A DNA stretch of 64,000 nucleotides from Turicibacter sanguinis (lineage in GTDB: Bacteria; Bacillota_I; Bacilli_A; MOL361; Turicibacteraceae), in assembly GCF_013046825.1 (NCBI RefSeq), contig NZ_CP053187.1, positions 1 to 64,000 of the forward strand, written 5' to 3'. The stretch's first letter is position 1. Every line of letters begins with the position of its first letter. This document shows, piece after piece, positions 1 to 64,000 of the stretch. The notes beneath the pieces were generated by a model, which worked only from the letters and a program-made list of their open reading frames with translations, was not told the DNA's origin and ran no database searches. The translations under genes and the position numbers were made by a program.

Positions 1-24
1 TTAAAAAATCACTATATAAATAAA

Positions 25-58
25 AAATAGGATGCTATCAACTGATAACATCCTATTT
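25..58 (-). terminator. Intrinsic terminator after sigF
   Basis: Imperfect inverted repeat (arms 25-40 and 43-58) overlapping the sigF stop codon, followed on the minus strand by a T-rich run. It closes the spoIIA operon. Confidence 0.75.
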
Positions 59-767
59 AAACCAACATTTTTTCTTTTAATTCTTTTAATACTTTTTTCT
101 CAAGACGTGAAACAGCGACTTGATTAATCTCTAATCGCTTTGCTACCTCTGATTGTGTATAGCCTAAATCAAATCTTAAATAAATCAATAACTTTTCAAT
201 AGGATCGAGATTTGAAACTAATTGTTTCAGTACAATCTTTTGTTCTAATCCCATTCCCTCTTGATGATTCGGGATCCGCTCAATTAATGGCATATCTTCT
301 CTTTCATAGTTATCTAAAGACGTCACATTGATTGGAGCATTTAATGCTAAAATGATTTGTTCTTCCGATAATTCTGTCTCTTGAGCGATTTCTTTAATCG
401 TTGGCTCCCGTTCTAATACTTTATTTAAATGATCTTTCACTTCTTGAATTTTATGAATATTACTTTTAATACTTCGACTAATTTTAATTGGACTTTGTTC
501 TCTAATAAAGGCTTTTATCTCACCAATGATTAAAGGAATTGCATAGGTTGAAAGGGTTGTATCATAAGATGAATCAAATTGGTTAATTGATTTAAGTAGC
601 CCCATACAACCAATCTGAAATAAATCATCCTTTTCAACCTCTATATGTCCAAACTTATGAACAACGGACCAAACTAAATCCATATGATTTGTAACAAGTG
701 TTAATCTAGCTTCTTCATCACCACTTTGAGCTTTTGCAATAAGCTCATGTATTTGTTTTTTATCCAT
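57..767 (-). CDS. sigF: RNA polymerase sporulation sigma factor F
   Basis: A 236-aa sigma-70 family protein of the sporulation/SigB-like class. Region 2 is visible around residues 45-95 (DLFQIGCMGLLKSINQFD and the following helix) and the region 4 helix-turn-helix around 202-230 (YTQSEVAKRLEINQVAVSRL). Identity as sigma-F follows from its place as the last gene after spoIIAA and spoIIAB, the order found in Bacillus. Sigma-F directs early forespore transcription and is held inactive by SpoIIAB. Length matches the family (about 250 aa). A terminator directly follows the stop. Nothing is missing. Confidence 0.95.
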   Translation of the reverse strand: MDKKQIHELIAKAQSGDEEARLTLVTNHMDLVWSVVHKFGHIEVEKDDLFQIGCMGLLKSINQFDSSYDTTLSTYAIPLIIGEIKAFIREQSPIKISRSIKSNIHKIQEVKDHLNKVLEREPTIKEIAQETELSEEQIILALNAPINVTSLDNYEREDMPLIERIPNHQEGMGLEQKIVLKQLVSNLDPIEKLLIYLRFDLGYTQSEVAKRLEINQVAVSRLEKKVLKELKEKMLV

Positions 768-837
768 CTAATCATCCCTCGTGCTAACTTTTCATCTTCA
801 TTTGGTAATGCCTATCACTAACGGATTATTTACTTTT

Positions 838-1272
838 TTATGATTGTTCATGTGCTGCAAATTCTTTTTCAAATACAAGTGTTGTCCCTAAACCTGGTGT
901 AGATTGAACTTCAAAGTGATCACTAAATGATTCCATAATCATAAATCCGAGACCACTTCTTTCCTCCTCACTTTTTGTTGTATATAGCGGTTGCTTCGCT
1001 AATTCAATATTATCGATTCCTCTTCCTGAATCTTTAATTGTTACCTTTAACCGTCTTCCAACTAATGATGCACTCATGGTAATAAGCCCCTCTTCATTGT
1101 CCTCATAACCGTGAATAATCGCATTAGTTACACCTTCTGAAACAATGGTTTTAATTTCGGTCATTTCCTGAGAACTTGGATCAAGTGGCGCAATAAATCC
1201 CATGATCACAAGTCTAGCAAAACTTTCATTAATACTTTTTGCAGGAAACTGTAAATGCATTTCATTGTTCAT
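838..1272 (-). CDS. spoIIAB: Anti-sigma F factor / serine kinase SpoIIAB
   Basis: A 144-aa GHKL-type kinase that binds sigma-F and phosphorylates SpoIIAA. The N-box (EGVTNAIIHGYED), G1 box (DSGRGID) and G2 box (SGLGFMIM) are intact. The start is the ATG at 1272, giving MNNEMHLQFPAKS, which matches known SpoIIAB N-termini. It has an AGGGGG ribosome binding site about 8 nt upstream. A longer in-frame reading would extend into spoIIAA without a good binding site. One base separates it from the spoIIAA stop, so translation is probably coupled. Confidence 0.96.
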   Translation of the reverse strand: MNNEMHLQFPAKSINESFARLVIMGFIAPLDPSSQEMTEIKTIVSEGVTNAIIHGYEDNEEGLITMSASLVGRRLKVTIKDSGRGIDNIELAKQPLYTTKSEEERSGLGFMIMESFSDHFEVQSTPGLGTTLVFEKEFAAHEQS

Positions 1273-1273
1273 A

Positions 1274-1627
1274 TTATGCAATCCCCCTAATGATCGCTGT
1301 AATCTGTTTCTCATCCTCTACGACTTTAATAATTTGAGATAACCCTGATAACTCAAATACCTTTTTAACTAATGGTTTCATCCCAATCACCATGACTGTC
1401 CCATTAACAGACTTAAGTTGATTATAACGACCTAATATAATCCCAATTCCTGAACTATCCATAAAGTCTAAATGTTTTAAATTGAACACGATATGTTGAA
1501 TACGTGATTCACTCATAACAGAATTTAAACGACTTCTCAGTTGATCTGCCGTATGATGATCGAGTTCACCATTTAAATTAACATAAAGAACTTGCCCCTC
1601 AACATAAAGAGAAACTGTAATACTCAT
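1274..1627 (-). CDS. spoIIAA: Anti-sigma F factor antagonist SpoIIAA
   Basis: A 117-aa STAS-domain protein, the anti-anti-sigma factor that releases sigma-F from SpoIIAB. The phosphorylation site lies in MDSSGIG, with Ser58 at the same number as in B. subtilis. Family length is normal. It is the first of the three tightly packed genes and lies about 180 bp downstream of dacF. That gap has an AT-rich hairpin and could hold a separate promoter for spoIIAA. No clear sigma-H site was identified by eye. Confidence 0.96.
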   Translation of the reverse strand: MSITVSLYVEGQVLYVNLNGELDHHTADQLRSRLNSVMSESRIQHIVFNLKHLDFMDSSGIGIILGRYNQLKSVNGTVMVIGMKPLVKKVFELSGLSQIIKVVEDEKQITAIIRGIA

Positions 1628-1782
1628 ATTAATCCCCTTTCTCGTGTGATTTTAATTATCTTCATTTTAAAATAGATTACTTTGGAATATGTCATTTTCG
1701 ACAATTTTAGTCTTTCTTTTTTTTATTTCCTATGATAAAACTTTATTTTTTTATTCGGTCTTTGTCCAAAATTACAAAAAAA

Positions 1783-1816
1783 AGAAGAAAATGCATAAAA
1801 CATGTTATGCATCTTC
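1783..1816 (-). terminator. Weak AT-rich terminator at dacF end
   Basis: Inverted arms 1791-1798 and 1805-1812 (with outer AGAAG/CTTCT pairing) overlap the dacF stop and are followed on the minus strand by a run of eight T. The stem is AT-rich, so readthrough into spoIIAA is possible. Confidence 0.5.
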
Positions 1817-2974
1817 TCCAAATAATATTTTTGAAACAATATATGTGTATAGCCCAATGAAGCTATTTTTTTCAACAGGTTCACTGACTGTTAACGGAAT
1901 TGTTGTATATTCTTCTCCATTATAGTAATACGTTAAAGTTCCGACTTCATCCCCTGGTTGAATAGGTAAGATTATTTCTTCATTTAATGTGACGGTATAA
2001 TTAGTTTCACCTTCACCATCTGTTTTCTTTTTCAATATCGTAATTTGATCCCCTGTTACAATGTCAAAATCACGAGTTTTTGCTAATAAATGATGTCCTG
2101 ATGAAACAACTAAACCACTTTCTAATTTAGGAACTAACTCATATTGTTCATAAGCATATTCAATTAATCGTGTCACTTCTTGATTACGAATCTCCGATTT
2201 ACTTGCTCCCATCACAACAGCGATGACTCTCATTCCATTTCGTTGTGCTGTTGCCGTTAAGCAATATCCTGCTTCTTGTGTGAATCCCGTTTTTAAACCA
2301 TCCACTCCATCAACATATTTAATTAGTTTATTCGTATTAACTAACCAAAATGGTGATTCAGTATCTTGTCGAATATAATCTTCATATAGACCTGAAAACT
2401 CTGTAATCTCTGGATAATCCTGTAACAAATGGCGAGCAATAATAGACATATCATAAGGTGTGGTAACATGTCCTGCTGCTGTTAAACCAGTTGGATTTTT
2501 AAAAACAGTATTATTCATTCCAAGTTCTTTTGCCTTTTGATTCATTAATTCGACAAATGCTTCTTCACTTCCCGCTACGCGTTCTGCTAAAGCTGTAACA
2601 GAATCATTAGCAGATGCGATGGCAATACTTTTGAATAAATCACGAACAATCATTTTTTCTCCAGGTTTTAAATAAATTTGTGATCCACCGTAACTAGCTG
2701 CATTTTCACTAACGCGAATCACTTCATCCCATTGCAATGCTCCATTATGAATGGATTCTAAGATTAAATACATCGACATCATTTTTGTCATACTTGCTGG
2801 AGCCAACTGTTCATGAGGATTTTTTTCGTATAAAATCTCTCCTGTTTCGGCTTCAATCAAAATGGCAGCTTTCCCATCAGTCACTAATTCATCTGCACTA
2901 ACAATCTTTGAGTGAACGAGACAACTGAAGCTAAAGCAAGTTAGAAGACTAATTAACACTTTTCTTATTTTCAT
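1805..2974 (-). CDS. dacF: D-alanyl-D-alanine carboxypeptidase (penicillin-binding protein, DacF type)
   Basis: A 389-aa serine-type DD-carboxypeptidase of peptidase family S11, trimming the terminal D-Ala of peptidoglycan stem peptides outside the membrane. A signal peptide covers about residues 1-27. All three active-site motifs are present: SMTK (Ser61, Lys64), SAN (121-123) and KTG (228-230). A C-terminal PBP5-like domain follows, ending in a probable amphipathic anchor. The ATG at 2974 is chosen because AAAGAGGTG sits just upstream. Position directly before spoIIAA matches dacF in Bacillus, where it is forespore-expressed. Confidence 0.92.
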   Translation of the reverse strand: MKIRKVLISLLTCFSFSCLVHSKIVSADELVTDGKAAILIEAETGEILYEKNPHEQLAPASMTKMMSMYLILESIHNGALQWDEVIRVSENAASYGGSQIYLKPGEKMIVRDLFKSIAIASANDSVTALAERVAGSEEAFVELMNQKAKELGMNNTVFKNPTGLTAAGHVTTPYDMSIIARHLLQDYPEITEFSGLYEDYIRQDTESPFWLVNTNKLIKYVDGVDGLKTGFTQEAGYCLTATAQRNGMRVIAVVMGASKSEIRNQEVTRLIEYAYEQYELVPKLESGLVVSSGHHLLAKTRDFDIVTGDQITILKKKTDGEGETNYTVTLNEEIILPIQPGDEVGTLTYYYNGEEYTTIPLTVSEPVEKNSFIGLYTYIVSKILFGEDA

Positions 2975-3162
2975 CTTTGCACCTCTTTTTCTACTGCAGC
3001 TTAATACACTTTTATGATACATCCAAATGATTTATACACGCTTAGATTAATTTTTATATAGATTATTTAAGTCGTTTCATAAATCATTTTAAGAATAAAA
3101 ACGAATGCCCTCTTTTTTCATATTTATTTGAATTTTAATCATGAAAGGATGAGATAAAAACA

Positions 3163-3206
3163 AAAAGAAGTCGAAGCATCAGGTTTAAGATTCTTCGACT
3201 TCTTTT
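3163..3206 (-). terminator. Terminator after pdp
   Basis: Perfect 13-bp inverted repeat (3163-3175 with 3194-3206, AAAAGAAGTCGAA type) followed on the minus strand by TGTTTTTATC. It separates pdp from dacF. Confidence 0.85.
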
Positions 3207-3259
3207 CAATTAAAATTCAAAGTGAACCACTTTTTTTGTCACACTAAAATGAGATTATC

Positions 3260-4561
3260 TTACTTAATTATATCATAAATTAAAGTAGGTGAGCAAACCT
3301 CTTCTGTTGAGATTTGATAAGCTTGCATAATATAATCGATGGCTTCTTGGTGTTCGCTACTATTTGAATGAATATAAGCTAATGTGTCCCCGACTTCAAC
3401 CATCTCTCCCACTTTTTTATTTAAAACAACTCCAACACCCATATCGATAATATCTTCCTTCATTGCACGTCCAGCACCTAATTTCATGGCTGCGATTCCA
3501 ATTGATAAGGCATCAATTTTTTCAATATAACCTGCACGGTTAGCCTTAACAGCAACGATGGTTTTCGCACTCGGTAATAATGATGGGTCCTCAATTTGAC
3601 GAACATCTCCACCTTGTGCCTCAACGAATTCATTAAACTTCTGTAGAGCAATACCATTATGTAAATTTTCTTTTAGCGTTTGATATGCCTCATCTGTTGT
3701 ATTTGCTTTTTTCGCTAAAACAACCATATGAGAAGCTAATTGTAGCACTAATTCTTCTAAATCTTTCGGGCCATGTCCACTTAATGTGTCAATAGCTTCT
3801 TTAACTTCTAAAGCATTTCCAATCGCAAATCCTAAAGGTTGGTTCATGTCCGTTAAAAATGCAACGGTTTGACGATGAGCATCACGCCCAATTTCAACCA
3901 TTGCTTGCGCTAACTCTTTTGCATCTTCTAATGTTTTCATGAATGCACCCGCACCAAATTTAACATCTAACACAATCGCATCAGCACCTGCAGCAATTTT
4001 TTTACTCATGATGGAAGAGGCAATTAAAGGAATTGATTCAACAGTAGATGTTACATCACGTAATGCATATAAATATTTATCTGCAGGAGCTAGGTTCCCT
4101 GTTTGTCCAATGATTGCAATTTTTTTATCATTGACTTGTTTAATAAATTCTTCCATTTCAAGTTCAATTCTCATTCCTGAAATAGATTCTAATTTATCAA
4201 GGGTACCCCCTGTATGCCCAAGACCTCGTCCACTCATTTTTGCAACAGGGACACCAACAGAAGCCACAAGAGGTCCTAAAATTAATGAAGTTTTATCTCC
4301 TACTCCTCCTGTTGAATGCTTATCCACTTTAATTCCTTCAATTGCTGACAAATCAACGACCTCACCTGTCGCTACCATCGCTTGTGTTAAAGCTAATCTC
4401 TCAGCTTTTGTCATATCATTAAATACCACTGCCATTAAAAAAGCAGACATTTGGTAATCTGGGATTTCTTTATTTGTATACCCATTAATCATCCATTCAA
4501 TTTCTTCTTTTGTTAATTCTACATTATGTCTTTTTTTGTAGATTAAATCTACCATTCTCAT
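3260..4561 (-). CDS. pdp: Pyrimidine-nucleoside phosphorylase
   Basis: A 433-aa homodimeric-type nucleoside phosphorylase that splits uridine and thymidine with phosphate in the cytoplasm, feeding pentose salvage. The phosphate-binding stretch [12 protein letters not shown] (about 81-92) and the family signature [16 protein letters not shown] (about 110-125) are intact. The C-terminal domain is complete. The start ATG at 4561 follows AAAGGTGA; upstream codons have no such site. It works with deoC and deoD, which here lie 10 kb away rather than in one operon. Confidence 0.94.
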
Positions 4562-4730
4562 TTTCCAATCACCTTTTTTCTTTAAAAATAAAAACAATTA
4601 AATTATACCCCAAACTGGAAAAGGATGTAATCCTATTCGCGTTATAACATAAAAAAAAGATTTTTAAGGAATACTTCTATTAGGTAATGGAAAAATATAA
4701 TTATAACCTTGACTAAATGAGGTGAAAATG

Positions 4731-5015
4731 ATGTTCCGTCAACATAAAATCTTATGCGAAAATAAAGAGGTTATTGTCTATCTCTTCTTGTATGATCAGG
4801 AAATAGACCTTGAAACAATGAAGAATATTTTTTCCCAAATGTCTACTATGACATTAGAATCACGAATTTTAGACTACTTTTCCCAACATAACATAAAATT
4901 TTTCGGGAATCATATTCGCATTGTCTATCATGCAACCATTGTCAAAGATTTTGTTTTAAATCAAAAATATCATCATAAAAAACAGGCTGACAACGTCGTT
5001 AATTTATATCGTTAA
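4731..5015 (+). CDS. Hypothetical protein, 94 aa
   Basis: A small basic, histidine-containing soluble protein (starts MFRQHKILCENKEVIV) that I do not recognise. It has no signal peptide or membrane segment. The ATG at 4731 has GAGGTG six bases upstream; the neighbouring ATG at 4728 and GTG at 4722 are too close to that site. It is the only plus-strand gene in this part of the window, is divergent from pdp, and ends at a bidirectional terminator. Secondary structure looks alpha/beta, and coding use resembles its neighbours. Confidence 0.7.
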   Translation: MFRQHKILCENKEVIVYLFLYDQEIDLETMKNIFSQMSTMTLESRILDYFSQHNIKFFGNHIRIVYHATIVKDFVLNQKYHHKKQADNVVNLYR

Positions 5016-5024
5016 CGACAAAAC

Positions 5025-5063
5025 AAAAGAGTGATATCTAATTATAATAGATATCACTTTTTT
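5025..5063. terminator. Bidirectional terminator
   Basis: Arms 5030-5039 and 5049-5058 (AGTGATATCT type) with a T-run on the plus strand and A-run before it, lying between convergent small genes. Confidence 0.8.
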
Positions 5064-5066
5064 GTT

Positions 5067-5261
5067 TTAATAATTTTTATTTTTATTTTTTTCATCATCT
5101 TCTATAGGGGAAGTCAGTTCATTTAAAGATAAATCAAATTCATTTCCGAACTCAAAAAAACCAAACAGACTTTGATGAAGGCAACGATTCATTTCATTTT
5201 GCCAGGCATGATTAAAAGCTGAATGAGACTCAGTATGAGAGACATGGCGTTCTTTTTTCAA
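5067..5261 (-). CDS. Hypothetical protein, 64 aa
   Basis: A short protein (KKERHVSHTESHSAFNHAW...) with a His-rich N-terminus and an acidic then Lys/Asn-rich C-terminus. I do not recognise a family. AAAGGAG lies nine bases before a TTG at 5261. The in-frame TTG at 5270 abuts the binding site and is less likely. It sits 14 nt downstream of the small membrane gene ending at 5276, so the two are probably cotranscribed. It could be a sporulation-related small protein, but there is no direct evidence. Confidence 0.55.
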   Translation of the reverse strand: MKKERHVSHTESHSAFNHAWQNEMNRCLHQSLFGFFEFGNEFDLSLNELTSPIEDDEKNKNKNY

Positions 5262-5275
5262 AATAATCAACTCCT

Positions 5276-5500
5276 TTATCTTAAAACAGTTGTTAAAATA
5301 ACTAATAACATTAAGACAATAAGATAAGTAAGAACGGCTTTTGCAAAATTTCGTTTATTTGTATTCACTCGTTTACTAAAACTATAATAAATAAAAGAAA
5401 CGAGATTCACGATAGGAATCATAGCGAGCAAAAGTAAAAAAATCCATTCTTCTATTTTAATGACAGGTTCTAATTCAATTTCTTGATGTGTCTTTTCCAT
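5276..5500 (-). CDS. Small two-helix membrane protein, 74 aa
   Basis: Two hydrophobic helices (about residues 19-42 and 54-73) separated by a basic loop (FSKRVNTNKRNFAK), preceded by an acidic N-terminus. The layout suggests a small inner-membrane protein with a positive cytoplasmic loop. GAAAGGGCGGAG precedes the ATG at a good distance. Function is unknown. Confidence 0.65.
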   Translation of the reverse strand: MEKTHQEIELEPVIKIEEWIFLLLLAMIPIVNLVSFIYYSFSKRVNTNKRNFAKAVLTYLIVLMLLVILTTVLR

Positions 5501-5577
5501 TAACTCCGCCCTTTCTATTGAATGTATTACTTATTTTTAGAATTCAAAAATTTTTTATACTTATTTTTAGCACAAAA

Positions 5578-5608
5578 AAAGAACAGTCTCCTTAAGAGAC
5601 TGTTCTTT
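5578..5608 (-). terminator. Terminator after plsC
   Basis: Perfect 13-bp stem (5578-5590 and 5596-5608) with a CTTAA loop and a T-run on the minus strand. Confidence 0.88.
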
Positions 5609-6322
5609 CTATAATGCTTTTTTGATAATTGTTTCAACTTGCTCACAAATGTCGTTCGTTGACAATTCTGAATAAGCTTCATAAGGAATTGCATCGTGAA
5701 TTTTCATTTTAACAACCGTTTTTCTTGGCCAACGCTTCGCTACTTCATAACTATTAAAGATAGTGACTGGAATAATATCCGCTTTAGCTTTTTGGGCTAA
5801 TTTAAAGCTTCCAGCTTTGAATGAACCCATTTTTGCGTCTACCATACGAGTTCCTTCGGGGAAAATAACCATTAAATGACCTTCTTTAACTGTTTTAGCG
5901 GCATTTGAGATAACCTTAACAGATTGTCGCACATCATTTCGATCCATAAATTGACATTGAATTAAACGCATGCTATCACTTAATAAAAAAATATGATCTA
6001 ATTCCTTTTTAGCAACGTATCCATGCGGACGTTTAATCGCTTTCAACATGGCCACAATATCGATATTACTTTGATGATTTGCATAAATAACACCGTGTTC
6101 AACTTCATCTAACTTTTCAAGACCATCCACTTCTACTCGAACATTAAATACTAATGGAATAGCCCATGAAACAACCCAACTGATAAATGAAAACTTCTCA
6201 ACTGAAGAATACTTTTCGTCTTTTAGCTGTTGAACACGGAAATTTACACCTAAAACCGTGATAATGATGATTAATAGTAATAATCCTATAACTCCCAATC
6301 CCCAAAATAAAATAGTTAACAA
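5609..6322 (-). CDS. plsC: 1-acyl-sn-glycerol-3-phosphate acyltransferase
   Basis: A 237-aa membrane-bound acyltransferase that converts lysophosphatidate to phosphatidate in phospholipid synthesis. An N-terminal helix (about 4-24) anchors it. The catalytic H-x4-D motif is His83 to Asp88 (NHQSNID), and the substrate motif FPEGTR is at 154-159. The start is probably TTG at 6322, preceded by AAAGGGTGAG. It overlaps the end of dfrA by seven bases, which indicates translational coupling. It is the last gene of the thyA-dfrA-plsC run. Confidence 0.88.
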   Translation of the reverse strand: MLTILFWGLGVIGLLLLIIIITVLGVNFRVQQLKDEKYSSVEKFSFISWVVSWAIPLVFNVRVEVDGLEKLDEVEHGVIYANHQSNIDIVAMLKAIKRPHGYVAKKELDHIFLLSDSMRLIQCQFMDRNDVRQSVKVISNAAKTVKEGHLMVIFPEGTRMVDAKMGSFKAGSFKLAQKAKADIIPVTIFNSYEVAKRWPRKTVVKMKIHDAIPYEAYSELSTNDICEQVETIIKKAL

Positions 6323-6801
6323 GTCTTACTCACCCTTTCGTAAACATTAAATCTAAGCTCCTGAACCTTTTTTTCCTTTATACAACGCCACTCATCCCAA
6401 TTAATTTCAGGGAAATAAGTATCACCTTCAAAGGTAGCATCAATATGCGTAATATATAAACGATCTGCTATTGGTAATGTCTGTTCATAAATTGAACGAC
6501 CCCCAATGACAAATAATTCTTTAGAATTTTGATAGTTTGCTAAGATTTTATTTAAATTATCTGTAATCGTGACTTGTTCATGATTATAACTCATTTGCTT
6601 CGTTAACACAATATGGTGACGATTCGGTAATGGTTTATTTTGATAAGACAAAATCGACTCAAACGTATGACGCCCCATTAAAATATCATGTCCTGTTGTT
6701 GTTTCTTTAAAATATTTTAAATCTTCTTTATAATGCCACGGTAATTGATTATTAACACCGATTAATTGATTTTGATCAAAAGCTACAATAAGTGAAATCA
6801 T
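6316..6801 (-). CDS. dfrA: Dihydrofolate reductase
   Basis: A 161-aa NADPH-dependent dihydrofolate reductase that regenerates tetrahydrofolate consumed by thymidylate synthase. The N-terminal strand (MISLIVAFDQN), the GVNNQLPWH loop and the acidic active-site residue Asp27 in KEDLKYFK are present, and the length is typical. It lies 16 nt downstream of thyA and overlaps plsC. An AGGGG binding site precedes the ATG. The thyA-dfrA pairing is common in Bacillota. Confidence 0.94.
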   Translation of the reverse strand: MISLIVAFDQNQLIGVNNQLPWHYKEDLKYFKETTTGHDILMGRHTFESILSYQNKPLPNRHHIVLTKQMSYNHEQVTITDNLNKILANYQNSKELFVIGGRSIYEQTLPIADRLYITHIDATFEGDTYFPEINWDEWRCIKEKKVQELRFNVYERVSKTC

Positions 6802-6817
6802 CTTCTATTCCCCTTTT

Positions 6818-7612
6818 TTAAACTGCTACAACCCCTTTTAATAATGGATGAGGATCATAACCTTCTAATGTAAAATCTTCATATTTAAAATCAAAAATTG
6901 ATTTAACGTCTTGATTTAACTTCATGGTTGGAAGAGGGCGAATATCACGTCCTAATTGAATTTTAACTTGTTCTAAATGATTTTGATAAATATGCGCATC
7001 TCCAAGAGTATGAACAAACTCTCCAACTTCTAAACCTGTCACTTGTGCAATCATCATCGTTAATAAAGCATATGATGCAATATTAAATGGTACACCTAAG
7101 AAAATATCAGCAGAACGTTGATATAACATACATGATAATTTTCCATCATTTACATAAAATTGAAATAATAAATGACATGGGGGTAAGGCCATTTGATCAA
7201 GTTCTCCAACATTCCAGGCATTCACAATTAAGCGACGTGAATTTGGATTTGTTTTAATTTGTTCTACTACTTCAGCTAACTGATCAATAACTGTTCCATT
7301 AGCTCCTTCCCAACGACGCCATTGTTTTCCATAAACAGGTCCTAAATTTCCTTCTTCATCTGCCCACTCATTCCAAATTCGTACCCCATTTTCTTGTAAA
7401 TACTTAACGTTTGTATCTCCACTAATAAACCATAGTAATTCATGAATAATTGATTTCAAGTGAACTTTTTTAGTTGTTAATAACGGAAATCCTTCTGCTA
7501 AATCAAAACGCATCTGATATCCAAAGGTACTAATCGTTCCTGTTCCTGTTCGATCACCTTTTGTTGTCCCATTCTCTAATACATGATTTAATAAATCTAA
7601 GTATTGTTTCAT
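6818..7612 (-). CDS. thyA: Thymidylate synthase
   Basis: A 264-aa ThyA-class enzyme that methylates dUMP to dTMP using methylene-tetrahydrofolate. The nucleophile is Cys146 in [10 protein letters not shown], the same numbering as the 264-aa E. coli enzyme. The Arg-rich phosphate loop (RRLIVNAWN) and the C-terminal ending in AV are intact. Sequence is highly typical. It starts a compact run with dfrA. Confidence 0.97.
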
Positions 7613-7659
7613 TTATTTCACTCCTAAACTATATGATTACCTTACTTATTATTACAACT

Positions 7660-8451
7660 TTAAACTTTATCAATGACACCATAGAAAAAATGCCGTTTTT
7701 GATTTTCCCTTCTAATATCAAATCCTAATTCTTTTATTGACAGATTCCCGTAGTTCGATTTAACAACGACTCGTTTCTTAGCGACACGTAATGCTTCTTT
7801 AACATGTTCATTTGTCATAACATCATAAGATACAATCGGTTTGATTACTTTAATCCCATGAGAAGACTCAACGGAAGTATCAAACATGAAATCAAAGTAT
7901 ACCACATCAAACGAGTTACTGCGACAATTTTTTAAATATTCTAAATTATCTTCATTCCTAATCTGAATTCGATTAATTAATGAAGACCACTCTGGTTTTT
8001 CATGCTGAACATAGTAACTTAATCCTTCTTTAACAATGACGGAAAGAGGGAAACTTTTTTCTAATGACACCACTTCTCCCGTCTGACCAACAACATAGTT
8101 AGCGACCAATGTATCAGAGGCTAACCCTAAATTACAATCTAAAAATGTCATGCCTGATTCTAACTGACATGCTGTGATTAAACTGTCTTTTTGTCCCCTT
8201 TCGAGCTGCTTAATTCGATGCATAGCCATATTAGGATGAAAGAAAACTTCCTCTTGGCCTTTTTTGTAATAACTTAATCCACGTTGATTATTAACAACAA
8301 ATATATCAGAGTCTACATGTTCTAATAAATATTTGACAGTCTTTTTATGACGTGAATAAAACGGAATATTTAATTTTTTTGATAAAGTTGAAGCTTGTGA
8401 AACAAGAGCCTCTGTTTCATCAAAAGCTGTTGTAATAATCATACGACTCAC
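7660..8451 (-). CDS. Class I SAM-dependent methyltransferase (RsmJ/YpiP-like)
   Basis: A 263-aa protein with an N-terminal alpha/beta segment (1-95) and a Rossmann methyltransferase domain. The motif I-like stretch TFLDCNLGLASD begins near residue 102, the acidic strand end is VVSLEKS near 127-133, and FDVVYFDFMFD looks like the motif IV region. This layout resembles the family around 16S rRNA methyltransferase RsmJ and Bacillus YpiP. The exact substrate is not shown by the sequence. It lies five nt after the MFS gene and 47 nt before thyA. Confidence 0.7.
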   Translation of the reverse strand: MSRMIITTAFDETEALVSQASTLSKKLNIPFYSRHKKTVKYLLEHVDSDIFVVNNQRGLSYYKKGQEEVFFHPNMAMHRIKQLERGQKDSLITACQLESGMTFLDCNLGLASDTLVANYVVGQTGEVVSLEKSFPLSVIVKEGLSYYVQHEKPEWSSLINRIQIRNEDNLEYLKNCRSNSFDVVYFDFMFDTSVESSHGIKVIKPIVSYDVMTNEHVKEALRVAKKRVVVKSNYGNLSIKELGFDIRRENQKRHFFYGVIDKV

Positions 8452-8456
8452 CTTTT

Positions 8457-9782
8457 CTAAATATTTTTTGATTTCGTGTTGAATAAAATCATGTCATCGA
8501 CTTGTTTTTCCGTGAGGTCATAATATCGCCACATGATAATAATAGCAATAACGGCGCCGAAAATAGGATATAAAACATACATGTTCCAAATACCATTTAA
8601 AGTCTGTGGGGTTTGTATCACACCAGCTTCATATCCCACACGCTCTAATACAAATCCACTAATCGCCCCAGCAACAGCAGCCGATAACTTAGCTGTAAAA
8701 GTTTGTAAAGAAAAACTAATGCCTTCTGCTCGTTCATTTGTTGTATACGTTCCATACTCAATACAATCTACGGTAAATAATCCAATCATAAAAGTTGGGA
8801 CTTGTGCAATTCCTTTTATTGTCGTAAAAAGGTGAACCCATACAATGTTTGAATAGCCAATCAAATAAAAAACCAATGAAGAGAGAATAGCAACGATAAA
8901 TGCCATAATAAAAATTTTCTTTTTACCGTATCGTTTAATCAGTGGAGGTAAAACAAAGGGAACCAATAACATAGGGATCATGTTCGCAATGGTTAAAGTT
9001 GAAATATAAGATTCATTTCCTAAATTATAAATTGCAAAATAATTAATCGAGACTGTTGAGGTATTCGTTAAACTCGCCATAATAATAGCACCATAGAAAA
9101 TGAGTAAATATTTATTATTCAAGACAAAGCTAAAGATTTTCTTAAGACTTAACACCTCTTTTTGCTGATAAACATAACGTTCTCTCCCTAGATATCTTAA
9201 AGGTAACATAGACAGGAGGGCGAGAGTGGCTAATAATAAAACAGTTCCAGTCCAAGCGATTTTAGAGAGGAGGGTCATAAAAAATAACGAGATAATGACG
9301 GATCCTAATCCTGCTCCAATACGACCTATGGAAATAAGGGTCACACGTTCATTTGAATTATGAGTCATGACTGTTGCTAATGCAAAAATGGGAACGTCAC
9401 TAATGGTATAAATAATGCCCCAAATAAGATACGTGATATAAGCATAAATCAAACTATTGATCCCACCACCTCCTACTTTAATAAAAAGGATAACAGTGGT
9501 TAAAGGCATTAAAAAAATCACTAATTTAATCCATGGGATAAATTTTCCACCCTCTAAATTAGTTTTATCTACTATAATTCCCATAATGGGATCATTGACC
9601 GCATCAAAAATTCTAGCAATTAAAAACATCGTTCCAACGGCCCCCGCCGTAATCCCAACCACATCGGTATAAAATAGCATTAAAAACTGATAAACTAAAA
9701 AATAAATCAGATTTTGTCCCATAAAATAGCCGCCATATGCTAATCGCTCTAACCGATTTGTCACAAATTGTTCTCTAGCCAT
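8457..9782 (-). CDS. MFS transporter, glycoside-pentoside-hexuronide (GPH) type
   Basis: A 441-aa polytopic protein with about 12 membrane helices. The early motif ARIFDAVNDPIMGIIVDKT (near 50-70) is characteristic of the GPH sugar:cation symporter family, as is LAYGGYFMGQNLIYFL at the N-terminus. Its substrate cannot be told; no sugar-catabolic gene is adjacent. The downstream methyltransferase starts five nt after its stop. About 170 bp of noncoding DNA upstream probably carries its promoter. Confidence 0.78.
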   Translation of the reverse strand: MAREQFVTNRLERLAYGGYFMGQNLIYFLVYQFLMLFYTDVVGITAGAVGTMFLIARIFDAVNDPIMGIIVDKTNLEGGKFIPWIKLVIFLMPLTTVILFIKVGGGGINSLIYAYITYLIWGIIYTISDVPIFALATVMTHNSNERVTLISIGRIGAGLGSVIISLFFMTLLSKIAWTGTVLLLATLALLSMLPLRYLGRERYVYQQKEVLSLKKIFSFVLNNKYLLIFYGAIIMASLTNTSTVSINYFAIYNLGNESYISTLTIANMIPMLLVPFVLPPLIKRYGKKKIFIMAFIVAILSSLVFYLIGYSNIVWVHLFTTIKGIAQVPTFMIGLFTVDCIEYGTYTTNERAEGISFSLQTFTAKLSAAVAGAISGFVLERVGYEAGVIQTPQTLNGIWNMYVLYPIFGAVIAIIIMWRYYDLTEKQVDDMILFNTKSKNI

Positions 9783-9954
9783 GCATCATCCTCCATTATA
9801 AATTAAACCCAAAATAACAATGATGAAGTGATATCATACAAGCTCACTAACTATCTATTTATTTTGACAGATTCCCTTAATAAGTTCAAGTATTCGATTC
9901 AATATTAACGTGTCCATTTTGAAGTTAGACATTCGTCTTCACCTATCAAAATAA

Positions 9955-10003
9955 AAAAGTTTTAGCCCTCTTTTATCTTAACAAAAGGAGGGCTAAAACT
10001 TTT
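9955..10003 (-). terminator. Strong terminator after ssb
   Basis: Perfect 16-bp inverted repeat (9955-9970 with 9988-10003) with T-rich sequence following on the minus strand. The remaining 170 bp to the MFS gene holds nothing else that I can identify. Confidence 0.9.
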
Positions 10004-10009
10004 CTCTTA

Positions 10010-10399
10010 TTAAAGAAGCACTTCAATGAGATCCTGATCTTCAGTCGACAATTCTTTTAATTCTTGACGTTCTATTGGTTTAGTTTGAATAAACGAAACT
10101 TTTTCTGCAACGACTTCAACAACTCTCAATGATTTATAATTAGGCACCTCATACGTTTTATGAACTAATCTTGCTTTCACCCCAATGATGGCTCCTTTTC
10201 CACAGTATTCAACTACACTTTTAGCAATTCCCTCCCATAGGGTTATATTGATAAAATCTGTTTCATACTCACCACTCAAAGCATTTTTAAAAGAACGAGT
10301 GACAGCTAGTGTAATCGTTGAGACTTTCTTTCCATCAATTGTTTGTGATAACTCAGGTTGACGGACCACACGTCCGACTAATACAACATTGTTTAACAT
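10010..10399 (-). CDS. ssb: Single-stranded DNA-binding protein, short form
   Basis: A 129-aa OB-fold protein (MLNNVVLVGRVVRQPELSQTIDGKKVSTITLAVTRSF) of the SSB family. The OB domain fills residues 1-105. The C-terminus is short (ELKELSTEDQDLIEVLL): acidic, but without the usual DDDIPF-like tip that recruits repair proteins. This recalls short SsbB/YwpH-type paralogs used in competence, so this is probably an accessory SSB. GGAGTG precedes the ATG. It is transcribed alone. Confidence 0.85.
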   Translation of the reverse strand: MLNNVVLVGRVVRQPELSQTIDGKKVSTITLAVTRSFKNALSGEYETDFINITLWEGIAKSVVEYCGKGAIIGVKARLVHKTYEVPNYKSLRVVEVVAEKVSFIQTKPIERQELKELSTEDQDLIEVLL

Positions 10400-10562
10400 A
10401 ATTTTTCACTCCAAAGTTTTAAAATTGTGCGCACTAATTTAATATACGATGACTTTTCTTCTTTTCCTTTTTTTATTTTTTTTAATTTTTAAAAATCAGA
10501 AAACGTATTCACCTTTTTTTAGACATAAGAACACAAAATGAACACAAAATTTTGTCGAATTT

Positions 10563-10571
10563 TGATATAAT
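10563..10571 (+). promoter_or_regulatory. Extended -10 promoter for the candidate sRNA
   Basis: TGATATAAT is a perfect extended -10 element on the plus strand; no good -35 is seen. Predicted start is about 10578, just before the first stem-loop. Confidence 0.55.
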
Positions 10572-10577
10572 TTTTTT

Positions 10578-10785
10578 TGTATTCATGAACATCCCCCCCC
10601 GTTCATGTAATACATTCCTTTCATTATTGTTTTTCATTCCATTTTTAATTTTTTACATCCCCTCATCAAACAAACGTATTGGGTTTTTGACTTAGCTAAC
10701 TTTTTTATGCTAAGTACCAATGCAACCTTATACTATTCCCCTCTCAAGGAGAACTGGTGCCCCCCACCAGTTCTCCTTTTTTTAT
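10578..10785 (+). ncRNA. Candidate trans-acting sRNA with C-rich loops
   Basis: This gene-free plus-strand stretch has a promoter, three stem-loops and a terminator. Stem-loop 1 (10584-10590 with 10601-10607) presents a loop ending in eight C. Stem-loop 2 stacks two helices, 10676-10682 with 10717-10723 and 10690-10696 with 10709-10715. Stem-loop 3 is a perfect 14-bp terminator stem with a CCCCC loop and U-tract. Two more TCCCC motifs lie in unpaired linkers near 10658 and 10737. C-rich loops that bind Shine-Dalgarno sequences are known from Gram-positive sRNAs such as the staphylococcal Rsa RNAs. Function here is inference. No ORF with a ribosome binding site is evident. This fills most of the 430-bp gap between ssb and ymfH. 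Confidence 0.6.
10746..10785 (+). terminator. Plus-strand terminator of the candidate sRNA
   Basis: Perfect 14-bp stem (10746-10759 with 10765-10778), loop of five C, then seven T interrupted only after 10783. The T-tract exists only on the plus strand, although no plus-strand protein gene lies upstream. Confidence 0.85.
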
Positions 10786-10795
10786 CTTATAAAAT

Positions 10796-10829
10796 AAAAA
10801 GAAACAGGAATTTCATCCTGTTTCTTTTT
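10796..10829 (-). terminator. Terminator after ymfH
   Basis: Perfect 14-bp inverted repeat (10796-10809 with 10816-10829), T-rich on the minus strand after the stem. Confidence 0.85.
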
Positions 10830-10832
10830 ATT

Positions 10833-12119
10833 TTATTTTTTAGGAAGTAACTTAAACGTACTAAAACGATCGGCTACAAAATAATCTTTTGCTACCTGTT
10901 GTAAATCCTCAATCGTTAATTTTTCTAAAATATCTAGAATCGTAAATAAATGAACACCATTAAAAGCATATTGTGTGAATTGGTTCGCAATAAATTCCAC
11001 AGAATTTAAAGCGCTTAAAAAGCGGCCTACTTTTTTATTTTTGATCCGATTAAATTCATCTTCATTAAATGCCATGGTTGAAATACTCTCTAATTTTTCT
11101 CTTAAACTCGATGCTAATTCATCGGGATATCGAGTGTCTCCTCCAACAATAGAAAAACCAAAGGCCGATTCAAAGTTTGTTTCATAAGAGAATGTATCAT
11201 TAATATAACCCTTGTCTAACATTTCTTCATAATAAGCAGAACTACTACCAAATATCAAATCAAAAATAATATCAACAGCTATTTCATTCTTTAATAAAAC
11301 TTCACCTTGACGATCTTTTGTCACATCTTTAATTCCTAAAAAGACTTTTGGAGTCGTGACTTCCATTTCTAGGACACTTTCTTTTGTCACAGCATAATCA
11401 GGCTCTTCTGGATATTGGCGTGGAATCTCATCTGCTTTCACATATTCTTTAGCAGCTTGATTTTGACGCACTAACGTCATGATTTCTTCTGGATTAAAAT
11501 CACCAATAACAAAGAGTAACATGTTCGAAGGATGATAAAAGGTATGATAACATTCATATAATAAATCCGCTGTAATCGGTTGGATAGAATCAACGGTTCC
11601 GGCGATATCAATCTTTACTGGGTGATCTTTGAATAGATTATTAATGATTCCATAATAAGCTCTAAAATCAGGGTTATCGTCATACATTTTTATTTCTTGT
11701 GCAATAATGCCTTTTTCTTTTTCAACCGTTTCTTCTGTAAAATAAGGAGTTTGAACAAAGTCAATTAATGTCGTTAAATTCTCTGATAATTCACTTGTAC
11801 AAGAAAATAAATAACACGTTCTCGTAAATGAAGTAAAAGCATTTGACGAGGCACTATGTGCAGAGAATTTTTAAAAAACATCATAGTCTTGTTTTTCAAA
11901 TAATTTATGTTCGAGGAAATGAGCAATTCCATCTGGAACACGTTTCATTTCTGATTGCCCAATCGGAACAAACTCATTATCAATTGAACCATATTTCGTA
12001 GTAAAGGTTGCAAAAGATTTATTAAAGCCTGGTTTGGGTAATAAATAAACTTTTAACCCATTTTCTAATTCTTCAAAATATAACTTTTCTTGTAATTGAG
12101 GGAACTCTTTAAATTCCAT
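10833..12119 (-). pseudogene. ymfH: M16 peptidase YmfH homolog with one in-frame nonsense codon
   Basis: Read straight through, this is one 428-codon frame, the normal length of the YmfH/insulinase-like family. Codon 83 is TAA (11871-11873), where the context DVF-stop-KFSAHSASSNAF aligns with family members having Gln or similar. A single C-to-T change from CAA would explain it. Everything after the stop stays in frame and looks intact, including the EKEKGIIAQEI metal-ligand region. The catalytic HFLEH motif is His67-Glu70-His71, before the stop. The start ATG overlaps the ymfF stop (TAATG). In Bacillus the ymfF/ymfH pair has been linked to EF-P modification. It may be a recent pseudogene, a strain mutation or a sequencing error. 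Confidence 0.85.
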
Positions 12120-13393
12120 TATTCTGTCACCTCTTTCCCAGTTAAGAAGAAGATGGCATCTTCTTCGATTTTACTTGCAACACGTTTGATATCTTCCACA
12201 GTAACAGCATTCACTTGATCAATCCACTCTTCAACGGTTAAAGGTTGGTCTAAAAGAGCATTTAAATTTTCGTGAGCCATCATCCCTGACGCTTGATCTA
12301 AAGATTCTAACTTAGAGTTAATTAATGATTTTTTAGCTAAATCCATTTCTTTATCTGTAAAATTACCATCAACCATATCCTTTAATTGTTGGCCGATAAT
12401 CTCTAATGCTTTTTGATAATTTTGTGCTTCAATTCCTGAATAAACATACATTAAACCTTTATAGTTATCTAAACGAGAGGCACAGTAGTAACATAAAGAA
12501 GCTTTTTCTCGTACATTCATAAATAATTTTGAATGAGCATATCCTCCAAACATCCCATTAAACACTAATAATGGTAGATAGTCATCTTCTCCAATTCGGG
12601 TATGAGTTCGATAACCAATATTTAGTTTTCCTTGAGAGATATCTTGCTCTTCTTTCACCACTTCAATCTTTTTAATTTCTTTATCTTCGTGGTCAATTAT
12701 TTGAGCATTTGTTGACTGAACATTGAATTGTAAATGTTGTTTAAAAGATTCATACACGGCTTGATGATCAATATCACCGACAACCATAATCGTTATTTGA
12801 TCTTCTGTCAGCATTTTTTGATAAGTTTCTACTAAATCTTTTGCGTTAATTTTTTCTAAATCCTCGACATACCCGATAGAGGTAATGCTAAAACTTTCAT
12901 CCTTACACATAATTTCAACGAGTTTTTGAAGGGAATAAGAAACTTTATCATCATAAATCGATTCAATATATTCCTTTAATAAACGTTTTTCAACTTCTAC
13001 CACTTGATCTTTAAAGGCTCCGTCAACAAAACAAGGATGTAAAATGACCTCTTTTAATAAATCAATTCCTTGTTCGAGCAAATCTTCTGAATGACTTAAA
13101 AATTTTTCATTTGCTAATGAAAGGTAAAACTTAATATTATGTGTTTTTCCACGTTTTTCAACTGTCGCTGATAAAGAACCACCATATAAGGTTTCTAAAT
13201 ACGTATTTAATTCCTTTTTTGAAGGATATTTTTTCGTTGCAGAACGCATTACATATGGAAGTAACGAACGCTTCGTTACACTATCACGTTCAATCTCCGA
13301 TTGAAACGAAACTGAAATAAGATTCGTTTTAAATTTATCACTTTTTATCGTTGTTAACTTATATCCTAAGTCATCAAATTGACGAACTTCCAT
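12119..13393 (-). CDS. ymfF: M16 peptidase-like protein YmfF (non-catalytic partner)
   Basis: A 424-aa two-domain M16-fold protein. At the position of the zinc motif it reads LLPYVMRSAT and has no HxxEH, so it should be the non-catalytic partner, as in YmfF. The C-terminal half keeps the M16 fold (LLVFNGMFGGYAHSKLFMNVREKASLCYY). The YmfF/YmfH pair is annotated in other Bacillota as associated with EF-P aminopentanol modification; the biochemical role is not clear from sequence. Its partner gene overlaps by one base and is interrupted, so this protein may now lack a working partner. Confidence 0.85.
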   Translation of the reverse strand: MEVRQFDDLGYKLTTIKSDKFKTNLISVSFQSEIERDSVTKRSLLPYVMRSATKKYPSKKELNTYLETLYGGSLSATVEKRGKTHNIKFYLSLANEKFLSHSEDLLEQGIDLLKEVILHPCFVDGAFKDQVVEVEKRLLKEYIESIYDDKVSYSLQKLVEIMCKDESFSITSIGYVEDLEKINAKDLVETYQKMLTEDQITIMVVGDIDHQAVYESFKQHLQFNVQSTNAQIIDHEDKEIKKIEVVKEEQDISQGKLNIGYRTHTRIGEDDYLPLLVFNGMFGGYAHSKLFMNVREKASLCYYCASRLDNYKGLMYVYSGIEAQNYQKALEIIGQQLKDMVDGNFTDKEMDLAKKSLINSKLESLDQASGMMAHENLNALLDQPLTVEEWIDQVNAVTVEDIKRVASKIEEDAIFFLTGKEVTE

Positions 13394-13543
13394 AAATTCA
13401 CCACCTCTAATTTATTAAATTAAGAATTACCTTAATTTCTTGCACATTAATTATAGGGTATTTTGAACATTAAATCAAAAAAATTCCATTTATTTTTATT
13501 AACGGTCTAAATCCCTATTAACAGTTTATTCAATAATCATCAT

Positions 13544-14272
13544 TTAATCCGTGAAATGTTGTGTCACATAATAAGTCCTAATCCCCTCTTCATCTACAAC
13601 ATAAACCCCTACTCCAATTTGATGAAATTCATCATTCACCATATTAGCATAATGATTAGGAGAAGATTTCCATGCATCAAAAATAACTTGTGCTGTTGTT
13701 AATGGACTTTGAGAACGATAAATATTTTCACCACTAATATGCACTGCTATTTGAAATTGCTCTTGAAGCTGTGAAAAAGTTAGATGGCCATTATGATCAA
13801 AATATTGATACTCATACATATCTTTTGATTTGGCTCTTGCTGTGTCGGTTAACTCCTTACTTTTACTCAATGATTCAATTCCTAAACTTACACGCGTATC
13901 ATTGACTAAGTCAATAATCTGTTGTTCCATACTTTCAACGAATTCCCCTGAAGCTGGTCTGACATGGCTACTCTCCTCTTCTGAAGTAGAAAGAGGACTC
14001 TCATTTTTGGGTGACTCATTCCCTGTCTGCTGATTTTCACTATCTGTCTTTTCAACGGATTCATCTATTGAGGGCTTAGGAACCTCAGCTTCTTTAGGCG
14101 GTGCTACATCTTGATGAACTTCATTAAATTTTGGAATATCCTCTTTTTTTACTAACGTAATTGAAATGTCTTTAGGTAATAATAAGGCGACCGCCTCCTG
14201 CTGACATTGACATCCTGCCATCAAACAAAGTAAACCAATGATGAATAAAAATAGTTTTTTATTTTTAATCAA
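13544..14272 (-). CDS. CAP-domain (SCP/PR1) lipoprotein, YkwD-like
   Basis: The N-terminus has a short basic stretch, a hydrophobic helix and a lipobox LMAGC (Cys21), so it is probably a lipid-anchored surface protein. An acidic, Ser/Pro/Glu-rich linker runs from about 50 to 112. The CAP domain fills about 118-242, with FDHNG, GENIY and AWKSSPNH motifs that carry the family His/Glu residues. CAP proteins of sporulating Bacillota resemble YkwD; the activity is unknown. TTG at 14272 sits eight bases after AGGAAGTGA; a GTG at 14281 overlaps that site and is less likely. Confidence 0.82.
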   Translation of the reverse strand: MIKNKKLFLFIIGLLCLMAGCQCQQEAVALLLPKDISITLVKKEDIPKFNEVHQDVAPPKEAEVPKPSIDESVEKTDSENQQTGNESPKNESPLSTSEEESSHVRPASGEFVESMEQQIIDLVNDTRVSLGIESLSKSKELTDTARAKSKDMYEYQYFDHNGHLTFSQLQEQFQIAVHISGENIYRSQSPLTTAQVIFDAWKSSPNHYANMVNDEFHQIGVGVYVVDEEGIRTYYVTQHFTD

Positions 14273-14355
14273 CCCCGTCACTTCCTTTTTTTATCCATTA
14301 TTACTTATTTAATATCAGTTAGAAAACTTATTTTATACCTCTTTTTATTAAAATA

Positions 14356-14390
14356 AAAAGAACAATCCTATTCTTTCGGATTGTTCTTTT
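14356..14390 (-). terminator. Terminator after deoD
   Basis: Perfect 13-bp stem (14356-14368 with 14378-14390) followed by a T-rich run on the minus strand. Confidence 0.88.
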
Positions 14391-14396
14391 ACTTAA

Positions 14397-15116
14397 TTAC
14401 GCTAATTCTAACGCAATTTCCATCATTTTTGTAAATGTATTTTGACGTTCTTCAGCCGTTGTTACTTCATGAGTTACTAATGAGTCAGACACCGTTAAAA
14501 TACATAATGCATTCACGCCTGCGTAAGCTGCATTCATATATAAAGCGGCTGCTTCCATTTCAACACCCATAACTCCCATTTTAGCCCATTTTTTCCATGA
14601 ATCTGCGTCTGCATCATAGAAAATATCAGAAGATAAAATATTTCCGACTTTAACATCAATTTCTTTTTCAGCTGCTACTTTGACCGCTTTACTTAATAAT
14701 TCATAAGAAGCGATTGGAGCATAAGTCCCTGGTAAATTATATTGAGATGCATAGTTAGAATTTGTACAAGCACCCATTCCGATAATGACATCACGGATTT
14801 TTACATCTTCTTGAAGAGAACCACAAGAACCGATACGAATTAAATTTTTCACGCCGTAAAAATGAATTAATTCGTAAGAGTAAATCCCAATAGATGGGAT
14901 TCCCATTCCTGATCCCATAACTGAGATTTTTTTCCCTTTATAAGTTCCAGTATATCCAAACATATTACGAACTGTATTAAATTGCACAACATCTTCTAAG
15001 AAATTGTCTGCAATATATTTTGCACGTAATGGATCTCCTGGTAATAAGACTGTTTCTGCGATAATTCCTTGTTCTGTACAACCAATGTGTGGTGTTGGAA
15101 TTGCCATTTTATTCAC
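14397..15116 (-). CDS. deoD: Purine-nucleoside phosphorylase, DeoD type
   Basis: A 239-aa hexameric-type phosphorylase (trimeric/hexameric NP-I family) that splits purine (deoxy)nucleosides. Phosphate-binding residues appear in [13 protein letters not shown] and [21 protein letters not shown] carries the nucleoside-binding Glu, and [11 protein letters not shown] carries the catalytic Asp region. Length is typical. It lies 13 nt after deoC in the same operon, matching a nucleoside salvage role: deoD releases the deoxyribose-1-phosphate that ends at DeoC. Confidence 0.96.
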
Positions 15117-15129
15117 TCCTCTTAAATCA

Positions 15130-15792
15130 CTAATATGCTGTTGTATTTTCTTTTCCTTGAACTAATGAAACACCACCAGATGTTCCAATACGGTTTGCTC
15201 CGGCTTCAACCATCACTTTCATATCCTCAGCGGTACGGACACCTCCTGAAGCTTTAACCCCAACTGATTCTCCTACTGTTTGACGCATTAAAGCAACGTC
15301 AGCTGCTGTGGCTCCACCTGTTGAGAATCCAGTTGATGTTTTAACAAAATGAGCTCCTGCTTTAACAGCCATTTCACAAGCTTTTACTTTTTCTTCATCT
15401 GTTAATAAGCATGTTTCGATAATAACTTTTACTAAGACACCGTTTGCAGCCTCTACAACCGCCTTAATATCTTCATACACTAATTCCCAATTTTGATCTT
15501 TTGCAGCCCCTACATTGATAACCATATCAATTTCAGATGCCCCGTTTTCAATTGCTAATTTTGTTTCGTATGCTTTTACTTCTTTGAATGTTGCTCCTAA
15601 TGGAAATCCAATCACTGTACAAACTTTAACGTCTGTTCCTTTTAACTCATTAGCACAAGTTGCGACCCAAGTTGGATTCACACATACTGAAGCAAAATTG
15701 AATTGTTTTGCCTCTTCACATAATGTTAAAATTTGAGCTTTCGTTGTTTCAGGTTTTAAAATCGTGTGATCAATATACTTATTCACTTCCAT
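15130..15792 (-). CDS. deoC: Deoxyribose-phosphate aldolase
   Basis: A 220-aa class I aldolase that cuts 2-deoxyribose-5-phosphate into acetaldehyde and glyceraldehyde-3-phosphate. The Schiff-base lysine is Lys151 in FVKTSTGF, the second lysine is Lys180 in [10 protein letters not shown], and Asp89 lies in EIDMVINVG. It is first in the deoC-deoD operon. The 240 bp upstream is AT-rich and presumably carries the promoter; no operator was recognised. Phosphopentomutase is not in this window. Confidence 0.96.
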
Positions 15793-16032
15793 TGAAATCC
15801 TCCTCGAGACAGATTAAATCCTAATGATTTATTTGCCTTTATTAGTATATCTGAAGTTATGAATGTTATATCAGTAATTCATTAGGAACATTCTAAAAAA
15901 TCAGAATTTAAGTGTTTTCAGTGAAGAAATTATCCAGATTCTTCAACTAACTCACCCTCAATTCTACCAAAAAATGACCACTTTTAAAATCTTTTTATTA
16001 GTATTTTGTCGAATTAAGCAGACTTTTTTATC

Positions 16033-17121
16033 TCAATCCAAGTGTTTTTCCTTAATTGAATATAAATAACGTGAAAAAGTCCGGATCATTAAAAAGACAG
16101 GAAGTGCAAAAAATACACCTTGAAAGCCCATAATAGTCGCAGCAACCACCATAATCATCATAATTAATAAAGGATGCATATCAAGGTTGCGACCAATAAT
16201 GAAAGGCTGTAAAAAATTCGCTTCTATACACTGTAAAATGGCTAAAATAATAATTACAATAATCACTTTATTCCAAGAAATTGATAACGCAAAGACGACA
16301 ACCGGAATAGCCCCAATAAATGGCCCAATAAACGGAATAAAGTCCGTTAAGCCAATTAAAACGCCAAATAATAAAGCATAATCAATTCCTGCAATCATCA
16401 ACAGAATGGTTGCAATAATTGACAACGTCACCATAATTAAAAAGACCCCACGAATATATGAACCCAAGGATTCATCTAACAACCCAGCGATTGAGACTGC
16501 ATGATGTCGAAATCGCCTTGGTACAATTTTTAATAACCCGTGCATCATTTTCTCAAAGTCTTTTAAAAAATAAAATAACGCAATTGGAACAATAATGATA
16601 TTAACTAATGAGCCAATAATTGAAAAAATCATATTGAAGGTCCATCCTGTAATTTCACGCATATGAGTCGTCAAGGTGCTCATCCAGCTACTATAATCTC
16701 CTAAAAAATACTGACTGACATTAAGATTAAACTTCTGATCAAAAATCATAATTTGTGTTTGAATAGCCTCTAAATAAGTAGGCAAATTCATGACTAAATC
16801 ATGTAACTCTCTTAAAATTGTTGGCAAAAACCATGAAATGACACCGTATAAACTTCCAAAAATAAAAAGATAAAATAAAAAAACGGATAAAACCCTTGGA
16901 AGCCGAAGTCGATCAATGCAAAGAATGAGAGGATGAATAACATAGGCTAATAAAAAGGCAATTAAAAATGGAAATAAACTCGACCAAATATCTGAAAGAA
17001 TATTTCCCCAAATAGGAGAAGTTTGAACAAATAAAAAAACAATGCTTAATAACATTAAGACCACTAATGTATACATCCCAAATTTTATAATTTTTGCATA
17101 TTTTGAAAAAAATTCTTCCAT
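16033..17121 (-). CDS. AI-2E family transporter (PerM/YtvI-like membrane protein)
   Basis: A 362-aa polytopic protein with about eight helices. The C-terminal half contains GVLIGLTDFIPFIGPFIGAIP, the hallmark of the AI-2 exporter-like/PerM family. Members are variously reported as exporters or Na+/H+ antiporters, so the substrate is unknown. The ATG at 17121 (MEEFFSKYAK) follows GAGGTGAG; an upstream in-frame ATG has no binding site. It is transcribed alone. Confidence 0.82.
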   Translation of the reverse strand: MEEFFSKYAKIIKFGMYTLVVLMLLSIVFLFVQTSPIWGNILSDIWSSLFPFLIAFLLAYVIHPLILCIDRLRLPRVLSVFLFYLFIFGSLYGVISWFLPTILRELHDLVMNLPTYLEAIQTQIMIFDQKFNLNVSQYFLGDYSSWMSTLTTHMREITGWTFNMIFSIIGSLVNIIIVPIALFYFLKDFEKMMHGLLKIVPRRFRHHAVSIAGLLDESLGSYIRGVFLIMVTLSIIATILLMIAGIDYALLFGVLIGLTDFIPFIGPFIGAIPVVVFALSISWNKVIIVIIILAILQCIEANFLQPFIIGRNLDMHPLLIMMIMVVAATIMGFQGVFFALPVFLMIRTFSRYLYSIKEKHLD

Positions 17122-17231
17122 GTCTCTCACCTCGTTAAGTTCAGCTAGTCGTATCATAAAATTATTCTATGTCTTTATATTATAGGTGTCTAAGTTTTGA
17201 TTATGCCTCTCCTTTTTATTTTTAAAAAAAT

Positions 17232-17267
17232 AAAAACAGGCTATAGCTTAAGCTATAACCTGTTTTT
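17232..17267 (-). terminator. Terminator overlapping the RnfD-like gene end
   Basis: 18-bp inverted repeat with one mismatch (17232-17249 with 17250-17267), spanning the stop codon. Confidence 0.8.
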
Positions 17268-18327
17268 GATTTTTAAAGCCCTTCATCTTTACTATTTGAT
17301 GACTTAATAAAAATTGACTGACTCCTAAGATAAACTGGCTAAGTCCTAATGCAAGATAAGGACCAAAAACAAAATGGACGTAATACGATAAGAAAAATGT
17401 CAAGAGCGAGGTAAAAGCAATATATGAATATTTAACATACGGGCGACTTGCAAGATTTTCACACCGTGCGATTAAGAAAATCGGACAAATCAAAAGTCCC
17501 CCATTTAACATAAATAATAATAAAATCCAATACTCAAAATGAGCCATTTGCATAAATAAAGCACCTAACAAAGTATAAGTCCCAATATAAAGAACAAACA
17601 CCTTATAATCTAGAATTTGACGCTTCATCAAAAATAGCGCACAAATGATAAGGGGAAGAATTAAAGTTCCCGCTAACGATCCTTCAAATAATCCTGCTAA
17701 AACAGTTTGAAGGGAATGAAACTTTAAAATAAATTCATCATAAGTTAAGGTAAGCGGTCCGTTAACAGCACTCATAAAAGGTGAACTAAACATCGGTGGG
17801 GTTTGTAAAATTCCTAAATTTTGATTAATGGAGATGCTTCCCCATACCCCAACTAAATAACCAATTAATACAGGGTGTACGAGATATAAATTTCCTTTCG
17901 GTTTAATCATTGAAGAGACTAAAATTATTAAAAGACTTGCCATACAAAGAGCGGTAACCGGGGCGTCTAAGGATAACATTAAAATCAATATCATAACAAA
18001 TAATAATGAGGGACGTTCAATTAAGCTCTTTACGCCTTGTTTTAATGTCAAAAGACGATGATTCGATAAAGAAGCTAAACTATAGTCTACCACCGTTGCA
18101 AATCCTAAAATAACCATTAATTTAGTCAAATGAATTTTAAAAATTTCAATGGCAATGGTTGATCCTAAATGACCAATGGTTGAATAATAACCATATTCAA
18201 CAAATAATCCCATCAAAATGAGTAAGCTAGCAACTAAATAAAGAATTTTAATTTGTTTTTTTTCATTAATAGTTAATCTTAAAGGATGGTTTAATCGTCG
18301 CTTAATGGCTAATTTAATCTTTTTCAT
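17248..18327 (-). CDS. RnfD/NqrB-like membrane protein
   Basis: A 359-aa protein with about ten hydrophobic helices. The segment [34 protein letters not shown] matches in pattern the GSLGETS...WRIP region of the NqrB/RnfD/RnfE family, which forms membrane electron-transfer complexes. The usual covalent-flavin Thr motif near the middle is not clear: [10 protein letters not shown] stands there. No other rnf or nqr gene is adjacent, so it is an orphan. The ATG at 18327 follows GAGGAG. It may have been co-opted for another membrane redox partner. Confidence 0.6.
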
Positions 18328-18412
18328 GTCGTTTCTCCTCAATCTTAAAAAGTAATTCTATTCTATCATGAGATAAATCATTTTGGGATAGCTGTCTTTC
18401 TAAATATTCAAA

Positions 18413-18439
18413 AAAAAATTAGCAAAGCGCTAATTTTTT
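18413..18439 (-). terminator. Terminator after msrA
   Basis: 11-bp stem (18413-18423 with 18429-18439) followed by T-run on the minus strand. Confidence 0.8.
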
Positions 18440-18441
18440 CC

Positions 18442-18951
18442 TTATTTATACTCATCTTTTAAGTCTTCTTCTGAAATTTGATATAAGTTAACATGACAAT
18501 ATCCCATTGGATTTTTGGTCAAATAGTCTTGATGATAACGCTCTGCCTGATAAAAGGGGCTCTCTTTTTTTACTTCTACCACAATAGGAGATGCATAATT
18601 AGGTTGTATCTTTTGAATAAATCTTTCTATAACCGGACGCAAAGCTTCATCGTCATAATAAATTCCTGTTCGATATTGAACGCCAACGTCCCCCCCTTGT
18701 TTATTCAATGAAGTGGGATCAATAATTTTAAATAAATGCTCAAGAAGTCGCTCTAATGAAATAACTTGCTCATCATAATAAATTTCACAGGCTTCCACAT
18801 GATTCGTATTTTGGGCACAAACTTCTTCATAAGTTGGATTCATCGTGAAACCATCTGTATACCCGACACGTGTGGATAAAACACCTTTTAATCGCTTAAA
18901 ATAAGCTTCGACTCCCCAAAAACAGCCCCCCGCTAAAATGATTTTCTTCAT
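18442..18951 (-). CDS. msrA: Peptide-methionine (S)-S-oxide reductase MsrA
   Basis: A 169-aa enzyme that repairs oxidised methionine in proteins. The catalytic cysteine is Cys10 in GGCFWGVEAYF, followed by GVLSTRVGYTDG and the NPTYEEVC segment, all family-typical. The C-terminal DYLTKNPMGYCHVNLY carries the expected substrate-pocket residues and one Cys that could act as a resolving residue. No MsrB domain is fused. It lies 19 nt after tcdA and is probably cotranscribed with it. Confidence 0.94.
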   Translation of the reverse strand: MKKIILAGGCFWGVEAYFKRLKGVLSTRVGYTDGFTMNPTYEEVCAQNTNHVEACEIYYDEQVISLERLLEHLFKIIDPTSLNKQGGDVGVQYRTGIYYDDEALRPVIERFIQKIQPNYASPIVVEVKKESPFYQAERYHQDYLTKNPMGYCHVNLYQISEEDLKDEYK

Positions 18952-18970
18952 TATTATTTTCCCCCTTTGC

Positions 18971-19738
18971 TTAAGCTTGATCCCCTTTACGCTTAACTTT
19001 AATTGATTTGGTTAACTCATTGATGACATAACTAGCTGCGATTAATCCCGCTACACTTGGAACAAAGGCATTCGAAGCAGGTGGTAATTGTTGTTTACGA
19101 ACTTCACTATCTTCTTTTCCAACAATTTTAAGAGTATCCTCTCGTCCAATAATTGGTCGCTCTGTCGAATAAATAACTGGAATTTTACCACTTACTTTTT
19201 CTTTTTTTAATTTAGTACGAATCACTTTAGCCACTGGATCATAAGACGTCTTCTGCAAGTCTGTGATTTCAAATTTAGTTGGATCTAATTTATTAGCGGC
19301 TCCCATTGAAGAAATAAATTTAATATTTCGTTTTAAACATTCTTTAATTAAATGAATTTTATAGCTAATTGTATCTGAAGCATCTACAATAAAATCAATG
19401 TGATGATCAAATAATAAGGAAGCCGTTTCTTCTGTATAAAACATATGCATTTGAATCACCTTACATACTGGATTAATTTCCGCAATACGCTCAGCCATCA
19501 CCTCAACTTTTTTACGTCCTACCGTCTTATGAGTCGCATGAATTTGACGATTTACATTCGTGATATCTACCACATCTTTATCAATTAAAATTAACGTTCC
19601 CACACCTGTACGTGCTAATGCCTCCACGGCAAACGAACCGACACCACCAATTCCGAGCACGGCAACCGTACTATTTTTTAAGATTTCTGTTCCTTCAGGT
19701 CCATAAACTAATTCATTTCTAGAAAATTGATGTAACAT
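18971..19738 (-). CDS. tcdA: tRNA threonylcarbamoyladenosine dehydratase (TcdA/YrvM)
   Basis: A 255-aa E1-like enzyme that cyclises t6A37 of tRNAs to ct6A using ATP. The nucleotide-binding loop GIGGVGS is at 29-35, with GTLILIDKDVVDITNVNRQ following, as in the MoeB/ThiF superfamily. No catalytic Cys is needed in the way of MoeB. In Bacillus the homolog yrvM is near aspS and a 6S RNA gene; here the 6S genes lie directly upstream on the opposite strand, while aspS is about 33 kb away. Confidence 0.9.
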   Translation of the reverse strand: MLHQFSRNELVYGPEGTEILKNSTVAVLGIGGVGSFAVEALARTGVGTLILIDKDVVDITNVNRQIHATHKTVGRKKVEVMAERIAEINPVCKVIQMHMFYTEETASLLFDHHIDFIVDASDTISYKIHLIKECLKRNIKFISSMGAANKLDPTKFEITDLQKTSYDPVAKVIRTKLKKEKVSGKIPVIYSTERPIIGREDTLKIVGKEDSEVRKQQLPPASNAFVPSVAGLIAASYVINELTKSIKVKRKGDQA

Positions 19739-19881
19739 CTCGTCTTGCTCCTTACTCTTTCTAATTATTTAACTGCTTTGATTATACCGTTATTCTCTCT
19801 AAATTACCACGATGACTCACTTTTTTTAGGCTATTTTTTAAAATTTAGTATGAAATCTAAAATACTGGCTATAATAATAGT

Positions 19882-20030
19882 GTCAAATGAAATGTCATTC
19901 GGCAGTAAGTATTTGTTGGTGATTAATATACCTCATTTCCTCGGATTTTAGTTGGTATCCAACATCAAGTTACTGTCACGTAGATGATGTAGTTTAGTTG
20001 TTTTATGATGAGTGACCTCTTTCATTTGAT
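19882..20030 (+). ncRNA. Unknown folded RNA element X1 (candidate)
   Basis: TATAAT at 19870-19875 lies just upstream of a 147-bp stretch whose ends pair: 19883-19891 with 20021-20029 and 19894-19899 with 20011-20016. Inside, 19903-19908 pairs with 19970-19975, enclosing a hairpin 19951-19955 with 19959-19963. No ORF with a ribosome binding site is evident, and no intrinsic terminator follows. A further hairpin (20031-20040 with 20073-20082) separates it from the 6S RNA. Alternatively it is a small mobile repeat (MITE-like), given the terminal inverted repeat. No family was recognised. Confidence 0.45.
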
Positions 20031-20082
20031 AGATGCATATGATTTCATTTTCGTCAGTAGATGTAAAAAATAATATGCGTCT

Positions 20083-20305
20083 AAATCCCCTGAATTGTGC
20101 GTATGGTGATTAGTTGTGAAATCCGAACATTTCTGATAAGGGAATCCGGAGTTCTGATATTGTGTTGAATGCCTAACCATTTTGTTAGGAATCCTAATAT
20201 ATCAGACAGGATACCCACCTGCTCTCGAGCGGGTTTATTATCCTAACACTTACGGCAATTTGGGTTATTTAAGATGACACGGATAGCAATATCCGTGTTT
20301 TTTTA
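20083..20305 (+). ncRNA. ssrS: 6S RNA, copy A
   Basis: An approximately 200-nt plus-strand RNA. 5' and 3' parts pair (GCGTATGGTGATTAG with CTAACACTTACGGC), an apical stem forms (20153-20160 with 20199-20206), and the middle is a large bubble with CCGAAC at 20123-20128 and ACCCACCTGC...GCGGGT opposite. CCGAAC matches the pRNA-template element I recall for Bacillus 6S-1. It ends in a 9-bp terminator stem (20277-20285 with 20290-20298) plus T-run. Copy B, 275 nt downstream, shows compensatory changes in these stems. 6S RNA binds the housekeeping RNA polymerase. Position beside tcdA fits Bacillus. Confidence 0.78.
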
Positions 20306-20324
20306 TTTTATCTCAATTTATTTA

Positions 20325-20353
20325 TTGCACTTTATCGCTTAACATGATAAAAT
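20325..20353 (+). promoter_or_regulatory. Promoter of folded element X2
   Basis: TTGCAC, exactly 17 nt, then TAAAAT with an upstream TG (extended -10). Its predicted start falls at the 5' edge of element X2. It has the same architecture as the 6S copy B promoter. Confidence 0.6.
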
Positions 20354-20357
20354 CTAA

Positions 20358-20492
20358 TTCCAAACTGAACCGTCAGATGATTTTTCATTTAAAATAATAC
20401 ACTTCTTATACCACATTTTAAACTCTATCTAGTCCATAAGGACCCTAACCCTTCAGATTAAGATAGATTTTGCCTTGACGGTCACTTTGGGC
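20358..20492 (+). ncRNA. Unknown folded RNA element X2 (candidate)
   Basis: Ends pair over 14 bp: 20360-20364, 20366-20368 and 20370-20375 with 20476-20490. Within lie an inner helix (20424-20430 with 20461-20467) and a hairpin (20432-20435 with 20440-20443). A good promoter places the start exactly at the 5' arm. No coding frame or intrinsic terminator is evident. The 5' edge (CCAAACTGAACCGTCA) resembles that of X1 (TCAAATGAAATGTCAT), and both sit just upstream of a 6S copy, so X1 and X2 may be diverged paralogs. Function unknown. Confidence 0.45.
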
Positions 20493-20544
20493 TAAAAACA
20501 AAAAGAATTTAGTTTAGATATAAATGAGATGAGTTAAATTGACC

Positions 20545-20573
20545 TTGCAATCTATCCAATATCATGTTAAAAT
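20545..20573 (+). promoter_or_regulatory. Promoter of 6S RNA copy B
   Basis: TTGCAA, 17-nt spacer, TAAAAT with an extended -10 TG; start predicted near 20580. Confidence 0.65.
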
Positions 20574-20579
20574 TTACTC

Positions 20580-20796
20580 ATCTTCTGAGATATGCGTAAG
20601 GTGATTAGTTCTTTAAATCCGAACATTTCTGATTAGGGAATCCGATTCGCTAGTGTGGTGTTGAATGCCTAGCTTTTATCACCTAGGACTCCTAAAACAC
20701 TAGATACGATGCCCACCTGCTATTTTAGCGGGTTTATATCCTAACACCTACGGTATTTTGGATAAACACGAATCAATATGATTCGTGTTTTTTTTA
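20580..20796 (+). ncRNA. ssrS: 6S RNA, copy B
   Basis: Paralog of copy A with the same order of elements. GCGTAAGGTGATTAG pairs with CTAACACCTACGG. CCGAAC is at 20619-20624, the apical stem is 20650-20656 with 20697-20703, the inner hairpin is CCTAG/CTAGG, and CCCACCTGC...GCGGGT lies on the 3' side. The apical helix and the terminator helix (20765-20775 with 20779-20789) differ from copy A at both partners, which supports real RNA structure. The RNA ends in eight T. The IS30 element begins two to three nt after this T-run. Confidence 0.78.
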
Positions 20797-20797
20797 T

Positions 20798-21855
20798 TTG
20801 ACAGATTGTAATATTAAGTGCGACACAAAAAAACTCATAAATAGGATCTTTGTTATAGAATGAAGTTACCACACAAAATTCTTAACAAGGAGATCTATTT
20901 ATGAGTTATAAACATCTTAACACATTTGAGCGCACACGTATAGAAGTTCTTTCAAAAATGGGCTATTCAACGAGACAAATCGCTCAACAACTAAATCGCC
21001 ACCATTCAACGATTGCTCGTGAACTGAAACGAAATACTCAAAAGACGTATCAGGCTGAGTTAGCAGAAGAATTAGCTGGACAACGTCGATTAAGTTGTCG
21101 TTGTCCAGAGAAGAAATCTGAACAAGTCATTCAGACCATCCAACATTATTTAAAGTTAACCTGGTCGCCTGAACAAATTTCTAATACCGTTTTAAAGGGT
21201 GTTCTTTCATTTAAAACCATTTATCGTTGGATTTATGATGAAACCATTTTGTTAGGAGATTTAAGTTGTTTAAGACAAAAAGGAAAGCGACGAAAACCAC
21301 GAGAAACACGCGGACGATTTAACATTGGAACGTCGATTCATCAACGTCCCAAAGAAGTAAAAAGACGTGAAACGTTTGGGCACTGGGAATTAGATACGGT
21401 TGTTTCAAGTCGTGGAAAGAGTAAAGGTTGCTTGGCGACCTTTGTTGAACGTCAAACACGTTTTTATGTGGCCATTAAAATAGAAAATCGCTCAGCAACA
21501 GAAATGTACCGAGCGATTAGTGAGTTATATAAACTCTTTCCTAAAGACACCTTTAAAACTTATACGGTTGATCGAGGAAAAGAGTTTGCTTGTTATTCCA
21601 AAGTAGAAGCTGATTTAAAGGTTCCTGTTTACTTCGCAGATGCCTATTCGTCTTGGCAAAGAGGAAGTAATGAAAATGCCAATGGTCTTCTTCGAGAGTT
21701 TTTCCCGAAGAAGACAGATTTAGCACGAGTCAGTGACGAAGAGATTAATGAGGCACTCTGCCTCATTAATCATCGACCACGAAAATGTTTAGGGTGGAAA
21801 ACTTCATTCGAGCTATTTCATGAGAAACTGTCGCATTTGTATTGACAATTCGTCA
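20798..21855. mobile_element. IS30-family insertion sequence
   Basis: An approximately 1.06-kb element with imperfect terminal inverted repeats of about 28 bp (left from 20799, TGACAGATTGT...GTGCGACA; right ending 21855, the complement of TGACGAATTGT...ATGCGACA). TTTAT occurs at 20793-20797 and 21856-21860 and may be the target duplication, though in AT-rich DNA this could be chance. One intact transposase lies inside. It sits between the 6S array and the glycopolymer cluster. Confidence 0.85.
20901..21845 (+). CDS. IS30-family transposase
   Basis: A 314-aa DDE transposase. An N-terminal helix-turn-helix (YSTRQIAQQLNRHHSTIARELKRN, about 22-45) binds the ends. The catalytic triad is Asp165 (HWELDTVV), Asp224 (TVDRGKEF) and Glu258 (GSNENANG); the last two are 33 residues apart, the IS30 spacing. 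AAGGAG precedes the ATG. The frame is intact, so the element could be active. It ends within the right inverted repeat. Confidence 0.95.
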   Translation: MSYKHLNTFERTRIEVLSKMGYSTRQIAQQLNRHHSTIARELKRNTQKTYQAELAEELAGQRRLSCRCPEKKSEQVIQTIQHYLKLTWSPEQISNTVLKGVLSFKTIYRWIYDETILLGDLSCLRQKGKRRKPRETRGRFNIGTSIHQRPKEVKRRETFGHWELDTVVSSRGKSKGCLATFVERQTRFYVAIKIENRSATEMYRAISELYKLFPKDTFKTYTVDRGKEFACYSKVEADLKVPVYFADAYSSWQRGSNENANGLLREFFPKKTDLARVSDEEINEALCLINHRPRKCLGWKTSFELFHEKLSHLY

Positions 21856-21866
21856 TTTATATAAAT

Positions 21867-21900
21867 AAAAAGGATGCGGTGTGAGAACCTCATCCTTTTT
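21867..21900 (-). terminator. Terminator at the end of the glycopolymer cluster
   Basis: 10-bp stem (21867-21876 with 21891-21900) with a T-run on the minus strand, directly after the last cluster gene. Confidence 0.8.
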
Positions 21901-23775
21901 TTATGGCATTAAAACATTTTCTAAACGTACCGTTCCATTTTCCTTGATCACACGATATAACGTATCGTTCATTAAATCAATCCCTGATTCAAATAAACTT
22001 CCATAAGTATTAATAAATTTTTCATCAATGCGATGTAAATAAACATAATCATACTCATTTAACCTCGATGCCCATTCCGAAACGGATAAATTACAAGTGT
22101 ATAAATCAGTATCTGAATAAGGGTCACCTAAACTATACTCATATGTATTAATGTGAATTGGCGTTAAAATATAACGTGATGTTAAATGACCATGACGATT
22201 ATTTTGCGTAATAAGGTAAACACGGTCAGTAGGATTAACCACCTCTAATAGTTTTTCCATTTCATAATAATCCCATCTTGTTTCAACACTTTGATCAATA
22301 TAATAAGGGGCTAAAATGGTACTATTTAATAGTGGTTTAATATTGATGAAAATTAAGCAAAAGACGACACAAGCTAATGGTAAATAAGGCTTAAACTTCT
22401 TTGACTCATCAGAATCAACACTCAACAACATATATACTAAGAAGATAAAGAATCCCGTTAAATAGGTTCCTAAATAGCGAGCGAGTGAGGCAAGACCTGT
22501 TGCTTCCCCTTCTGAATACGTAAATAAATAGACTGATAAGAGTGAAGCTGCAAAAATGAGGCATCCCATAAAGATTAAACGAATGGCCCATTTTATTCTA
22601 ATTTGATATTTTTTGTTTGTTAAATAAACTAAACTTGCACCTAATAAGGCAAAAATAAATAAACACCCTATAAAGTTAATATCAATCATAAAGCCAGTGA
22701 TTTTATCAGTAAATAAGGCATTAAAGAAATTAATCATCGTTTGTTTACGATACACAGGTTGATCATCGGCATAAAGATTTAATACTTTTTGTAAGGTTAC
22801 ACCAGGTTCTCCCCAGTAACTCCCTGTTTGACAAATCTTTAAGTACCAACTCCATGAGTACTTCGCAAATAAAATAGTGATTAAAGGCAAAATAAGCATC
22901 ACTTTATTCACATAACGATTTTGCTTCATAAACGATTTAACCTCTAGGCGATTTAAAATTAAATCTGGCAGAATAATAACAAGTGAAATGGCAGCTAAAC
23001 CAAATCCCGTTTCTTTAGTTAAGATGAGTGTAGCGAAAGCTAAGCTTAAATTCAATAAATTAAATTTAGACATGGGCTGACTAAAGTAACTATATAAGAT
23101 ATATCCAAAAATCACACCTAGTGTAGCATCAACATAAATCGTATGATAGAACTCATAATAAAAAGCGAGTGGAACCACAAGTACCGTAAAAGCTAACATT
23201 AAAAATTTCTTTGGTTCTTTCCAAGTGGTAAACTTTAAAATAGGAATCAATAACGCGATATTAAAAACATTGATGGCCCGATATAAATTTCCTTCAATAA
23301 ATACCCCAGATAGTTTTTGTAAGAAATATTGGAATAAGGCAATCGCCGGTGGATAAGATTTAAACGTTGTCGTAGCAATGGATTGATTTCCAAGAACATC
23401 AAGTGCAAACATATTCTTTACCGTTAATCCCCAATGTGAAAACTCATCCCATTGTGTTAATAAACGACCCCGATGAGCCCACCAAATAAACCCAAAGAAT
23501 AGTACAAAAAATAGTAAACCTGGTGTTAGAGAACGCATGAAAAACTCTTTTTTATCTTTCCAAACAAAATAAAGACTGAATCCAATCGCTAAAATAGTCA
23601 ATCCGATCACCGCATAATATCCAACCTTTAATGAACCCAAAATTGAGCAAACATACATTAATAACGTCATGGATAAGACCGTTATCGGTAACACTTCTTC
23701 AAAACGCTTTTTAAAGAAGCCGCTATAACTAACTGTAATAGCTAATAAAATGAATAGAAATAAAACTAAATACAT
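21901..23775 (-). CDS. Large polytopic membrane protein, possible GT-C glycosyltransferase
   Basis: A 624-aa protein with about 12-13 helices and a soluble C-terminal tail (from about 500). The first external loop after several helices reads QWDEFSHWGLTVKNM; an acidic pair in an early loop is typical of GT-C enzymes that use polyprenyl-phosphate sugars. No family was recognised with confidence. Its start overlaps the GT2-GtrA gene by ten bases, so the two are translationally coupled. The likely role is transfer of the sugar that the coupled protein loads onto the lipid, but that is inference. Confidence 0.6.
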   Translation of the reverse strand: MYLVLFLFILLAITVSYSGFFKKRFEEVLPITVLSMTLLMYVCSILGSLKVGYYAVIGLTILAIGFSLYFVWKDKKEFFMRSLTPGLLFFVLFFGFIWWAHRGRLLTQWDEFSHWGLTVKNMFALDVLGNQSIATTTFKSYPPAIALFQYFLQKLSGVFIEGNLYRAINVFNIALLIPILKFTTWKEPKKFLMLAFTVLVVPLAFYYEFYHTIYVDATLGVIFGYILYSYFSQPMSKFNLLNLSLAFATLILTKETGFGLAAISLVIILPDLILNRLEVKSFMKQNRYVNKVMLILPLITILFAKYSWSWYLKICQTGSYWGEPGVTLQKVLNLYADDQPVYRKQTMINFFNALFTDKITGFMIDINFIGCLFIFALLGASLVYLTNKKYQIRIKWAIRLIFMGCLIFAASLLSVYLFTYSEGEATGLASLARYLGTYLTGFFIFLVYMLLSVDSDESKKFKPYLPLACVVFCLIFINIKPLLNSTILAPYYIDQSVETRWDYYEMEKLLEVVNPTDRVYLITQNNRHGHLTSRYILTPIHINTYEYSLGDPYSDTDLYTCNLSVSEWASRLNEYDYVYLHRIDEKFINTYGSLFESGIDLMNDTLYRVIKENGTVRLENVLMP

Positions 23776-24860
23776 ATGCGTTTATTTCCTCCTTCATTTT
23801 CCACTTCACGCTTAAAGACCCATTCACGTTGGATTTGGAAGCTTAATAAGAATAATAAGACATCCACGATTAATTTTAAACCAACTTCATTCATTTCAGA
23901 CACTTTAAATAAATAAGTCACCCCAACACCAGAAATCAACATTTGAATGATGCATAAACAATAGTACTTGATAGCAGTTGAAATAGAATTTTCTTTTAAA
24001 TTAAACACGGTATTTTTATTAACCATGAAATTCGCAACAGACGAAACGATACGTGCTAATACCGTTGCAATCATAATATAATTAAGTCCTGACATGCCTT
24101 TTAAAATCGAGATGAATAAGGTAAAAAATGAAATATCAATAATAAAAGAGGCAAATGAAGATAAGATAAATTTTAAAAATACCGAATATATTTTTAATGA
24201 ATCAACTAACGGATTAAAATGAGAAGACTTATTCTCTTCTAAATAAATCGTTTGAATCGGAACCTCTGTAATACGAACTTGATTTTGTTTTGAATCAATT
24301 AACATATTCATTTCAAACTCAAAACGTTCACCCGACACATTCATCAATGTTTTTAAGTAGTTACGAGGGATAGCACGTAATCCTGTTTGTGTATCGGTCA
24401 CTTTGACCCCACATAAAAATTTAAAAACATGACGTGTCATAATATTTCCAAAGCGGCTTCTAAACGGAATATTGGCTGCATCAAAGTCACGACACCCCAT
24501 AATTAAATCTGTCGGATGCTCCATCAAAGTATTTGAACATTTGATAATGTCCTCAAGACTATGCTGACCATCGGCATCTACGGTTACAACCCCAACGAGA
24601 TTTGGAAACGTATTTAAAATATAATTAAATGCCGTTTTTAAAGCACGCCCTTTTCCTAAATTGACATGATGTCGTAACACATGACAATGATACACGTTTT
24701 TTGCTTCTTCAAAATACGAATCAAATGTTTCAACACTTCCATCATTCACAACTATAATATGTTCAAATTCATTTGACCTTAAATTTTTAATAAGATTTAG
24801 CATTTTCTCATCCGGATTTAAACACGGAATAAGGATCGCTACCTGATTAAATGGCTTCAC
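23766..24860 (-). CDS. GT2 polyprenyl-phosphate glycosyltransferase fused to a GtrA domain
   Basis: A 364-aa two-part protein. Residues 1-225 are a DPM1/CsbB-like GT2 domain (VAILIPCLNP, VVNDGS, and DAD at 95-97 in TVDADGQHS). Residues 230-350 hold four helices resembling GtrA/GtcA, the family thought to flip polyprenyl-phosphate sugars. Normally these are separate genes. With YfhO-like proteins nearby it gives the three functions of LTA glycosylation known from Bacillus, Listeria and Staphylococcus. A long structured leader precedes it. Confidence 0.85.
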   Translation of the reverse strand: MKPFNQVAILIPCLNPDEKMLNLIKNLRSNEFEHIIVVNDGSVETFDSYFEEAKNVYHCHVLRHHVNLGKGRALKTAFNYILNTFPNLVGVVTVDADGQHSLEDIIKCSNTLMEHPTDLIMGCRDFDAANIPFRSRFGNIMTRHVFKFLCGVKVTDTQTGLRAIPRNYLKTLMNVSGERFEFEMNMLIDSKQNQVRITEVPIQTIYLEENKSSHFNPLVDSLKIYSVFLKFILSSFASFIIDISFFTLFISILKGMSGLNYIMIATVLARIVSSVANFMVNKNTVFNLKENSISTAIKYYCLCIIQMLISGVGVTYLFKVSEMNEVGLKLIVDVLLFLLSFQIQREWVFKREVENEGGNKRICI

Positions 24861-24906
24861 TAATAAATCCCCTTTTCTGCTCCTAATTTTATTTTAAGTC
24901 CTCTTA

Positions 24907-25013
24907 TATAAGAACCGATAAGTTTTGTGGATTTCAAAACCTTTAGTGGTTCTATAGTTATACCTTAGTATCACAACGGCTTAAATACTAAGACTGCTTC
25001 TATAAAACTATAG
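24907..25013 (-). promoter_or_regulatory. Structured 5' leader of the GT2-GtrA gene (candidate switch)
   Basis: Four helices occur in the 325-bp gap. 24907-24916 pairs with 24948-24956, enclosing 24922-24927 with 24935-24940. 24952-24959 pairs with 25006-25013, enclosing 24964-24971 with 24985-24992. The two outer helices share bases 24952-24956, so they cannot form together, as in a conformational switch. No known riboswitch was recognised. The rest of the gap holds the promoter and the neighbouring gene's terminator. Confidence 0.4.
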
Positions 25014-25087
25014 ATGACATTTCGGTTTATATACGGACTAAAAGTTATACTCAACGTCTTGTCGATAATTGTACTTCTTGCCTTTTA

Positions 25088-25116
25088 ATTATAAAATATT
25101 CCGTCATAGATGGAAA
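25088..25116 (-). promoter_or_regulatory. Probable promoter of the GT2-GtrA operon
   Basis: On the minus strand TTTCCA (25116-25111), 17 nt, then TATAAT (25093-25088). This predicts a leader of about 220 nt. Confidence 0.5.
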
Positions 25117-25158
25117 CATTTTTTCATAAAAATCCTTCTTCAGGAATTATTTTACAAC

Positions 25159-25182
25159 AAAAGGGAGCTAAGGCTCCCTTTT
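25159..25182 (-). terminator. Terminator after the LTA-synthase-like gene
   Basis: 10-bp GC-containing stem (25159-25168 with 25173-25182) followed by a short T-rich run. Confidence 0.8.
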
Positions 25183-25185
25183 AAT

Positions 25186-27048
25186 TTACTGTGCGAAATA
25201 ATCATCTTTTAAGATTTCTTGTCCAATTTCAAACATTTCAAGAACTTTATTATTCATCGAATTAATATAAGCCTCTGTTCCAATTTCATCGTAAGACTCC
25301 GTATAGCCAGACCAAATATTATTTCTTGCATGTTCTGTGATCCATCCATAGTTTGAGAAGACAACTAATGACTCATCATCAGAGAATGCATCAACACCAA
25401 AGGCATGATAGTAATCATAATTTAAATTAAATAAATTAGCCACGGTTGGTGCAACATCAAATGAACTCATAAGCTTGCTGACTGTCTGAGGTTCCATGCC
25501 TGGCGTCCACATAATAAGTGGGACTTTATGAAGTTCCTGCCAATTCCACGCATTCGTATCATCATATGCCCAAATTTTATCATGATGGATTGGGTAAGGA
25601 TAATGATCACCAAAGATGATAATCACAGTATCCTCTAATTCTCCTGCCTCTTCTAATCGATTAATTAAATACGCCATCGATTCATCAAATGCATTTTGTG
25701 CCGCATAATAATAAACAATTTCTTCATCTGCGCCTTCTTTGACAAACGGACGCACATAGTCATAATTAGCTGCAAGCTCTGTTCGTTGAGTCGTATAAGG
25801 CGTATGACCATTCGTTGTTAATATGTAACTAAAGAATTTCTCTTGTTGCAAGAAAATATCAGCAGAAGCTTTCATTAAATCTGTATCACTTGGCCAATTG
25901 ACCATGTACTCCCACTCGTCTAAAAACGCTAGCCCAAGTGCTTTTTGATCATAAAATGTTTCATACCCAAGAGCGCGATGATAATTAAAGCGATTATAGA
26001 AATCTCCTGTATTGGAGTGGAATGATTGTGCTGTATATCCCGCCTCTTTAAACCGATTCGCTAGCGTATTTGGGAAGGTATTATTCGCAAAATCATACGA
26101 GGTTGTTCCATAAGACATCGATGGAACTAATGACGTGTTCACCACGAACTCGGAATCACTTGTTGAGGCTTTATACGTTGGAGAATAGTAATTATCAAAA
26201 TACAGTCCCTCTTGAATCATTTTATATAACGTCGGCGTCATATTTTCATCAATCGCTAAATTCGACAAACTTTCAGCCAAAACAAATACTACATTTTTAC
26301 CTTCAAATAATCCTGTCATCTCATTTTCAACATGTTCATGGTTCATTTCTTCAAAATAGGCATCGATTTGTTCATAATCTGCCGCAATCTTAAACTTTTT
26401 CGAAATAAATCGTTGCGTGGTAATGCTCACATCTTGCTTCGTATAAGCAAATAGACCAAATCGTTCCATTGCACGTTCTTTATCAAATAAAGATTCATAC
26501 AAATAGTTATCGTCTTTAAATTTATCTGATACTGAATCGGTTGTCTCAAATGTTATTTTGGTCACCCAGTTTAATCCAAATGCTATGACAAAGCAAACCA
26601 CAACCGCCATATAATCAAACTTTTGACGCTTCATTTGACGTTTTAATAAAACTAAAATCAAAATAAACAACACAACCGGAATAAAGAACAAAGTATATTT
26701 CCATTCTAAAACACGGAAAATCTCTCCCTTAACCGTTCCAAGTTCTCCTAAATTAGTGGCTTGGGAAACTGAAAAAAAGGCTTTATAAAAATAATGATAA
26801 ATGACTTGTCCAAGTCCAAGAATGGCAAATAAGATTGCTGTCAATCCATAATAAATTTGGCGTCCCATTCCTTTAAATAACAATCCGATAGCGGCAAAGC
26901 CACATGCATACGCTGTTGAAAATAAAATAGAACGTTTAACTAAAACATTCAATCCCGCTAAATAATGCAATAAAAGATCTACACTGACTAATGTCACAAT
27001 ATAAGCGAATACTATCACATAAGATTTAATCCATCCAAATTTCTTCAT
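25186..27048 (-). CDS. LTA synthase family (sulfatase-fold) membrane protein
   Basis: A 620-aa protein with about five N-terminal helices and a large extracellular sulfatase-fold domain (about 250-600). The metal/nucleophile motifs are VFVLAESLSN and KASTSDSEF with the expected catalytic Thr near 296, and IIIFGDHYPYP carries the Asp-His pair. Relatives polymerise glycerol-phosphate from phosphatidylglycerol (LtaS) or transfer phosphoglycerol. The ATG at 27048 follows GAGGTGG. It is divergent from a YfhO gene and next to the GT2-GtrA gene, which argues for LTA-type polymer synthesis and decoration. Confidence 0.85.
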   Translation of the reverse strand: MKKFGWIKSYVIVFAYIVTLVSVDLLLHYLAGLNVLVKRSILFSTAYACGFAAIGLLFKGMGRQIYYGLTAILFAILGLGQVIYHYFYKAFFSVSQATNLGELGTVKGEIFRVLEWKYTLFFIPVVLFILILVLLKRQMKRQKFDYMAVVVCFVIAFGLNWVTKITFETTDSVSDKFKDDNYLYESLFDKERAMERFGLFAYTKQDVSITTQRFISKKFKIAADYEQIDAYFEEMNHEHVENEMTGLFEGKNVVFVLAESLSNLAIDENMTPTLYKMIQEGLYFDNYYSPTYKASTSDSEFVVNTSLVPSMSYGTTSYDFANNTFPNTLANRFKEAGYTAQSFHSNTGDFYNRFNYHRALGYETFYDQKALGLAFLDEWEYMVNWPSDTDLMKASADIFLQQEKFFSYILTTNGHTPYTTQRTELAANYDYVRPFVKEGADEEIVYYYAAQNAFDESMAYLINRLEEAGELEDTVIIIFGDHYPYPIHHDKIWAYDDTNAWNWQELHKVPLIMWTPGMEPQTVSKLMSSFDVAPTVANLFNLNYDYYHAFGVDAFSDDESLVVFSNYGWITEHARNNIWSGYTESYDEIGTEAYINSMNNKVLEMFEIGQEILKDDYFAQ

Positions 27049-27181
27049 AAATTCCACCTCTTCGCTATTTCACCTCATATTATACCAAAATACAAAAAGC
27101 AGTCGCAAGTCGTTTTAAATTTTGACATCTTTTCATAACTTGACACAATTCGAAGAAAGGTACCAATGAAAAGCGATTTTA

Positions 27182-27190
27182 TGATATAAT
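27182..27190 (+). promoter_or_regulatory. Extended -10 promoter of the plus-strand YfhO gene
   Basis: TGATATAAT, 43 nt before the start codon; no clear -35. Confidence 0.5.
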
Positions 27191-27232
27191 AGCACAGAAA
27201 AATGATACTTATTTTGAATAAAGGGGGCTCCT

Positions 27233-29500
27233 ATGCTTAAACGATATTTAAAAGAAGAAAAGTTTACGTTACTAAGCTTTTTGATTCTAACGCTTCTTAT
27301 TTTTTCACCATATATATTACACCTTAAATCCTTCACCTTAGGATTTGACTATCAAAACCAACACCTTTATTTTTATGAGGAATTTCATCGTCTACTAAGC
27401 AGTGGAGAAGCTCCATTTTGGTCATGGAACTTATTTTTAGGAACTAATTTTATCGGTTCTAAAACCTACTACCTCCTAGGCGATCCATTTGCGTACCTAA
27501 CACTTTTATTCCCCGCTTCAAAAATGATGGGAGCAGTCTTTTACATCACTCTTTTAAAACTATTTGTCGCACTCATTGGGGTAAGTGCTTTTTTGAAAGA
27601 AATGGGAATCAAATCACAAATGAGATTTATTCCATCCATCATGTACACTTTTTGTGGTTGGGGCTCTTTATTCGTTGAACATCCGATGTACCTAACATGG
27701 TTCGCTCTACTTCCCCTTATCTTTTTAGCCATTGAAAAGTATTTAAATAAAGGGCGTGTCAGTCTCGTTGTTTTCGCCTCTTTTATTTTACTCATTTCAA
27801 ATTACTATTTATTCTGGTCATTATGTGTCTTCTTAGTCTTTTATTGGCCACTCAGATATTTCATGACCCATGAATTTAATATTAGAGCATTTATTCTATC
27901 CTCTTTAAAACTTGTCGCAGCCTTTATCTTAGGAGCTTGTATGACGCTCATTCTCATTTTACCAGCCGTCATTCATACAGCCCTTAATACACGATTAAAT
28001 GAAGCAAGCGAAGGATTGTCTTTTTTATGGAGACCGATTAAAATCTACCTTGATATTATCATGCGTTCATTCTGTCCAAACTTTGATTCAACATGGGACA
28101 AAGCCCTTCTCTTTAACACTGATGATTACCGAACAAACCAATTAACGCTTTATTCTGGTGTTGTGACCTATCTCTTTGTCTTTTCGTACTTCTTAGATAA
28201 AACAAAGTATAAATTAAAAGAAAATTGGCTTTGGTTAAGTTTATATGGTATCTTAGGACTTCTATTAATGACACCTTATGGCGGGTCTTTGATGCATGGA
28301 CTAAGTGAACCAACCTTCCGTTTTACAATCTTAATCATAATGGTCAATGTCATCATCGTTGCAAAATATTTAAATCATCGAGAATTTAAAAGACTTCCGT
28401 TAGTTTTGAGTAGTGTGATTATCATCGCACTTTTAATTGGATTAATCGTCATTGGGTCAAATAGTTATGAATATCTCCAAGAGCTTCAATTAAAAGAACT
28501 CTTCGTCATGAAAGTCACTATCGTACTTGTCATCGCCTACTTACTCATCCTTCTCTTCATCAAAAAATTCTCAATTAAAATAGCATCCATTGCGATACTT
28601 CTCATCCTAGAACTTGGGATTAGTGCCTCTATGACGCTTAATCGTTATCCTGATGGTAGCGAAGACTTCAGGCTAGGTGAAAAATATGACCAAGAAGCCT
28701 TTGATTATCTAGAAGAACTTGATTCAAGTTTGTATCGTACTTATACGCCTATCCGTGCAACGGATTACAGTATTTACCGAAACTTAAACTTACACTATGG
28801 ATACAAAAGCGTTTCAACGTACGATAGCATGTACCAATTTACACTTAGCGATTTCTTTTCCCTAATTGGGGCCAATCCGACGTATTGGGGCTTCCATATT
28901 CTTGAATCAGAGACAGCTAAAATGCTTGGCGTTAAATATTATGTCATCTCACACGATGAACAAGATTTAATTGACAACTTGGATGAGCTAACACTACTAA
29001 AAACATTCGAACATGAATCCGTTTATTTGTATAACGACTACTTACCAATTGGGTTCACGTATTCAAACTATTTAAAACAATCGGATGCTTTAGCTATGTC
29101 ACCATCTGAGATTGATTTTGTTAACACCTTAGTCCTTGAAGACGATGACTTTGAATCACTTTCACTTAAAAAGCAAAGTGATAAGCGTGACCTATTTGAA
29201 CAAACCACATACTCGCAAAATAGGATTGATGGAACGATTACCATCACGTCTCCTGCTTACCTTTACTTCTCGATTCCATACGATAAAGGGTGGAACTTAT
29301 CCGTAAACGGTGTAAAAACAAACTTTGATAAAGTACAAGGTGGATTTATTGGACTTCCTCTTGAAACAGGTCATTATAACATCACCTTAACCTATACACC
29401 ACCAGGTTTTAAACTAGGAGCTATCCTAACAACCATCAGTACGCTAGGATTTATCACAATCCTAATCATAGAATTCAAAAAAAATGAACTCGGAAATTAA
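27233..29500 (+). CDS. YfhO family membrane protein
   Basis: A 755-aa polytopic protein with about 12 helices and an extracellular C-terminal beta domain before a last helix. The loop GFDYQNQHLYFYEEFHRLLSSGEAPFWSWNLFLGTNF and the C-terminal SIPYDKGWNLSVNG...GHYNITLTYTPPGF pattern are typical of YfhO. YfhO transfers sugars from lipid carriers to LTA in other Bacillota. It is the only plus-strand gene in the cluster. AAAGGGGG precedes the ATG. Convergent with a second YfhO across one bidirectional terminator. Confidence 0.87.
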   Translation: MLKRYLKEEKFTLLSFLILTLLIFSPYILHLKSFTLGFDYQNQHLYFYEEFHRLLSSGEAPFWSWNLFLGTNFIGSKTYYLLGDPFAYLTLLFPASKMMGAVFYITLLKLFVALIGVSAFLKEMGIKSQMRFIPSIMYTFCGWGSLFVEHPMYLTWFALLPLIFLAIEKYLNKGRVSLVVFASFILLISNYYLFWSLCVFLVFYWPLRYFMTHEFNIRAFILSSLKLVAAFILGACMTLILILPAVIHTALNTRLNEASEGLSFLWRPIKIYLDIIMRSFCPNFDSTWDKALLFNTDDYRTNQLTLYSGVVTYLFVFSYFLDKTKYKLKENWLWLSLYGILGLLLMTPYGGSLMHGLSEPTFRFTILIIMVNVIIVAKYLNHREFKRLPLVLSSVIIIALLIGLIVIGSNSYEYLQELQLKELFVMKVTIVLVIAYLLILLFIKKFSIKIASIAILLILELGISASMTLNRYPDGSEDFRLGEKYDQEAFDYLEELDSSLYRTYTPIRATDYSIYRNLNLHYGYKSVSTYDSMYQFTLSDFFSLIGANPTYWGFHILESETAKMLGVKYYVISHDEQDLIDNLDELTLLKTFEHESVYLYNDYLPIGFTYSNYLKQSDALAMSPSEIDFVNTLVLEDDDFESLSLKKQSDKRDLFEQTTYSQNRIDGTITITSPAYLYFSIPYDKGWNLSVNGVKTNFDKVQGGFIGLPLETGHYNITLTYTPPGFKLGAILTTISTLGFITILIIEFKKNELGN

Positions 29501-29520
29501 TTCCCGAGTTCATTTTTTTT
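29477..29520. terminator. Bidirectional terminator between the two YfhO genes
   Basis: 17-bp stem (29477-29493 with 29504-29520), A-run on one side and T-run on the other; serves both convergent genes. Confidence 0.88.
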
Positions 29521-32086
29521 ATTGACGTTTTCGACGATCAGCGATTAAGAAGAAAATAAAAAGTCCGCTACAACATGCTGTTAAAATGATTCCAATATTT
29601 AATCCAATCGGCCAATATGAAAATTCAATCTCATATTCACCTGCGTCAAGTTGTAGTCCTAAGAACCCTTGATTCACCTTAATCGGTTGAACCGTTTCTC
29701 CATTCACTTTAACACTCCATCCCTTATCATAAGGAATTGAAGTAAATAACCACTGGTTATCTTCATTAATCGTAATACTTGTTTTTAAATCATCATTATT
29801 AAATTCTAACACATCTAAACCTTGTGTTTGACGTGTTGTATATAACTCATCATAACGACTTAAGTTTTCATCTAAGTAAATGTTCACTAGTGCTAGTGGA
29901 TCACCGTAATCACCCACAACGACCTCTAAATAATCAAATTTCGGTTCAATATAAAATCCTGCATAATCAAACTGATATCCGATTTGCTCAAAAACTAATT
30001 CTCCATCTAAATACGCTCGAACCTCAAGATCCGGTGAGCCAAAGTTTTCAACATAAACCATTGTCTTTTCTTTTGGTTCTTCATATTCAAAGCTAAAGAA
30101 TCCTGGTTTTCCCCATTCTAAAATTGACGTTAATTCTTCTAATGGATTGATATCACGGAATGAATGACTAGCATATTCATCTGGTACAACTAAATAATAA
30201 GGATATAACAAGTTTTGTTCAAGCGCAGACTTAGAATTAAAGTCAGATTCACTGATGACCTGATTAAAGGTAAAGCCTAAATCGGTATAGAATTGATTTT
30301 CATAAACAATCGCGCCATTTAAATGCGTTAAATATTGAAACCCATAAGGAAGATTTGCTTCTCCACCACTAAAATCAATATAGTATTTATAAGCTAATAA
30401 ATTTAACACGTTCTCCTTCCCGATTTGTTGAGAAGTTGTCCAAGAAGCAACCTTAAGTGGAGACAAGAACTGATCTTGACTATACTGATAAACCGAGGTG
30501 TAGAATCTAAATCCTTTAAAGTTACTCGACATTGGTAAATTATCATCCGCTGGTTTTCCTTTTTGAGTCGTTCTAAATTCAACACGATAGAAACTATCAT
30601 CCATTTCCTGAAGAGCTTTAAAGAAATCAGAACGCTCAACCGCCTCATAATCTAAATTCTCTTTTGTCAATGGTGCATCTGTGCTTAATAGGTTTCTAAA
30701 TGAAATAAGTCCTTCGAGTGCAATAAACACTGATAAAATGACTATTTTATACTTAATTTTAGGTAAAACTAAAGTTAACGTAAAAATAATAACCAAGATA
30801 GATGCTAATAAACAATGATTTTTTAACATGACTAATTCGTGTGCATTAACATTCCATTGACGCCATAATGTAAACCCATACAATCCCCATACGATGACAA
30901 TAACAGTTCCTGCCATAACCATTAAGGCTGTCTTAAGATATTTCGTATAGAAGGCTTCTTCACGGTCTTTAAAATAGGCGTCTAGGAAGCGCGTGAGCAT
31001 CATGACAAATAAGAACATAAACATATACATCCAACGTGTATCAAGAGATCCTTGTAATAACACATAGAAGATTTTAAATACAAAGAAGAATGATAATATT
31101 CCAAGGAAAATAACATACCCCATTTTTTCTCGTTTATCTTTTAAGAAAAGTAATAATGGAACAACCACTGGTGTTAGGATGGTCGTATACAAAGAGGCTC
31201 CTCCTCCCCATCCAATTCCAGGATCCGTTGTGCAACTAATTAAGAAGTTAGGATCAAAACGATGTCCCACTGGGAAGAAAATACTCGTTACATAACGATA
31301 AAATTGCTTTAACGTGACCACCGATGTTAAACTAGTCCCACTTTCACTTAAACGCGGCGTTTGAATAATAATTAGTGCACTTGGAATTAAGATAAGCCCT
31401 CCAATTCCAATTCCGAGTAGATAAAAACCGATGATTTTTAATTGTGTCAAGAAAATTTCTTTTCCTCGATTCATTAAGAAGTTTCTAAATAAAGAATACA
31501 TCATCGCAAACGGAATGAACTGATAAGAGAAATAAAAATTCATCATCGTTATGAGTGCCACCAGTAATACCATTAGGCCAAATTTCTTTTCCTCTAAGTA
31601 GCGTTCAATCGCGTATAAAATGAGTGGATACAGTAAAAACGCATCTAAGAAGAAGAAGAAATGATAATACGTGAGTACCCATCCTGAGAACATGATGACA
31701 AGAGCACCAATGAAGGCCACTCCTAACTTTTTATTCAATTTACTTAACCATAAGAAGCTAAAAATACCAATTAAACTAATTTTAATGATATACCAGTATA
31801 AAAATAAGGTCGGAATGACATCTCGCGGAAATAGCGTCGTTAACCAAAAGAATGGGGACGTTAAAAAGTAATAAACATGTGAGAAAACACTAGAACCAAG
31901 TCCGTGTGTCCAATCCCAAAAGTTTAACTCGCCACTATGAACTAAATCCCATCCATGATAATAAAAAGGTAATACTTGCGTCAGGTTATCACCATAAAAA
32001 ATCATCAACTCACCTGTTAAAACATATTTAAGATGAGCCAGTAAGACAATCCCGACTAAAATCAACATATAATGATACTTTTTCAT
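29519..32086 (-). CDS. YfhO family membrane protein, second copy
   Basis: An 855-aa protein with the same layout as its convergent neighbour: FYGDNLTQVLPFYYHGWDLVHSGELNFWDWTHGLGSS near the start, about 12 helices, then SIPYDKGWSVKVNG and EIEFSYWPIGLNIG at the end. About 100 aa are inserted in the extracellular part before the final domain, relative to the other copy. The different length suggests a different acceptor or sugar. The ATG at 32086 has GGAG seven bases upstream. Confidence 0.87.
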   Translation of the reverse strand: MKKYHYMLILVGIVLLAHLKYVLTGELMIFYGDNLTQVLPFYYHGWDLVHSGELNFWDWTHGLGSSVFSHVYYFLTSPFFWLTTLFPRDVIPTLFLYWYIIKISLIGIFSFLWLSKLNKKLGVAFIGALVIMFSGWVLTYYHFFFFLDAFLLYPLILYAIERYLEEKKFGLMVLLVALITMMNFYFSYQFIPFAMMYSLFRNFLMNRGKEIFLTQLKIIGFYLLGIGIGGLILIPSALIIIQTPRLSESGTSLTSVVTLKQFYRYVTSIFFPVGHRFDPNFLISCTTDPGIGWGGGASLYTTILTPVVVPLLLFLKDKREKMGYVIFLGILSFFFVFKIFYVLLQGSLDTRWMYMFMFLFVMMLTRFLDAYFKDREEAFYTKYLKTALMVMAGTVIVIVWGLYGFTLWRQWNVNAHELVMLKNHCLLASILVIIFTLTLVLPKIKYKIVILSVFIALEGLISFRNLLSTDAPLTKENLDYEAVERSDFFKALQEMDDSFYRVEFRTTQKGKPADDNLPMSSNFKGFRFYTSVYQYSQDQFLSPLKVASWTTSQQIGKENVLNLLAYKYYIDFSGGEANLPYGFQYLTHLNGAIVYENQFYTDLGFTFNQVISESDFNSKSALEQNLLYPYYLVVPDEYASHSFRDINPLEELTSILEWGKPGFFSFEYEEPKEKTMVYVENFGSPDLEVRAYLDGELVFEQIGYQFDYAGFYIEPKFDYLEVVVGDYGDPLALVNIYLDENLSRYDELYTTRQTQGLDVLEFNNDDLKTSITINEDNQWLFTSIPYDKGWSVKVNGETVQPIKVNQGFLGLQLDAGEYEIEFSYWPIGLNIGIILTACCSGLFIFFLIADRRKRQ

Positions 32087-32114
32087 CTCCAAACTCCATT
32101 CAATCTAAAATTCA

Positions 32115-34175
32115 CTATTGATTCAAATAGCTAATATGATATACCACATAAGAATTATTGATATAAATTCGATTGGCAAACGATCCAAGTGTTTCATATA
32201 ACAGTGGATCTCCATCGGCTGGTACGATGACAAATTCAATGGTATATGCACGCATTCGACGTTCTAAATCATTGTAAACTGATGGTTCTTCTTCTGCCCA
32301 ACTCTTTGAATTGGTTAATAATGAATAAATAAACATGCGATACTCGTATGGATTAGTGTCGTAATTCATATAAAAATCACGCAATGTTGCTACATTAAAC
32401 ACTAAAATTTGTGGTTCATATAAGAAACGCGTTCTTAAATCACAACTCATAACCGTTGTTCGATAATCCGGTTCTTTAAAGTATTCTAACTTATACTCGA
32501 CTAACGCTTTTTCAGCCTCTATTAAATCATAGGGTAACTTATAATAAGGATCGTAAGTTGTATCATTTATTAAGAATTTTAAGCTAAAGTCTTGGGCATG
32601 AATCACTGAATTATTGATAAATAAAATTCCAAATACCGCTGTTAATCCCAACGTTAAAATAGTCTTGGCTTTAATAGATTTCATCAATGAAACATAAAAC
32701 TTTACCCCGACTGCAAATGTTATCAATGAGAATAATAAAATTGTTGTTCGCCCATAAACAATTCCCGTTAAATACTTGCTAATAAACGGAGCCACAAATG
32801 GGTTATAGAAGAAGATTAAAGTTCCGACTAAAATGACTTTATATAAGCGATATTCTTCCACCTCACAACGATAGCATAAGACTCCGATAAGTAACGCCCA
32901 CCCCACAAGGGTATAAATCACTTTTAAAGGTAATAAAATCGCTTGGTAAGAAATAAAACTTTTTTCTGTAAAATAGGTGATTCCATTAATATAATCCGGA
33001 ATAAAAGATGCCATTGAAACTGGTGAGGCAATGCCCTTAAGTGTCATCACTATAGAGATTAAAAGAATACTAGCTAGTAACAAAATTAAGGCAAATCGCA
33101 TGATTTTTTTCATTATATTTGAAAATTTTTGAACAAGCCAATAGATTAGAGGATAAAGAACGACCAAAATAATGGTCGCAATCAAAGCAAAAAGCATAGA
33201 CATGGTAGATATAATTCCGATCACATAAAAAGCTAATGGAATACTTAATGTTACAGGCAATTTCAAATTAGGCTGCTTTGCGATAAACACTTCAAATCCT
33301 AGCAATAAAAGAACTAACATTCCCCCCACAAATAACCCAGTTGATTGAACCGAATAATGACTAAACATTAAGATGATAAGAGAGAGGATTGACCAAGGCG
33401 TTTCTTTTTCTCGACTCGCCACATAAATCCAAATCAAGTAAATCATTATAAAGGGTCTAAACTGATTGCCATAATAAGAATAAATCATCCCCGATAACGT
33501 ATCATTCACTAAACAGAATAATCCGCCTACTAGCACCCACTTCATAAACCAATGAGTGTCTTTGAAATAATAATGAACCGCATTAAACAGACAAAGTGGC
33601 ATTATTATTAAAAAAATAATTGAGGGTAGCCATAAGGTCACCAACATATAATCAACATTTAAAAGCTGTGAAAGGGCTGATAAGAATAAATAATAGCCTT
33701 GGAAATTGTAAATCCAGTTTAAAACGCCTGTCTCACCACTCCATGGGTTAATCATATTAACCTGCATGGCATTCACATTTGATCCGACAAATGGAATATA
33801 AAAATTAAAGTCTTCACCTGAATAATTTAAACTATCGACGTTCGCATAGAAGTAAATTAAAACACCCGCCATAATCACGATAAGAATATAGTCTAGTTGC
33901 CAAGTTAAGCGATACCAAAGCTTTATTTTAAAAAGCGCATAACCACTTAAAACAATCCCAAGTATAACCGTTAAAATTACCAACACCTGACTTGATAAAT
34001 GCCAAATCATCACCGGTAATGTGATGATTTGGTGTAAGCCTAGAATGATAAAAAAGCCAAGTGGAATCGCATAAGGGAGTTTCTCACTCAAATTTAATTT
34101 CATTGAAACAATTTTCCCAATCGCGTAAGATAAGACTAAAATAAAGACCGTCATTGCGATAATCGAATTAATCAT
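32115..34175 (-). CDS. Large polytopic membrane protein, unknown
   Basis: A 686-aa protein with about 14 helices and a C-terminal soluble tail rich in Tyr and Asp (YDPYYKLPYDLIEAEKALVEYKLEYFKEPDYR). The first large loop (about 115-165) contains NVDSLNYSGEDFNFYIPFVGSN, again an acidic loop like GT-C enzymes. No family was recognised. The ATG at 34175 follows AGGTGGGGG. It starts 17 nt after the stop of the preceding gene and belongs to the same operon. Confidence 0.6.
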   Translation of the reverse strand: MINSIIAMTVFILVLSYAIGKIVSMKLNLSEKLPYAIPLGFFIILGLHQIITLPVMIWHLSSQVLVILTVILGIVLSGYALFKIKLWYRLTWQLDYILIVIMAGVLIYFYANVDSLNYSGEDFNFYIPFVGSNVNAMQVNMINPWSGETGVLNWIYNFQGYYLFLSALSQLLNVDYMLVTLWLPSIIFLIIMPLCLFNAVHYYFKDTHWFMKWVLVGGLFCLVNDTLSGMIYSYYGNQFRPFIMIYLIWIYVASREKETPWSILSLIILMFSHYSVQSTGLFVGGMLVLLLLGFEVFIAKQPNLKLPVTLSIPLAFYVIGIISTMSMLFALIATIILVVLYPLIYWLVQKFSNIMKKIMRFALILLLASILLISIVMTLKGIASPVSMASFIPDYINGITYFTEKSFISYQAILLPLKVIYTLVGWALLIGVLCYRCEVEEYRLYKVILVGTLIFFYNPFVAPFISKYLTGIVYGRTTILLFSLITFAVGVKFYVSLMKSIKAKTILTLGLTAVFGILFINNSVIHAQDFSLKFLINDTTYDPYYKLPYDLIEAEKALVEYKLEYFKEPDYRTTVMSCDLRTRFLYEPQILVFNVATLRDFYMNYDTNPYEYRMFIYSLLTNSKSWAEEEPSVYNDLERRMRAYTIEFVIVPADGDPLLYETLGSFANRIYINNSYVVYHISYLNQ

Positions 34176-34191
34176 CTGTCCCCCACCTCGT

Positions 34192-35709
34192 CTATTGCCA
34201 GCTATAATGAATCTCAACTGATTCATCTAACCCATAGAATTTCTTAAACACACCTTGATGATACGGCGTTACTGCTTCTCCAGAATGGATCGAATGCGTT
34301 GGATACGCAGGTAACCAAAGCTCTCCGCTTGGATTTTGTTTGTATGCTTCGATTCTTTGTTCTTGTTCTTGACGAACCTCAAAAACTTGAGAATAGAGAC
34401 GTCCATACCAGACAAATATAAGCATCGTTAAAATAGAAAAGACAAGAGTGGCTGATTTATTTACCATTGGATTAAATCTTATTTCATTCACAAGATACCC
34501 AATCACAATAATTAAGAAATACACCGTGAAAATTGCACAACGGGGTCCAATAATTGGTGAAAGCAACATAGCTCCCATGACTGCCATCCCAAGTAAATAG
34601 TAAAAACACATTATAAAAATAGATTGGCATTTCCATAGTAAGTAAATTATTATACCAAAAATAAGCATCGCCATGAATGTCCAATACCCCATTAAAATCC
34701 AAGAATTCATATCTGCAAAATAATAAGCAATACTTGTAAACTTCCAAAAACTGATGCCATATGATTCATTTAATGAAACAATGATTGATGAACCTAAAAC
34801 GTAGACACTGCTCAACATGACTAAACTTAAAATAATAGGTGTAACTTTAAATTTAAATTGATTTCGCTTTTGAATGATTAAGGTCATCATAACAGCAATT
34901 AAAATTAGGATAATCACCGTATTTTCTGTAAACGTATAATGAATAAATTCAGGATACTTTGTTAACACTTTTTCAATAAGATTTTTAGACATCCATTCTG
35001 TATCTTCAAGAACACGAGCTCTTGAACCTGGGCTTAATCTCATCATTAAAAATGCACCTGTTGTTGTTACGGTATTAAGAAGTAAAATTAAATCCACTTT
35101 TTTTGCTTGAATTAGGCGATATCCCATTAGTAATAAATTAGCTAAAATTAAACCACCTGCAATGTTTTCCATAATCAGCCCGACTGTCATACCAGAAACA
35201 ATACTGATTAAGATTTCATACCATTTAAAGGTCGCGTTAGAATCTTTAAAATATCGACCCATCAAATAGAGTTGTAATAAGGCCATGACCGCTGAGAAAC
35301 GGTAGTTAATTGATCCCACAACAAATGTGAAGGTTTCCATTCGAATCCCATGTGACACCGTAAACATTAAAAACAAAATAAGACTTGCAATCAATCCTTT
35401 TTGACGTACTGGATTGATGATTTTATATAGCAATAAAAAGGTTGAGGAAAATAATAATGGATTAAAGAAATAAATCCACCATTCATGATGTGAAGCAAGT
35501 AAAAAACCTAAAAATTCTCCTACCACACGCCCTGACCAGGTTTGATAAAACTCAAATGTCATCGTTAAAGGACCTTTCAATCCATTAATATAATACCCCC
35601 AGTCATCTCCGACTAAAGGTGTCATGGATGAAACCCACATAAAAAATAAAAATAATCCCATGGCTATATACACATAGAAATACCTTTTAAAATTCTCTAT
35701 TAACTTCAT
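34192..35709 (-). CDS. DUF6056-like polytopic membrane protein
   Basis: A 505-aa protein with about 11-12 helices. The N-terminal first loop reads TPLVGDDWGYYINGLKG, and the second is WSGRVVGEFLGFLL, a pattern I associate with the DUF6056 family found in surface-polysaccharide loci; the assignment was not checked. The GDDWGYY loop gives a possible GT-C type catalytic Asp. It lies 13 nt after the pssE-like gene. Confidence 0.55.
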   Translation of the reverse strand: MKLIENFKRYFYVYIAMGLFLFFMWVSSMTPLVGDDWGYYINGLKGPLTMTFEFYQTWSGRVVGEFLGFLLASHHEWWIYFFNPLLFSSTFLLLYKIINPVRQKGLIASLILFLMFTVSHGIRMETFTFVVGSINYRFSAVMALLQLYLMGRYFKDSNATFKWYEILISIVSGMTVGLIMENIAGGLILANLLLMGYRLIQAKKVDLILLLNTVTTTGAFLMMRLSPGSRARVLEDTEWMSKNLIEKVLTKYPEFIHYTFTENTVIILILIAVMMTLIIQKRNQFKFKVTPIILSLVMLSSVYVLGSSIIVSLNESYGISFWKFTSIAYYFADMNSWILMGYWTFMAMLIFGIIIYLLWKCQSIFIMCFYYLLGMAVMGAMLLSPIIGPRCAIFTVYFLIIVIGYLVNEIRFNPMVNKSATLVFSILTMLIFVWYGRLYSQVFEVRQEQEQRIEAYKQNPSGELWLPAYPTHSIHSGEAVTPYHQGVFKKFYGLDESVEIHYSWQ

Positions 35710-35722
35710 TTATTCTTCCCCT

Positions 35723-36193
35723 CTACTTCATATATCCTTCTAATAAACCATCAATTAAGCTTACCATATTGCCTTTTAACGTATACGGTTTCGGTTCAAA
35801 TCTTTTCGCACGTTCATACGTTTGAATAAAATTATCACCATCCTGATAAGAAATAAGATAGCCTAGATCTTCAAATTTCTTTGCTAACTCAATTTGATGA
35901 TTATTGACATGTTCACCATATTCTTTAAGTCTTGGAACCGCAATGATTTTTTTGTGATTTTTAATCGCCTGTAACATCGATCCTGCACCCGCATGGGTGA
36001 CAATTAAATCTGCTTTTTCATACAACATTTGGATTTCTTCATTTGAAACAAAGCCAAATATCTGCATCTTATTCGACTCATATTGATTATGTCCGGCTTG
36101 AACAATGACTTCTTCTCTATCCGCCACTTGTTCGACTAATTTAATCATCCGACTAAAATCTTGCTTCTGAGTACCACATAAAACTAAAATCAA
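35723..36193 (-). CDS. PssE-like glycosyltransferase subunit (GT28 C-terminal)
   Basis: A 156-aa protein matching the C-terminal half of MurG/Alg13-type enzymes (MILVLCGTQKQDFSRMIK, then ADLIVTHAGAGSMLQAI and the HVNNHQIELA donor motif). PssE needs PssD to transfer a sugar onto a lipid carrier. TTG at 36193 follows GGAGG nine bases upstream; a TTG at 36202 abuts the site. It overlaps the pssD-like end by four bases. Confidence 0.82.
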   Translation of the reverse strand: MILVLCGTQKQDFSRMIKLVEQVADREEVIVQAGHNQYESNKMQIFGFVSNEEIQMLYEKADLIVTHAGAGSMLQAIKNHKKIIAVPRLKEYGEHVNNHQIELAKKFEDLGYLISYQDGDNFIQTYERAKRFEPKPYTLKGNMVSLIDGLLEGYMK

Positions 36194-36654
36194 AATAAAC
36201 AACCTCCAAACTTAGCATCTGGATAAACTTCTAACAACTCTTCCCACTGAACGTAAAAATCAGTAGCAAGTTTATACATAATTTTTCCTGTCATCGATGG
36301 GGTATGAACATTGGCTACCGTCTCAATATAAACAACTTTACGCCCCAATATTCTTGCATATACACACATCGGAATAGTTGAATGAACACCCGTTGAAATC
36401 ACAACACGTGGACGATACTTGATAAAATAAAATAATGAAACGATCCAAACCCATAAATACTCAAACAGATAAATCCATCCATCATTTTTCGAACAATACA
36501 TCACGTATTCTGTTGGATAAATTGGATCTTTTGAAACGTCTGTTTTCTCCGTTACAATAACCCCATTATATTTTTTAATCAATTCACCTAATTGAAGTAA
36601 TTCCGAATAATGCCCACCGGCACTCGCACAAAACAATATTTTTCCTTTTTTCAT
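36190..36654 (-). CDS. PssD-like glycosyltransferase subunit (Alg14-like)
   Basis: A 154-aa membrane-associated partner of the PssE-like gene. It begins MKKGKILFCASAGGHYSELLQLG and has the Alg14 pattern (ISTGVHSTIPMCVYARILGRKVVYIETVA). Together they form one split glycosyltransferase acting on a polyprenyl-pyrophosphate sugar. GGTGATAATG precedes the ATG at 36654; the ATG at 36657 is an alternative. A terminator upstream isolates this pair from the MBOAT genes. Confidence 0.82.
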   Translation of the reverse strand: MKKGKILFCASAGGHYSELLQLGELIKKYNGVIVTEKTDVSKDPIYPTEYVMYCSKNDGWIYLFEYLWVWIVSLFYFIKYRPRVVISTGVHSTIPMCVYARILGRKVVYIETVANVHTPSMTGKIMYKLATDFYVQWEELLEVYPDAKFGGCLF

Positions 36655-36686
36655 CATTATCACCAAATTTATTATATCATAAAACA

Positions 36687-36726
36687 AAAATAAGTCATGA
36701 ATTTATCACAATCCATGACTTATTTT
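36687..36726 (-). terminator. Terminator after the DHHW gene
   Basis: Perfect 13-bp stem (36687-36699 with 36714-36726), minus-strand T-run after it. Confidence 0.82.
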
Positions 36727-36733
36727 GTCCATC

Positions 36734-37933
36734 CTATTGGATGTCTATGAGATATTGATCTGAAAAGTATAATCGATCATAATATAAATAAACGGCCACC
36801 ACATCAATGTCATGTTCTTTTAAAAAATCACTCAACATAAAATCATGATTTAGACGTAAATCAATGATATACGTTTCATCAAAATGAGAAGCAAACCACC
36901 CATTCATTGGATTAGAGAAAGAATCAACTAAAAACAAAGCATTTATCCCGGTATTCTCACCGTAATCATATTTAATTTCACCAGCATATCCTCCGTAAAA
37001 TGCGTCATAATGATGAATATCCTTATATCCTGGACCGTAGCCATTATGATAAGCATATCGATCACCATTTTCTTTTTCTAAACCGTCTACATAGGTGGTC
37101 GCTTGAGGTGCACCTTCAATTATCAAATCACAAATTTGGTCTGTTGCACGACTATACATCCCTGTTCGTCTCGCATAACTTCCACGATAATAAACATCCT
37201 CAAAACAAACCTTTTGTGTCACAGATCTTGGATGTCCGATTTGAGGAAACACTTCATTAATCATCTCAATCAAATCTGTATAGGCTACATAAGCGCCATC
37301 AGCCGTATGATGTAAATCTGTCTTATAAAAATATTGATAATACTCATCATAATTATTAATTTGCATCTCACCAAAATAAATATCATCATCTAGTGTACTC
37401 GTAAAGGTTTCTTTATAAATCTTTGAAGCCTCTTGGTAGTCTTGTCCTTCTAACCAATCCACTTCACTTAAAAGCAAATTCTTATAAATAAAAAGTGGCT
37501 GGTCCATAAAATTTGCGACTTTATTATACATTATAGCATGTTGCTTTACCACATCGTTTAAACTTTCAGAATAATAAAGTGGCGATTCAATATAATGCTC
37601 ATTATATTTACTCACTTCTCGAACCGGAATTAATTTATTTTGTGTCTGATTAAAATAAGACACATACTTCGTCAAAAAGTAATCTAACCGCGTTTGCCAT
37701 TTGACTAAAAAGCCTCTACCATAAAATTGATCGGCATAAGCCGTTTCAAATCCCGTTTGAAAACTACCATCATATAAACTTTCAAGCGTTATCTTTGGGA
37801 AACTAGCTAATTCTCGATATTCAAAATCAACCTCCGTATTTTTAGGAGCGAATAACATCAAACCATTCACTAAAACTAGAGCTCCAAAAAATACAATAAT
37901 AAATACACTATTTCTTATCTTTTCAAAACGCAT
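36734..37933 (-). CDS. DHHW/AlgJ-like SGNH family protein
   Basis: A 399-aa protein with one N-terminal helix and a large extracellular domain. KTDLHHTADGAYVAYTDL matches the Asp-His-x-Thr-Gly-Ala-Tyr block of the DHHW family, and ALFLVDSFSNP supplies the serine. Such proteins complete O-acetylation of surface polymers with an MBOAT partner, as AlgJ/AlgX do with AlgI. The MBOAT gene lies 13 nt upstream, so the two act as a pair. Confidence 0.8.
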   Translation of the reverse strand: MRFEKIRNSVFIIVFFGALVLVNGLMLFAPKNTEVDFEYRELASFPKITLESLYDGSFQTGFETAYADQFYGRGFLVKWQTRLDYFLTKYVSYFNQTQNKLIPVREVSKYNEHYIESPLYYSESLNDVVKQHAIMYNKVANFMDQPLFIYKNLLLSEVDWLEGQDYQEASKIYKETFTSTLDDDIYFGEMQINNYDEYYQYFYKTDLHHTADGAYVAYTDLIEMINEVFPQIGHPRSVTQKVCFEDVYYRGSYARRTGMYSRATDQICDLIIEGAPQATTYVDGLEKENGDRYAYHNGYGPGYKDIHHYDAFYGGYAGEIKYDYGENTGINALFLVDSFSNPMNGWFASHFDETYIIDLRLNHDFMLSDFLKEHDIDVVAVYLYYDRLYFSDQYLIDIQ

Positions 37934-37946
37934 CGCTTCGCCTCCC

Positions 37947-39359
37947 CTAGAAACGGAAATAAATAAAAGGATTAAATGTCGAATCTAAAAGTGACATGAC
38001 ACATAAAACAAATAACATCCCAAGCCCTAAATCTCCGATTAATTTAGTCACTTCACCTTGTTTTAAGAATTTTCTCGCTAGTTTAGCAATCAAAGGCGTT
38101 GCCCCAACTAAACCAACTACTAAGTATGGCCAATAATATTGAATATCTAACATTAGAAAGATATCCCACTTCATTAAAACCTTAAAATCAAACATCGACT
38201 TTAGATAGGCTCCTAATTGTACTAAATTCGTAAAGCTGAAAATAACCCATCCAATTAAAAATAAAACAATCGCATAAATATGTTGAATCAGACTTGGAAG
38301 TCTTTCAAGCCACTTCAATAAAACATACTTTTCAATAATTAAAATAACGCCAAAGTACAATCCCCATAAAATAAAGTTCCAACTCGCACCATGCCAAAAA
38401 CCTGTTAAAAACCAGACAATTAAAATATTACGAATGTGTTTTAAAACAGTTCCTCGATTTCCTCCAAGTGGAATATAGACATAATCTCTAAACCAGGATC
38501 CAAGTGAAATATGCCAACGGCGCCAAAATTCTGTCATACTTTTTGAAATATAAGGATAATTAAAATTCTCGAGAAAATGGAACCCAAACATTTTCCCAAG
38601 CCCAATGGCCATATCACTATAACCTGAAAAATCATAATAAATGTGCAAGGCATATGCGATAATTCCAATCCATGAAATAATTAAACTCAACTCATTTTGA
38701 TGTAACACTTGAATTTGTGTGGCTAATAATCCAAGCTTATTAGAAATCAGTACTTTTTTCATTAATCCAACGATAAATCGCCTCAATCCATTCGAAACAT
38801 TTTCAAGCGTCTCTTGTCGTGAACTTAATTCTTTTTCAATTGTTGAGTAACGGACAATAGGTCCTGCAATCAACTGTGGGAATAATGCAACATATGTTGC
38901 TAACCTTAAAAAACTCTCTTGAACTTTTACACGACCACGATACACATCAATAGTATAGGACATACTTTGGAAGGTATAAAAACTAATTCCAATTGGTAAT
39001 GGCAAGTTAAATGGTTGAAGATTTAAATGGAATATAAAATTAATATTTTCAATCATAAAATCACAATATTTGAAGAAAAATAAAACAACTAAATTAATGA
39101 TAACACTTGAAATTAAAGCTTTTTTAGCCCCTGTATTATCTTTTCTTTGTAAACATCGCCCGACCCACTCGGCATGATAAAAGTCATTCATCGTTGATAA
39201 AATCATTAACAAGACGTAAATAGGCTCGCCCCATGCATAAAAAATTAACGACCCAATCAAGAGAACTAAATTCCGATAGACACGATTTTTACTTAAAAAA
39301 TAAATTCCAATAATTAACGGAAAAAAGCAAAACAAAAACGTAAAACTACTAAATACCAC
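37947..39359 (-). CDS. MBOAT family O-acyltransferase (AlgI-like)
   Basis: A 470-aa polytopic enzyme with about 11 helices. The signatures DFSGYSDMAIGLGKMFGF, TEFWRRWHISLGSWFRDYVYIPLGGNR and the FWHGASWNFILWG block with the conserved His are all present. It moves acetyl groups from the cytoplasm to an extracytoplasmic acceptor through the DHHW partner. Length is typical. It starts the acetylation pair. Confidence 0.92.
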   Translation of the reverse strand: MVFSSFTFLFCFFPLIIGIYFLSKNRVYRNLVLLIGSLIFYAWGEPIYVLLMILSTMNDFYHAEWVGRCLQRKDNTGAKKALISSVIINLVVLFFFKYCDFMIENINFIFHLNLQPFNLPLPIGISFYTFQSMSYTIDVYRGRVKVQESFLRLATYVALFPQLIAGPIVRYSTIEKELSSRQETLENVSNGLRRFIVGLMKKVLISNKLGLLATQIQVLHQNELSLIISWIGIIAYALHIYYDFSGYSDMAIGLGKMFGFHFLENFNYPYISKSMTEFWRRWHISLGSWFRDYVYIPLGGNRGTVLKHIRNILIVWFLTGFWHGASWNFILWGLYFGVILIIEKYVLLKWLERLPSLIQHIYAIVLFLIGWVIFSFTNLVQLGAYLKSMFDFKVLMKWDIFLMLDIQYYWPYLVVGLVGATPLIAKLARKFLKQGEVTKLIGDLGLGMLFVLCVMSLLDSTFNPFIYFRF

Positions 39360-39413
39360 CTAAGTACCCTCCTACCTTCATTTCAAAACTCTTGCAAAAT
39401 AGATGGACATAAG

Positions 39414-39448
39414 AAAAAAGATTGCCCGTCTTCGGGCAAATCTTTTTA
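39414..39448 (-). terminator. Terminator after the first GT2 gene
   Basis: Stem of AAAGATT(T)GCCCG arms (39414-39428 with 39433-39447), loop TCTT, T-run on the minus strand. Confidence 0.85.
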
Positions 39449-39450
39449 TC

Positions 39451-40416
39451 CTATCCCCTTTTTATAACTGAAAAGACTTTTGCAAATCCCCAATAAGAGA
39501 ACGAATTCATCATTCTAAAGTAAAGATGCTTCTTATCTTTCTTTTTATTTAAATAGTGATTTTTCTTCCAATTTGGAAAAGTTTCATTCAACAATTTCCA
39601 CCCATTTGATAACACATACTTTCGTTCTGTCTTATCTTTAATTTGTGCCGCTCGCAAAAATGAACTTCCTAAAAAATATTTAATAAACAAATATTCTAAT
39701 TCTTCATGATAAGATTCAATCAAATCATGTTGTTTAAAATAATCATAAATTCCTGAAAAGACCTCTAACATATCACGCACACGATGATTATGAGTATGTG
39801 TAATCGATCCTGTGCGTTGAACGTAATAAACAAACGGTTCTCCAACAAATCCAAAACGTCTGATATGTGGCGCTAATCGAATTAAAAGAGAAGAATCTTC
39901 ATAGCGAAGCCCCGTTGGAAACTTAATATCGAGTGAATTAAACCAACTTGTTTTATAAATTTTAGTCCAAAGTGTCGCAATCATCTCCGTCATATACTCA
40001 CGGTTATCTTTAAATGGCCCATCAGTTGCTTGTACTAATTTATCAGGATACTCCCAATAAAAATTACAAGAGACTAAATCAGCATCTTTTTTAATCGCCT
40101 CTTCATACATTTTTTCAAACATTGTTAACTCTACATAATCATCACTATCAACAAACCCAAAATACTCTCCCGTCACTTTAGAAATCCCAAAATTACGAGT
40201 ATCAGCGATTCCACCGTTTGGCTTAATATAGCTTTTAATGAGATGAGGATATTGTTTTACATAATGATCAATAATGATTTGAGAATCATCAGGAGTTGAA
40301 TCATTCACCACAATAATTTCAATATCTTGAAGTGTCTGATTCACTAAAGAATCTAAACACTTTTCTAAATACTTTTCAACATTATATACTGGAACAATAA
40401 TACTTACTTTCGGCAT
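39451..40416 (-). CDS. GT2 family glycosyltransferase
   Basis: A 321-aa GT-A fold enzyme. VSIIVPVYNVEKYLEKCLDSLVNQTL and VVNDSTPDDS form the nucleotide-binding half, with DSDDYVE the DxD motif at about 91-97, and LRYEDSSLL the acceptor-side motif. It transfers one sugar to a lipid-linked repeat unit. It resembles the three tandem GT2 genes upstream, most likely by duplication. It is separated from the ligase-like gene by 12 nt. Confidence 0.9.
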   Translation of the reverse strand: MPKVSIIVPVYNVEKYLEKCLDSLVNQTLQDIEIIVVNDSTPDDSQIIIDHYVKQYPHLIKSYIKPNGGIADTRNFGISKVTGEYFGFVDSDDYVELTMFEKMYEEAIKKDADLVSCNFYWEYPDKLVQATDGPFKDNREYMTEMIATLWTKIYKTSWFNSLDIKFPTGLRYEDSSLLIRLAPHIRRFGFVGEPFVYYVQRTGSITHTHNHRVRDMLEVFSGIYDYFKQHDLIESYHEELEYLFIKYFLGSSFLRAAQIKDKTERKYVLSNGWKLLNETFPNWKKNHYLNKKKDKKHLYFRMMNSFSYWGFAKVFSVIKRG

Positions 40417-40428
40417 ATCGTCACACCC

Positions 40429-41967
40429 TTAATCCACTTTCTTCAAAGTTTTTTGAAATAGAGTAATTAAACTAAATGCAATAAAGAAGCTTGTTAATAA
40501 CGTATCTAATACATGTCCACTATAATAAGCTGCTCCAAGTCCTGCTCCAACCGAAACCAGTAACATCCCATTTTCAAATGTTACCATCGATTTAAAGCGA
40601 CGTAGCATATTAACTCCACATGCTGCCATTAACACAAGGTATGGACCTGTAAAGATGATGGCCCCTAAAATTCCAAGCGTATAGTATTGACGTAGGAAAT
40701 CTTGTTCAATAATAAAACCACCTTGGCTAACCGTTGAATAACTTGTCCCAAATAATTTTTGTTTAGGCGTTAACATGTCCCACTTATACTCTGCAAATAA
40801 TTTCTGTAAATCGCGTCCATCTGTACGTACTTCAAAAGGTTGCTCTAAAACATGCTTCCAGAAAACAGGGTCAAATTCAATTTCATAAATATAATCATAA
40901 TAAGCAGGCATTCCAATCAACCAAGCATTATTACGAACGATATTAATTAAAGCCCAATTATATTCAAATGAATCTCCTTCCATCCCTTCTAGACCACTCG
41001 ATAAGTCTGGTATCACTTGATTATCCTCACGATTACTTTGAATCTGCACGGCATTCTCTTGTTGATGTTTAATAGCTGGAGAATAAGGGAAGACAAGACT
41101 ACAAAATGCAATCATAAAGGCCATAAAGGCAAGTGAAACGACTTGAAGACGTCCTTGCTTTAAAAGCAAAATAATGAGATAGCCAATAAATGCAATCACA
41201 GCAACGGCAATAGTACCAAGGGTTGCCACACGAGTTCCAACAATCATCATGCAAAGAGAATGAATCACAATTAAAATCATGACTGGCCACTTACGTTTAA
41301 CTTCATATAGGACCTTATAGAGCAAAGGGAGTAACGTAAACAATAAAGCTCCGATGACATTTGCTTCTTGGAAAAATCCCTTTGATGTTAACTGAGTGGC
41401 CTTATACTGTTCATATCCCCCCATAAACCAAGAAATAAAACTTGATTGCGTGTACCCACCATAACTTCCTTTTGAAATGGCCAATAAATCTGTGATAAAA
41501 ATCACACCACAAACGAACGTAGAAACACATAAGATGACGCGATTAAATGATTTTTCACTAAAGTTGGCCATCCAAACAACATACATCAAAACAAATGGTA
41601 ATGTCATGGTTAAAATATACTTCAACTCAATTCCCGTTAAAAACTGATAATTAGCAGGCAAGAATAAATCTAAATTTTTCGTTGAAATAAAATGTAAAAC
41701 AACATAAGCTATCCAAATGATTGCGATAATAGCGGCCCCAATAAACGTACGCTTCTTATGCTTGTCAACCAAAATAAAGGCCCCTACTGCAAGCAACGGC
41801 AAAATAAGAAATCTAACAATCGTTGATGGAACAATTAAATGATATTGCTTTAAAAAATCATTCAATAAATAATCTAAATCAACCAATGGCTGAATCACTA
41901 AAAAAATAAAGACTAAAATCCCATAAAAACTTGGACTTTTAATCATCGATTTTAATTGATTTAACAT
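40429..41967 (-). CDS. O-antigen ligase/polymerase-like membrane protein
   Basis: A 512-aa protein with about 11 helices and one large external loop (about 300-420) between helices, the layout of Wzy/WaaL proteins. The C-terminal part reads GILGAIIFTGPYLVLMAAC. It may polymerise repeat units or attach them. The ATG at 41967 follows GGAGGAG. The family assignment rests on topology and context rather than a sharp motif. Confidence 0.7.
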   Translation of the reverse strand: MLNQLKSMIKSPSFYGILVFIFLVIQPLVDLDYLLNDFLKQYHLIVPSTIVRFLILPLLAVGAFILVDKHKKRTFIGAAIIAIIWIAYVVLHFISTKNLDLFLPANYQFLTGIELKYILTMTLPFVLMYVVWMANFSEKSFNRVILCVSTFVCGVIFITDLLAISKGSYGGYTQSSFISWFMGGYEQYKATQLTSKGFFQEANVIGALLFTLLPLLYKVLYEVKRKWPVMILIVIHSLCMMIVGTRVATLGTIAVAVIAFIGYLIILLLKQGRLQVVSLAFMAFMIAFCSLVFPYSPAIKHQQENAVQIQSNREDNQVIPDLSSGLEGMEGDSFEYNWALINIVRNNAWLIGMPAYYDYIYEIEFDPVFWKHVLEQPFEVRTDGRDLQKLFAEYKWDMLTPKQKLFGTSYSTVSQGGFIIEQDFLRQYYTLGILGAIIFTGPYLVLMAACGVNMLRRFKSMVTFENGMLLVSVGAGLGAAYYSGHVLDTLLTSFFIAFSLITLFQKTLKKVD

Positions 41968-41968
41968 A

Positions 41969-43144
41969 CTACTCCTCCACAATCTCTTTAATCTGCTCGA
42001 CGATTTGGTTATTATGATAATGATACGTCAACAAGTGTGCTTCCATCACATTGAGCTGCTCTGGATGTTTAATTAAGTCTTTCATCCCTTCATAGAAGGA
42101 GTTTTCATTGTTATCAACAACAATCCCATATTCATTATTTTTCAACTGCTCTTCAATACCGGCCACCTTTGTTGCTAACACAGGTGTCAAACAAAGTAAA
42201 GATTCAAATACAACGGTTGGCAATCCTTCATAACGTGATGGCAATAAGAAACAATCGGCAAGTTTAAAATATGGAAATGGATTTTCACGATAACCAATTA
42301 GCTTAAACGTCTCCTCAACTTGATAAGCCTTAATTTTTTGTTTTAAAACTGCTTCATCCTCTCCACCACCAATAATCATAATATGATGCAATAAGCCTTC
42401 TTGTATGAGTCGATGATGGATCTCGAGTAAGCGATCATATCCTTTTTGATCTACTAATCGCCCCACACTGATAAATGTCAAAGCTTCTTGTTTAAAAAAT
42501 GTCGAACGAGTTTCATCAATCTCCACATTGTATTTTTGCTTAATTAAGTCTTCTTGAATAATATTATGAATCACTTTAACAGGTTTGCTTAATTCAAATA
42601 CTTCTTGATAGGAAGCCGCAGCAACCTTTGATACTGCGACTTGCTCATCCATTAAGGATAACGTCTTCTTAAGCAATGGCATGTAATTAGATGAGAAATT
42701 TTGAACTTTATAATCTAAATGAACCCAATTTACTTTTTTCTTACTATTTCCATTGGCAACAAAAATTGTACAAAAACCTTCTTTAAAAGCAATCTCAACA
42801 TCATAAGAATCAAGTTTCATTTTTTTTCGTTCACGCTTAATTTTATTTCCAATCATTCCGGCCTTCATTAAGAAAACCAGATATAGTTTTCTAGCTATCA
42901 AAGCTAAATTTTTAGATTTAATTAACTGTCCGAGGGGTAAATCAATGACACTAAAAAATTTAGAGCCTTCTAAGACTCGCACTTCTTTCGGCACACCCTT
43001 TAGCATCTCACCATGCTTATGAAGGACAAGTAAATCTATTTCATAATCTGTCGTCTTAACAAGTGTTGTCAATAAATTATTCAAAACACGTGCTACTCCG
43101 CCAACGACCATCTCATCATTAACAATTAAAATTCTTTTTGACAT
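41969..43144 (-). CDS. GT4 family glycosyltransferase
   Basis: A 391-aa GT-B enzyme. The N-terminal domain starts KRILIVNDEMVVGGVARVLNNLL. The C-terminal nucleotide-sugar domain has FISVGRLVDQKGYDRL, the donor motif DCFLLPSRYEGLPTVVFESL and the trailing Glu residues. A retaining transferase is expected. It is separated by one base from the ligase-like gene and by four from the upstream GT2. ATG at 43144 follows GAAGTGAG. Confidence 0.9.
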   Translation of the reverse strand: MSKRILIVNDEMVVGGVARVLNNLLTTLVKTTDYEIDLLVLHKHGEMLKGVPKEVRVLEGSKFFSVIDLPLGQLIKSKNLALIARKLYLVFLMKAGMIGNKIKRERKKMKLDSYDVEIAFKEGFCTIFVANGNSKKKVNWVHLDYKVQNFSSNYMPLLKKTLSLMDEQVAVSKVAAASYQEVFELSKPVKVIHNIIQEDLIKQKYNVEIDETRSTFFKQEALTFISVGRLVDQKGYDRLLEIHHRLIQEGLLHHIMIIGGGEDEAVLKQKIKAYQVEETFKLIGYRENPFPYFKLADCFLLPSRYEGLPTVVFESLLCLTPVLATKVAGIEEQLKNNEYGIVVDNNENSFYEGMKDLIKHPEQLNVMEAHLLTYHYHNNQIVEQIKEIVEE

Positions 43145-43148
43145 TTTC

Positions 43149-44105
43149 TCACTTCCGATCATATAACCATAACACTAGTTTAAATTGACGTAAATACAAT
43201 AAATACATTAAAACTTTCTCTTTCTTACTATAAGTATTAATATACTTATTCTTGATCCATTTTGGATATTTACTACTTAAAGTGGTAATATTCTGATTTA
43301 AAAATACTTCACGTCCATTTTGATACTCTCTAATGCGTTGCGTCGTTAATTTAGCCCCATGCTCGACAAACATATAATTAACCTCATCAAGACAAGGAAT
43401 TTTATTTTTGACAACGTAAGACTTGACTAAATCAAGAGCACGATAGATATCAAAAATTTTATCAGAAGGTGTATGCATAATAGAGCCCGCACGTTGAAAA
43501 TAGTTATAAAAAACATGATTAACTTTGACGATTTTATTCGCCTTGGCTAATACGATCGGAACACATCCTAAATCTTCATACCATAATCCTTTTGGAAACT
43601 TAACATCATCAAATAATGAACGTTTAAACAGTTTATTACACGCACTATTATTAATAGTAATGATTAAAGGATCATTTGAAACATTCGTTTCAGTAAACTC
43701 TCCTCCTGGAACAAACTTTGTCTCACCTGATTCATACACATACTGCATATCACAAACAACGACATCAGCTTGCTTCTTTACGACTTGCTGATACATAACC
43801 TTAAACATATCTGCCTCTACCCAGTCATCACTATCAATAAAGGCAACATAATCCCCATTTGCATGTGCTAATCCATAATTTCTAGCATCTGCTAAGCCAC
43901 CATTCTTTTTCATCAATCCAATGATTTTCCCGGGAAATTTCTTTTGATACTCCTCTACGATATCTTGCGAATGATCCGTACTTCCATCATTCACACAAAT
44001 AATCTCAATCTCCTTCATCGTTTGATTAACAAGTGAAGCTAAACATTTATCTAAATACTTCTCAACATTATAAATTGGGACAATCACACTTAATTTTGCT
44101 ATCAC
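43149..44105 (-). CDS. GT2 family glycosyltransferase
   Basis: A 318-aa GT-A enzyme. LSVIVPIYNVEKYLDKCLASLVNQTM, VNDGSTDHS and FIDSDDWVEADM hold the usual binding residues, and LWYEDLGCVP is the acceptor-side motif. The C-terminus ends with a positive stretch (NKYINTYSKKEKVLMYLLYLRQFK). It is third of three tandem paralogs. Confidence 0.9.
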   Translation of the reverse strand: MIAKLSVIVPIYNVEKYLDKCLASLVNQTMKEIEIICVNDGSTDHSQDIVEEYQKKFPGKIIGLMKKNGGLADARNYGLAHANGDYVAFIDSDDWVEADMFKVMYQQVVKKQADVVVCDMQYVYESGETKFVPGGEFTETNVSNDPLIITINNSACNKLFKRSLFDDVKFPKGLWYEDLGCVPIVLAKANKIVKVNHVFYNYFQRAGSIMHTPSDKIFDIYRALDLVKSYVVKNKIPCLDEVNYMFVEHGAKLTTQRIREYQNGREVFLNQNITTLSSKYPKWIKNKYINTYSKKEKVLMYLLYLRQFKLVLWLYDRK

Positions 44106-44115
44106 GTTATCACAC

Positions 44116-45102
44116 CTATTTCAATAATTTCTGCTTGATAAAAATAAAACTCTTCAATAATTTAATTTGTTTATGCCCAAGCAATTTTAAGATAAAACGA
44201 TCTTTCTTCGATAAACAACTTAAATATTGATTACTTAACCATCCAGGATAATGACGATTCATATGGTCAATAGCCTCTTTAATATATGTTTCTCCATCTT
44301 CAAGTTTTAAAAAGCGCAGACAACTAAATAAAGCTAGATTTTCAATTGATAAATAGGCTAACTCTTCCATGTACTCGTCAAAAATTCCTTGCTGCTTATA
44401 ATACGACTCTATCGAATCAATCGCTTTATAAATATCTAAAACTTTTGGATTAACTGTCGACATAATAGACCCTTCACGTTGAATGTAATGAACAAAGGCT
44501 TCATTGACATATGCAATATGATGACATTTTGGCATAAATTTAGCGGTCGTCGCTAAATCTTCATACCATAATCCTTTGGGATAACGAATATTTGTCTTTG
44601 TAAACAGCTCCGTCTTATAAAGCTTATTCCAAGCTGATGCAGGACTTAACAATAAATTTTTAAAGGGATTATCCGCTTGTTGACGCAATCCTTGAATATA
44701 ATTTGAAACACCACGGTCTTCCCATTCCATTAAAAAGTCAGATACAACCAAATCAGCATTCTCTTCCTTTGCTTTTTGATATAGTTTCTCATACATCATT
44801 GGCTCAATCCAATCATCGCTATCAACAAAACCAATATACTCCCCACGTACATAAGATAAAGCATAATTTCTAGCATCACTTAACCCACCATTTTCTTTAA
44901 TTAATGGTTTAAATAAATGAGGGTATTTTTTGACATACTCATCAATAATTTGTTGAGATTGATCTGGACTTCCATCATTTACAACAATGCATTCTATTTC
45001 TTTTAATGTTTGATTCACAATCGAATCTAAACATCTTGGTAAAAACTGCTCCACATTATAGACTGGAAGGATAATACTTACTTTTACCACTTTTTTCACC
45101 AC
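44116..45102 (-). CDS. GT2 family glycosyltransferase
   Basis: A 328-aa GT-A enzyme, middle of the tandem trio. VSIILPVYNVEQFLPRCLDSIVNQTL, VVNDGSPDQS and GFVDSDDWIEP form the donor site, with LWYEDLATT on the acceptor side. The C-terminal part (NQYLSCLSKKDRFILKLLGHKQIK) matches its neighbours in pattern. Ten nt separate it from the next gene downstream. Confidence 0.9.
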   Translation of the reverse strand: MVKKVVKVSIILPVYNVEQFLPRCLDSIVNQTLKEIECIVVNDGSPDQSQQIIDEYVKKYPHLFKPLIKENGGLSDARNYALSYVRGEYIGFVDSDDWIEPMMYEKLYQKAKEENADLVVSDFLMEWEDRGVSNYIQGLRQQADNPFKNLLLSPASAWNKLYKTELFTKTNIRYPKGLWYEDLATTAKFMPKCHHIAYVNEAFVHYIQREGSIMSTVNPKVLDIYKAIDSIESYYKQQGIFDEYMEELAYLSIENLALFSCLRFLKLEDGETYIKEAIDHMNRHYPGWLSNQYLSCLSKKDRFILKLLGHKQIKLLKSFIFIKQKLLK

Positions 45103-45111
45103 CTGACTAAA

Positions 45112-46101
45112 CTAAGATTTAAATTTATAAAATAACTTTAATGTCATTTTTGACTCATAGATTGAAGCTCTTAATTTTTCTTTAATTGATTGATTCGCTT
45201 TTTGTTGTTGATAATATTTATTATTTGTCCAGCCTTTAAATTCTTGCTGTAAATAATCATAAAACTCATTCATAATTTTAAGTGCTAATGATGAATCTTT
45301 AATATGAATGACTTTTTGTAATTCATAAAGGGCTTGATTAATACAAACCATCTCTAATTCATCTTCAAACGTTTTGAATTTATTTAGTTTTTTATAATAA
45401 TTGATACTAGCTTCCAATGCTAATAATGTATGTAAAATTCTTTCATCATACGCACTTGAAACATTATTTAAACGATTAGCTAAATAATAATATAAGGGTT
45501 GATTAATCATCGCGATTTTCTCACAATGTGCTAATAGCATCAACGTAAAGGCTAAATCTTCACTTCGATAGTTTGTTGGAAATAGTAGTTGATTAGCCGT
45601 TAAAATTTCTTTTTTAATAAGTTTATTCCAAGGAGCAGGATTAATTTTAAACAGAATCTCTTTGTGATTCATTAAATCAATCGTCTCAGATTCAAATTTT
45701 GGTAATGAAATAGCAAATTGTTCACTTGAATCTTCATAACAATCATAATACTCACAAATGGCCACTGAAGCATCAGATAAACGGATTCCTTCATATAATT
45801 TTTCTAACATTTCTTCATGTAGATAATCATCTGGATCAATAAAAATAACATAGGGAGCACTCGATAAACTTAATCCTAAGTTTCGTGTTTTTCCAACCCC
45901 TTCATTTTGCTTATCCATCACTTTAAAACGAGAATCCTTTTGCTCCCATTCTCTAATTAAAGTTAAGGTCTCATCTGTAGAACCATCATTGATCACTATC
46001 ACTTCGAAATCTTTGAATGTTTGAGTGACCAAACTTTTAAAACATTTATCAATATATTTTGCGACATTATACGCAGGAATGATAACACTAATTTGACTCA
46101 C
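45112..46101 (-). CDS. GT2 family glycosyltransferase
   Basis: A 329-aa GT-A enzyme, first of the tandem trio. ISVIIPAYNVAKYIDKCFKSLVTQTF, VINDGSTDE and FIDPDDYLHEEM (DPDD rather than DSDD) form the donor site, with YRSEDLAFTL as acceptor motif. It is the most diverged member. A 183-bp gap separates it from the flippase gene. Confidence 0.88.
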   Translation of the reverse strand: MSQISVIIPAYNVAKYIDKCFKSLVTQTFKDFEVIVINDGSTDETLTLIREWEQKDSRFKVMDKQNEGVGKTRNLGLSLSSAPYVIFIDPDDYLHEEMLEKLYEGIRLSDASVAICEYYDCYEDSSEQFAISLPKFESETIDLMNHKEILFKINPAPWNKLIKKEILTANQLLFPTNYRSEDLAFTLMLLAHCEKIAMINQPLYYYLANRLNNVSSAYDERILHTLLALEASINYYKKLNKFKTFEDELEMVCINQALYELQKVIHIKDSSLALKIMNEFYDYLQQEFKGWTNNKYYQQQKANQSIKEKLRASIYESKMTLKLFYKFKS

Positions 46102-46284
46102 GGGGTTTACACCTACTTTAGCTCATTTTCATCTAAAATTCGACTATATTAAAAAAGATATTTATTCTATAGTTGTAACCATATTTGAACAGAAATAGTC
46201 ACATTTATCATATCATAATTTAATTCCAATGGAAATATAAACAAAAAAAGCGCATCGAGATTTCGACACACTTTTTACAATTGT

Positions 46285-47805
46285 TTATTTTTTTAATACA
46301 ATTCGCTTTGCACGATTAACAAATAATCTAAATTCATTAAAGAATACAAAATATAAGATGCTATGAGCTATTAAAACAATGGTACCTAAAACGGCCGATC
46401 CTAGGAACCAAACTAAAATTGATGACGTTCCTGATGAGAATACTAACTTCCATCCCATATAAGAAATGGATCCAATCACAAACATAATCCCTATTCGTCC
46501 AAGAACCAGACGATAATAATACCAAGGTGATAAGTTAAAAACACGTGGATAAACTAAATTGACTGTCATAAAGAAATCAAAAATAAACTGAGACAAGAAT
46601 GTTCCTAATAAAATCCCAGTAATTCCAAAGTTTTTAATTAATACTAGAGAAATTAATAGATTAGCTATTGCAGTGATGTAAGCAATTTTTTTAGTCTCTT
46701 TAAATAAACCATTCACATTTCTAACAACTAATAATGGTTCTCTTGACACCAAATAAAATAAATTTACACTAAATAACAAGACTGCGAATAATGAAAGAAT
46801 ATATTGCTCCTCTTTCATCCATAACATCATAAAATCTCTCATGACAACAAATAAAATACTACAAATCACTGAACTTAAGAAAAAGGCAAAATTCGTATAT
46901 TCCAAAAATGTTGCATATTTATGTTCTTCATTCTCATTTGAAAATAAATTTCCAAAACTATCAATTGGCGCTTGCACAATGCTAAATAAAATCTTTTGTA
47001 AACTTGAGCAAATTAAATTATAAGCATTATAAATATTCGTCACTGAAGTAGCAACAAAGACACTTAATAAAATAGGATCCGTATTACTTAAGACCACACC
47101 CGAAATTTTATGTGCAAAGACATGTTTTGTATTTTCAAGAGCTGATAAGTCACGTTCTTCATGATTATTCTTTAAATAAGGATATAACTTAAGAGATTTC
47201 TGTCTAGAATAAACATATGTTGCAATGGTTAAAAGTCCATCGACTAATAAAACAATCGCTAAATCTACTTTCAGTAACGCAAGCACAACGACTAAAACAG
47301 AGCGAATAAACGTAATGAATTGAATTCCGATATTAATTTTATAATATTGTTGATCAGATTGAACGACAATATTCGGTCCCATTAAAAAGTAAGAAATCAC
47401 CACTGGAATCAATAATAAGAAATAAATCAAGTAGATCGTCCCACTTGGAATCGGATCCGCTTTACTAATAAATAGCGGAGAAACAATTCCTATAATTGTT
47501 CCAAGCACTAAAATGATAATTCCCATCCATCTAAATAAATAGACAGCCCCATTATATAATTCGGTTACCTTTTTATGATTTTTATCAGCCAAGGGTTTAT
47601 ATAATATTTGCTGAAATGCCATTCCAAATCCACCTTCAACTAGATTTAAAACAGCCATAATTTGTAATAATGTCGAATAAAGTCCGTTAATTGAACTACC
47701 ATAGATACTAGAAAATAAACTAAATTTAACAAAACCTAAAATAGGTAAAATTAAATTTGGAATTGTTGTTGCTAGCATATTAAAAAACGAATGTTTCGTT
47801 CTCAT
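46285..47805 (-). CDS. Wzx-like lipid-linked oligosaccharide flippase
   Basis: A 506-aa protein with 12-14 helices of the MOP/polysaccharide-transport superfamily. KFSLFSSIYGSSINGLYSTLLQIMAVLNLVEGGFGMAFQQ is typical of the start. It is expected to flip the lipid-linked unit built by the cytoplasmic transferases. It differs from the SpoVB-type flippase near the right end. Confidence 0.85.
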   Translation of the reverse strand: MRTKHSFFNMLATTIPNLILPILGFVKFSLFSSIYGSSINGLYSTLLQIMAVLNLVEGGFGMAFQQILYKPLADKNHKKVTELYNGAVYLFRWMGIIILVLGTIIGIVSPLFISKADPIPSGTIYLIYFLLLIPVVISYFLMGPNIVVQSDQQYYKINIGIQFITFIRSVLVVVLALLKVDLAIVLLVDGLLTIATYVYSRQKSLKLYPYLKNNHEERDLSALENTKHVFAHKISGVVLSNTDPILLSVFVATSVTNIYNAYNLICSSLQKILFSIVQAPIDSFGNLFSNENEEHKYATFLEYTNFAFFLSSVICSILFVVMRDFMMLWMKEEQYILSLFAVLLFSVNLFYLVSREPLLVVRNVNGLFKETKKIAYITAIANLLISLVLIKNFGITGILLGTFLSQFIFDFFMTVNLVYPRVFNLSPWYYYRLVLGRIGIMFVIGSISYMGWKLVFSSGTSSILVWFLGSAVLGTIVLIAHSILYFVFFNEFRLFVNRAKRIVLKK

Positions 47806-47861
47806 CTCATCACTCCTAACACAATCTTTCCTTTTATTTGACTAGAAAGACATAATTTAAT

Positions 47862-47895
47862 AAAAAGGTGTATCGTCATTAGGATACACCTTTTT
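47862..47895 (-). terminator. Terminator after the LCP gene
   Basis: Perfect 13-bp stem (47862-47874 with 47883-47895) and minus-strand T-run. Confidence 0.87.
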
Positions 47896-47917
47896 GATTT
47901 AAGTATTAATATTTTAA

Positions 47918-50656
47918 CTAAGATTGTGGCGCTGATGGTTGCTCTGTACTCACACAAAGTGGATCATCTGGATTCTCATCACAGAAATTTGGAGCCGGTA
48001 CCTCAGGTTCTGGATCAGGTGTTGGTGTTGGATCCGGTGTTGGTGTTGGATCCGGTGTCGGTGTTGGATCCGGTGTCGGTGTTGGATCCGGTGTCGGTGT
48101 TGGATCCGGTGTCGGTGTTGGATCTGGTGTAGGTTCAACACCTAATGAAACAACAACAGTAATATGACCTGAACTTACGCTTTGACCTACTCCAGGTGAA
48201 TAAGAAATAATCGCTCCTTTTGTAACCGTTGCGCTATACTGCTCTTGTTTTGAAACTGTAATTGAAAGTCCTAATTCGGCGTTTTTCTGACTAATATACG
48301 AAACGAACTCTTCGTATGTTTTGCCAACATAATTATCTAGTGTCACTGATGCGACTCCTTTAGATTTATATACATTAATTGAAGAATTCGCATTAATCAC
48401 TGTTCCAGCAGAAACATCAGATACCCAAAATCCCGCTGATACAGAAGAGAACTTATCATCTGTAAAGTTAACTTTAACGGATACTTTATTTGCCCAATTA
48501 TTAATTTGGTCTTTTGACCAACCTAAAGCATTGAAATCTGGTACCGTAATATAATCCATCACGGTTACTGTTAAACTACTAATACTATCTTTTTTCGTAT
48601 AAGCTTTAACACTTTGAGACGTCACATACCCCGCTTTGGATGGATCATATCCTGAATCTGACCACGAAATTTTATTAATCGTAATCGGAACGCCTGCTGA
48701 AGATGCCCAGTTTTGAGCCATTTGTGCTGTATACTTCCCGCCTACCATATCAGGCATCATACTGCGACACTCTTCAGCATTTTGATTAGCTGAATCTGTA
48801 CAATCTAATCCTTTTTTAATCACACTTACTGAAATAGATGATACTTTAGACGCAATCGTATTTGCTTTAACACTTTGATAAATAACTTGATTATTGGCAG
48901 CAGATGAGATATAACCACTATCTCCCTCTTCAACATAATTCACATCGATACTGATCCCATTTTGTTTTGCCCAAGACGTTACTTCGCTTAATACCCATCC
49001 TTCAGAAACAAAATCTGGAACTAATTCTGGCATTTCTGGAATATCAGGTGATGCTTCATTATACCATGACTGTACCCATGTCACACCATAATGTGGTGAA
49101 AATGGTGTATAGCTAAATGTATACTTTATTTCAGGTTGAATTTCTTCTAAGTTAATTAACATATTTTTTTTAGCATCTGCAACTGCTCCATCAAATGGAA
49201 AGGCATAATTTAAAATATCTCCACGAAATTCGTTATAAACATTACCGAAAGTGGCACTAATAACCATATTTTTAAAATGAATGTAATTCATTGGATTGTT
49301 ACTTCCATAACTTGTTACTGTATCTAATGCATATTGGAATGACGATGTAATTTGATTCATTGAGATATTTGTTTCAATATTATTTCCAAGCACTTCAATG
49401 ACTTTTAATACTTCATTAATAGAATTCATTTCAGTTAACATCTGGCTGATAGCTGCTCGAATAACCTCTTGTTGGCTTTCCGCACGTCCAAGATCGCCAT
49501 TAGCTAATGTTTTTCGATGTCTTGCTAAAGCAAGTGCCTGCTCTCCATCTAAAATTTGATATCCTTGTTCAACATATACGATATCATCTCCCCAATTACG
49601 ATCACTATTTTGCTCAATAATCGTTTGTGGAACATACATATAAATTCCACCAATGGCATCGATTAACTCAACAAATCCTTTAAAGTTAATTTTCACGTAA
49701 TATGGAATATCAATATCAAACCAATTTTCTACTGTTTCAATCACACAGGTTGTTCCACCATTATTGGCATGGTTAATTTTGTCCTTCATGTTGTTATAAC
49801 ATGGAATTTCAACATAAGAGTCACGAGGAATTGAAGTCATCGTCACAGATAATTTTTGTGGATTAACCGTCGCTAAAATTAAGGAATCTGCACGTGAATT
49901 TGCATTCAATCCTTCTGTTTCAGAGTCAACTCCCATTAATAAAATAGAGAATGGCTGATCAACTAAAGAATCATAATTTTTATTTGATTCCACTGTAACC
50001 TCTTGCTTAATAACTGTTTCGATGTTGGCTAAAACAGTCGTCTCTGTCGAAATATTTTCATAACCTAATTGATCGGAAAAAATCGTGGTATAATTATCCC
50101 CAATAATAATGGCATCAACGTCTCCTTGATATAAATCGTGAATTAAATCAAATGGCATATCATATGTTTTCACTTTTTCTTCAGATAACTCATTTTTATC
50201 TAAAAATGTATTAATACTTTCTACAACTTCTTCTTTAGTAATATTTAAGGTCCCAATTGTTTTTCCTTTTAAATCATCAAATGATTTAATGTTTGAATCC
50301 GTCATTGAAACTAAACTATAGTTAATCACGGTTTCTTGTGTTGTCATATTATTTAATGATTTATACACTTTCATATTCACATATCCAAAGTATGAAGAAC
50401 AAATAATTGATACAATTGCAATCACACTTGTCACTAAAATTCCAATCCCTTTATTTTTGTTTAGACAATACATCCCAAACATCAATAAAGATAAAAAGGC
50501 AAAAATTAAAATTAACGACACATTGATTCGAAGAGAACTATTGAATCCAGAATATTTATTGATATAAACAATATTTAAGACAATTGGAATAATTAAAAGT
50601 GATAATAATAAATACTTAACAATCGGCTTTTTTAATATATTTTGCAAGTTACTCAT
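47918..50656 (-). CDS. LCP-family ligase with substrate-binding-like, PASTA-like and Pro-rich modules
   Basis: A 912-aa protein. Helices lie at about 13-33, 45-64 and 71-93. A segment 105-225 resembles a periplasmic substrate-binding protein (SFDDLKGKTIGTLNIT, DLYQGDVDAIIIGDNY). The LCP catalytic domain covers 236-410 (LLMGVDSE, SRADSLILATVNP, SIPRDSYV, ARHRKTLANGDLGRAESQQ). LCP enzymes join glycopolymers to peptidoglycan. Residues 540-845 hold about four PASTA-like repeats, then a (PTPDPTPTPD)-type tract and a short tail with two Cys. Wall binding by the PASTA part is inference. It is 15 nt upstream of no other cluster gene and follows the 229-aa gene closely. Confidence 0.85.
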   Translation of the reverse strand: MSNLQNILKKPIVKYLLLSLLIIPIVLNIVYINKYSGFNSSLRINVSLILIFAFLSLLMFGMYCLNKNKGIGILVTSVIAIVSIICSSYFGYVNMKVYKSLNNMTTQETVINYSLVSMTDSNIKSFDDLKGKTIGTLNITKEEVVESINTFLDKNELSEEKVKTYDMPFDLIHDLYQGDVDAIIIGDNYTTIFSDQLGYENISTETTVLANIETVIKQEVTVESNKNYDSLVDQPFSILLMGVDSETEGLNANSRADSLILATVNPQKLSVTMTSIPRDSYVEIPCYNNMKDKINHANNGGTTCVIETVENWFDIDIPYYVKINFKGFVELIDAIGGIYMYVPQTIIEQNSDRNWGDDIVYVEQGYQILDGEQALALARHRKTLANGDLGRAESQQEVIRAAISQMLTEMNSINEVLKVIEVLGNNIETNISMNQITSSFQYALDTVTSYGSNNPMNYIHFKNMVISATFGNVYNEFRGDILNYAFPFDGAVADAKKNMLINLEEIQPEIKYTFSYTPFSPHYGVTWVQSWYNEASPDIPEMPELVPDFVSEGWVLSEVTSWAKQNGISIDVNYVEEGDSGYISSAANNQVIYQSVKANTIASKVSSISVSVIKKGLDCTDSANQNAEECRSMMPDMVGGKYTAQMAQNWASSAGVPITINKISWSDSGYDPSKAGYVTSQSVKAYTKKDSISSLTVTVMDYITVPDFNALGWSKDQINNWANKVSVKVNFTDDKFSSVSAGFWVSDVSAGTVINANSSINVYKSKGVASVTLDNYVGKTYEEFVSYISQKNAELGLSITVSKQEQYSATVTKGAIISYSPGVGQSVSSGHITVVVSLGVEPTPDPTPTPDPTPTPDPTPTPDPTPTPDPTPTPDPTPTPDPEPEVPAPNFCDENPDDPLCVSTEQPSAPQS
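48012..48137. repeat. 18-bp tandem repeats coding Pro-Thr-Pro-Asp tract
   Basis: Seven units of an 18-nt repeat (GGATCCGGTGTCGGTGTT form), the last one diverged, encoding the PTPDPT tract of the LCP gene. Middle units are nearly identical, suggesting recent expansion or slippage. The reading frame is kept because the unit is a multiple of three. Confidence 0.9.
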
Positions 50657-50671
50657 TTCTCCTCACCTCCA

Positions 50672-51361
50672 CTACTGAATTTCAATTAAAACTAATTGAT
50701 TTTCTTTTTCAACAACAATAAATCCTGTTTCTGTTGGAAATTTTGATAAATCTAACTCATCACTATCTGTATATGTCCATTCTGCATAAACATATGTCCC
50801 ATCCATCTCTGTTCCGTCTGGCATTGTGTAGACATAGTTAGGATCAACCCCCGTTACCTTAACATTTGCTACTGTTAGCAATTGATCGGCACCGAACTCT
50901 TCAATATAGTAATCTAGATATAAATAGAAGACATCTACTGCTTTATTTCTAAAATCTGAACGATATAACGGATACACAAATTGTAATCCACCTACATCGT
51001 TACGTCCTCCTTTATTAGACCAAGTAAAGAAATCGGCAATGAAATTTTTAACAACAGACTCTGCATAAGCTGATTCAGTTTCTGGAGTCCATGACTCTTC
51101 AAAGGCTGTTTGATTCTCAATTAATTCATCATAAATTTCTTTTTGATATTCTGTAGCTGTTTCACGTAACGTATAATCAACAACGTCTTGGGTCACATCA
51201 ATAATTCCTATATTCGTATTCACATCATTTCCTACTGTACTTTTATCTCCTTTTAACTGAGTGATTAAAATAACTGCAAGAACAATTGTAGTGATTGTAA
51301 AGATTCCCCCGAAAACTAAAAAGGGCTCTTTTAACAGCTTATTTAGCTTCATTTTCTTCAC
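50672..51361 (-). CDS. Single-pass membrane protein of unknown function
   Basis: A 229-aa protein with a short basic N-terminus, one helix (about 14-35) and an extracellular domain containing a long acidic helix (about 75-110) and beta-rich C-terminus (YVYAEWTYTDSDELDLSKFP). It is reminiscent of small extracytoplasmic accessory proteins, but no family was recognised. It overlaps the GDPD-like gene by 23 bases and lies 15 nt before the LCP gene, so the three are one operon and may act in one complex. Confidence 0.65.
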   Translation of the reverse strand: MKKMKLNKLLKEPFLVFGGIFTITTIVLAVILITQLKGDKSTVGNDVNTNIGIIDVTQDVVDYTLRETATEYQKEIYDELIENQTAFEESWTPETESAYAESVVKNFIADFFTWSNKGGRNDVGGLQFVYPLYRSDFRNKAVDVFYLYLDYYIEEFGADQLLTVANVKVTGVDPNYVYTMPDGTEMDGTYVYAEWTYTDSDELDLSKFPTETGFIVVEKENQLVLIEIQ

Positions 51362-52430
51362 CTTCTCTTTCCTTGATTACCGAAGCATATTGACATGTTT
51401 TTTGATGCATATCGCCTTCATAAATTAATTCATCCGTATACACACCACTTGCCCCATAGTATAACAATTCTTCTAGTGTGACATCATCATTAATGGTATG
51501 GAAGAACATTGGTTTTTTTAGATACTGCAATTGATTTAAAAGATCAAATCTTGGATCTCCCCATAATGAAGCAAAAAATTGTGGCATCGTTACAAATACA
51601 ATTTCTTCATTTTCATTAATAAACTCAATGACTTCATAATTCGAGCGATGAGTTTCCTGATACATGGTATAGATATAACGATCGAATTCATAAATTTCTT
51701 CTACCATATCGAACATTTCAAGCGTATAAAGTTGTGGAATAATTCGAGATAACAAAGTCTCATCAACTGCCGTTACCTGTTCAACAATAGCAGTAAATGA
51801 TTGTTTTACACTGTCTTCATCTGCCCATTTTGTATCTGTAACAAATACCACATCATCATACTCTTGTAATAATTTAATGATATCTTCAAAAGTCATGGGG
51901 CTATATTGACCATTGATTTTCATACTTAAAAATTGTTCTAATGTTGGAACATATTCATCACGTTCATTTTTTTCAATCGATGATAAATCAATTAAGTCGA
52001 GTTGTTCAAATCGCTCATAATCGCTTTCTGACCACTCATGACGGGCAACTAATTCTCCATCACTCGTAAAGAGTAGGTCTACTTCGAAAACTCTAAATCC
52101 TTTATCATAATTATCTTTAAATGCTTCAATAGAATTTGTATAAGGATACCCATCAATTCCGCCCATTGCATGAGCAATATATACTAATTCTTCTTTAGAC
52201 ATAGGGGTTGTTAAATGCTCAATATCCATTTCATACTTACAAAGCATATCTGAATAATCGGTAATAACGGCTTCATATTCATCTAACATTGTATTTTGTG
52301 TATGACTTTTTTCTTCAAGTTGCTTAATGGTTTGATCCATCATATAAATTAAAATGGCTAATCCACACGCTGTAATCCCCAATAAAACGCCCAATATGAT
52401 TAGCTTATTTTTTTTGATATACTCTTTCAT
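51339..52430 (-). CDS. Membrane-anchored GDPD-like phosphodiesterase
   Basis: A 363-aa protein with an N-terminal helix (about 10-31), a coiled stretch, and a GDPD-type barrel from about 80. VYIAHAMGG replaces the usual HRG, so the conserved Arg is missing, while TNSIEAF, FEVDLLFTSDGE and the second His in ARHEW are kept. Relatives cleave glycerophosphodiesters, and a teichoic-acid-like polymer would be a fitting substrate. Activity cannot be assured without the Arg. It opens the operon with the 229-aa and LCP genes. Confidence 0.75.
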   Translation of the reverse strand: MKEYIKKNKLIILGVLLGITACGLAILIYMMDQTIKQLEEKSHTQNTMLDEYEAVITDYSDMLCKYEMDIEHLTTPMSKEELVYIAHAMGGIDGYPYTNSIEAFKDNYDKGFRVFEVDLLFTSDGELVARHEWSESDYERFEQLDLIDLSSIEKNERDEYVPTLEQFLSMKINGQYSPMTFEDIIKLLQEYDDVVFVTDTKWADEDSVKQSFTAIVEQVTAVDETLLSRIIPQLYTLEMFDMVEEIYEFDRYIYTMYQETHRSNYEVIEFINENEEIVFVTMPQFFASLWGDPRFDLLNQLQYLKKPMFFHTINDDVTLEELLYYGASGVYTDELIYEGDMHQKTCQYASVIKEREGEENEAK

Positions 52431-52585
52431 ACTAACCCCCTTCTAAATACATACTATTTAATTGTACATTATTTAACTAAGAATGCAAATATTGAAAATC
52501 GTAATTAAGTAAAAAAATACATTTTTATACATTTTCCATTACATTCCACCATTTTTTGAAATTAAAGCAAATCCCTATTACATAA

Positions 52586-52614
52586 AAAAATCTCCTCATG
52601 ATGAGGAGATTTTT
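52586..52614 (-). terminator. Terminator after aspS
   Basis: Perfect 13-bp stem (52586-52598 with 52602-52614), minus-strand T-run. It closes the hisS-aspS operon. Confidence 0.9.
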
Positions 52615-52618
52615 AGTT

Positions 52619-54376
52619 CTATTTCTTTAATTGAATGTGTAATTCAGTTAACTGTGCCTCGCTTACGCGTCCTGGTGCTTCTGTCATTGGACATGTTGCC
52701 GATGCATTTTTAGGGAATGCAATCACATCACGTAAACTTTGTGATCCTGTTAAAATCATCGCGATTCGGTCAAGACCTAATGCTAAACCACCATGTGGAG
52801 GTGTTCCGTATTTGAAGGCATTCATTAAGAAACCAAATTGTTCTTCAGCTTCTTCTTTTGTAAATCCTAATGCTTCAAACATACGAGATTGAATATCAGG
52901 ACGATAAATACGTAATGATCCTCCTCCTAATTCATATCCATTTAATACGATATCGTAAGCTTGAGCTTTCGCATTATGAGAATCTGTATCGAACGTATCT
53001 AATGTATCTAAACTTGGCATTGTGAATGGGTGGTGTGCTGCAAAGAATCGTCCAGCTTCTTCATCATATTCGAATAATGGCCAGTCAATCACCCATAAGA
53101 AGTTAAATTTTGATTCATCAATTAATCCTAATTCTTTAGCTAAATGTAAGCGTAATGCTCCTAAGCTATCTGCTACGACTGCTTTTGTATCAGCAACGAA
53201 TAATAATAAATCCCCAATTTCAGCATTTGTAGCAGCTTTAATTGAAGCCACTTCGTCTTCATTAAAGAATTTCGCGATTGGACCATTGAATCCTTCTTCG
53301 ACTACTTTCACCCAAGCTAATCCTTTAGCTTTATATTTTTTAACAAAGTCAGTTAATTTATCAATGTCTTTACGTGAGAAGCGTTCTGCTGCGCCTTTCA
53401 CACATAATGCTTTTACTTCATTTCCTGCTTCAACCGTACTTGCAAAGACTGAGAATCCACAGTTAGCTACAACATGATTTAAAGGTATTAATTCCATTTC
53501 AAAACGTGTGTCTGGTTTATCTGATCCATAACGTCCCATTGCTTCTTCATAGCTTAAACGTGGGAATGGACGCGGAGTATCTAACCCTTTAACATCTTTC
53601 ATCATCTTAACTAACATTTCTTCAACTAAATTCATAATTTCTTCTTGTGTTAAGAATGAGGTTTCGATGTCAATTTGAGTAAATTCAGGTTGACGGTCAG
53701 CACGTAAGTCTTCATCACGGAAACAACGTGCTACTTGATAATAACGTTCAAATCCAGATACCATTAATAACTGTTTGAAAATCTGTGGTGATTGAGGTAA
53801 AGCATAGAATTCACCTTCATGAACACGACTTGGAACTAGATAATCACGTGCTCCTTCTGGTGTTGATTTATTTAAATATGGTGTTTCAACTTCAATAAAG
53901 TCTTGACTATCTAAATAACTACGAACTGATTTTAAAATGTTATGACGTAAGATAAAGTTCTTTTGCATCATTGGACGACGTAAATCTAAATAACGATATT
54001 TTAAACGTGTATCTTCTAAAGCATCTGTTTCATCTGCAATGATTAAAGGTGTCATTTCTGCCTCTGAGATAATGGTTAGTTGTTCTAAAACAACTTCAAT
54101 ATCCCCTGTTGGCATATTTGGATTTTTACTTTGACGTTCTGCAACGATCCCTTTAACGGCAATAACATATTCATTACGAACTTTATTAGCCACTTCTAGT
54201 ACTTCAGGGCTAACTGTTTCTGGATTTGCCACTAATTGTGTCATTCCATAACGGTCACGTAAATCAATGAAAACTAATCCTCCTAAGTTACGAGATTTAG
54301 CAACCCAACCTTTTAATTCAACTACTTGACCGACATTCTCAAGTCTTAATTCTCCATTATTATGTGTACGATTCAT
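52619..54376 (-). CDS. aspS: Aspartyl-tRNA synthetase
   Basis: A 585-aa class II enzyme of the bacterial type. It has an OB anticodon-binding domain (1-110), motif 2 ([18 protein letters not shown]), the bacterial GAD insertion (about 290-410) and motif 3 ([11 protein letters not shown]). Length is normal. The ATG at 54376 follows AAGAGGTG; longer in-frame readings run into hisS. It lies 17 nt after hisS and under the same T-box leader. Confidence 0.97.
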
Positions 54377-54393
54377 AAAATTTTCACCTCTTC

Positions 54394-55803
54394 TTAATGT
54401 TGACATCCGCATCCATGACCATTTCCACCGCAACACTCATGATCATCTCCATGACCATGTCCTCCACAGCACTCATGTTCTTCTTCTTGATGATCGTGGC
54501 ATCCACCACCACAACATCCTCCATGTTGATGGTTACGTTGTTGATCTTCGATAATATAGTCAATAACAAATCCTACTGGAATACTTTCTTGTGTACCTGT
54601 TTGATTATTTTTAATATTAATCATCCCATGTTGTAACTCTTCATCACCTAAAATCGCTGTGTAACGTGCATGATAGCGGTCGGCTTGTTTAAATTGACCT
54701 TTTAAGTTTTTACCTAAATAGTCTGTTTCACAAGCAAGTCCACGGCTACGTAAATCGAGTAATAAACGTGATCCAAATACTTTTGCATCTTCCCCAAGAG
54801 TAATTAAGAATAAATCAACCGCGTCTTCACCTGCTACTTGAATATTCTCAGCTTCAAGTGCTAATAATAGACGTTCAAGTCCCATACCAAATCCAATAGC
54901 AGGAACAGTTGGTCCTCCAAGTTCAGCTACTAACTTGTTGTAACGTCCACCACCACATAATGTATTTTGTGAACCAAATCCTTCAATCTCAGCTTGAATT
55001 TCAAAAATAGTATGCGTATAGTAATCAAATCCACGAACTAAGCTTGCATCATACTCATATTCAATTCCCATTGCTTTTAAATATTTTTGTACATTCATAA
55101 AGTAAGCTTTATCTTCTTCAGTTAAATGATCAATCATTTGTGGTGCTGATTGCATAATTTCTTTATTGCGATCAACTTTACAATCCAAAACACGTAATGG
55201 ATTTTTTTCTAATCGAACTTGGCAATCTGCACATAATTCTTCTTTATGCCCTTCAAAATGAGCAAGTAAAGCAGCACGATAATTTTCACGACTTTCAGTA
55301 TCTCCAAGAGAGTTTAACTTAACTTTAATATTACGAAGTCCAAGAACTTTATATAAAGTAACAGCTAACGAAATAACTTCGGCATCAATTGATGGATCCG
55401 CGCTTCCAAATACTTCTGTTCCAAATTGAATGTGCTGACGATAACGTCCTTTTTGTTGACGTTCATAACGGAACATTGGTCCAATATAAAACATTTTTTG
55501 TACCATTTGGTCCGCATACATTTTATTTTCAATATAGCTACGTACAACACCGGCTGTTCCTTCCGGACGTAATGTCATCATACGGTCACCACGGTCTTTA
55601 AAATCATATGTTTCCTTTGACACAACATCAGATGTTTCACCGGCTGAACGATGATACAATTGTGTACTTTCAAACATTGGGGTACGAATTTCTTTGTAAT
55701 TAAAGATTGAACAGATTTCGCGAATTAAACTTTCAACATTTTGCCAACGAGCACTATCTTTTGGTAAAACATCATAAGTCCCTTTAGGTTTATTAAAATT
55801 CAT
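54394..55803 (-). CDS. hisS: Histidyl-tRNA synthetase with His/Cys-rich C-terminal tail
   Basis: A 469-aa class II synthetase. [12 protein letters not shown], motif 2 ([19 protein letters not shown]) and the histidine motif [14 protein letters not shown] are intact, and the anticodon-binding domain ends near 418. Residues about 421-469 form an extra tail containing ten His and nine Cys (for example [12 protein letters not shown]), unlike the usual 420-430 aa protein. It resembles a metal-binding tail such as that of SlyD. ATG at 55803 follows AAAGGAG. The operon is under T-box control. The tail's role is unknown. Confidence 0.93.
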
Positions 55804-55889
55804 TCTTTTAGCTCCTTTCATAGCCTTACATAATAAGCAATAATCGATGTCGGACACGGGTTATACTTAACTTTTTTAAAATTAAGTAT

Positions 55890-56139
55890 AAAAAAAGTCC
55901 TTAGATTTAATCTAAGGACGTTATATACGCGGTACCACCTTAATTGTAGTTATCAAATAACTACCACTTGAAACGTTAACGCCGTCTACGGATATCCCTA
56001 CTTAAAGTTCAGGACATCTTCTCACAAGTGTCTTTCCTTAACTTACCCGTCGGAGCTTCCAGCCGTGACTCCGTTCTCTAGTTCGTTATCGATTAAGGCT
56101 CTTTCTTGATCATCGAATTTATTTTTATTATTGACTATT
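55890..56139 (-). promoter_or_regulatory. T-box leader of hisS-aspS
   Basis: On the minus strand the leader holds the T-box sequence GGTGGTACCGCG (55939-55928), a Stem I whose helices CAAG/CUUG and CCUUAA/UUAAGG frame a specifier loop, and a terminator stem (55897-55905 with 55911-55919) followed by six T. The specifier strand reads AAAGACA (56035-56029); GAC (Asp) is followed by a purine as usual, and CAC (His) overlaps it (GACAC at 56032-56028). Uncharged tRNA would promote antitermination. Confidence 0.9.
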
Positions 56140-56145
56140 TACTTC

Positions 56146-56174
56146 ATTATAATACATTTTTTCTTAAGATTCAA
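56146..56174 (-). promoter_or_regulatory. Promoter of the hisS T-box operon
   Basis: On the minus strand TTGAAT (56174-56169), 17 nt, TATAAT (56151-56146); it partly lies in the dtd coding end. Predicted start near 56139. Confidence 0.7.
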
Positions 56175-56604
56175 TAATTAAAGTCGTCGGACCATCATTG
56201 GTAAATTCTACATCCATCATCGCACCAAAAACACCTGTCTCGACGGTTAACTGGTACATATTTCGTAAGATATCATTAAACTGGTCATATAAAGTTTTTG
56301 CGACTTCAGGACGAGCTGCTTCAACAAAACTTGGGCGATTCCCTTTACGCGTGTCTCCATATAATGTGAATTGAGAAACAGATAAAATAGATCCTTGAAT
56401 ATCTTTCACTGATAAATTCATTTTTCCATCTTTATCTTCAAAAATACGCAAATTAGCTACTTTTTTTGCACAGTATTCTAAATCTTTTATCGTATCTTCG
56501 TGTGTTATTCCGACTAATAACAATAATCCTTTATCAATCGATCCAACAACTTCCCCTTCAACGATTACTTTTGCCAATTTTGCACGTTGTACGACTACTT
56601 TCAT
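56164..56604 (-). CDS. dtd: D-aminoacyl-tRNA deacylase
   Basis: A 146-aa enzyme that removes D-amino acids from tRNA. The N-terminal [32 protein letters not shown] and the C-terminal [11 protein letters not shown] motifs (with the Gly-cisPro-like segment) are typical. It lies 13 nt after relA, as in Bacillus, and its last bases contain the T-box operon's -35. Confidence 0.95.
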
Positions 56605-56617
56605 TTCTACACTCCTA

Positions 56618-58810
56618 TTACTGTATAATACGTTCTACACTAAAGACATCTTTAACACGCTTAATTGTATTAACAATACTGATGAGCTGCTCCACATTAC
56701 GTACAGATAATGATAAATTGATAATGGTTGTGTCATTAGCAGATACAGCATTCAATTCCGAAATATTCGTATTTAAAATTGTCAATTTTTGAATCACATC
56801 GCCAAGTACATTTTTACGATCAAGTGCTGTGATTCTAATTTTAGCACTAAATGAATTTGAATGCTCATCATCCCACTCAACTGGAACAATTCTTCCATTG
56901 GTTTTGATATTATGACATTCAGCATGGTGAATCGTAATCCCGCTACCTTTTGTAATATATCCAACAATCGGATCACCTGGCACCGGGTGGCAACATTTCC
57001 CAATCCTTAAATCAACATTATCTAATCCATCTACAATAATACCAAAACGATTTTTTGCTTTTTTACGATGCTCTTCTTTAATCTTTGCCGCCTCGTTAAT
57101 TTGTTGAATGAGTTCACTATCATTGACTTCCTTACCATCTGCGAAATATCGTTCAAGCATTGTTTTAACGACTAAGCGACCGCGACCAATTTGGTAATAA
57201 AGCTCTTCTAGTTTATCAATACTTTGCTTTTTATAAGCTGTTAATAATTTTTTAATATCTAAATCACTTAACGATAAATCTTTCGAAGCTAATTCTTTTA
57301 GGAAAGCCTCTTCGCCTTTATTGACATACTCTTCGCGTTTAATACGATTAAAGTACTGGCGAATTTTATGACGTGCTTGTGAAGTCTGAACAATATTTAA
57401 CCAATCTTCACTCGGACCAAAGGAATTTCTTGATGATTTAATTTCAACAATATCGCCGGTTTTCATTTGATAATTTAAGGTAACAATCTTTCCATTCACA
57501 ATCGCACCCGTTGTTTTATGTCCAAGATCTGTATGAATACGATATGCAAAATCAAGTGGGGTAGAACCCGGTGGAAAATCAAAGACGTCTCCATTTGGAG
57601 AAAAGACATACACATTCGCATTAAAGATATCATCTTTAACGAGCTTCATTAATTTCTCAGCATCATTCACTTCTTCTTGGTAAGCGATTAATGTTTCATA
57701 CCATTTTAATTTATCTTGAATTTCTTTTTGTTCCTGTTTTGGAGTGATTTGTCTATTTTCTTTATACGCCCAATGAGCAGCAACTCCTTGCTCCGCGATA
57801 TCATCCATTTCTTTTGTACGAATTTGAACCTCAAAGACATTACCATGTGGTCCAATAATCGTTGTATGTAAGGACTGATACATATTTGGTTTGGGCATCG
57901 CAATATAATCTTTAAAGCGATTTGGAATCGGTTTAAAGTGCGCATGGATAATTCCAAGCGCTGAATAACATTCAGGAACAGAATTAACAATTAAACGTAG
58001 CGCTAGCAAATCATAAATTTCTTCAAAATCTTTTTCACGCGTCATCATTTTTTTGTACACGCTATAAATATTTTTAATACGCCCTTTAATCTCAAAATTA
58101 ATTTGATATTCACTTAATGCTGATTTAATCTCGTCTTCCATTTCTTTTATCTGTGCTTCTCGCTCGTGTTTCTTTTGTTTAATTAACTGAGCAATTCGAT
58201 AAAAATCTTCGGGCTTTAAAAAGCGAAGCGAGGTATCCTCAAGTTCAGCTTTAACACGATACATCCCTAAACGATGTGCAATTGGAACATAAATTTCCAT
58301 CGTCTCATGAGCAATCGCACATTGTTTTTCCGGCGCTAAAAACTTAAGCGTACGAATATTGTGTAAACGATCAGCTAATTTAACTAAAATAACACGAATA
58401 TCTTTACTCATCGCAAGTAACATTTTACGATGATTTTCAGCCTGCTGTTTTTCTTTTGATTTATAAGATAATTTTGTTAACTTTGTCACACCATCTACAA
58501 TATTGGCAATTTCATCATCAAAGAGTTCAGCTATTTCCTCTTTTGTAATATCTGTATCCTCGATAATGTCATGTAAAAGCCCTGAAGCAATGGTACGAGG
58601 TCCCGTTTGCCACTTCGCTAAAATATAAGCGACCTCAATGGGGTGGATAATATACGGTTCCCCTGATTTGCGCAATTGCGTCTTATGCTGCTGATACGCA
58701 AGTTCAAACGCTTTTTCAATGATGGCAATACTATCCGGATTTTTAATATATGTTTTAGCTTGCTCTAAAACATGGTCAATTGAAATGTCATACCCATTTA
58801 GTTGGTACAT
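56618..58810 (-). CDS. relA: Bifunctional (p)ppGpp synthetase/hydrolase RelA/SpoT homolog
   Basis: A 730-aa long RSH protein. The HD hydrolase region ([20 protein letters not shown] and [11 protein letters not shown]) is intact. The synthetase region follows (about 230-340; [44 protein letters not shown]), then TGS ([32 protein letters not shown]), a helical/zinc region with CCHPVPGD, and an ACT domain at the end. It controls the stringent response. ATG at 58810 follows TAGGAG. 13 nt separate it from dtd. Confidence 0.96.
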
Positions 58811-59014
58811 AATTATTACTCCTACCATTTAATATACTTAATTTATTATAAATCTAAAATCATCTTTTGTTTCAAAAAAAATGATATTTTCGAATTATTT
58901 TAGGTGAAAAAAAAGATGATGACCAAATCAACATCTATCACAAACCGTAAAACTTAACATAATCAATACTATTTTAGCATGATACATACTTTTTTTAGAT
59001 TTTAACATAAAAAA

Positions 59015-59051
59015 AAGTAGAATTGCAACAATAATTGCTTCAACTCTACTT
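59015..59051 (-). terminator. Terminator after apt
   Basis: 11-bp stem with one mismatch (59015-59025 with 59041-59051), minus-strand T-run of eight. The remaining 200 bp to relA is AT-rich and presumably holds its promoter. Confidence 0.78.
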
Positions 59052-59072
59052 AATCTTTTATATTTTTAAAAA

Positions 59073-59585
59073 TTAATATTGCATTAATGAGAAAACGTCA
59101 TAATTTCCTAAGTGTTTGCGCCCATCTAAATCAACAAGCTCAATTAAGAAAGCACATCCAACTACAATACCACCAAGCTCTTCAATGATTTTAATCGTAG
59201 CTTCAACTGTTCCACCTGTTGCTAATAAATCATCAACGATTAAAACACGTTGCCCTGGCTTTACGGCATCTTTGTGCATGCATAATGTATTTGAACCATA
59301 TTCTAAATCATAGTTAAATGAAACTGTTTCACGAGGTAATTTTCCTGGTTTACGAACAGGCGCAAATCCAATTTTTAATTCATTTGCAACTGGACATCCA
59401 AAAATAAATCCACGAGCTTCAGGTCCAACGATTAATTCTGCGTTTTGTGCCTTTGCAAATTCCACCATTTGAGATGTTGCAAAGTTATATGCTTCTCCGT
59501 CTGCCATTAACGGTGTAATATCTTTAAACTGAATACCTTCCTTTGGAAAATTAGGTACGTTTGCAACATAATCTTTAAGATTCAT
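59073..59585 (-). CDS. apt: Adenine phosphoribosyltransferase
   Basis: A 170-aa type I PRTase that makes AMP from adenine and PRPP. The PRPP loop [16 protein letters not shown], the N-terminal [11 protein letters not shown] and the [10 protein letters not shown] segment are intact. Length is typical. It overlaps recJ by 11 bases, the same arrangement as other Bacillota, so translation is coupled. Confidence 0.96.
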
Positions 59586-61800
59586 GAGTTATTTCCTCCC
59601 TAGCGTTAATAAAACTGTTCTTCAATTCACTCCACGTCGTCAATTCAAAAAATTCAAGCATCAAAAGCTTTGATTGTTGAGACTGATACGTTGGAGCTTC
59701 TGATAAATCACGCTTCATCTGATAATCGGTTGAAAAAACCGAACCATTTTTTATTATAACAAGTTCTATCTCAAAAAACACCTGCAAAATGAATAATAAT
59801 TCATTTTTACTAATTCCAATGCGCATAAAGTAACTATACATTTGATCATTTAAATGAATTGGACTGTGTTGTTTGACTAGCTTATACACGGTAATAAATT
59901 TTTCTCTCGGTGCAAATGTCACGTGATTTGGTAAAGGAGCTAAAACGATATTTTGAATTGGATGCTCTTTTATAAGTGCCCACAACTGTTCTTTAGAGCT
60001 TGGAATTTTATCGATGATTAACGTACTTATTTCTGATGTTTCAGTTACCTCAGAATATAAAGTCGCATGAATAAGCTTTTCCCTATTTTGTTCGTAAACT
60101 TGCTTATTTCTTAAATCAAGCAACTGGAACTCATCACATTTAACATCCATGACATGAAATTGAACCGTTCGATTTCCATTCCATTCATTAATTTTAATCT
60201 CTCCAATAAAATCAAACAATGTATCAGGCGTTAAATAAATCATTAAATCCGCTTTATTAAACGCAATTGCATCTAGTTGATGAGCCTCATCATAAATCGT
60301 AAACTTTAAATGTTGTAACTTATTTCCGATCGCTTTAATATTTTTAACTTTAACCTGCTCAATTCCGATCACTGGAGGACGATTGCCCTCACCATAAGGC
60401 GCCAAAACAGCTAAATCCTCAACTAATTCAAGATCAATTTTTTCAAGTGATAAATTTAAGTCTACCCGTTGCATCGGTTGAATCTTAATCCCTCTTAAAT
60501 CAGCATTTAACTTATCTTCTAACGGTTGAATATTTTCTGGAGCTAACGTAATCCCAGCCGCAAGCGCATGTCCCCCAAAACGTTCGATTAAGTCTTCATT
60601 TTGATTGAGTAAATCAAATAAATGATACCCCTCAACCGCTCTTGCCGATCCTTTAACAAATCCATCATGATCATCAGTTAAGACAAAGACAGCTTTTTGC
60701 CACAATTTCGATAATCGACCTGCAACAATTCCTAAAATCCCCTCATGCCAGTTCGGTTGATATAATAAAACCACTTTTTTATCTTCTAGTTGTTTTGGAG
60801 TCATGAGTGTACTTGCCTGATCTAATACTTTTTGCGTTACTTTTTGACGTTCTAAGTTAAAAGATTCAATTTGTGTTGCAATCAAAGCGGCTTCCATCTC
60901 ATCATCACTAATTAAAAGTTCAACAGCTAACGCTGCTTCATCCATTCGTCCTGGCGCATTTAACCTTGGACAAATTTCAAATCCGACATTAACTTCATCC
61001 ACTTCCGATTTATCTATCTTTGCTTCATTCATCAGCGCATTTAACCCGCATAACTCAGTCCGTCTAATCGCCTCAAGTCCACGTTTAACGATATAACGAT
61101 TTTCGTCACTTAAAGGAACAACATCTCCAATTGTTCCAAGAGCTGCAATAGCAAAATACTCTTCTGATAACCCATCTCCAATTAAAGCTTGAGCTAATTT
61201 CAAGGCAACTCCAGCTCCTGATAATTGATGAAATGGATAAGATGAATCTAATTCCGGATGAATAATTGAAAAAGCATTTGGGTGGCATTCCTTTGGTTGA
61301 TGATGGTCGGTAATAATTAAATCAACCCCGTAAGGAGGTAAAATATCAGCTTCTAATAGACCTGATATTCCATTATCCACCGTTATAATTAACTTATATC
61401 CATCTGAAATAGCCTGCATAAAAGCATCTTCATTCGGCCCATATCCCTCATAAAAACGATTTGGGATATAATAATCTACGATGGCTCCTAGCCCTCTTAA
61501 TGCTCTCATTAAAATAGAAGTTCCTGTTACACCATCAGCATCATAATCCCCATAAATTAAAATTGGCTCTTGATTTTCAATTGCTTTGTTTATACGATCA
61601 ACACTCTTTTTCATATCCGAAAATAAAAAGGGATCATATAAAGGACCCTCACCGCTTAAAAAGGTGTCAATACTCTTCTCACTCGCTAAGTGACGATTTA
61701 AAATGAGTTGTTTAACTTCATCACGAAGATTTGAATTAAAGTCAAGTTCTAACTCCCCGATTGATTCACTCCACTGCCATAAAAAATTAGATTTAAGCAA
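59575..61800 (-). CDS. recJ: Single-stranded-DNA-specific exonuclease RecJ
   Basis: A 741-aa DHH-family exonuclease (5'-3') used in mismatch and recombinational repair. Motifs [28 protein letters not shown] and the DHHA1-region [12 protein letters not shown] are present, followed by an OB fold and a C-terminal domain seen in Bacillota RecJ (about 560-741). It overlaps apt. It starts the recJ-apt operon. Confidence 0.94.
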
Positions 61801-61879
61801 AATATCTCCTCACCTTCATATTTTATAAAATTCTATCATAGACTTAATCGAAATATTAATTAAGTATAGGTGGATAACT

Positions 61880-63406
61880 ATGAAAAAACAAAGCGTTGCA
61901 CAAGGAACTTTAATACTCGTTGTAGCCGGTTTAATTACTAAAATATTAGGAATGATAAATCGGATTATTGTGACAAGGTTGTTAGGAGAAGACGGAATTG
62001 GTATTTACATGCTAATTTCACCGACATTGATGTTATTAACGACATTCGCAAGTATCGGGCTTCCCGTTGCCATCCCAACCTTAATTTCACGAGCAAACAA
62101 GCGACAGAAAAAAATATTATCTGTCTCTCTTATTATTGCGATGGCCTCTAGCCTTTTAATTTCTATCATCCTCTTTTTCACAGCAAAACCATTAGCTGTT
62201 TATTTATTAAAGGATGCTAGAACCTATCTTCCCCTCATTTCAATCGGACCCCTTTTATTTTGTGTGTCATTATCGTCCATTTTGAAAGCCTATTTTCAAG
62301 GGGAACAAAACATGTATCCCTCAGCGATTTCAACACTTGTTGAACAAATTGTCAGAATTATCATTTGTATCTTCTTTATTAATTGGTTATTGCCTTATGG
62401 TGTAATCTATGGCGTTGTCGGGACAATTTGGGCTTCGATTGCAGGAGAATTAGCTTCCATTTTTATTTTAATTGTGATGTTCTTAAACAATATGAGAATT
62501 AACCATCGTGGTGCTAATCTCTTACCAACTCGATTAACTTCTCAAAACTTCAAAGATGTTATCGCCATCTCCTTACCCGCAACTGGAAGTCGTTTAATCG
62601 GTTCTTTCTCACACTTTCTAGAACCCATCATTGTCGTACAATGTCTCTACCAAATCGGTTATACTAGTGAATCAAGTGCCAAATTATACGGTGCCGTTTC
62701 AGGATTCGCCCTTCCTATGCTATTGATGCCATCCTTTATTACGATGGCTGTCACACAATCGATTGTACCTCCGATTAGCCAAGCTTTTGCAAGTAAAAAC
62801 TTCGAACGAATCCACTCGCATCTCAATGCAGCTTTTCAACTCTCTTTTCTTCCGAGTGGACTTTATACGGTCTTACTGATGATTTTCCCATTTGAATTAA
62901 TGAAACTTCTATATGGCACAAGTACTGGATCAGACTATCTACTCATCATGGCACCCTTTTTCCTTTTATACTATTTCCAAGGGCCGATGACAGCCAGTTT
63001 ACAAGCCATTGATGAAGCAAGTCGTGCCATGACGACCACACTTATTTCCTCTATCATCAAAATTATCATGATGGTTGTCTTACTTTTAATCCCGTCTTTA
63101 AATATTTACGGATTAATTATCTCTGTTTTATTCAATATCGTCTTTATCACAGGATGGCATTATATTATTATTCATAAAAAAATCGGATATAGTATGGATC
63201 TTCGTGCTGTAATTAACGGAACGTTAATTATTGGGATTACCTTTTTACTGGGCCGATACCTATCCGCTACTATGAGCTTCTTCACAAACCCATTTCTCAA
63301 TATGATATTCATTATGATGATTGTATCGATTGCTTACCTATTTCTTATTGTTATTTGTGGACTTTTTCCAACACAAAAAATGACAACATCCATCAAAACG
63401 AAATAA
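61880..63406 (+). CDS. spoVB: SpoVB/YtgP-type MOP flippase
   Basis: A 508-aa polytopic protein with about 14 helices. The start KQSVAQGTLILVVAGLITKILGMINRIIVTRLLGEDGIGIYMLISPTL is typical of SpoVB/MurJ-like (lipid II flippase or spore cortex) proteins, and TSESSAKLYGAVSGFALPMLLMPSFITMAVTQSIVPPISQAFA matches SpoVB. In Bacillus spoVB is next to yrbG (DUF421), as here. A role in spore cortex is therefore favoured over the housekeeping flippase. It is divergent from recJ. Confidence 0.85.
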   Translation: MKKQSVAQGTLILVVAGLITKILGMINRIIVTRLLGEDGIGIYMLISPTLMLLTTFASIGLPVAIPTLISRANKRQKKILSVSLIIAMASSLLISIILFFTAKPLAVYLLKDARTYLPLISIGPLLFCVSLSSILKAYFQGEQNMYPSAISTLVEQIVRIIICIFFINWLLPYGVIYGVVGTIWASIAGELASIFILIVMFLNNMRINHRGANLLPTRLTSQNFKDVIAISLPATGSRLIGSFSHFLEPIIVVQCLYQIGYTSESSAKLYGAVSGFALPMLLMPSFITMAVTQSIVPPISQAFASKNFERIHSHLNAAFQLSFLPSGLYTVLLMIFPFELMKLLYGTSTGSDYLLIMAPFFLLYYFQGPMTASLQAIDEASRAMTTTLISSIIKIIMMVVLLLIPSLNIYGLIISVLFNIVFITGWHYIIIHKKIGYSMDLRAVINGTLIIGITFLLGRYLSATMSFFTNPFLNMIFIMMIVSIAYLFLIVICGLFPTQKMTTSIKTK

Positions 63407-63455
63407 CGTTCTTATTATAACATATGTTTCCATGAGATAAAGAAGGATTGCGACT

Positions 63456-63485
63456 AAAAAACGTTACTGCTCGGTAACGTTTTTT
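63456..63485. terminator. Bidirectional terminator between spoVB and the DUF421 gene
   Basis: Perfect 12-bp stem (63456-63467 with 63474-63485), A-run and T-run on both sides; overlaps the DUF421 stop. Confidence 0.87.
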
Positions 63486-64000
63486 GCATTTAAATCGAGA
63501 TTTCGTCGTGTTAAACATTGAAGATGCTCACCATCATAAGCTGCATAATACACCTCTTTAACCGAAAAAATCCCCTGATTTTCAAGTTCTTGTTTCACCC
63601 AATCTTCATTTTTTTGAATTAAAAATAAATTTTCTTTTTCAATTCCACCTGACGTAATAATTGGTAATGGGTTATATTCAGTTTCTTGTTTTTTAAAGGC
63701 AGATAACTCACCATTTGCTTCTAGTATCGCATACTCCACTTCAAATACAGACGAAATATTATTTGTTCTCAATTGAAGCATTAAATCATCAAATGTATAA
63801 CGTTGTCTACGCATCTCATCTAAATCAACCATGCCATGATGAATTAAAATAGAGGGCTTGCCGTCTACAATCTCTCTCACCTTTTTAAATCTTAATGTAA
63901 TAAAAGCGGAACAAAACTGTAAAGCCCCTAGAAGACCAATTGCTAACAAGACTTCATGAATGGGACGATTCAAGTTATCAATGGCCATCGCTGCAATCTC
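63464..64000 (-). CDS. DUF421 (YrbG/YetF-like) membrane protein, partial at window edge
   Basis: The window contains the last 178 codons. It begins inside the membrane region (EIAAMAIDNLNRPIHEVLLAIGLLGALQFCSAFITLRFKK) and continues with the DUF421 cytoplasmic domain (GKPSILIHHGMVDLDEMRRQRYTFDDLMLQLRTNNI). The true start and the first helix lie beyond the edge. Homologs near spoVB in Bacillus (yrbG) have unknown function, with related YetF/SpoVAF-type proteins implicated in spores. It is transcribed convergently with spoVB. Confidence 0.85.
   Translation of the reverse strand, partial: EIAAMAIDNLNRPIHEVLLAIGLLGALQFCSAFITLRFKKVREIVDGKPSILIHHGMVDLDEMRRQRYTFDDLMLQLRTNNISSVFEVEYAILEANGELSAFKKQETEYNPLPIITSGGIEKENLFLIQKNEDWVKQELENQGIFSVKEVYYAAYDGEHLQCLTRRNLDLNAKNVTEQ

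Follow-up and report, generated by a model that had tools for sequence, protein, structure and literature searches.

A conserved C-rich small RNA gene of Turicibacter with a predicted Shine-Dalgarno-masking role and a possible Spo0A input

The sRNA-A locus and its predicted transcript

Turicibacter is an abundant gut genus and a major gut commensal, and an open-access literature search found no sRNA studies of it. The T. sanguinis genome (G000) is a single contig of 2,999,687 bases, and its first 64 kb (henceforth the window) carry an RNA gene, sRNA-A, at positions 10578-10785 of the plus strand. The gene order is ssb (minus strand), sRNA-A (plus strand) and yfmH (minus strand), and sRNA-A sits between ssb and yfmH in all Turicibacter loci examined. 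In the yfmH gene (10833-12119, minus strand), codon 83 of 429 is an in-frame stop, and a relative's copy is uninterrupted. In G006, the Turicibacteraceae genome outside Turicibacter that carries sRNA-A, the order is yfmH (plus), ssb (minus), sRNA (plus) and a methyltransferase gene (plus), with genes named by their likeness to those of the window; the divergent ssb/sRNA pair is retained there and the other neighbour has changed.

The start of the transcript was placed from the position of the -10 element and the point where divergence falls, and its end from the terminator, giving a predicted length of ~208 nt where a preliminary description of this DNA had expected ~205 nt. At the 5' end lies hairpin 1 (10578-10614), with 13 pairs, one bulge and a loop of eight C (AUCCCCCCCC, 10591-10600). 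It is followed by unpaired block 1 (10615-10646, beginning UUCCUUUCAUUAUUGUUUUUCAUUCC), in which UCCUUUC is identical to part of the 16S 3' tail, and by unpaired block 2 (10647-10667, ending UUUUUUACAUCCCCUCAUC), whose UACAUCCCCUCAU motif has a mean unpaired probability of 0.83-0.97 in the six sequences available. Hairpin 2 (10676-10726) leads into unpaired block 3 (10727-10744, CUUAUACUAUUCCCCUCU), and the transcript ends in an intrinsic terminator (10746-10785) made up of a hairpin of 14 perfect pairs with a CCCCC loop (10746-10778) and a U-tract that follows it on the plus strand only. The two unpaired UCCCC sites have their C4 runs at 10659-10662 and 10738-10741. The eight-C stem-loop, the second stem-loop, both TCCCC sites and the perfect 14-bp terminator with its one-stranded T-tract had all been named in the preliminary description, and each was recovered here. 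The whole RNA folds with a minimum free energy of -51.3 kcal/mol, compared with a shuffle mean of -21.4 (z = -9.4; 0/200 shuffles as low).

Conservation of stems and of unpaired segments

The gene is single copy and is present in 5/5 Turicibacter species searched and in 1/3 genomes of other Turicibacteraceae genera. When a covariance model built from these six sequences was run against 395 genomes of the class, the six source genomes matched and 389 were without the element. A phylum-wide draw added two weak matches of 27.2 and 23.7 bits in small-genome Bacilli, which we treated as chance, and a hairpin pattern scan of genome contigs returned mostly unrelated Pseudomonas matches and one from Turicibacter.

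We aligned the six sequences (five Turicibacter species and G006) without reference to structure, so that, with six rows only, the covariation numbers that follow are indicative, though their direction is clear. Under the structure named from the folds, 88.7% of cells pair, and for 13/39 pairs at least one sequence carries a change in both partners, a count reached by 0/500 shuffles; when the partners were slid by 1-3 columns, 0-3 double-change pairs were left. Hairpin 1 (100% of cells paired, three double-change pairs), the inner stem of hairpin 2 (100% paired, four) and the terminator (five) are supported by covariation in this alignment, which confirms in relatives, by compensatory change, the stems that had first been seen in a single genome. 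The outer stem of hairpin 2 is paired in 49% of cells and was not resolved by the alignment. At two pair positions some species use G-U, pairs that would turn into mismatches on the opposite strand; we take the plus strand to be the functional one for this reason.

Divergence, computed in blocks within Turicibacter, falls from 55% in the six bases between the -10 element and the start to 0-10% at the predicted start itself, is low through the transcript except for 19-23% (compensated) in hairpin 2 and the terminator stem, and rises to 65% immediately past the terminator. Since these borders are sharp, the conservation outlines a transcript with exact ends. The unpaired blocks are nearly constant when invariant columns are counted across genera in all six genomes: 27/32 in block 1 (0% divergence within the genus), 17/21 in block 2 (6%) and 17/18 in block 3 (0%). 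The flanks of the C-rich motifs match the C runs in conservation, and the motifs differ from one another. The unpaired CU-rich segments are near-invariant even in another genus and the stems vary by compensation, and this joint constraint on sequence and on structure is the signature that would be expected of a base-pairing sRNA. We conclude from sequence-level evidence, which covers the gene and its strand, the two ends of the RNA, its structure, the conserved motifs and the boxes of the promoter, that sRNA-A is a real, conserved and autonomous sRNA gene outside every Rfam family.

Readings in which the region is not a separate RNA gene were weighed against this conclusion. It could encode a small peptide, for example from a hydrophobic frame starting at an ATG inside hairpin 1, and one 36-codon open frame with a hydrophobic stretch does exist in the window; this frame, however, lacks a Shine-Dalgarno (SD) site, would start 7 nt from the 5' end of the RNA, and does not survive the changes in C-run length seen in G001, G004 and G006, where it is interrupted or another frame takes its place. 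Among the six sequences no ORF is conserved in frame on either strand, the frame shifting with C-run length, so that the conserved ORF named in the preliminary description as the finding that would speak against an sRNA did not appear. We rejected the peptide reading because the frame is not conserved; already contradicted, it keeps next to no probability. Hardly more credible is the idea that the region is an untranslated part of, or antisense to, ssb or yfmH: the constant location between these two genes in Turicibacter is what recommends it, but sRNA-A has a promoter and a terminator of its own, both neighbours are on the other strand, and yfmH no longer adjoins sRNA-A in G006. An RNA from the minus strand was ruled out, as that strand has no U-tract and the G-U pairs fit the plus strand.

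Promoter elements and a second C-rich sRNA family

Three conserved promoter footprints stand amid spacers that diverge by 44-65% within Turicibacter. Furthest upstream is GAAAACGTATTCA (10499-10511), a cre-like half-palindrome with 9% divergence between adjoining spacers of 61-65%. It is followed by the direct repeat GAACAC-N5-GAACAC (10529-10546, 11-bp step, 12/18 columns invariant in the six genomes), a candidate activator box, and by a perfect Spo0A box TTGTCGAA (10552-10559), which contains the core TGTCGAA (PMC3485338) and is identical in the five Turicibacter species and reversed in G006. The extended -10 element TGATATAAT (10563-10571), already pointed out in the preliminary description, is invariant in all six homologs. 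No -35 element is recognisable in this promoter, the direct repeat occupying its place, which is why a standard -35/-10 scan misses it.

The Spo0A box was followed through the 2.864 of 3.0 Mb covered by our promoter and target scans, for which genes came from a home-made gene call. There, TTGTCGAA is intergenic in 64 of 119 occurrences, compared with 19% for permuted 8-mers, and it precedes spo0A, which the T. sanguinis genome encodes, as well as genes read from sequence as spoIIAA and spore-protein genes. Further perfect intergenic boxes lie in the window at 1697, before a spoIIAA-like gene, and at 16006. Eight intergenic boxes, that of sRNA-A included, are followed at 5-7 nt by a -10-like hexamer, against an expectation of ~2, the 5-7 nt range having been chosen after the sRNA-A promoter had been seen. 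A conserved Spo0A box in the promoter is, at the level of sequence, what a member of the Spo0A regulon would carry. Its position in the promoter spacer suggests repression, but the sign of control is a guess.

The strict form of the repeat, GRACAC-N5-GRACAY, occurs three times in 2.864 Mb, always in intergenic DNA: before sRNA-A, before spoVG (Pfam SpoVG) and at one further site without a clear -10. In the spoVG promoter (~884873-884923, minus strand) the direct repeat is 27 nt from an extended -10, and in that of sRNA-A 26 nt. With up to two mismatches allowed, the spacing from repeat to -10 recurs three times in one intergenic region (2383141, 2383460 and 2383883), each time preceding a near-identical unit of ~140 nt. 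These three tandem copies (G000, 2383141-2384069) make up a second C-rich family with the direct-repeat promoter, henceforth sRNA-B, whose unit holds a hairpin, a CCCCC-loop hairpin, unpaired UCCC and AUCCCC motifs and a terminator, folds with z = -6.2 and has no match in Rfam. There are three copies in G001, three in G004, seven in G003 and one in G006, with partial matches in G002 and none in G005 and G007, and the phylogenetic range is the same as that of sRNA-A. A matrix scan for the repeat promoter was trained on these same sites and is therefore not independent evidence; the pattern counts stand as such. The two families align no better than shuffled sequences, and the look-alike CAUCCCCU/UUUUCAUYCCA is not significant (663/2000 shuffles as good), so common descent is not claimed, and the likeness is one of architecture and promoter only.

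In streptococci, the CiaR-dependent csRNAs form a group of sRNAs under one response regulator, with a direct repeat near the -35 position and pyrimidine-rich segments that bind SD sequences. The Turicibacter arrangement is alike in that several sRNAs have one promoter direct repeat, but the repeat is GRACAY-N5-GRACAY and not of the TTTAAG type (sRNA-A has GAACAC-N5-GAACAC in place of the CiaR repeat TTTAAG-N5-TTTAAG), and no sequence relation was found. The preliminary description mentions neither the Spo0A box, nor the direct repeat in the -35 position, nor the second sRNA family. For Turicibacter this makes two sRNA families, both well conserved, that share a promoter code open to testing; being without an Rfam counterpart, both would be new families.

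Predicted mode of action and related sRNAs

UCCC motifs of Firmicute sRNAs bind SD sequences, and in LhrC, RsaE, RNAIII, SprD and FsrA they take part in the binding of mRNA targets (PMC4132741). In sequence, sRNA-A is an autonomous, structured RNA whose pyrimidine-rich seeds are conserved and unpaired; its probable effect is to silence other genes, whose mRNAs it would cover at the ribosome-binding site. We propose that the C-rich loop and the unpaired UCCUUUC and UCCCC blocks, possibly together with the terminator loop, would seed pairing with target SD sequences and so block translation. This pairing is proposed to proceed without Hfq, since no Hfq was detected. Upstream of this step, and with less certainty, transcription may need an activator, perhaps a response regulator of the OmpR type, that binds GAACAC-N5-GAACAC in place of a -35 element, and the same activator may be common to sRNA-A, the sRNA-B family and spoVG. 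Again less certainly, expression might be tied to entry into stationary phase or sporulation by Spo0A, which would occupy TTGTCGAA in the spacer and would more likely repress than activate. Transcription of sRNA-A, SD pairing, the type of activator and control by Spo0A are all inferred.

Complementarity searches gave no targets. Over the 2.864 Mb scanned, complementarity of sRNA-A to start regions was no better than that of flank-shuffled controls. The preliminary description had put forward an SD-masking sRNA gene equipped with a promoter and a terminator; the gene is upheld by stems, strand and the missing ORF, and the masking of targets is a prediction. The best duplexes often involve genes of transport and sugar metabolism (opp permease and ATPase, a sugar ABC permease, a GH1 glycosidase, a glucokinase-like ROK kinase, a sucrose-type PTS and a glycerol dehydrogenase); given the equal duplex frequency with flank-shuffled RNAs, we regard this list as leads and claim no target. 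Foremost among the candidates are opp operon genes, the sugar ABC permease and GH1 gene at 517-525 kb, gldA, spoVS and the sucrose-type PTS. In searches for extended complements across the order, counts for block 3 matched the reversed-pattern control, and those for block 2 showed a slight excess that includes the sRNA's own antisense. A 15-base start site, GGGGGACTAGTATGG, of a gene read as spoVS is identical in three species, an identity that general gene conservation alone may explain.

A different function would also fit this null result. If sRNA-A were a real sRNA acting mainly as a sponge or decoy, with CU-rich motifs that sequester an RNA-binding protein or a G-rich RNA rather than mask SD sequences, several redundant, near-identical motifs in one RNA and mRNA complementarity without excess over controls would both follow, and Firmicutes are known to have RNA sponges, one case being that of RoxS (PMC8216469). 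The sRNA-A motifs, however, differ from one another, and flanks conserved like the C runs are better suited to specific partners than a bare repeat would be, and we consider this function unlikely. Somewhat less likely still is a different main control, in which CcpA would act through the cre-like site, sRNA-A would tune secondary sugar use like RsaI, and the Spo0A box and the repeat would be minor. RsaI is repressed by CcpA (PMC9266662), the AACG-NN-TTC core of the site is conserved, intergenic DNA is ~3-fold enriched for cre-like sites that have one mismatch or none, a close relative of CcpA is encoded that scores 318 bits where the curated cut-off is 442, and among the start regions with the best scores are several of genes for the uptake of sugars or peptides. 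Against this, GAAAACGTATTCA is not convincingly cre-like: it departs from the cre consensus at two positions, is weakest in G006, and is not ranked by a cre matrix trained on the genome, a matrix that drifted to another motif and for which two test strings were too short for fair scoring. Control by CcpA is, moreover, compatible with the other inputs and does not exclude them.

We favour, as fairly probable, the reading of sRNA-A as a stand-alone, trans-acting, Hfq-independent SD-masking sRNA of Turicibacteraceae, with, less certainly, activation through the repeat and a link to Spo0A; points against it are the predicted pairing with start regions, no stronger than that of flank-shuffled RNAs, and the Spo0A box in the spacer, from where activation would be unusual. 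The design is most likely LhrC-like, and the sRNA regulon to which it would belong is most likely under a regulator and connected with sporulation or stationary phase. A wider and more doubtful proposal is that the single-copy RNA and the tandem family of 1-7 copies belong to one Turicibacteraceae regulon of C-rich sRNAs, under a repeat-binding regulator that also serves spoVG and with Spo0A as a gate, which would add a translational layer to the decision between growth and sporulation in a commensal apparently without Hfq. It is this possible shared regulon with Spo0A input that could be new. Were the Spo0A link true, SD-masking sRNAs would stand directly under the sporulation master regulator, an arrangement of which literature searches gave no example.

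The comparison with known systems is closest for LhrC1-5 of Listeria monocytogenes, which are controlled by LisRK. Like sRNA-A, they carry CU-rich motifs redundantly, in the loop of a hairpin, in single-stranded RNA and in the loop of the terminator (the C runs of sRNA-A lie at 10593, 10659, 10738 and 10760), and they make use of UCCC; two-component control and Hfq independence are properties of LhrC that are proposed for sRNA-A (PMC4132741). The multi-copy sRNA-B adds to the resemblance. By contrast, sRNA-A is longer, has longer unpaired blocks, is single copy and lacks the U of an LhrC-type UCCC in its terminator loop, and the Rfam models gave no covariance or sequence match to LhrC in the region at E up to 10. 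RsaE/RoxS (RF01820) of S. aureus and B. subtilis pairs several C-rich regions with G-rich SD sequences of metabolic targets (PMC5419742); its model scores 32.9 bits against a gathering threshold of 79, over 10749-10829 only, a match to the terminator and the next hairpin. By covariance score, sRNA-A falls outside both the LhrC and the RsaE/RoxS family, and no Rfam model exceeded its threshold there. RsaI of S. aureus (PMC9266662) is alike in SD pairing and in a possible catabolite-control input, and differs in that sRNA-A has no Rfam match and its cre site is weak. Elsewhere in the window, Rfam models identified two tandem 6S RNA genes on the plus strand (20084-20270 and 20579-20768; 92.5 and 90.4 bits) and a T-box leader (RF00230) on the minus strand (55911-56122; 123.5 bits).
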